In this document: positions 1 to 20,295 of the stretch, one piece after another
How positions within the stretch are numbered: position 1 is the first letter of the stretch
Layout of the letters: every line of letters starts with the position of its first letter
IMG/VR virus record: IMGVR_UViG_3300043410_001673
Span: 1 to 20,295 of that record
Source: a virus
DNA length: 20,295 nt
Reading direction: 5' to 3' (one strand)
Notes under the pieces: model-generated
The model's input: only the letters and a program-made list of their open reading frames with translations
What the model was told of the DNA's origin: nothing
Databases searched by the model: none
Position numbers and translations under genes: made by a program

Positions 1-2
1 CT

Positions 3-1808
3 GCGGCAACTGTGTTCCATAAAGAAGAACCCAATAGTGCAAGAATGCGTTACATAAAGGAATATTACAATGCGGCTTCTGACGGCTTATTCACTCTCGC
101 TACTCCTGTTCTTGCTGGGCTTGGGACACCTACAAAGCAGTTTTCTAGTTGTGTACTCATTCGCAGTGATGATGACCTTGACTCCATTTTTGCTAGTGGA
201 GAAATGATGGCCAAGTATGCCAGCAAACGTGCTGGCATTGGACTAGAAATTGGACGCCTACGCCCGTTGGGATCTCCTATAAGGGGAGGTGAAATAATGC
301 ACACCGGCATGATCCCTTTTCTAAAGAAGTGGTTTGGTGATTTACGTTCATGCTCACAAGGAGGTATCCGTAATGCAAGTGCTACTGTTTTTTATCCTAT
401 TTGGCATCATCAGTTCGATGATCTTATTGTGCTTAAGAATAATCAAGGTACTGATGAAACACGAGTCCGTCACATGGACTACGGTGTTGTGTTATCCTCC
501 TTCTTCTGGAGACGATTTCGAAATAAGGAAACTATAACCTTTTTTGATCCAAACGAAGTACCAGACCTGTATGAAGCATTTTATAAGAATACCGCATTGT
601 TTGAAGAATTATATGTAAAATATGAAAAACAAAAGGGTCTTCGTAAAAAACAAATGGCCGCAGAAGATGTGTTTAAAGGCGGCATTCTAAAAGAACGTAC
701 TGACACTGGACGCATCTATCTAGTGTTCATAGACAATGTACAAAATCAAGGACCATTTGATCCTGAGTATCATACAATTTACCAGAGTAATCTTTGCTGT
801 GAAATACTTTTACCTACTAAACCCTTTAAACGTTTGGATGACAGCGATGGTCGTATCGCTTTATGTACCCTCGGTTCAATTAACTGGGGTGCGTTCCGTA
901 ATCCAGAAGACATGCGTCGTGCTTGTCGCATACTCCAGCGTAGCTTGTGTAACATACTGGACTATCAAGACTTTCTTTCCATACAGTCTAAACTAAGTAA
1001 CGATGAAATTCAACCATTAGGTATTGGTGTTACTAACTTAGCCTATTGGCATGCCAAGCGTGGATTGCGTTATGGCGAGAAAGATGCACTACAAGATGTT
1101 AAGAGCTGGATGGAACACCAAGCATTCTACTTAACGGAAGCAACAGTTGAGTTGGCCAAAGAACGAGGTCCATGCACACATAGTGAGAAGACACGTTACG
1201 GTCAGGGTACGTTTCCGTGGGAGCTAAGAGCCAAAGGTGCTAATGAACTAGCAGACTTTACCCCAGAACTAGATTGGGAAACCTTACGTGCTAATATGAA
1301 GCAGTATGGTGTTCGCAATGCTACACTTATGGCCATTGCTCCAGTAGAAAGTTCTAGTGTTGTCATTAATTCAACTAACGGTATTGAAATGCCTATGAGT
1401 CTTATTAGCACAAAAGAATCAAAAGCAGGCAGCTTCACACAGGTTGTTCCGGAATATCACAAGTTAAAGAATAAGTATCAATTAATGTGGGAACAAACAG
1501 ACTGTGTTGGATACTTAAAAACAGCGGCTGTGCTGGCTGCGTATGTTGACCAAAGTATTAGTACAAATACATTCTATAATCCAGCACACTTTTCAGAACG
1601 TAAAGTACCAACTACACTAATTGCTAAAAATTTAATGCAAGCCCAACTATGGGGATTAAAAACATTTTATTATAGTCTTATCAACAAACAAGGCGCCAAA
1701 GCCCCTACAGAAGCTATTGCTGAGGCGTATATAAATGGTCATAATATTGCAGGAATAAATGGACATTTTATTGACCTTGAAGAAGATTGTGAGGCTTGCA
1801 AGCTATGA
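3..1808 (+). CDS. nrdA: Ribonucleotide reductase class Ia, large (alpha) subunit, 5'-truncated by window edge
   Basis: Catalytic subunit that reduces ribonucleoside diphosphates to deoxy forms for phage DNA synthesis. The frame is open to the left window edge, so the N-terminal ATP cone and true start lie outside; about 600 residues remain of a family length near 760. Visible active-site parts are the FSSC redox cysteine (codon 150-152), the N-L-C-C-E loop with the radical cysteine (codon 795-797) between the catalytic Asn and Glu, the second redox cysteine in ALCTL (864-866), the adjacent Tyr pair in TFYYSL that relays the radical, and the C-terminal CEACKL tail that is reduced by glutaredoxin or thioredoxin. 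The RHMDYGV and GSPIRGGE segments match E. coli NrdA. The stop overlaps the next start as ATGA. It leads the nrdA-59aa-nrdB-grx transcription unit. Confidence 0.97.
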   Translation, partial: AATVFHKEEPNSARMRYIKEYYNAASDGLFTLATPVLAGLGTPTKQFSSCVLIRSDDDLDSIFASGEMMAKYASKRAGIGLEIGRLRPLGSPIRGGEIMHTGMIPFLKKWFGDLRSCSQGGIRNASATVFYPIWHHQFDDLIVLKNNQGTDETRVRHMDYGVVLSSFFWRRFRNKETITFFDPNEVPDLYEAFYKNTALFEELYVKYEKQKGLRKKQMAAEDVFKGGILKERTDTGRIYLVFIDNVQNQGPFDPEYHTIYQSNLCCEILLPTKPFKRLDDSDGRIALCTLGSINWGAFRNPEDMRRACRILQRSLCNILDYQDFLSIQSKLSNDEIQPLGIGVTNLAYWHAKRGLRYGEKDALQDVKSWMEHQAFYLTEATVELAKERGPCTHSEKTRYGQGTFPWELRAKGANELADFTPELDWETLRANMKQYGVRNATLMAIAPVESSSVVINSTNGIEMPMSLISTKESKAGSFTQVVPEYHKLKNKYQLMWEQTDCVGYLKTAAVLAAYVDQSISTNTFYNPAHFSERKVPTTLIAKNLMQAQLWGLKTFYYSLINKQGAKAPTEAIAEAYINGHNIAGINGHFIDLEEDCEACKL

Positions 1809-1984
1809 ATCAAGAACTTACAACAGATGATTTAATTGTAACATGGTTGAATTATTGGGGTATTAACAATATTCCACTAATTGAAGAAGAGGCAAAATCG
1901 TATATTCTTCAAGCATTGAGTGATGAAAATACTATCAAGGTTTATCTTGATAACGAAGGTGCATTAATAATCGAAGGTGATTGA
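1805..1984 (+). CDS. Small acidic hypothetical protein between nrdA and nrdB (59 aa)
   Basis: I do not recognise this protein. The ATG at 1805 overlaps the nrdA stop (ATGA), and its TGA overlaps the nrdB ATG (TGATG), so it is probably translationally coupled to both. A TTG 9 nt upstream is in frame but less likely. The protein is acidic, starts MNQELTTDDLIVTWLNYWG, looks alpha-helical in its first 40 residues and ends in a short beta-like stretch (VYLDNEGALIIEG). It has no cysteines and no membrane segment. Its place between the two reductase subunits suggests a role tied to the reductase, for example as an assembly or regulatory partner, but that rests only on position. Confidence 0.75.
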   Translation: MNQELTTDDLIVTWLNYWGINNIPLIEEEAKSYILQALSDENTIKVYLDNEGALIIEGD

Positions 1985-3084
1985 TGAGCATAAAACAATA
2001 TAATTTAAACACAAAGACAGACTATCTAAATCGAAAGATGTTCTTGGACCCTGCTGGTCCTGTTACTATTCAACGTTTTGAAGAAGTAAAGTATAATAAA
2101 ATTGCAGACTTTGAAAAGACAGCCCGTGGTTTCTTTTGGGTTCCTGAGGAGATTAGTCTAAGCAAAGACGCAAATGATTTTAAGGATGCATCTGATGCAG
2201 TTAAACATATCTTCACTAGCAATTTGCTTCGCCAAACAGCTCTTGATAGTCTGCAAGGTCGCGGCCCAAGTCAAATCTTTACTCCGGTCGTAAGCCTGCC
2301 AGAACTAGAAGCTTTAGTTTATAACTGGACGTTCTTTGAAACTAATATTCATAGTCGCAGTTACAGTCACATTATTCGCAACATCTATAACGTGCCTAAG
2401 GAAGTGTTCAACACTATCCACGACACTAAAGAGATTATTGACATGGCAAGTAGTGTAGGCGCATACTATGATAAACTACATATGATCAATTGCCTAAAAG
2501 AGGCAGGTGAAAATATTGAAGAAGCAATACATATCAAAGCAATCTATCTAGCACTACATGCCAGTTATGCATTAGAAGCATTCCGCTTTATGGTTAGTTT
2601 TGCTACATCACTTGCCATGGTTGAGAACAAGATCTTTATTGGCAATGGCAACATTATTAGTTTAATTCTACAAGACGAATTACTACACAAAGGTTGGACA
2701 GCTTTCTTAATTAATCAAGTAGTCAAAGAAGATCCACGTTTTGCTCGTACTGCACAAGAATGTCAAGAAGAAGTTATACAAATTTATAAAGATGTTATAC
2801 GTGAAGAAAAAGCCTGGGCAGATTATTTGTTCCAAAAAGGTCCTGTTATTGGACTTAATGCCAACATTCTAAAAGATTTTGTCGATTACACAGCAGTCGG
2901 CGCCCTAAAGGATATCGGCATAAAATACTGGGCACCTGCGCCAAAATCAACACCAATCCCATGGTTTAACAAGCATAGTGACACAAGTAAAAAACAAACA
3001 GCATTACAAGAAAATGAGTCTACCAATTATGTGATTGGAATTATGAGTGATACGATAAATTATGAAGAGCTACCTCAATTTTAA
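1984..3084 (+). CDS. nrdB: Ribonucleotide reductase class Ia, small (beta) subunit
   Basis: Carries the di-iron tyrosyl radical used by NrdA. I chose the ATG at 1984, which overlaps the upstream stop; the protein is 366 aa, close to E. coli NrdB (376). Metal ligands seen are Asp88 (LDSLQGR), Glu119, His123, Glu198 (ALEAFRF), Glu232 and His235 (QDELLH). The radical Tyr is Tyr127 in HSRSYSH. The C-terminal tail that docks on NrdA is present (ends ELPQF). One oddity: Glu and His of the first helix are separated by three residues (E-T-N-I-H) instead of the two in E. coli and T4 (E-T-I-H). The gene is followed 9 nt later by glutaredoxin. Confidence 0.97.
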   Translation: MSIKQYNLNTKTDYLNRKMFLDPAGPVTIQRFEEVKYNKIADFEKTARGFFWVPEEISLSKDANDFKDASDAVKHIFTSNLLRQTALDSLQGRGPSQIFTPVVSLPELEALVYNWTFFETNIHSRSYSHIIRNIYNVPKEVFNTIHDTKEIIDMASSVGAYYDKLHMINCLKEAGENIEEAIHIKAIYLALHASYALEAFRFMVSFATSLAMVENKIFIGNGNIISLILQDELLHKGWTAFLINQVVKEDPRFARTAQECQEEVIQIYKDVIREEKAWADYLFQKGPVIGLNANILKDFVDYTAVGALKDIGIKYWAPAPKSTPIPWFNKHSDTSKKQTALQENESTNYVIGIMSDTINYEELPQF

Positions 3085-3093
3085 GGATAAAAA

Positions 3094-3333
3094 ATGAAAG
3101 CAGTTGTATGGAGTAAAAATCATTGCCCGTTTTGTGATCAGGCCAAGGGCCTACTCAAATTAAAGGGTATTGAAGTTGAAGAAAGAAATATTAATAACGG
3201 TTGGACTAGGGAAGCATTGTTAGAAGCAGTACCCAACGCCAGAACTGTACCACAAATCTTTTTAGATGATAAATTAATAGGTGGATATACCGAACTTCAA
3301 AAATATTTAGAAAAGGAAAAACATGCTAATTGA
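3094..3333 (+). CDS. grx: Glutaredoxin
   Basis: Small thiol-disulfide oxidoreductase of 79 aa, the expected electron donor for the NrdA C-terminal cysteines. The thioredoxin-fold active site CPFC is at residues 11-14, the cis-proline motif TVPQIF is near 51-56, and the GGYTEL glutathione-binding turn follows. It starts 9 nt after nrdB with an AAGGAT ribosome site overlapping the nrdB stop, so it belongs to the same operon. The last 11 nt overlap the next gene. Glutaredoxins can also bind or transfer Fe-S clusters, which may matter given iscU and iscA 1.3 kb downstream, but the CPFC form here is the classical dithiol type. Confidence 0.95.
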   Translation: MKAVVWSKNHCPFCDQAKGLLKLKGIEVEERNINNGWTREALLEAVPNARTVPQIFLDDKLIGGYTELQKYLEKEKHAN

Positions 3334-3679
3334 AAACGAAACTAAACCTGGACAGATTGTTACAATCAAATTAACCAGCGGTGAAGAAATTATTGCAAAG
3401 TTAGAAGAAAATACTGCTAATACACTTAAAGTATCTAGACCGGTAGTTTTAACAATGACACAAAACGGACTAGGAATGGCGCCATATCTATTTACTGTAG
3501 ATATTGATACATTAGTCCGAATAGATAAAAAAGTATTAGTAGTACTTGAACAAACAGAAACTGAAGCTGCCGAACAGTATAATAAAGCAGTAGATGATTC
3601 TCGTCTTGCAGAAGTAACTAAAAAGAATAAAAATGCGGCCATGGGTGTAGCACCTAAGGTTAGCCCAGAAAAGGTATAA
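3323..3679 (+). CDS. LSm/Hfq-like small beta-barrel protein (118 aa)
   Basis: The first 80 residues read as a five-strand SH3/Sm-like barrel: the KPGQIVTIKLTSGEEIIAKL start resembles the Sm1 pattern (hydrophobic strands with a G-E-E-I turn), followed by NTLKVSRPVVL and a VDIDTLVRIDKKVLVVL strand pair. The C-terminal third is charged and probably disordered. Proteins of this shape often bind RNA or DNA, but the family assignment here is by pattern only. The ATG overlaps the glutaredoxin gene by 11 nt and has AAGG upstream (GAAAAGGAAAAACATG). The PAAR gene follows 7 nt after the stop. Confidence 0.65.
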   Translation: MLIENETKPGQIVTIKLTSGEEIIAKLEENTANTLKVSRPVVLTMTQNGLGMAPYLFTVDIDTLVRIDKKVLVVLEQTETEAAEQYNKAVDDSRLAEVTKKNKNAAMGVAPKVSPEKV

Positions 3680-3686
3680 TTAGACT

Positions 3687-3983
3687 ATGCCATCAATAGC
3701 AAGAGATGGAGATCCTACTACTACAGGACATGGATGTGATGCTACCACTACTGTAACCGGACCTTCAGGTAATGTTTTTGCTAACAATATTGGTGTTGAA
3801 AGACAAGGAGATCCAACTTCTGCCCATACCATTCCATCAGGTAATTTGTGTGTTCCACACAGTGCTGTGATAAATGTAGGTTCTGGTAATGTGTTTGTAA
3901 ACAGTATACCTGTTGCTCGGGCAGGTGATAGCACAGATAGCGGAAGTATAACATCTGGGTCTCCTAATGTTTTTGCCAATTGA
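3687..3983 (+). CDS. PAAR-domain tail spike tip protein
   Basis: A 98-aa glycine- and proline-rich beta protein with the PAAR repeat pattern: M-P-S-I-A-R-D-G-D-P at the start, a GHGC turn, repeated SGNVFANN and SGNVFVNS motifs, and AVINVGSGNVFV. PAAR proteins form the sharp metal-stabilised cone at the end of the central spike of T4-like tails (gp5.4) and type VI secretion systems. The length equals T4 gp5.4 (97 aa). His and Cys residues (H15, C17, H47, C54, H57) are candidate metal ligands. It is a virion gene next to metabolic genes, which is common in marine T4-like phages. Confidence 0.88.
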   Translation: MPSIARDGDPTTTGHGCDATTTVTGPSGNVFANNIGVERQGDPTSAHTIPSGNLCVPHSAVINVGSGNVFVNSIPVARAGDSTDSGSITSGSPNVFAN

Positions 3984-3984
3984 T

Positions 3985-4013
3985 TTGACAAAACTGATCT
4001 CTTGTTTTAATAT
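3985..4013 (+). promoter_or_regulatory. Sigma70-type promoter for the histone-like gene
   Basis: Exact TTGACA at 3985-3990, 17-nt spacer, then TAATAT at 4008-4013, which keeps the most conserved first two and last two bases of the -10 box. It begins right after the PAAR stop and would start transcription near 4020, about 25 nt before the ATG at 4046. Confidence 0.75.
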
Positions 4014-4045
4014 AAAACAATCTACGAACATTACAAGGAGATATT

Positions 4046-4243
4046 ATGTCAAATAGATATTCAGATTTTACCAAAATTATAGAAGCAATGGAAAGCGACT
4101 TCGAAAAATTTTATGATAAAGAAGTAGGTGCCGCAGGAACTCGTGTACGCAAACATTTGCAAGAATTAGCAAAGCTCTGTAAAGAAGTACGTAACGATGT
4201 TACCGCAGTTAAAAACGCTCGCAAAGAGGCCTCGGGCAAATAA
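4046..4243 (+). CDS. Small basic histone H1/Hc1-like protein (65 aa)
   Basis: The pattern GAAGTRVRKHLQELAKLCKEVRNDV, followed by a Lys/Arg-rich tail, resembles the Hc1 (bacterial histone H1-like) group, which often has a K-A-A-x-R-V-R core. The N-terminal half (SDFTKIIEAMESDFEKFYDKE) is acidic and helical. A DNA-binding, chromatin-like role in the infected cell is possible. It has its own strong promoter and an AAGGAG ribosome site 5 nt before the ATG, so high early expression is likely. The family call comes from motif memory and is not certain; the coding call is solid. Confidence 0.75.
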   Translation: MSNRYSDFTKIIEAMESDFEKFYDKEVGAAGTRVRKHLQELAKLCKEVRNDVTAVKNARKEASGK

Positions 4244-4271
4244 ACTGCTAATCTAGTCAACAAAAACCGGG

Positions 4272-4278
4272 CTAAATA
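4272..4278 (+). promoter_or_regulatory. Putative phage late promoter (CTAAATA)
   Basis: CTAAATA 31 nt upstream of the exported-protein ATG, resembling the T4 late box TATAAATA. Similar boxes precede three virion-type genes in this window. A TATAGT at 4282-4287 is an alternative sigma70 -10 box but lacks a good -35. Confidence 0.45.
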
Positions 4279-4308
4279 CGTTATAGTATTACAGTCTAGG
4301 AGATTGAT

Positions 4309-4614
4309 ATGAAAAAATTGTTAGCTGTTTTATTATTGGTTGTTAGTGGTGCCGCAATGGCACATGGCCCTCATGGTTATTGGCACCACAACAACGGCGG
4401 TTGGAATTGGATGGCTCCGGCAATAATTGGCGGTATCATAGGTTATGAAATTAGTCGACCACCTGTTTACACATCTCCACCAGTTGTCATTCAGCAGCCT
4501 CCAGTTGTTGTCCAACAAAATCCTGTTATTATACAAGGACAAAATTGTAGTCCTTGGACACAAATACAAAATCCTGACGGAACTATAACTACTACAAGGA
4601 CCTGTACACAATAA
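4309..4614 (+). CDS. Small exported protein with signal peptide and glycine-zipper-like segment
   Basis: A classical Sec signal peptide is visible: two Lys, a hydrophobic run LLAVLLLVVSGA, then cleavage predicted after AMA at residue 18. The mature part of about 83 aa begins with a His/Gly/Trp-rich stretch, then a short hydrophobic glycine-rich helix (MAPAIIGGIIGYEI), a Pro/Val/Gln-repeat region (PPVVIQQPPVVVQQ) and a C-terminal part with two Cys. Such proteins go to the periplasm or outer membrane of Gram-negative cells, which supports a Gram-negative host. I know no specific function. SD AGGAG at 4298-4302; the stop overlaps the iscU start (TAATG). Confidence 0.8.
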   Translation: MKKLLAVLLLVVSGAAMAHGPHGYWHHNNGGWNWMAPAIIGGIIGYEISRPPVYTSPPVVIQQPPVVVQQNPVIIQGQNCSPWTQIQNPDGTITTTRTCTQ

Positions 4615-5021
4615 TGGCTTATTCAGAACAAGTTATTGATCATTACGAAAACCCTCGTAATGTAGGTAGTTTTGCTAAAGATGAAGAAGGTGTAGGTACA
4701 GGTATGGTAGGTGCACCTGCCTGCGGCGATGTTATGAAACTTCAAATTAAAGTAAATAATGATGGAGTCATAACAGATGCCAAATTTAAAACGTATGGTT
4801 GCGGAAGCGCGATTGCGTCGAGTTCGCTCGTTACTGAATGGGTTAAGGGACGGACACTTGACGAGGCGGCAAAGATCAAAAATAGCGAGATTGCTACTGA
4901 GCTTGCCCTCCCCCCTGTTAAAATTCATTGTTCAATACTTGCAGAAGATGCGATCAAAGCGGCCGTAAATGATTACCGTAACAGACACAGCCAAAGAAAA
5001 AATCAAACAGTTACTGGCTAA
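4614..5021 (+). CDS. iscU: Fe-S cluster assembly scaffold protein IscU
   Basis: Scaffold on which [2Fe-2S] clusters are built and passed to acceptor proteins. It aligns without gaps to E. coli IscU over the first 110 residues, with the same numbering: Cys37 and Asp39 (APACGD), Cys63 (YGCGSA), His105 and Cys106 (KIHCSI). The LPPVK motif at 99-103, which HscA Hsp70 binds, is intact, so the protein is probably functional with host partners. It is 135 aa against 128, because the C-terminus runs on through the first 53 nt of iscA in another frame. The central part (about 4800-4880) is much richer in G+C and uses GCG and TCG codons unlike its surroundings, hinting at a recent exchange. No iscS, hscA, hscB or fdx is in the window. 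Confidence 0.96.
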   Translation: MAYSEQVIDHYENPRNVGSFAKDEEGVGTGMVGAPACGDVMKLQIKVNNDGVITDAKFKTYGCGSAIASSSLVTEWVKGRTLDEAAKIKNSEIATELALPPVKIHCSILAEDAIKAAVNDYRNRHSQRKNQTVTG

Positions 5022-5295
5022 AAGAGGCCAGGGCGTAGGTATAAGGATAGGAGTCAAAACCACAGGATGTAGCGGTTTGGCTTACACCTTAGAATATGTC
5101 AATACATACACGCCAGAACCGGGCGTGACTAACTTTGCTCAACCGGATTTTGTAGTCCTAATTGATGCCAAAAGTCTAGTATATTTGGACGGGCTAACGA
5201 TAGATTGGGTTCGCAATGGACTCAATGAAGGATTTGATTTTAAGAATCCAAATGAGCGCGATCGCTGTGGATGCGGCGAATCATTTAGAATTTGA
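4969..5295 (+). CDS. iscA: A-type Fe-S carrier protein IscA
   Basis: A 108-aa A-type carrier that takes Fe-S clusters (or iron) from IscU to target apoproteins. The three ligand cysteines are present: Cys34 (TTGCSGLAY) and Cys100/Cys102 (CGCGESF near the C-terminus). The LNEGFDFKNPN segment matches E. coli IscA. The ATG at 4969 lies inside iscU, and the first 53 nt are read in two frames. No separate ribosome site is needed if translation is coupled. The TGA stop overlaps the -35 box of the next promoter. Together with iscU it forms a two-gene Fe-S module, unusual in a phage. Confidence 0.95.
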   Translation: MITVTDTAKEKIKQLLAKRGQGVGIRIGVKTTGCSGLAYTLEYVNTYTPEPGVTNFAQPDFVVLIDAKSLVYLDGLTIDWVRNGLNEGFDFKNPNERDRCGCGESFRI

Positions 5296-5320
5296 CACAT
5301 TTCAAAAATTCTGCTATAAT
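5292..5320 (+). promoter_or_regulatory. Exact-consensus sigma70 promoter
   Basis: TTGACA at 5292-5297, a 17-nt spacer and TATAAT at 5315-5320, matching the bacterial housekeeping consensus at all 12 positions. Predicted start near 5327. It should be read by unmodified host RNA polymerase, as expected for an early gene. The 12 nt TATAATATACAA (5315-5326) recur at 9630-9641. Confidence 0.92.
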
Positions 5321-5356
5321 ATACAAATACTGTAACTTTTGGAGATAACTTTGAGT

Positions 5357-5743
5357 ATGCATTTAGAAGGCCCGTGGCTCAGTACCACCGGCAAAAAGAA
5401 AGGCAAAAAGAAATTCGCTTCGTCAGAACATGCTAAAAAATCTAGAGAATTAGATAATTCGTGGCAAGAATTGTTGAAAAAGTACGATGTTGAAGCTGAA
5501 ACTAAGCGAAAAAACCGTGCGTTATCAGCACCACCATTAGTTTATACACTATCAACGCCTGCTCACCGCTCTACACGCCATATTCCTAGTGTAAAAGATA
5601 CACATCTTGGCGCAGTAAGTTCTAAGCCTGTGCAACACTATACTGGTACTAAGATGATTGGTATTGGTACCCTGCATAAATCAAACGCTGTGCCGGTTTT
5701 TTCGGACGATGAAGCAATTGATATGGCAAAAATGCGCAGATAA
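5357..5743 (+). CDS. Basic hypothetical protein (128 aa) behind a strong promoter
   Basis: The N-terminus is strongly basic (MHLEGPWLSTTGKKKGKKKF), followed by a charged helix (SRELDNSWQELLKKYDVEAETKRKNRA cut here into a helix of about 25 residues) and a C-terminal part with IGIGTLHKSNAVPVF and DDEAIDMAKMRR. The pattern reads like a conserved phage protein of unknown function. Start choice: the GGAG ribosome site at 5341-5344 is 12 nt from ATG 5357 and 6 nt from an in-frame TTG at 5351; TTG 5351 would add two residues. The exact-consensus promoter 30 nt upstream implies strong early expression. It may bind nucleic acid, judging only from charge. Confidence 0.8.
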   Translation: MHLEGPWLSTTGKKKGKKKFASSEHAKKSRELDNSWQELLKKYDVEAETKRKNRALSAPPLVYTLSTPAHRSTRHIPSVKDTHLGAVSSKPVQHYTGTKMIGIGTLHKSNAVPVFSDDEAIDMAKMRR

Positions 5744-5909
5744 TTCTAAAAACTTATGTTTTTATGATCTATCTCGTGACATAACTATATATTGTACCTC
5801 ATAGGTTTGGGGTACAAAGTAATAAGGCTTTTAACGCATAAGGAGAATGTATCGGAGCCGTGAAAGTGGGACCTAGCGAATCCCTTATCCAGCGTAAAGG
5901 AGGAATACA
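5744..5909 (+). ncRNA. Structured 166-nt leader upstream of the cell-wall hydrolase gene
   Basis: No gene fits here. Two inverted repeats are visible: TTGTACC (5792-5798) with GGTACAA (5811-5817), and ACGCATAAGG (5834-5843) with CCTTAT (5883-5888) plus GCGT (5892-5895), the second enclosing about 39 nt that contain a small GGGA/TCCC stem (5868-5871 with 5881-5884). The structure ends just before the AAAGGAGG ribosome site of the next gene. It could be a riboswitch-like leader, a processed RNA or a weak terminator followed by a leader; no T-run follows either stem. I could not match it to a known riboswitch. Confidence 0.4.
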
Positions 5910-6440
5910 ATGATACGCACAATCAAATTAGTAATTTATACTATCGCTTTAATGGCGGTATTGAGCATAGGATACAAAGCAGTTGATTATAAATTAAAAT
6001 ATTTAGAAACAAACAAACTAGCAATGAGTCCTGTCACTATGGCAGTAAGAGAAAAACAATTAGACTGCCTTGCAAAAAACATTTACCACGAAGCCGGTTA
6101 CGAACCTTTTGAAGGTAAAGTAGCTGTAGCTCAAGTAACAATTAATAGATCAAAGAGCGACAAATTCCCTAGCGATATTTGTCAAGTCGTATACCAAAAA
6201 AATGTTGTGTACGAAAAAGTTTTATGCCAATTTACTTGGTACTGTGAACAAGCATCTATTACTAAACCATTGAATAAATCTGCTTATACAGAAAGTATGG
6301 AAGTAGCTAAAAAAGTTTTATTAGAAGGGTTTAGATTACGTGATTTAAATTCGGCATTATATTACCATGCTGATTACGTACATCCAAACTGGAAGAAAAC
6401 GCCAATTGCCAAAATTGGTCACCACATTTTTTATGAGTGA
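5910..6440 (+). CDS. SleB-type cell wall hydrolase (probable endolysin) with N-terminal membrane anchor
   Basis: A 176-aa protein with a hydrophobic segment at residues about 5-22, probably a signal-anchor, then the Hydrolase_2/SleB domain from residue about 48. The motif NIYHEAGYEPFEGKVAVAQV carries the likely catalytic Glu61; the segment VTINRSKSDKFPSDICQVVYQ is typical for the family, which cleaves peptidoglycan glycan strands. Three Cys (53, 92, 107 region) could form a disulfide after export. A strong AAAGGAGG ribosome site precedes the ATG. The probable holin gene follows immediately, so this looks like the lysis pair. Confidence 0.88.
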   Translation: MIRTIKLVIYTIALMAVLSIGYKAVDYKLKYLETNKLAMSPVTMAVREKQLDCLAKNIYHEAGYEPFEGKVAVAQVTINRSKSDKFPSDICQVVYQKNVVYEKVLCQFTWYCEQASITKPLNKSAYTESMEVAKKVLLEGFRLRDLNSALYYHADYVHPNWKKTPIAKIGHHIFYE

Positions 6441-6445
6441 TTACT

Positions 6446-6781
6446 ATGAACAAGCAAGATTTAAAAAATAACATAAACAATTTTTTTAATTTGAATTTAT
6501 GGGTATCTGCTGTAAAAGAGCACGCCCCGCAGGTCAGTGCTGAAACTATGGGTTGGATAGCTGTGGTGCTTTTGCACCTTGCAGCCATCCCTACGCTGTT
6601 GGCTGTTTTAACTGGCTTGACAGAAAAGATGCCGCCTGTAGACCTAGTGCTATTTTCATGGGCAGGGCTTTTTTGCTTTTTTATTAAAGCTACAATTCAA
6701 CGAGATCTGTTAAACATTGTGACTATTGGTCTAGGGTTTTTTATACAAGCCTGTTTATTAGCTCTAATTGTCTTCAAATAA
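6446..6781 (+). CDS. Small membrane protein with three hydrophobic segments, probable holin
   Basis: A 111-aa protein with predicted membrane segments at about 35-57, 65-82 and 89-110, separated by a short conserved-looking turn (LTGLTEKMPPVDL), and a hydrophilic N-terminus. Size, three membrane spans and position right after the SleB hydrolase fit a class I holin, but no family signature proves it. Start: ATG 6446 has GAG 8 nt upstream; a GTG at 6437 overlapping the hydrolase stop would add three residues. Confidence 0.7.
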   Translation: MNKQDLKNNINNFFNLNLWVSAVKEHAPQVSAETMGWIAVVLLHLAAIPTLLAVLTGLTEKMPPVDLVLFSWAGLFCFFIKATIQRDLLNIVTIGLGFFIQACLLALIVFK

Positions 6782-6783
6782 CG

Positions 6784-6790
6784 CTAAATA
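6784..6790 (+). promoter_or_regulatory. Putative phage late promoter (CTAAATA)
   Basis: CTAAATATT directly after the preceding stop and 22 nt before the ATG of a virion-type gene. It resembles the T4 late box and matches three other boxes in the window. Confidence 0.5.
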
Positions 6791-6812
6791 TTAGATATTA
6801 AGGAGCATTAGA

Positions 6813-7460
6813 ATGCCATCAGGATTTCAACAAGATCAAAATCAACTAACCCCAGGTTTTTACCGTGTAGTGCTAACACTAAACGGCGGCACAGCAACAT
6901 ATCCGAGTGTTGCGAATTCCAACTCAACTACTGCATCTGGCGGAGTATATGTGCAAGATTGGAGTTTTTTTACAACACTACCAACTACCCAAAATTATTC
7001 AAATTGCCTATCACAAGGCAATCTTCGTTGGCAAGCAATTATTGAAGAATTGGAAAAAATTGCAGATGCGCAAATTTTGGACGTTGTAGTTACAAGTGCC
7101 GACACTAATGTAGCCAATAATCAGCCTACTCAGATAAGTTTTACTGTAAAATACGATAGAGACGCTTTTGTATTACCAGCAGTTCAAGCTATTATGTTGC
7201 AGACTAATCCTTCAAATACAACATTTTTGGGTTATGATAATTCTACAACAATTACAACAACTGCTAGAGCAGTAAGACAGTTAGTAACAACTGGTATTAC
7301 AAGAGGCGGAACAGCAGGCTATGTACGTAGTTACAGAGTCTACAATGTTGCAGGCAATCAAGAAAACCAACAAAATGTTACAATTAAACAACCAGACACA
7401 CCGGCTAACGTATTTGCAGATGTTGCAGTAACACAGATAGCAGGTACAACTTTGATTTAA
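6813..7460 (+). CDS. Virion structural-type protein (215 aa)
   Basis: Starts MPSGFQQDQNQLTPGFYRVV and is rich in Thr, Asn, Gln and Val, with many predicted beta strands. This composition and start are familiar from T4-like marine phage virion proteins, which form tail or neck parts. No catalytic motif, signal peptide or membrane segment is seen. An AAGGAG ribosome site lies 7 nt before the ATG, and a late-type box lies just upstream. I cannot name the exact virion component. Confidence 0.7.
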   Translation: MPSGFQQDQNQLTPGFYRVVLTLNGGTATYPSVANSNSTTASGGVYVQDWSFFTTLPTTQNYSNCLSQGNLRWQAIIEELEKIADAQILDVVVTSADTNVANNQPTQISFTVKYDRDAFVLPAVQAIMLQTNPSNTTFLGYDNSTTITTTARAVRQLVTTGITRGGTAGYVRSYRVYNVAGNQENQQNVTIKQPDTPANVFADVAVTQIAGTTLI

Positions 7461-7463
7461 CGG

Positions 7464-8759
7464 ATGATTTTAGCTTATCTATTATTAATAACAGGTTTAA
7501 CAATATCGGCGGTCGCAATCTACTATTCTGTAGTAGGTTTGACCGCTATATTTTCTGCGGCAGTTATTCCAATTATTATTATGGGGTCAGCTCTTGAAGT
7601 TGGCAAACTTGTCTGCGCCTCTTGGTTAAAGGCTAATTGGGAACGTGCTCCACGTTTCATGAAGTATTACATGATCACTGCGGTTATGGTTCTAATGCTT
7701 ATTACTTCAATGGGTATCTTTGGATTCCTATCTAAGGCACATAATGACCAAAACTTAGTGTCAGGTGATGTACAAAGTAAAATTGCAGTCTATGACGAGA
7801 AAATTAAAACGGCTAGAGACAACATCGAAGCCGACCGTAAACAACTTAAACAAATGGATGAAGCTGTGGACCAAGTTATGGGACGCAGTTCAGATGAAAA
7901 GGGCGCCGACAAAGCAGTTGCCATCCGTAGGTCACAAGCCAAAGATCGTGCGGCACTTGCTAAAGATATCGAAGCCAACCAGAAAATCATTAGTACCCTC
8001 AGTGACGAAGCCGCACCTATACGAGCTGAAGTCAGAAAAGTGGAAGCAGAAGTTGGACCAATCAAATACATAGCCAAGTTCATTTATGGTGATAAGGGTG
8101 CTGACGAAAACTTTTTAGAAAAAGCAGTAACATGGATTATTATCCTTATTGTGATCGTATTTGATCCACTAGCAGTTATCATGTTGCTAGGCGCACAAAT
8201 GACTTTTGGTTGGTTAAAAGAATCAAAAGAAAATGAGTTTCTACTACACAAAACTGTAGAACATACAGATTTGCCAACACTAGAAAAATTAGAACAAGAA
8301 TTTGAAGAATCAATAGCTACGGAAGAAGTCGTAGAAGAATTTGTTGAACAAGAAGCAGAAGACACATTTAAATTTTTAGCGGATGAGAATGATGTCTACC
8401 CTGAGGGCAAACCCTGGGAAGATAAACCTATTGTTGAAGCATCTAATGACGCTATCCTCCCGGAAGTAACATGGCCATTTCCAGAAGCAACACCACCTGA
8501 TAATGTAATTAACACAGATGTTTCTGAATTAGATAAATGGGAAACAGCAGTTGCAAGTTTACAAAATGACCTTGACGCTAAGAAACTCGAAGAAGCAGAA
8601 AAATATATCCCCCAAATGGAAAGACCGGGTGATTACCTTGTATCAACTGATAGACTAAAACCAGATCTAACAGAAGTTATCGAACCAGAAGGTTCAAAAA
8701 AAAAGACTTATATGATGAAGGACCCTACGGGACATCTTATGATTCAAACCAAGGAATAG
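7464..8759 (+). CDS. Large membrane and coiled-coil protein; zero-frame product of a frameshift pair
   Basis: 431 aa in the zero frame. Predicted membrane segments lie at about 3-24, 27-48 and 69-90; a charged coiled-coil region of about 110 residues (100-200) follows, then a fourth membrane segment at about 222-247, and an acidic tail of about 180 residues. The layout resembles a conserved membrane protein of T4-like marine phages; its role is not known to me. The ATG starts 3 nt after the upstream stop and has only a weak ribosome site, so translation is probably coupled. An A AAA AAG site at 8699-8705 near the 3' end would let ribosomes shift to -1 and make a 522-aa product. Without the shift, 17 residues follow the slip site. 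Confidence 0.85.
   Translation: MILAYLLLITGLTISAVAIYYSVVGLTAIFSAAVIPIIIMGSALEVGKLVCASWLKANWERAPRFMKYYMITAVMVLMLITSMGIFGFLSKAHNDQNLVSGDVQSKIAVYDEKIKTARDNIEADRKQLKQMDEAVDQVMGRSSDEKGADKAVAIRRSQAKDRAALAKDIEANQKIISTLSDEAAPIRAEVRKVEAEVGPIKYIAKFIYGDKGADENFLEKAVTWIIILIVIVFDPLAVIMLLGAQMTFGWLKESKENEFLLHKTVEHTDLPTLEKLEQEFEESIATEEVVEEFVEQEAEDTFKFLADENDVYPEGKPWEDKPIVEASNDAILPEVTWPFPEATPPDNVINTDVSELDKWETAVASLQNDLDAKKLEEAEKYIPQMERPGDYLVSTDRLKPDLTEVIEPEGSKKKTYMMKDPTGHLMIQTKE
8699..8705 (+). promoter_or_regulatory. Slippery heptamer A AAA AAG for -1 ribosomal frameshifting
   Basis: Within a run of nine A (8696-8704) plus G, the heptamer is in the correct zero-frame phase (AAA 8700-8702, AAG 8703-8705), the same motif as E. 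coli dnaX. A ribosome-binding-like AGAAGG at 8687-8692 sits about 7 nt upstream, as in dnaX. A possible downstream stem (GATG with CATC around CCC-TAC-GGG, about 8714-8735) is weak. Confidence 0.75.
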
Positions 8760-9031
8760 AATACGTCCAAAACCAAGAACAACTAACTGATTCTAGTATT
8801 TGGTCTAAAATAAACGGCAGAGCTAGTGATATTTTTTACAAAGAGTATTCAGATCACGAATTTCAAAATTTCCAAGTTGACGAAGCCACTGACCCGGAAT
8901 TGTATAAATTTGTAGAAGAAACAAAAAAATATGGTCCTAGATTTGCCGACTATAAAGAAAGAATTTTACAAAAGTATAAAGAGCGTTTAGATGAACTTAG
9001 GAAAGATAACAGTAATAACACCGCCGGATAA
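8705..9031 (+). CDS. -1 frame extension without start codon, fused to the membrane protein by frameshift
   Basis: An open frame of 108 codons after the slip site (reading DLYDEGPYGTSYDSNQ at its start and [17 protein letters not shown] at its end). The same frame is closed by stops at 8648-8653, and between there and 8898 it has no ATG, GTG or TTG start. The only in-frame TTG (8899) has no ribosome site and would discard most of the frame. Composition is soluble, charged and helical, like neighbouring proteins, not like random frame. The simplest reading is a C-terminal domain added to the 431-aa protein in a fraction of products. A missing A in the homopolymer (sequencing or real mutation) is the alternative. 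It overlaps the next gene by 41 nt. Confidence 0.75.
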   Translation, partial: DLYDEGPYGTSYDSNQGIEYVQNQEQLTDSSIWSKINGRASDIFYKEYSDHEFQNFQVDEATDPELYKFVEETKKYGPRFADYKERILQKYKERLDELRKDNSNNTAG

Positions 9032-9398
9032 GTTGTTCAATTCCACCCTTAGTTATTTGCTTGTTAAACCTAGCAAACTAGTTAAAGAACAATTCCAAAC
9101 AATCTTAAGCAGAAGCATTGATGATTTAAATGTTTTTATTTTTGATACTGAGGACCAAGATATAGATTGGCTATTAAGCGTGGCCCAACAAGCAGATTGT
9201 GTTATAATTGATATTGATAATTGCGATCCAATTACTCAAAAGTTTATAACCTATTTGCTAACGGAACCTAACGTTCATTATATAACCAATGATGAGCTTA
9301 CTCCGTATAAATTAATAAATCAAAATAGAATATTCAATTTAGATTGGATTATTGAACAAATCTTAGATGAAGGGACAGATGATGTACAAGAAGATTAA
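8991..9398 (+). CDS. Hypothetical protein (135 aa)
   Basis: I do not recognise it. It begins [16 protein letters not shown] and shows alternating hydrophobic strands and helices ([29 protein letters not shown]), an alpha/beta pattern that recalls a Rossmann-like or receiver-like fold but without a P-loop or a clear phosphorylation site. The C-terminus is acidic. It overlaps the frameshift extension by 41 nt at its start and bS21 by 17 nt at its end, which places it firmly in this operon. A ribosome site is not evident, so coupling to the upstream frame is likely. Confidence 0.7.
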
Positions 9399-9612
9399 AG
9401 GTACTGCGGTTATAGTTAAAGAAAACGAAAATATCAATCAAGCACTACGCCGCTTGAAGAGAAAAGTCGACGATGCCGGCACTTTGGATGATTTACGTAA
9501 AAAAGAGTTTTATGAAAAACCTACTACTGAAAAGAAAAGAAAAGCAGGTGCAGCCAAAGCTAGATGGAGGAAAAAGATGATCGCAGATCAGTTACCTCCA
9601 AAACTATTTTAA
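9382..9612 (+). CDS. rpsU: Ribosomal protein bS21 homologue
   Basis: 76 aa. The core [20 protein letters not shown] and the [14 protein letters not shown] segment match bacterial bS21, the small-subunit protein near the mRNA exit that helps initiation. The basic C-terminal helix is kept and the N-terminus has about eight extra residues. Start: ATG 9382 has AAGGG 7 nt upstream; in-frame ATGs at 9379 and 9367 are alternatives. Phage bS21 is known from several aquatic phages and is thought to enter host ribosomes and favour phage mRNAs. It overlaps the preceding gene by 17 nt. Confidence 0.93.
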
Positions 9613-9629
9613 ATTTTATTAAAATGTAA

Positions 9630-9635
9630 TATAAT
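9630..9635 (+). promoter_or_regulatory. Probable sigma70 -10 box (TATAAT) for the exonuclease operon
   Basis: Exact TATAAT, part of TATAATATACAA shared with the strong promoter at 5315-5326. The -35 region (TTTTAA at 9607-9612, 17-nt spacer) is poor, so activity may be weaker or activator-dependent. The start would fall near 9642, 13 nt before the ATG. Confidence 0.55.
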
Positions 9636-9654
9636 ATACAATTGAAAGGCAATA

Positions 9655-10239
9655 ATGGCTAATACTGATATAATGATAGATTTAGAAACTTTAGCAACAA
9701 CACCAGATGCTCAGGTTCTAAGCATAGGCGCTGTAAAATTTGATCCGTTTGGTAAAGAACTATCTGAACCTGCTATGGATAGTTTTTATGTAAGGGTGGA
9801 TATAGATAGTTGTGATCGACTAGGGTTAGTTGCTAGCGACTCTACAATTGAATGGTGGAGTCGACAAGATCCGGCCGCACAAGAAGAAGCATTTAATCCA
9901 GAGGGAAGGATAGATGTAAGCGAAGCATTTAATCAACTATATAAATTTTGCTGGGGTGCAAAGCGTGTGTGGGCAAACGGTTCTAGTTTTGATATTGTTA
10001 TCTGCGAGAATATCTACAGAAAAATAGAAAAGGCGGCACCGTGGCAGTATTGGCAAGTTAGAGATTGCAGAACTGCTTATGATCTAGGTATTAACCCAAA
10101 TAGGCCTCCAGTACTTAAACATCATGCCCTTGAAGATGCTTGGAATCAGGCAGTAGGCATACAAAACGTTTATAATACATTACGCACTTCGACTACTCAC
10201 GAAGGCAAATACATATCACCTTTTTCAAACGAGAAATAA
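9655..10239 (+). CDS. dexA: DexA-like 3'-5' exonuclease (DEDDh family)
   Basis: A 194-aa DnaQ-fold exonuclease. Exo I: IDLETL with Asp9 and Glu11; the STIEWWSRQDPAAQ segment is shared with T4 DexA (exonuclease A); Exo II: NGSSFDIVI with Asp113; Exo III: HHALEDA with His156 and Asp161, making it DEDDh. T4 DexA degrades single-stranded DNA; related proteins act on RNA, so the substrate is open. The gene starts a tight run with mazG (2 nt gap) and the peptidase gene. An AAAGG ribosome site lies 7 nt before the ATG. Confidence 0.9.
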   Translation: MANTDIMIDLETLATTPDAQVLSIGAVKFDPFGKELSEPAMDSFYVRVDIDSCDRLGLVASDSTIEWWSRQDPAAQEEAFNPEGRIDVSEAFNQLYKFCWGAKRVWANGSSFDIVICENIYRKIEKAAPWQYWQVRDCRTAYDLGINPNRPPVLKHHALEDAWNQAVGIQNVYNTLRTSTTHEGKYISPFSNEK

Positions 10240-10241
10240 TT

Positions 10242-10517
10242 ATGGATTCTAAACAACGAGAAATAATGAACATTTTATCTGAAGAATGTGCAGAAGTAAT
10301 TCAAGCTATCAGCAAATGTCATAGATTTGGTATGGATAATTATAAACCAGGCAAACCAAAAACTAATCGAGATCATTTAGAAGAAGAATTAGGCGACTTA
10401 ATGGCCATGATTGATATATTGTTAGAAAAAGGTGTAATAGACCCTAACCATTTAGAAATAGCCAAATTAGCAAAAATTGAAAAACTTAAAAAGTGGTCAA
10501 CTATCTATGTGGACTAA
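10242..10517 (+). CDS. mazG: MazG-like nucleotide pyrophosphohydrolase
   Basis: A 91-aa all-alpha NTP pyrophosphatase. The metal-binding pattern EExxE...ExxD is intact: Glu14, Glu15, Glu18, Glu49 and Asp52 (EECAEVIQ and EELGD). Family members hydrolyse (d)NTPs to monophosphates, and phage versions are proposed to tune nucleotide pools or alarmone signalling. The start follows the exonuclease stop by 2 nt. The last 11 nt overlap the next gene. The short single-domain form is typical for phages. Confidence 0.9.
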   Translation: MDSKQREIMNILSEECAEVIQAISKCHRFGMDNYKPGKPKTNRDHLEEELGDLMAMIDILLEKGVIDPNHLEIAKLAKIEKLKKWSTIYVD

Positions 10518-11244
10518 CTGTAAAGTCTTTATAGTTAGTTTAATATCCTGCATTGCCCTTGGAGTTCAAGCAGTAGAAGTTATACCCCATCTAACAGCAA
10601 AGAGTTGGTTAGTTGCTGATGCTGAAGGAAAAATAATCGATGGCTCGAATACTAAAGAAGTTAGAAGTATAGCCAGCATTACCAAATTGATGACTGTAAT
10701 GATTGTTTTAGATGCTAAACAAAATTTAGAGCAAAGTGTAAATCAATATACTAGAGAACAACTAATAGATCTAGCACTTGTACGTTCAAATAATCAAGCA
10801 GCCGAAGCATTATGTGAAGCGTATCCTACAGGCAAACATGGTTGTATTAGGGCCATGAACTCAAAAGCGAGAGAATTAGGATTAACTCATACGACTTTTG
10901 TAGAACCTACTGGATTAAGTATATGGAATGTAAGTACTGCTGAAGACCTTGTATTGTTAGTTAAGGCCGCAAGTACCTATCCAGAGATAGTGGCCGCAAG
11001 TCAAATATCAGAAGTAAAAATAAAATTAAGAAAGAAATGGCTAGTATTTCAAAATACTAATCCTATAATAGGTAAAAAGCATAAATTTATAGTAAGTAAA
11101 ACAGGTTACATTAATGCCAGCGGCGGATGTATTGTAATGATGCTTGATACTGATATAGGACATAGAACTGTTGTAGTGTTAGGCTCGAAGAATACAAAAA
11201 CACGTATACCCGAAGCTGAATTTATTTTTGAAAATGTAAAATAA
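10507..11244 (+). CDS. Secreted S11-family D,D-peptidase (PBP7-like)
   Basis: A 245-aa serine peptidase acting on peptidoglycan cross-links or stem peptides in the periplasm. A signal peptide spans residues 1-22 (FIVSLISCIALGVQA). All three penicillin-binding motifs are present: SITK at 57-60 with the acylated Ser57, SNN at 94-96, and KTG at 198-200. The length and the missing C-terminal anchor fit PBP7/PbpG-type DD-endopeptidases more than PBP5. I chose ATG 10507, because the signal peptide starts there; an upstream in-frame ATG at 10477 would add a hydrophilic stretch. It overlaps mazG by 11 nt. This second wall enzyme, besides SleB, could loosen the wall for lysis or remodel it during infection. 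Confidence 0.9.
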   Translation: MWTNCKVFIVSLISCIALGVQAVEVIPHLTAKSWLVADAEGKIIDGSNTKEVRSIASITKLMTVMIVLDAKQNLEQSVNQYTREQLIDLALVRSNNQAAEALCEAYPTGKHGCIRAMNSKARELGLTHTTFVEPTGLSIWNVSTAEDLVLLVKAASTYPEIVAASQISEVKIKLRKKWLVFQNTNPIIGKKHKFIVSKTGYINASGGCIVMMLDTDIGHRTVVVLGSKNTKTRIPEAEFIFENVK

Positions 11245-11261
11245 ACAATCTTCAATCTAAA

Positions 11262-12017
11262 ATGACATTTTCTCTACAAGTAGACAGTGATAAAGGTACA
11301 TTACAAGTTTTATGGTCTAATCTTGAAAGTTTAGCAAAATATAGTAATTGCCAGATAGGATTCTATGGTGCTAAACCTGATATCACAACTAAATTATTGT
11401 TTTCTCACTTTAGAGAATTTAATATAAAAAAATGGCGCACATACCAAAATTTTCGCGTTTTTGATTTACCAACATCAGCTAGAATTCTAGATATAGGTTC
11501 AGGTGTTAGCGTCATTGATCTATTATTATATTCTTATGTAGAAAATTCTAAAATTTTTTTATTAGACGGTGATTTAAAAAATGATGATGAATTAAGAGCC
11601 GGCCTAATTTATGCACGTGAAAATCCTTATTGTGAAAATTATAAAACATATAATTCTTGGGAACCTGTCATTGACGCAATAAGTACAAGTAATTTTGATA
11701 AAAGTAGATTTGAGTTTTTATCTCCTAGCAGTAATTTTCCAGAAGATTTAGATTTAATAACATCGTATGCTTCCTGGTGCTTGCATTACCCTAAAGAAAT
11801 TTACTGGACTAAAACAATTAATAGTTTAAAAAAGGGAGGTAAGTTAGCGTTAGATGTTAGAGTGTTAAAAGATAGGGATATTATAGGTGAAATAACTGAG
11901 GAATTAAAATGTAAGCCACTCATGCATCCTATGATATTGCCCAAAGAATTAGATAAATTTGAAGATGTTGATAAAAATGCAAGTGCATACAAATGTGTTT
12001 GGGTCAAAAATGTATAG
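11262..12017 (+). CDS. SAM-dependent methyltransferase-like protein (251 aa)
   Basis: A Rossmann-type class I methyltransferase pattern: motif I ARILDIGSGVSVIDLLL near residues 72-88, the acidic end of strand 2 in IFLLDGD, and motif IV-like DLITSYASWCLHYP near 163-176, followed by SLKKGGKLALDVRV. No DPPY or PCQ motif is seen, so a DNA methylase is not indicated; the substrate is unknown (small molecule, protein, or sugar). Base composition is more A/T-rich than the flanks. There is no clear ribosome site before the ATG. It closes the exonuclease-mazG-peptidase run. Confidence 0.75.
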   Translation: MTFSLQVDSDKGTLQVLWSNLESLAKYSNCQIGFYGAKPDITTKLLFSHFREFNIKKWRTYQNFRVFDLPTSARILDIGSGVSVIDLLLYSYVENSKIFLLDGDLKNDDELRAGLIYARENPYCENYKTYNSWEPVIDAISTSNFDKSRFEFLSPSSNFPEDLDLITSYASWCLHYPKEIYWTKTINSLKKGGKLALDVRVLKDRDIIGEITEELKCKPLMHPMILPKELDKFEDVDKNASAYKCVWVKNV

Positions 12018-12073
12018 ATTAGATAAATTTATGATAAATAAATTTATAGAACGCCCACAGGGGATCTATAAAC

Positions 12074-12111
12074 GGGCATGGTGCCCACAATTACTCGCTT
12101 AATTAAGGAGA
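12074..12111 (+). promoter_or_regulatory. dnaK leader: GGGCA/TGCCC hairpin plus shared leader core
   Basis: A 5-bp stem GGGCA (12074-12078) / TGCCC (12082-12086) with a 3-nt loop, then GCTTAATTAAGGAGA at 12097-12111, which includes the ribosome site. The hsp20 leader has the same order and spacing. A TATAAA at 12067-12072 may be a -10 or late-type box, but no -35 fits. Confidence 0.5.
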
Positions 12112-12116
12112 ATATT

Positions 12117-14018
12117 ATGAGTAAAATCATCGGTATCGATTTAGGTACAACAAATAGCTGTGTAGCAATCTTAGAAAATGGAGTTGCTAAAGTAATCGAA
12201 AACAGCGAAGGTGCTAGAACAACACCAAGTATCGTAGCATACACTGACTCAGAAGTACTAGTCGGTGCGACGGCTAAACGACAAGCAGTAACAAATCCAA
12301 AAAACACAATTTACGCAGCCAAGCGCCTAATCGGACGTAAGTTTGAAGAGCAGGCTGTACAAAAAGATATTGACCTAATGCCTTACAAGATTGTAAGAGC
12401 TGAAAATGGCGATGCATGGATTGAAGCAAATGATCAAAAACTTGCTCCTCCACAGGTAAGCGCAGAAGTTTTGCGCAAAATGAAAAAGACTGCTGAAGAT
12501 TATCTAGGCAAAGAAGTCACACAAGCAGTTATTACAGTTCCTGCTTATTTCAATGACAGCCAACGTCAAGCAACAAAAGATGCTGGTAAAATTGCAGGCT
12601 TAGAAGTACTACGTATCATCAACGAGCCAACTGCGGCCGCCCTAGCATACGGTGTTGACAAACAAGACAAGCGTGATCGCAAAGTTGCTGTTTACGACTT
12701 AGGTGGTGGTACATTTGATATTTCAATCATTGAAATCGCAAACGTAGATGGTGACAAGCAAATTGAAGTATTGTCAACAAACGGTGATACATTCCTAGGC
12801 GGTGAAGACTTTGACCAACGTATCATGGATTACTTGGTTGATACTTTCTTAAAAGAAAGTGGTGTTGACCTAACTAAAGATGTACTAGCACTACAACGTC
12901 TAAAAGAGGCAGCTGAAAAAGCTAAGATTGAATTGTCTAGTACAGCTAGTACAGCAGTTAACCTACCATACATTACAGCAGATGCTACAGGTCCTAAACA
13001 CTTAAATGTAACAATAACTCGTGCTAAGTTTGAAAGTCTAGTAGAAGACCTAATTCAAAGATCTATTGATCCTTGCAAGATTGCTATGAATGATGCAGGT
13101 GTTTCACCTTCCGATATTGACGAAATTATTCTTGTCGGTGGCCAAACACGTATGCCTAAAGTACAAGAGGCTGTTGAAAAATTATTTGGCAAATCACCAC
13201 GTAAGGATGTTAATCCAGATGAAGCTGTAGCCGCTGGCGCCGCAGTACAAGGTGCTGTTCTAGCCGGTGACAAAACAGACGTTCTATTGTTAGACGTTAC
13301 TCCATTGAGCTTAGGTATTGAAACAATGGGTGGTGTTTTTAATAAGATCATTCAAAAGAATACAACTATCCCGACAAAAGCCAGCCAAACATATTCTACA
13401 GCAGAAGATAATCAACCTGCTGTTACAATTAAAGTTGGACAAGGCGAACGCGAATTATTCAAGTATAACAAAGAGCTTGGAATCTTCAACTTAGAAGGTA
13501 TTAATCCTGCACCACGCGGTATGCCACAAATTGAAGTTACATTTGATATTGATGCTAACGGTATCATGAAGATTAGTGCCAAGGATAAAGGCACAGGCAA
13601 AGAAAATCAAATCACTATCAAGAGCGATAGCGGTTTAAGTGATGCTGAAATCCAACGCATGGTTAAAGAAGCAGAAGAAAATGCAGAAGCAGATAAAAAA
13701 GCTACTGAATTAATTAATGCACGTAACCAAGCAGATAGTACAGTTCATTCGATGAACAAAGACTTTGAAGATGTAAAAGATCTTTTAACAGAAGAAGAAA
13801 AGACAGCATACGAATCTGCTAAAACCTCCTTAACAGAAACTATTAAAGGAGAAGATAAAGATGCTATTGATAAGGCTCTTCAAAAGTATTTTGAGGCAGC
13901 TGGTCCTGTAATGCAGAAAAAGCAAGAAAAGGCCCAAGCTGAATCAAACCCTGCTCCTCAAGGGGAACAAACCGTAGATGCGGAGTTCAAAGAGGTTGAT
14001 CCTTCTGAAAAGAAGTGA
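12117..14018 (+). CDS. dnaK: Hsp70 chaperone DnaK, full length
   Basis: 633 aa, close to E. coli DnaK (638). The ATPase domain begins [16 protein letters not shown], with the phosphate-2 motif [11 protein letters not shown] and the adenosine motif [10 protein letters not shown]. The interdomain linker [11 protein letters not shown] couples it to the substrate-binding domain, and the C-terminus keeps the VDAEFKEVD tail that resembles bacterial DnaK. It is DnaK type, not HscA. The ATG at 12117 has AAGGAG 6 nt upstream; an earlier in-frame ATG at 12078 lies in the leader hairpin and is unlikely. No dnaJ or grpE is visible, so host co-chaperones are needed. The hsp20 promoter lies in its last codons. 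Confidence 0.97.
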
Positions 14019-14024
14019 TATAAT
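13996..14024 (+). promoter_or_regulatory. Sigma70-type promoter of the hsp20-clpS-ho-aceA-bilin reductase unit
   Basis: TTGATC at 13996-14001, a 17-nt spacer and exact TATAAT at 14019-14024, across the dnaK stop. The predicted start near 14031 falls on the 5' edge of a strong hairpin. No heat-shock sigma32 boxes are seen. Confidence 0.7.
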
Positions 14025-14028
14025 AAAT

Positions 14029-14079
14029 TATAGGGCGCCGGTGGTCGGGCCCTATACAGTTCTTGCTTAATAAAGGAGA
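14029..14079 (+). promoter_or_regulatory. hsp20 leader: strong 5' hairpin plus shared leader core
   Basis: TATAGGGC (14029-14036) pairs with GCCCTATA (14049-14056), and an inner CCG/CGG stem (14038-14040, 14046-14048) closes a 5-nt loop. No T-run follows, so it is not a standard terminator. GCTTAATAAAGGAGA at 14065-14079 is identical to the dnaK leader core at 14 of 15 positions. It may stabilise the mRNA 5' end or regulate translation. Confidence 0.55.
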
Positions 14080-14085
14080 TCTAAA

Positions 14086-14511
14086 ATGACACAACTAAGA
14101 ACTATTGATGCGCAAGCTCTTGCCAATATAAACAGAGCACTAGTAGGTTTTGACCGTATATTCAATGATCGTTTTTTTCAAGGCGCTCAAAACGGTAACT
14201 ATCCCCCACATAATATTGTAAAATACAGTGAAGATCACTACGGAATTGAAGTAGCAGTTGCTGGATTTAGCAAAGACGATATTTCAGTTGAGGTAAATCA
14301 AGACCAACTTAAAATTACAGGAAACAAATCTGTAGATGATACTAAAGAATATATTCATAGAGGATTAGCTTTTAGAGATTTCTCACAAACTTATACTCTA
14401 GCTGAATATATGGAAGTAAAAGGTGCAGAAGTAAAAGATGGCATGCTTAAAATTACAATTGAGCGCCATGTTCCTGAAGCACTAAAACCACGTTTGATTG
14501 AAATCAAATAA
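14086..14511 (+). CDS. hsp20: Small heat shock protein Hsp20 (IbpA-like)
   Basis: 141 aa. The alpha-crystallin domain spans about residues 43-135: YGIEVAVAGFSKDDISVEV, LKITGNKS, then YIHRGLAFRDFSQTYTLAEYMEVKGAEVKDGMLKI (quoted in parts), with the C-terminal I-x-I anchor seen as LIEIK. The N-terminal arm FDRIFNDRF is like IbpA. It holds unfolding proteins in a refoldable state for DnaK, which is encoded just upstream. Hsp20 is common in T4-like marine phages. It is the first gene after the promoter at 13996, and a perfect hairpin separates it from clpS. Confidence 0.95.
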   Translation: MTQLRTIDAQALANINRALVGFDRIFNDRFFQGAQNGNYPPHNIVKYSEDHYGIEVAVAGFSKDDISVEVNQDQLKITGNKSVDDTKEYIHRGLAFRDFSQTYTLAEYMEVKGAEVKDGMLKITIERHVPEALKPRLIEIK

Positions 14512-14520
14512 TTAAATAAC

Positions 14521-14544
14521 ATTGGGGGAGGAAACTCCCCCAAT
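14521..14544 (+). terminator. Perfect 10-bp hairpin with GAAA loop between hsp20 and clpS
   Basis: ATTGGGGGAG (14521-14530), GAAA loop, CTCCCCCAAT (14535-14544). The downstream sequence is CTTCGGAG, not a T-run, so it may act as a partial terminator, an RNase block protecting the hsp20 mRNA, or a processing site that sets hsp20 above the downstream genes. Confidence 0.6.
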
Positions 14545-14558
14545 CTTCGGAGAAATAA

Positions 14559-14861
14559 ATGCCAGGAACCGACATTCAATTAGACGAAAAAGTTAAAGTA
14601 ACAGTAACAGAACCTAAACGTTGGAAAGTTATTTTCCTTAATGACGATACTACACCTATGGAATTTGTAATCGGTGTACTACAAGAAATTTTTAAACACA
14701 CCGCAGATTCTGCTAGAGCAGTAATGCTACAAGTTCATGAAACAGGTAGCGGCATTGCAGGTATTTACAGTTTTGAAATAGGTGAAGCCAAAGCAGTTGA
14801 AGCTACTAACGAAGCTAGGACAAATGGATTTCCTCTTCAAATAAAATTGGAAGAAGAATGA
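14559..14861 (+). CDS. clpS: ClpS adaptor of ClpAP protease
   Basis: 100 aa, the normal ClpS length. It brings N-end-rule substrates to ClpA. The N-degron pocket residues are visible: Asn28, Asp29 and Asp30 in FLNDDTTPMEFV, and His60 in LQVHETGSGIAGIY. The C-terminal [12 protein letters not shown] ending also matches. No clpA or clpP is in the window, so it would redirect the host protease. A GGAG ribosome site is 8 nt upstream. The stop overlaps the heme oxygenase start (ATGA), so they are probably translationally coupled. Confidence 0.95.
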   Translation: MPGTDIQLDEKVKVTVTEPKRWKVIFLNDDTTPMEFVIGVLQEIFKHTADSARAVMLQVHETGSGIAGIYSFEIGEAKAVEATNEARTNGFPLQIKLEEE

Positions 14862-15400
14862 GTTTAAAAGATATTACCGCAGATCTACACGATAAGGCGG
14901 AAGATACTCCATTTATGAAAGCAGTCTTTGCTGGCGAATTACCTATTAAAGTATGGGAAGAATGGACCTACTGGCGCACCATGTTTTATAGTGCTATTGA
15001 AGACAAGTGTGAACAAGGTAATTTGCTTGATGATTTACAAGGGATTAAACGTGCTACATCCTTGATGCAAGATTATATTGGAATGCGCAATGGTAATTGG
15101 TTACCAAGCAATAATTGTAATAACCCGGCATTGAACGAATATTTAGATTACATTAAAACACTAACATCTGATCGAGCATTAGCTCACTTGTATGTATGGC
15201 ACATGGGTGACTTATACGGCGGGCAAATGATTAAAAAAGTTATTCCCGCACCTACGCACTACGCATTAGAGTTTGAAGATGCTACTACATTAAAAAATAA
15301 TCTACGTGCCAAACTTACTGACGATTTAGGCCCAGAAGCACGTACAGCATTTGAATTTGCTATTAAAATGTTAAATGAGGTATACAAAATAGATAACTAA
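14858..15400 (+). CDS. ho1: Heme oxygenase
   Basis: 180 aa, soluble, shorter than cyanobacterial HO1 (about 240). It opens heme to biliverdin, releasing CO and Fe2+, with electrons from ferredoxin. The proximal heme ligand is His11 in [15 protein letters not shown], and the distal glycine helix is [11 protein letters not shown] (residues 117-127), where most HO proteins have GDLSGGQ. No C-terminal membrane anchor is present. It is coupled to clpS by ATGA and followed 20 nt later by aceA. The bilin reductase two genes downstream would use its product. Confidence 0.93.
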
Positions 15401-15420
15401 TAATATACAAGGAGTTATCT

Positions 15421-16629
15421 ATGAAAAAGCGTAATTACACACAAGACACAGTAAGAAAGTTAGGAGGATCTGTTCAGATTGAACACACACTAGCTAAAAG
15501 AGGAGCAGGTAAATTAAGGCATTTACTTGCAACAGAACCATATATTAATACATTGGGCGCATACAGCGGCCAACAAGCGGTACAACACGCCAAAGCCGGA
15601 CTAAAAGCAGTTTATCTAAGTGGATGGCAAGTAGCCGCAGCCGCAAACACCGCAGGACAAACATATCCAGATCAAAGTTTGTATCCTGTAAACTCAGTAC
15701 CCGCAATCGTTAAACAGATTAACAATGCTTTCCGTCGTGCTGATCAAATTGAATACTCAGAAGGCAATGTAACAACAGATTACTTTTTACCTATTGTGGC
15801 CGATGCTGAAGCAGGCTTCGGTGGCGCCTTAAATGCATACGAATTAATGATGGCTATGATTGAAGCAGGTGCCGCAGGTGTTCACTTTGAAGATCAATTG
15901 TCAAGCGAAAAGAAATGTGGTCACTTAGGCGGTAAGGTTCTTATTCCAATCAGCCAAGCAATACGTAATTTACAAGCCGCCCGTCTAGCTAGTGACGTGG
16001 CAGGCGTTGACACAGTTATCATGGCACGTACTGATGCTGAGTCAGCAACATTAATTACTAGCGATCATGATCCATTAGATAAGGAGTTTATCATAAATGA
16101 ACGAACAGAAGAAGGATTTTACAAGTTCCGCAACGGAATCGATGCTTGTATTTCTAGGGGCCTGGCTTATGCTCCTTACGCTGATTTACTTTGGTTTGAA
16201 ACATCAACACCTGATATCAGACAAGCTAAAAAGTTTGCCGACGCCATACACGCTGAATTCCCAGACCAAATGCTCGCCTACAATTGCTCTCCCAGTTTCA
16301 ATTGGCGCAAATTCTTGTCAGTAGAAGAATGTGAAACATTCCAACGAGAACTAGGTGAATTGGGTTATAAGTTCCAATTTATCACATTGGCCGGTTTCCA
16401 TTCAGTTAACCTAGCAACGTTTGAGCTTGCCGAGGCATATCGTCTACGCGGTATGGCAGGTTATAGTGAAATGCAACAACGTGAGTTTGAAGCACAGGTT
16501 CGTGGCTTTACCACTGTTAAACATCAACGTGAAGTAGGCGTTGGCTATTTTGACTTAATCAGCGAAGCAGTTGGCGCTACAAGTACAGTGGCAAATAAAA
16601 CATCAACAGAGTCGGATCAGTTTCATTAA
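15421..16629 (+). CDS. aceA: Isocitrate lyase
   Basis: 402 aa against 434 in E. coli; only about 25 N-terminal residues are missing and the end (TESDQFH) matches, so it is complete. It splits isocitrate into succinate and glyoxylate. The catalytic KKCGH is at 164-168 with Cys166; the metal-binding [10 protein letters not shown] is near 126-135; the substrate-binding SPSFNW and FITLAGFHS segments are intact. Long stretches agree with the E. coli enzyme. An AAGGAG ribosome site lies 7 nt before the ATG. It is placed between heme oxygenase and the bilin reductase, and its stop overlaps the reductase start (TAATG). No malate synthase is seen in the window. Confidence 0.96.
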
Positions 16630-17309
16630 TGAGTAATATTTGGGATAAACTAATCGAATTAGAATCCTATTTTGAATCGCGATTCTATGCCACTGGTGCC
16701 ATTAAGCACGAGCCCGGCATGGATCGCTTCAACCAACCTGGTTGGATAAACAAAGTATGGAAAAGTTCTACATATCGAAGAGCACATATCGATGTTGTGG
16801 ATGCTAGGGAAACAAAGGGACTTTGGATGATGCATTGTTGCGTTTTCCCCTATGTTGATAATCCTGCTCCTATATTTGGATTTGATGTGATTGCAGGTAA
16901 AAATAAAATTACAGGCTGTTTTATCGATGTAAGTCCAACATGTTGGGACGATCATCCTATGCTTCCGTGGTTTGCTGTTGAAGCCAGTCGATTAACGTGG
17001 CATAAAGTTAGACCGTTACCCGATTGGGCAAAGGCAATTTTTAGTCCTAACATAATTGCTGCCGGTAATGTGCAAGAAGAAGCAGAATTAGAACAAATTT
17101 TAGAAGTCGCTAAACGTACATTAGACATCTACTTAGAATCGCTAGCCGATACTGCTAATTTGGATGTAGATGCATCACAAAAACAAAACTTCTACGCTCA
17201 ACAACAAAAACTTAACCCGCACACGCCTAAAGTTATGGCCAGTTTAGGCTTAAATGAAGAGGATGTACGTGCATTTATACAGGAATGTTTGTTCCCAGAA
17301 ATAGCATAA
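16629..17309 (+). CDS. pcyX: Ferredoxin-dependent bilin reductase, PcyA/PcyX-like
   Basis: 226 aa. It reduces biliverdin with electrons from ferredoxin. Family motifs: NKVWKSSTYRRAHIDVVDAR, then GLWMMHCCVFPY with His69 (equivalent to PcyA His88) and PIFGFDVIAG with Asp86 (equivalent to PcyA Asp105; the same 17-residue spacing), TGCFIDVSP, and the C-terminal YAQQQKLNPHTPKVMASLG and LFPEI. PebA, PebB and PebS have Asn rather than His at the first site, so the PcyA side is favoured. The PcyX group, known from marine phage metagenomes together with a heme oxygenase and reported to make phycoerythrobilin, is the best match; the exact product cannot be read from sequence. It is the last gene of the hsp20 unit. 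Confidence 0.88.
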   Translation: MSNIWDKLIELESYFESRFYATGAIKHEPGMDRFNQPGWINKVWKSSTYRRAHIDVVDARETKGLWMMHCCVFPYVDNPAPIFGFDVIAGKNKITGCFIDVSPTCWDDHPMLPWFAVEASRLTWHKVRPLPDWAKAIFSPNIIAAGNVQEEAELEQILEVAKRTLDIYLESLADTANLDVDASQKQNFYAQQQKLNPHTPKVMASLGLNEEDVRAFIQECLFPEIA

Positions 17310-17312
17310 ATA
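17305..17312 (+). promoter_or_regulatory. Putative phage late promoter (CATAAATA)
   Basis: CATAAATATT overlaps the bilin reductase stop and lies 7 nt before the next ATG, matching 7 of 8 positions of the T4 late consensus TATAAATA. If used, the mRNA would start almost at the ATG, and no ribosome site is visible before this gene. Confidence 0.5.
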
Positions 17313-17319
17313 TTGTACT

Positions 17320-19107
17320 ATGCGATTTTTAGAGTTTAATTTAGCAGAAGCTACCCTCCAACGAACCTCCACTAGTAGCTGGGCAGACTACCTACAAAAT
17401 TTAATAAATGCCAAGGATATTGGCGTAGGTAAGCAGGGCGAGCGCCACAGCGGCCAAAAATTAGACGACAAGTCAAAATCAATTGTAAAATCTCTTATTG
17501 CCGGATTCGCTAACGCTAAAAATAAACTTGATTTTGCCAAACACATTGAAGATACTGAAGTTACACTACTTCCTGATAAAATAGTTGTTCCTATAAAACA
17601 CATTCACAAAAGTGCTGAAATTAAGGGATCCGGTGCAGATTCCGGTAAAGAAAAGAAACCGTGGAATGAAGGGGAAGTGGCAGAAACTATTTTAGGAGCG
17701 GCTTTACTTGCTAGATTTACTAGCAAAAAAGACATCACTGAAAAACAAGTTTGGGACGCACTAAAACTTCTAGCTAATAATGTTGTTCCTGGCGGCTTCC
17801 GTGTAGCTAATAAGCGCAATAAAAAAAGCCCTATAGATATGACAGCTTTAAATAAACCAATGAACAATTTGGTTATTGATAAACTTGTTCATAACAAAGC
17901 AGAATTAAAACAACTATATCCCGAAGGTGTTAAAGCATTAGAAGAAAAAATAGAAGCGTGTGCTTCTTATGTAAATGAATCTAGCAAAGTTATAGCCGCA
18001 TTAGAGCAGGCAGACGCTAGTCCCGGCGCACCTATTACTATTAAAACAGATGGTGTCGGTGACCAAAAAGGTACCAAAGCAGATTTACAAATTAGTGTCG
18101 GCGATTATAAACAATTATTAAGTTTAAAAGTAAACGATATTAAGCAATTTGGCCAAGATAGTGGTTCAAGTGGAACCATTATAACTACCTTCTTCAAGCG
18201 TTTTATTCCAAACTTTGATATTTCCGATTTATATATGAACAACGGTGAGCCAATTCCGTGGACTCCTGAAACAGGAGAAGGTTGGCCTGAGATGGATAAT
18301 AAAAAAGTCACTAATCAGCTAAAGGCTAACAATTTGTGGGACGCGGCACTAAAACAAGTTTATAAATTAACCGGCATGGCTTATCAAAAGGCAGCGGCAC
18401 AGTTACAAGATCAATTATCAACACCCTCTGGCGCCGCAGATGTTGTTACTAATATATACAACGGTATCATTCATCATGTACAAGGCAGTGCTCAATTTCA
18501 AACCTTAGTTATTTTAAATCCTAGTGCTAAACAAGCATGGAAGGAATTAGAATTTGGACCTAGCCTACAACAAGCTCTAAGCAATTACACTTTAGAAGTA
18601 GATGTTGAAATAGGTGAACGAGGTGGCGGCAATCATAAATTAAGAATTTATGGTACTCCTGCAACACCCGAAGCACAACTTGCCGCCCAGATTAAAATAA
18701 ATTCAAAGGCCGATGCTAAAAAAGCCAAGAAAAAAATAGATTCGGGCGAGGTGCTAGCATCGTCGCCTCGAGAACTGCTTTTCCAATTAAGATCATATCA
18801 ACAAGAAAGCGGTAGTATGAGAAATCCTGTTGAAATGGGGCCGTTACTTAAAGACCTAACCGAAGTACAAAAAATAGACGATGTACCAGATTCTACGCCC
18901 GACCAACCACTTGTACAACAACCAGATCAAATTGAGCAACCTGCACAACAAACAATACAAGAGCCTCAGCAAGGCCAATCAAACTTTACATCAAAGATGC
19001 AACCTATTGAACCTGCAACTGATGTATTACCCCAAGACGATCAAGAACCTGATGAGCAATCAGATGATTTAGACCGCATGAGAAAAAATGCAGGTATCAC
19101 AGTATAA
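17320..19107 (+). CDS. Putative internal head protein with capsid-targeting leader and possible nuclease fold (595 aa)
   Basis: The first 11 residues MRFLEFNLAEA look like the T4 internal protein leader (IPIII starts MKTYQEFIAEA), ending in the L-x-E|A site of the head protease. That predicts packaging in the prohead and delivery into the cell. Residues 115-150 hold a helix with Glu119 and Glu122 (NEGEVAETILGAALLARF). Residues 253-280 read KADLQISVGD...LLSLKVNDIKQFGQ, with Asp255 and Lys270 placed as in PD-(D/E)XK-like nucleases that carry an S-L-K form of the last motif; this is a weak, pattern-level call. The region 500-595 is rich in Gln, Pro and Asp and probably disordered. There is no ribosome site, only a late-type box right before the ATG. 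The next gene converges from the other strand. Confidence 0.75.
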   Translation: MRFLEFNLAEATLQRTSTSSWADYLQNLINAKDIGVGKQGERHSGQKLDDKSKSIVKSLIAGFANAKNKLDFAKHIEDTEVTLLPDKIVVPIKHIHKSAEIKGSGADSGKEKKPWNEGEVAETILGAALLARFTSKKDITEKQVWDALKLLANNVVPGGFRVANKRNKKSPIDMTALNKPMNNLVIDKLVHNKAELKQLYPEGVKALEEKIEACASYVNESSKVIAALEQADASPGAPITIKTDGVGDQKGTKADLQISVGDYKQLLSLKVNDIKQFGQDSGSSGTIITTFFKRFIPNFDISDLYMNNGEPIPWTPETGEGWPEMDNKKVTNQLKANNLWDAALKQVYKLTGMAYQKAAAQLQDQLSTPSGAADVVTNIYNGIIHHVQGSAQFQTLVILNPSAKQAWKELEFGPSLQQALSNYTLEVDVEIGERGGGNHKLRIYGTPATPEAQLAAQIKINSKADAKKAKKKIDSGEVLASSPRELLFQLRSYQQESGSMRNPVEMGPLLKDLTEVQKIDDVPDSTPDQPLVQQPDQIEQPAQQTIQEPQQGQSNFTSKMQPIEPATDVLPQDDQEPDEQSDDLDRMRKNAGITV

Positions 19108-19210
19108 GTGCTCACTTCAGGGATTGTGGTAGCGAATCACGCACCCTAGGCAGCAGCCGCCTATCACCTATAACTATAGTGGTCCTAAGGTGATTATCAT
19201 CTAACATAAA
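19108..19210. other. Structured convergent intergenic region
   Basis: Separates convergent genes. Two inverted repeats are seen: AGGG...TGTG with CACG...CCCT (about 19118-19146), and ATCACCT with AGGTGAT (about 19165-19196). Neither is followed by a clear T-run on the matching strand. A bidirectional terminator or small RNA is possible. I see no tRNA signature. Confidence 0.4.
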
Positions 19211-19990
19211 TTAAGAACATTTAGCCCAAATTGTACTAGTCCATTTGTGATACAACCAAGTACCTTTAGGCATAGGACAGTTTCCTAAATCAGGGAAACG
19301 CTCTTGACGTAGATCTATTACATACATAAACATAAACATCAGTATAAAAATACTTATCATTATTATGATCCCCATCGCAAACTGTCTAGTTAATTGATCT
19401 TTACGTGCTTGCCTTCTTTTTTCTTCTCGGCGATGCTGTTCAATTTCACGGGCCATAAGAACTTTTTGTTCTTTACCCATTTGTTTCATCATTTCTTCTA
19501 CTTCAGTCCACAATGCACCTAGCTCTGGCGGACTTTGGTATACCATTATTTCACGTAATTCCATCCCCATTTGCTCTAATTGTTTTCTCATTAACACGCG
19601 ATTTAGAGCACGTTTACCTAAGCTATCATCACCGTGGTAAGCTTCTGTCTTAGCACGTTTTTCTTCTTCTTCAAAGATTGCTTGGCACTTATAGTAATTG
19701 TCGTAGTATGCGCCTAATTGTTCTCCTATTTCTTTATAGATATTAGTATGTTCATTTGCATTAGCTTTTTTGTTTAGTTCTCGTACTTCGTTCTTTTTAC
19801 GTATAAGATCATTTTTTTGTTCTACAGTAGGCGGCTTATCTTTGTGTATTTTGGCAAATTGGTCGTCAAGATCTTTGAGGACATCTTTAACATCCCCAGC
19901 TGCTGATTTTATATCTTTGTAAAGTTTGCATCCTGCTTTTACTGCTGATACAGCACCATTGGCAAGTGCAAACAGCGTTAATGGATCCAT
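19211..19990 (-). CDS. Virion-associated-type membrane/coiled-coil protein (259 aa)
   Basis: Begins MDPLTLFALANGAVSAVKAG, a small-residue helix found in a T4-like marine phage protein group of unknown role. A long charged coiled-coil region (about 30-200) ends in a basic stretch (RREEKRRQARKDQ), followed by one membrane segment at about 205-225 and a 30-residue tail with two Cys and conserved-looking WLYHKW. The start ATG has no ribosome site; instead a hairpin arm ends 2 nt upstream. A late-type box lies within that hairpin. The family call is from memory and moderate. Confidence 0.75.
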   Translation of the reverse strand: MDPLTLFALANGAVSAVKAGCKLYKDIKSAAGDVKDVLKDLDDQFAKIHKDKPPTVEQKNDLIRKKNEVRELNKKANANEHTNIYKEIGEQLGAYYDNYYKCQAIFEEEEKRAKTEAYHGDDSLGKRALNRVLMRKQLEQMGMELREIMVYQSPPELGALWTEVEEMMKQMGKEQKVLMAREIEQHRREEKRRQARKDQLTRQFAMGIIIMISIFILMFMFMYVIDLRQERFPDLGNCPMPKGTWLYHKWTSTIWAKCS

Positions 19991-19992
19991 AT

Positions 19993-20040
19993 TTTAAGCC
20001 CAAGATAACCGTTCTTAATATTTACGGTCCTGGGCTTAAA
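19993..20040 (-). promoter_or_regulatory. Hairpin with an embedded late-promoter-like box, covering the start of the 259-aa gene
   Basis: On the + strand, TTTAAGCCCA (19993-20002) pairs with TGGGCTTAAA (20031-20040), and ACCG (20008-20011) with CGGT (20025-20028). On the minus strand the loop holds GTAAATATT (box at 20019-20024). RNA made from this box would lack the 5' arm. Read-through RNA from the upstream gene would fold and cover the start codon. Confidence 0.6.
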
Positions 20041-20056
20041 GAATTAAAGCTATAGT

Positions 20057-20295
20057 TTATTTTCCGGATAAAGGATTATCTAGTGCTTTCTTAATTTTGT
20101 CATCTAGCTCATGACGCAGTTGTTTTATTTCTGCTTCATTTTCTTTTTGCATTTGACGAATAGCACTAGATGTATCTCTTTCCATTTGTTTAACAGAACG
20201 ATCTACATCGGCCTTTGTATCTCGAACATCTTTACGAGCATCTTGTACAGCTTTGTCAGTTTCTCTGTTGGCAGCTTTAGTGTCTCTTTCTACAG
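20057..20295 (-). CDS. Coiled-coil protein, C-terminal part (N-terminus outside the window)
   Basis: An open minus-strand frame from the right window edge to a stop at 20057-20059. The visible 78 or so residues are highly charged and helical, with a repeating pattern of Asp-x-Lys-x-x-x-Asp (for example DTKADVDRSVKQMERD and EIKQLRHELDDKIKKAL), ending LDNPLSGK. This indicates a long coiled coil. No start codon is in the window. It is probably co-directional with the next minus-strand gene, 66 nt away, with the hairpin between them. Function unknown. Confidence 0.75.
   Translation of the reverse strand, partial: VERDTKAANRETDKAVQDARKDVRDTKADVDRSVKQMERDTSSAIRQMQKENEAEIKQLRHELDDKIKKALDNPLSGK

Follow-up and report, generated by a model that had tools for sequence, protein, structure and literature searches.

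A gene of an uncultured virus that at first sight is broken at a run of nine adenines is most probably a programmed recoding gene, transcriptional or ribosomal, which yields two isoforms of one membrane protein. The probability of this reading, judged from sequence comparison, is about 0.93. Programmed recoding is preferred to a sequencing error because the same break is kept in 98 of 103 distinct relatives and both products are under selection, and these two observations also support the first-pass annotation, according to which a single gene yields two isoforms in a programmed way. The window, by which the whole stretch of analysed DNA is meant, comprises 20,295 nt of the IMG/VR virus record IMGVR_UViG_3300043410_001673 (positions 1 to 20,295), and the slip gene, its sequence elements and its endolysin-like, 135-aa and bS21 neighbours are located on its plus strand.

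The slip site and its reading frames

The zero-frame open reading frame (7464..8759) encodes a membrane protein of 431 aa with a short C-terminal tail, the short isoform, and has homologues in 80 loci. It contains the nine-A slip site (8696..8704), which includes the wobble base of the preceding serine codon. With G8705 directly 3' of the run, the zero-frame codons across it are TCA AAA AAA AAG ACT, and the heptamer A_AAA_AAG (8699..8705) stands in the zero-frame phase. The zero-frame tail, KKKTYMMKDPTGHLMIQTKE followed by the stop TAG (8697..8759), is conserved with a length of 18-21 residues and is predicted with low confidence to form a β-hairpin.

Past the slip, the first stop of the -1 frame is at 9029-9031. 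The resulting extension of 108 codons plus stop (8705..9031) consists of a disordered YVQNxEQ...W segment and a predicted three-helix segment, as described by alignment, AlphaFold2 and a codon-position test, and joined to the 414 preceding codons it would give a fusion of 522 aa (414 + 108). A slip the other way would lead to a stop in the third frame (AGA CTT ATA TGA; 8713..8715), which is also found in the relatives. A gap of 231 nt separates the zero-frame stop from the next gene, and no open reading frame of at least 60 aa starting with ATG, GTG or TTG was found in the -1 frame. The phase of the heptamer, the start-less frame of 108 codons, the two product lengths and the 231 nt had all been given by the first-pass annotation, and a codon reading of the window bears them out.

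The run exceeds what chance would give: it is the sole A or T run of at least eight within the window. Elsewhere in 749 kb of family loci there are ten A8 runs, one A9 and one T8; at all 81 counted slip sites the run is at least eight long. Rfam and tRNA scans of the window gave no matches.

Conservation of the arrangement among relatives

Viral contigs were scanned with the zero-frame protein, the DNA pattern of the tail, a profile of the extension and two fused members. This led to 103 distinct extension-bearing members, which fall into 95 clusters at a DNA identity of 90% across at least 700 bases and have a median best match of 83%. The extension lies in the -1 frame behind a break at the same run in 98 of these members, is read straight into in five and is found in the +1 frame in none of the 103. 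An unbiased pattern scan, which left the choice between AAA and AAG free at all three lysine codons, returned AAA AAA AAG in 59 of 61 distinct members and AAA AAA AAA in the other two. Among the 98 relatives of the -1 type, the run is A9 in 91, A8 in five, A10 in one and A11 in one, the heptamer A_AAA_AAG (or A_AAA_AAA) is in the zero-frame phase in every member, and the third-frame stop is at most three to four codons away in all 98. Both the heptamer and the split, for which the first-pass annotation had pointed to homologues, are thus kept in 98 of 103 distinct relatives.

Two separate genes, each with a start codon, would have spoken against a slip but were not seen among the relatives, and the motif YVQNxEQ matches once per fetched locus, only at the extension. 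A continuous reading frame, through ten A or an equivalent change, had been named as a second such outcome and does exist in the five fused lineages; these five, however, keep an uninterrupted A9 or A10 run (A10 in four) and a tail-like sequence in the other frame. In two of the A10 lineages the other frame encodes the consensus tail, and when scored as a tail the other frame of the five outscores 400, 400, 400, 400 and 395 of 400 re-encodings. The tail is more divergent in three of the fused lineages, and the tail-like sequence of the fused lineages may be inherited rather than maintained, at least in part.

The fused lineages also bear on phase variation, in which replication slippage would toggle the run length of the genome, A9 giving the short form and A10 the long one, with one form per virion. 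Such a switch could leave behind what is seen in the fused lineages: all five enter the extension directly, A10 is present in four, and two of the four encode a consensus tail in the other frame. At a switching locus, however, both states should be frequent, yet 96 of the 98 members of the -1 type have A9 or A8 and no near-identical A9/A10 pairs were seen, which makes phase variation improbable.

The carriers form a large family of giant phages, uncultured and from fresh water. Because gp23, the T4-type capsid protein, was found in the two largest of eight family records, at least some carriers are T4-type jumbo phages; the remaining records are probably fragments. Searches for the extension in cultured phages gave no matches, a scan of bacterial and archaeal genomes found no relatives, and a literature search limited to open-licence PubMed Central found no study of this gene family.

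Selection on both C-termini

Both alternative C-termini are under selection at the protein level. In the overlap, the 13 codons after the run, pairwise differences among 86 non-redundant members amount to 0.26, 0.25 and 0.47 at zero-frame positions 1, 2 and 3, and the zero-frame tail is therefore selected as a protein. Past the zero-frame stop, positions 1, 2 and 3 of the -1 frame differ by 0.39, 0.27 and 0.46 in the same 86 members. A re-encoding test, in which the amino acids of the extension were recoded synonymously with the codon usage of the family 400 times per member, points in the same direction: in all six -1 members tested the real tail outscores every re-encoding, with 0 of 400 reaching its score. 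Across the family the tail follows a conserved pattern of 18-21 residues including KKK, and the extension measures 38-115 aa, with its first segment (YVQNxEQ ... W) the most conserved part and in some lineages the only one.

These results weigh on two simpler explanations. One of them holds that only one frame is functional, with the extension initiated independently or the zero-frame tail being a by-product. The greater divergence of the tail in three fused lineages would agree with this, but the -1 frame has no start yielding at least 60 aa and the tail is conserved as a protein in the -1 members, which leaves the explanation highly unlikely. Even less credible is a sequencing or assembly error or a decaying gene: homopolymer runs are error-prone and A10 is found in a few relatives, but the same break recurs in about 95 diverged lineages, substitutions are of the coding type in both frames, and the tail is conserved beyond what coding for the extension needs.

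Polymerase or ribosome slippage

Transcriptional slippage on the A9 run is slightly favoured over ribosomal frameshifting as the main cause of the recoding, somewhat better than an even chance. The alternative is programmed -1 ribosomal frameshifting on A_AAA_AAG, with an overlapping A_AAA_AAA upstream, which would give the same two isoforms at the level of translation. The first-pass annotation had proposed a ribosomal slip of this kind, like that of dnaX and stimulated by a Shine-Dalgarno-like element. Of this proposal the heptamer in phase stands, while neither the stimulator nor an RNA structure is conserved and several features agree better with slippage of the polymerase.

The length of the run is one of these features, because A9 is kept in 91 of 98 relatives although A_AAA_AAG needs fewer A, so that selection extends past the heptamer. 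Of 85 members, 79 have TCA as the preceding codon, compared with 357 TCA among 851 TCN codons (42%) upstream in the same genes, and where this serine codon is replaced by one for proline, alanine or leucine (CCA, GCA or CTA) the final A is retained. The overlap of A_AAA_AAA and A_AAA_AAG could be an alternative reason for the selection of A9.

The lack of conserved stimulators is a second argument. Downstream of the run the mean z-score is about 0 over +1..+60 (90 members) and the alifold consensus is empty, with pseudoknots outside the models used. The AGAAGG at 8687..8692, which had been put forward as the stimulator, is present in this window but not conserved in the family, which keeps only the first bases of the acidic codons while the wobble bases vary freely; an upstream Shine-Dalgarno signal was therefore rejected for the family, in which anti-Shine-Dalgarno pairing is weakly raised with few strong pairings. 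A_AAA_AAG is among the best slippery motifs of E. coli and an upstream Shine-Dalgarno is not always present at prokaryotic frameshift sites, but the best heptamers without stimulators shift at only about 0.3% in E. coli (PMC4066793), and it is this low rate together with the missing structure and Shine-Dalgarno that favours transcriptional slippage.

Avoidance of runs was assessed in two family genomes (356 and 383 kb) against the expectation from synonymous shuffling. A8 runs number 9 against 28.5 expected and 2 against 20.7 expected (ratios of 0.32 and 0.10), and T8 runs 2 against 6.6 and 0 against 7.1 (0.30 and 0). Depletion of AAAAAAG extends to both phase 1 and phase 2: its observed/expected ratio is 0.47 and 0.32 in the slippery phase, not much lower than the 0.62 and 0.41 of the non-slippery phase 1, which counts against the ribosome as the cause. 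Depletion of homopolymers is expected where runs slip in transcription or replication (PMC1088944), and the avoidance of A and T runs could be due to replication slippage instead.

The lysine tRNAs give arguments to both sides. Four of six large relatives carry phage-borne genes for both tRNA-Lys(UUU) and tRNA-Lys(CUU), the latter a reader of AAG, and two of six carry only the UUU form. Having one lysine tRNA per codon may be why dnaX of Thermus uses polymerase slippage on A9 (PMC5009743), and by comparison the CUU tRNA of four large relatives argues for the polymerase, its absence from the other two for the ribosome. The fused lineages, with their unbroken A9 or A10 and tail-like other frame, again favour transcriptional slippage, as a -1 ribosomal slip in them would end at once without reaching the tail.

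Against slippage of the polymerase stand the A8 runs of five of the 98 members, a weaker substrate for it which nevertheless retains the full heptamer, and the phase of the heptamer, which is right for a -1 ribosomal slip in every member. Ribosomal frameshifting is a serious possibility, to which we give clearly less than an even chance.

The membrane protein and its genomic neighbourhood

The N-terminal domain (codons 1-258; 7464..8237) is near-invariant within the family according to the alignment, and is predicted to consist of a long helical hairpin (residues 64-141 and 145-208) with membrane helices around it. AlphaFold2 places helices at residues 2-21 and 25-59, the long hairpin at 64-208, with pLDDT above 90 over much of it, and a further helix at 215-266. 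A variable acidic linker (8238..8693) leads from the membrane domain to the slip site, as seen from the alignment and from low pLDDT at residues 280-353 and 381-413. The mean pLDDT of the two models is about 62 and 61, and folds outside the helical hairpin were not relied on.

The domain of residues 1-258 recurs in 13 phage records, which include Pelagibacter phage Mosig, Stenotrophomonas phage RAS14, Xanthomonas phage XacN1, Salicola phage SCTP-2, Flavobacterium immuto phages and Microcystis phage Mel-JY01. A sister clade (L324, L346, L349, L397 and L414) has the same N-terminal domain but lacks the slip site, and its C-terminus, also conserved, is of another kind (YVYDEAYIDHLI...). PHROGs contained no known domain for the membrane protein, the extension or the downstream gene, and Pfam matches of the membrane protein to Tetraspanin and UPF0242 were below the cut-off and are not believed. 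For the extension, a search of solved structures and Foldseek gave no matches; for the membrane protein, every viral model that Foldseek matched at E below 0.001 was of a protein that is unnamed or uncharacterised.

The gene order in most of 80 loci is endolysin-like gene, 114-aa gene, 215-aa gene, slip gene, 135-aa gene and bS21; an exonuclease gene is a further neighbour, after bS21. In the window the endolysin-like cell-wall hydrolase lies at 5910..6440 (PF07486, E 2.8e-24) and the gene for ribosomal protein bS21 at 9367..9612 (PF01165, E 2.8e-19). Each is syntenic in 79 of 80 loci, bS21 as the second gene downstream of the slip site. The 135-aa gene (8991..9398), the start of which overlaps the end of the extension, adjoins the slip gene in 80 of 80 loci, and with start codons picked by a simple rule it begins at most 65 bases from the stop of the extension in 68 of 70 members. 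Translational coupling of this gene to the long isoform is a possibility suggested by this spacing.

Other genes of the window include IscU-like and IscA-like iron-sulphur assembly genes (4614-5295; PF01592 and PF01521), which overlap by about 50 bases, and a gene of the D-alanyl-D-alanine carboxypeptidase family (10477-11244; PF00768), which is rare (7 of 80 loci). Genes for DnaK, Hsp20, ClpS and heme oxygenase (12078-15400) are found in 68, 55, 51 and 41 of the 80 loci, which are of limited length, and an isocitrate lyase gene (15421-16629; PF00463, E 6.9e-101) was matched in one of the 80. All six large family records examined contain tRNA arrays and a tmRNA gene. In family record G002 a tRNA with anticodon CTA, labelled Pyl by ARAGORN and a possible reader of amber codons, lies near the tmRNA (L492, 18841-18916).

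Comparison with known recoding systems

Most known cases of phage recoding concern tail-chaperone and capsid genes. Like the phage gene, dnaX of Thermus thermophilus has an A9 run late in its coding sequence through which one gene gives two C-termini (PMC1088944, PMC5009743), and it is decoded with lysine tRNAs for both AAA and AAG, as found in four of the six large relatives. In Thermus, however, slippage leads to early termination and the shorter of the two products, whereas in the phage it would lead into a longer, conserved extension; the unslipped phage form has a conserved tail of its own, and slippage in the phage gene is a prediction from sequence. The dnaX gene of E. coli shares the heptamer A_AAA_AAG in the same phase, but its run is A6 rather than A9 and it has both a Shine-Dalgarno and a downstream hairpin, neither of which is conserved in the phage family.

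The tail assembly chaperone G/GT of lambda is likewise a gene of a tailed phage with a C-terminal extension reached by -1 reading. The product of the gene described here, by contrast, is a predicted membrane protein, the gene lies close to bS21 and an endolysin-like gene, and the phage loci show no sign of the major tail or tape-measure neighbours by which a G/GT-type gene would be recognised. Two C-terminal isoforms outside the tail-chaperone genes are also made by the capsid frameshifts of T3/T7 gene 10 and Lactobacillus phage A2; in the present case there is no evidence for a virion head protein, and a conserved zero-frame tail overlaps the extension. Programmed frameshifts in capsid genes have been described for T3, Lactobacillus A2 and Listeria A118, A500 and PSA (PMC5009743), which makes the earlier suggestion that such a site in a phage membrane protein outside the tail-chaperone genes is not known to have been described somewhat too strong. 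The protein of Pelagibacter phage Mosig (QOI69118.1) shares the N-terminal domain (43% identity over residues 1-258), but this protein and those of XacN1, RAS14, SCTP-2, immuto and Mel-JY01, the six homologues from cultured phages that were examined, are each encoded by a single reading frame with no A run, tail or extension.

Proposed model and implications

In the proposed model, RNA polymerase would slip on the A9 run and produce mRNAs with A9 and A10, each translated normally, as in dnaX of Thermus thermophilus. The unslipped message would give the 431-aa protein with its conserved tail of about 20 residues, the gain of one A would move translation into the -1 frame and give the 522-aa protein with the C-terminal extension, and a slip in the opposite direction would end in termination within three to four codons. 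The shared N-terminal domain would reside in the inner membrane, with the two tails acting as different cytosolic docking segments in a set ratio. Ribosomes finishing the long form would stop near the start of the next gene and may thereby couple that gene to the slip. For the family as a whole, we tentatively suggest, at somewhat below even odds, that jumbo phages set the isoform ratio of the membrane protein through slippage of the polymerase on A9, which could go either way: the default would be the tail in 98 lineages and the extension in five, with the other C-terminus reached through one A gained or lost and the third frame ending at once. If true, DNA phages would have a gene with programmed transcriptional slippage, the two tails of which are selected separately.

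What seemed to be a broken gene thus has the marks of a deliberate switch, not of a sequencing mistake, and it adds a well-supported case of recoding, located in a membrane-protein gene of large uncultured phages that are widespread. In most of these genomes, gene callers will close the gene at the zero-frame stop and overlook the extension. The natural set is unusually large, about 95 lineages with visible selection on both products, and makes the mechanism, the ratio and the purpose of the recoding testable, and the presence or absence of a phage-borne tRNA-Lys(CUU) provides a natural test of the link to one kind of slippage.

Follow-up and report, generated by a model that had tools for sequence, protein, structure and literature searches.

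A predicted PD-(D/E)XK-like nuclease with a T4-type capsid-targeting-like leader in an apparently phage-restricted protein family

In phage T4, the protease gp21 removes short N-terminal peptides from IPI-III and Alt, which are proteins of the core, and the capsid-targeting sequence (CTS) localises foreign proteins to that core, as described in two reports (PMC9958956, PMC3012670). The second of these portrays the T4 internal proteins as diverse defence proteins behind one conserved CTS. Among cyanophages, published work gives a virion proteome for S-CREM2 (PMC10665884, Table 3), and records both gp21 and the cytidylyltransferase T4-GC190 in virions of S-SM1 (PMC3037559). The protein studied herein has in common with the T4 internal proteins a short aromatic/aliphatic leader that ends in hydrophobic-x-E before a small residue; here, as in T4, unrelated cargo stands behind a common tag, and gp21 is encoded in related records. 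It differs from them in its size of 595 residues, in its predicted nuclease cargo, in leader hydrophobics that are off by one residue, and in packaging that is a prediction. The best-supported reading of the gene, and one that we hold to be fairly probable, makes its predicted product a PD-(D/E)XK-like nuclease which, across one large part of the family, would bear a leader for capsid targeting of the T4 type. The tag is already known from T4-type internal proteins, and nuclease cargo behind it was not found described in the literature searched.

The window, by which we mean the whole stretch of DNA analysed, is a virus record of 20.3 kb and a fragment. It most likely comes from a large phage of the T4 superfamily, because Mosig, XacN1, RAS14 and SCTP-2, all of them large phages, have relatives of a neighbouring window protein (7464-8759), and because a T4-type gp32 is encoded in a record of the same clade (G001). 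The product of the gene begins MRFLEFNLAEATLQR; its reading frame, the leader with the following residues (MRFLEFNLAE↓ATLQR, the arrow marking the predicted cut), D255, S268-L269-K270 and QFGQ at 276-279 are all as a sequence-only reading of this DNA had described them (Table 1). Directly upstream (14858-17309) lie consecutive genes for heme oxygenase, isocitrate lyase and a ferredoxin-dependent bilin reductase, the nuclease frame coming after the bilin-reductase-like gene. Genes for the first and the last of these three are again found upstream of several leader-class nucleases (e.g. L002 and L003), where, unlike in the window, isocitrate lyase has no place between them. Further regions of the window (1-5295 and 12078-14861) are rich in host-like genes, recognised by eye except for DnaK, which was recognised by Pfam: ribonucleotide reductase subunits, glutaredoxin, a PAAR-like protein, IscU-/IscA-like proteins, full-length DnaK, Hsp20 and ClpS.

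Table 1. Features of the nuclease gene and of its upstream flank (window coordinates; residue numbers refer to the 595-aa product).
Feature	Position	Strand	Remarks
T4-type late-promoter-like box CATAAATA	17305..17312	+	ends 7 nt before start codon
ORF, 595 aa, ATG start	17320-19107	+	stop codon ends at 19107; intact
Capsid-targeting-like leader MRFLEFNLAE (residues 1-10)	17320..17349	+	predicted gp21 cut E10↓A11
N-terminal accessory domain, residues 11-112 of predicted mature protein	17350..17655	+	model secondary structure
Predicted PD-(D/E)XK-like nuclease core, residues 116-520	17665..18879	+	pLDDT mostly >90
Invariant E122, first core helix (117-135), motif N-x-G-[DE]-x-x-E	17683..17685	+	alignments, model
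Invariant D255, motif DQKGTKAD, at start of strand 256-260	18082..18084	+	alignments, model
S268-L269-K270, (D/E)-x-K counterpart, strand 263-271; S268, K270 invariant	18121..18129	+	alignments, model
Q276-F-G-Q279, both Q invariant	18145..18156	+	alignments
C-terminal conserved residues R491, R501, N502, E505	18790..18834	+	alignments
Disordered Gln/Pro-rich tail (521-577) and short final helix (579-590)	18880..19104	+	pLDDT 28-41 over residues 531-580

What would such a protein do? According to the reading we prefer, it would be an internal protein of the head, made late by a large phage of the T4 superfamily, with residues 1-10 acting as a T4-type capsid-targeting sequence that would carry it into the prohead scaffolding core. 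There, a gp21-type protease would cut between E10 and A11, and the mature protein, with ATLQ at its N-terminus, would remain among the packaged DNA and enter the next host at infection. The cargo would be a PD-(D/E)XK-like nuclease (E122, D255, S268-x-K270), most like the monomeric HinP1I type, which in the cell would most likely either cut non-phage DNA, be it that of the host or of a rival, or act on DNA or RNA ends jointly with other packaged nucleic-acid enzymes (DUF6267, cytidylyltransferase). Packaging of the 595-aa protein itself, its cleavage, injection, activity and target are what we infer. If a nuclease is packaged, one must also ask how the DNA of the phage escapes it inside the head, and which target is cut in the first minutes of infection.

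The family to which the protein belongs is common, uncharacterised and apparently phage-restricted. No family model in Pfam, NCBIfam or PADLOC matches the 595-aa protein, a BFVD search returned only the family itself at E below 0.001, and the profile matches PHROGs phrog_3560 (1.6e-6), with phrog_33928 belonging to the same family by HMM; both are of unknown function, and the cyanophage members examined there (ACG-2014f, Syn19, S-RIM8) lack the leader, unlike the window protein. A first scan of IMG/VR gave 198 relatives, and the family is now found in at least 311 viral contigs, whereas no relatives were found in bacterial genome contigs, each scan having used one peptide pattern. Isolates with members are the cyanophages ACG-2014f, Syn19, Syn2 and S-RIM8 and a Desulfovibrio phage; S-CREM2 has none. 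E122, D255, S268, K270, Q276 and Q279 are invariant in alignments of 45 and 41 rows, most rows being 20-30% identical to the window protein (20-66% over the 41 rows). In the latter alignment, G118, G245, K253, G282 and Y355 are invariant as well, and R491, R501 and E505 nearly so. Upstream of the nuclease at one locus (L049:4517-5842) is a 441-aa protein (MRYSDFKFE...), the N-terminal part of which weakly resembles the N-terminal domain of the nuclease; with nothing beyond that weak resemblance, we do not find it convincing as a paralogue.

The sequence-only reading had suggested a restriction-endonuclease-like fold for the core, and the predicted structure points the same way. The AlphaFold model of the window protein (pLDDT 83.7) is confident in the core and of low confidence at residues 1-6, 11-15 and 529-580, while that of a minimal natural member of 353 aa (L080) reaches 92.9. 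An E on the first core helix, a D at the start of a strand and S-x-K on the next strand is the arrangement expected for PD-(D/E)XK enzymes, save that S in place of D/E before x-K is atypical for them. HinP1I and MspI likewise carry a non-acidic residue in that place. The five best VIA matches of the window model are all PD-(D/E)XK nucleases, namely HinP1I (Z 7.4 over 217 of 247 residues at 8% identity, and Z 7.0), Dna2 (6.0 and 5.8) and HhaI (4.8), none of them conclusive, Z below 8 not being proof and Z of 7-8 being typical of models that have no clear match. For the minimal member, DpnI (Z 3.8) is the only nuclease listed, and nothing reaches Z of 5 or more; Foldseek gave no PDB match at E below 0.001 for either model, and sequence profiles found nothing meaningful against the PDB. 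Invariant residues and topology are therefore the ground for assigning a PD-(D/E)XK-like fold, to which the structural matches lend moderate support. Outside the core, the accessory domain is missing from minimal members of about 350 aa, leaderless members starting either at that domain (MAxL...) or at the core (MASFNKGD...), and the tail (521-590) is not seen in the aligned cyanophage members.

HinP1I and HhaI, which stand among the best fold matches, bring to mind a special case of the packaged nuclease, in which the protein would be a restriction-modification-like exclusion enzyme that cuts DNA without the modification proper to the phage, while the genome in the virion would be shielded by a methylase of the phage. 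We consider this rather unlikely. A type II restriction endonuclease is indeed the best fold match, and a Dam-type methylase gene lies directly downstream of the ACG-2014f member, but ACG-2014f is the only one of the annotated phage loci examined to have an adjacent methyltransferase: none was recognised beside the window gene, and none is annotated beside the Syn19 and S-RIM8 members. The scans of bacterial contigs, which found no relatives with a single peptide pattern each, likewise speak against it. Compared with endonucleases of the HinP1I/HhaI/MspI type, the window protein has an extra N-terminal domain and a tail, and is without a partner methylase.

Could the protein be packaged and injected, and still not cut? 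A DNA-binding protein, a decoy or an inhibitor of host defence, like T4 IPI, would suit the diversity of defence proteins that the account of the T4 internal proteins places behind one CTS (PMC3012670). Moreover, a nuclease packed with its own genome would need restraint, the motif reads S-x-K rather than D/E-x-K, and the fold match is moderate. On the other hand, six catalytic-type residues that never vary at about 20-30% identity fit catalysis better, and because of this invariance the decoy that the sequence-only reading had kept as an alternative to a nuclease becomes less likely; a non-cutting role altogether seems to us improbable.

The case for packaging begins with the leader. The sequence-only reading had likened it to that of T4 IPIII, and the likeness is real at the cleavage-type end, hydrophobic-x-E↓A, while the spacing departs from it, with F3, F6, L8 and E10 in the window against Y4, F7, I8 and E10 in T4. 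In particular, the window leader, having N at position 7, does not fit a strict T4 motif (hydrophobic 4, F7, hydrophobic 8, E10). The exact IPIII spacing is not known to be required, and the related leaders MKYHEFLIE and MRADEFLVE are one residue shorter than it. Since the exact IPIII spacing is absent, we call the window leader a T4-type variant, and regard the protein as a candidate rather than proven capsid-targeted member.

Is such a leader more than a chance string of residues? Members of the leader class (n=24) carry N-terminal leaders of 9-17 residues, with boundaries set by eye, such as MRFIEFKLTE↓S, MRSREFLKE↓A, MRADEFLVE↓A, MRDLLDKLDLITE↓S, MRDLINIITE↓A and MKYHEFLIE↓A. P3 is hydrophobic in every one of the 24, and in 22 it is combined with A, S or T at P1', an arrangement found in 4.7% of internal windows of these proteins and at 4 of 67 leaderless N-termini; the 24 sequences are not independent, yet they span branches of more than 2 changes per site. 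Chance is thus a poor account of the leader. A first, loose regular expression, applied to entire records, had barely exceeded background (20 N-terminal against 23 internal matches). The leader is kept in divergent members (21-28% identity), and in a tree of the core its bearers group in a single deep clade (23 of 24 rows) and in another, separate clade of five. Leaderless members, which make up most of the family, open with Met-Ala-x-Leu where the leader class often has E↓A-x-Leu; some of them begin exactly where the predicted mature protein would, and a profile comparison aligns the residue after the leader E with the residue after their Met, albeit weakly (probability 30%). From these alignments, the leader looks like a cassette gained by or lost from an otherwise complete protein, and it is mostly of low confidence or disordered in the structure model. 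With so many members having no leader, packaging would not be a universal role of the family. In three members (L074, L075 and L056), a second leader-like stretch, RKTFKSFIAEE, occurs just before the nuclease core.

A leader of this kind calls for a protease, and the sequence-only reading had proposed a search for one of the gp21 type. In fact, gp21 (PF03420) is encoded in four records (G011, G013, G014 and G022), gp23 in the first three of these and the portal protein in G013, and both G013 and G014 carry leader-class nucleases, with MKYHEFLIE↓AD and MKASEFIFLIE↓KG, respectively. In the records closest to the window, all of them fragments, searches for gp21, gp23 and portal were negative; nor were capsid genes recognised in the window, which lacks a portal match and does not include its own gp23. 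The capsid protein gp23 of G013 and of G014 shows KQYLSE↓AAT and KSHLTE↓AAT at residues 41 and 43, L-x-E↓A sites that adjoin its conserved body at the expected place of the cut, and a scaffold-like protein beside it has many L-x-E-A sites. Judging by these motifs, a protease with the preference seen at the gp23 sites would cut the nuclease leaders too. Taken together, a conserved leader with a gp21-type end, and gp21 along with a capsid protein of the same motif in related records, support the capsid-targeting interpretation. G014 also encodes a CCA-adding-like nucleotidyltransferase (IVGGAVRDLMLG) with the leader MRALEFLVEA (G014:C1:48767-49963, locus L137).

Leaders of the same kind mark proteins that are found in cyanophage virions. 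The strict T4 motif stands at the N-terminus of 5 of 50 S-CREM2 virion proteins and of 0 of the 166 others (p=5.7e-4), a value that is optimistic, as the motif, though derived from the IPIII leader, was chosen after viewing the S-CREM2 N-termini; an earlier, too narrow motif gave no significant result there. The five bearers among the 216 proteins are a SAM hydrolase, a kinase, a cytidylyltransferase and two hypothetical proteins. In particular, the cytidylyltransferase/NMNAT-like protein (T4-GC190; gp154 in S-CREM2), detected in virions by mass spectrometry, is a non-structural enzyme with a leader of the window's kind, MKKFSAFLNEAE at the start of the Syn19 orthologue and MKNFSSFLTEA in gp154. 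It is a different enzyme from the window protein, its gene often neighbours the nuclease gene, and the portions of the published papers on these proteins that were consulted contain no mention of the leaders. Another S-CREM2 virion protein, gp12, with 28 unique peptides and an annotation as Cas9/HNH nuclease that sets it apart from the window protein, has RFASFMAEA at residues 18-26 (L142:7704-10313), near its N-terminus rather than at the start; either the annotated start may lie too far upstream, or the tag may be internal.

That the nuclease acts only inside the infected cell, in processing, repair or recycling of phage DNA, with the N-terminal peptide as a conserved helix or partner-binding segment, is in our view quite improbable. 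In its favour, most members are leaderless, and several have genes for a gp41-type helicase, MazG and an NTase beside them in the replication region. Against it stand the gp21-type site at the end of the leader, the clean loss of the leader from other clades, its poor order in the structure model, and the fact that unrelated virion proteins share leaders of this kind.

The leaderless members have a feature of their own. Namely, a leader-type protein occurs within the next three genes at 26 of the 60 leaderless loci that have downstream genes, as compared with about 2% of genes in whole records. The tagged neighbours tested are DUF6267 (PF19782, with a KWDGxP-like motif), CTP_transf_like (PF01467) and an upstream HAD phosphatase, and one family among the tagged neighbours is a published virion protein. 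The nuclease therefore repeatedly accompanies tagged proteins that, by their domains, are probably packaged nucleic-acid or nucleotide enzymes. At one locus, a T4-type leader precedes a fusion of DUF6267 with a cytidylyltransferase-like domain (L163:7250-9034); at another, a HAD-type phosphatase with the leader MKSFIEFLEEG lies directly upstream of a leaderless nuclease (L047:5115-5738). We tentatively raise the possibility, itself doubtful, that large aquatic phages of the T4 superfamily package a kit of enzymes for injection, each with a T4-type tag, comprising the PD-(D/E)XK nuclease, the DUF6267 KxDG-motif protein, the cytidylyltransferase and the HAD phosphatase, which would act on host or phage nucleic-acid ends before phage gene expression; leaderless nucleases may be carried by tagged partners. 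More generally, if a sequence tag predicts what a phage brings into the cell, many genes without a known role in abundant marine phages would become injected effectors that can be tested, including this family, which is common and unnamed in Pfam and NCBIfam, and its tagged neighbour DUF6267, also of unknown function.

Finally, the gene is preceded by a box that resembles a T4 late promoter, the core of which is ATAAATA. One of TATAAATA, CATAAATA or GATAAATA stands at 7-8 nt from the start in the window and at loci L002, L003, L009, L010, L012 and L021, and NATAAATA occurs only twice in the window, the other occurrence being at 12033. ATAAATA precedes 13 of 22 leader-class genes and 25 of 246 other genes of the same loci, an enrichment whose p-value is overstated, as the sequences are related. 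The box is conserved in the window's clade; its closeness to the start codon counts against the preferred reading, as it would imply a nearly leaderless mRNA with almost no 5' UTR.
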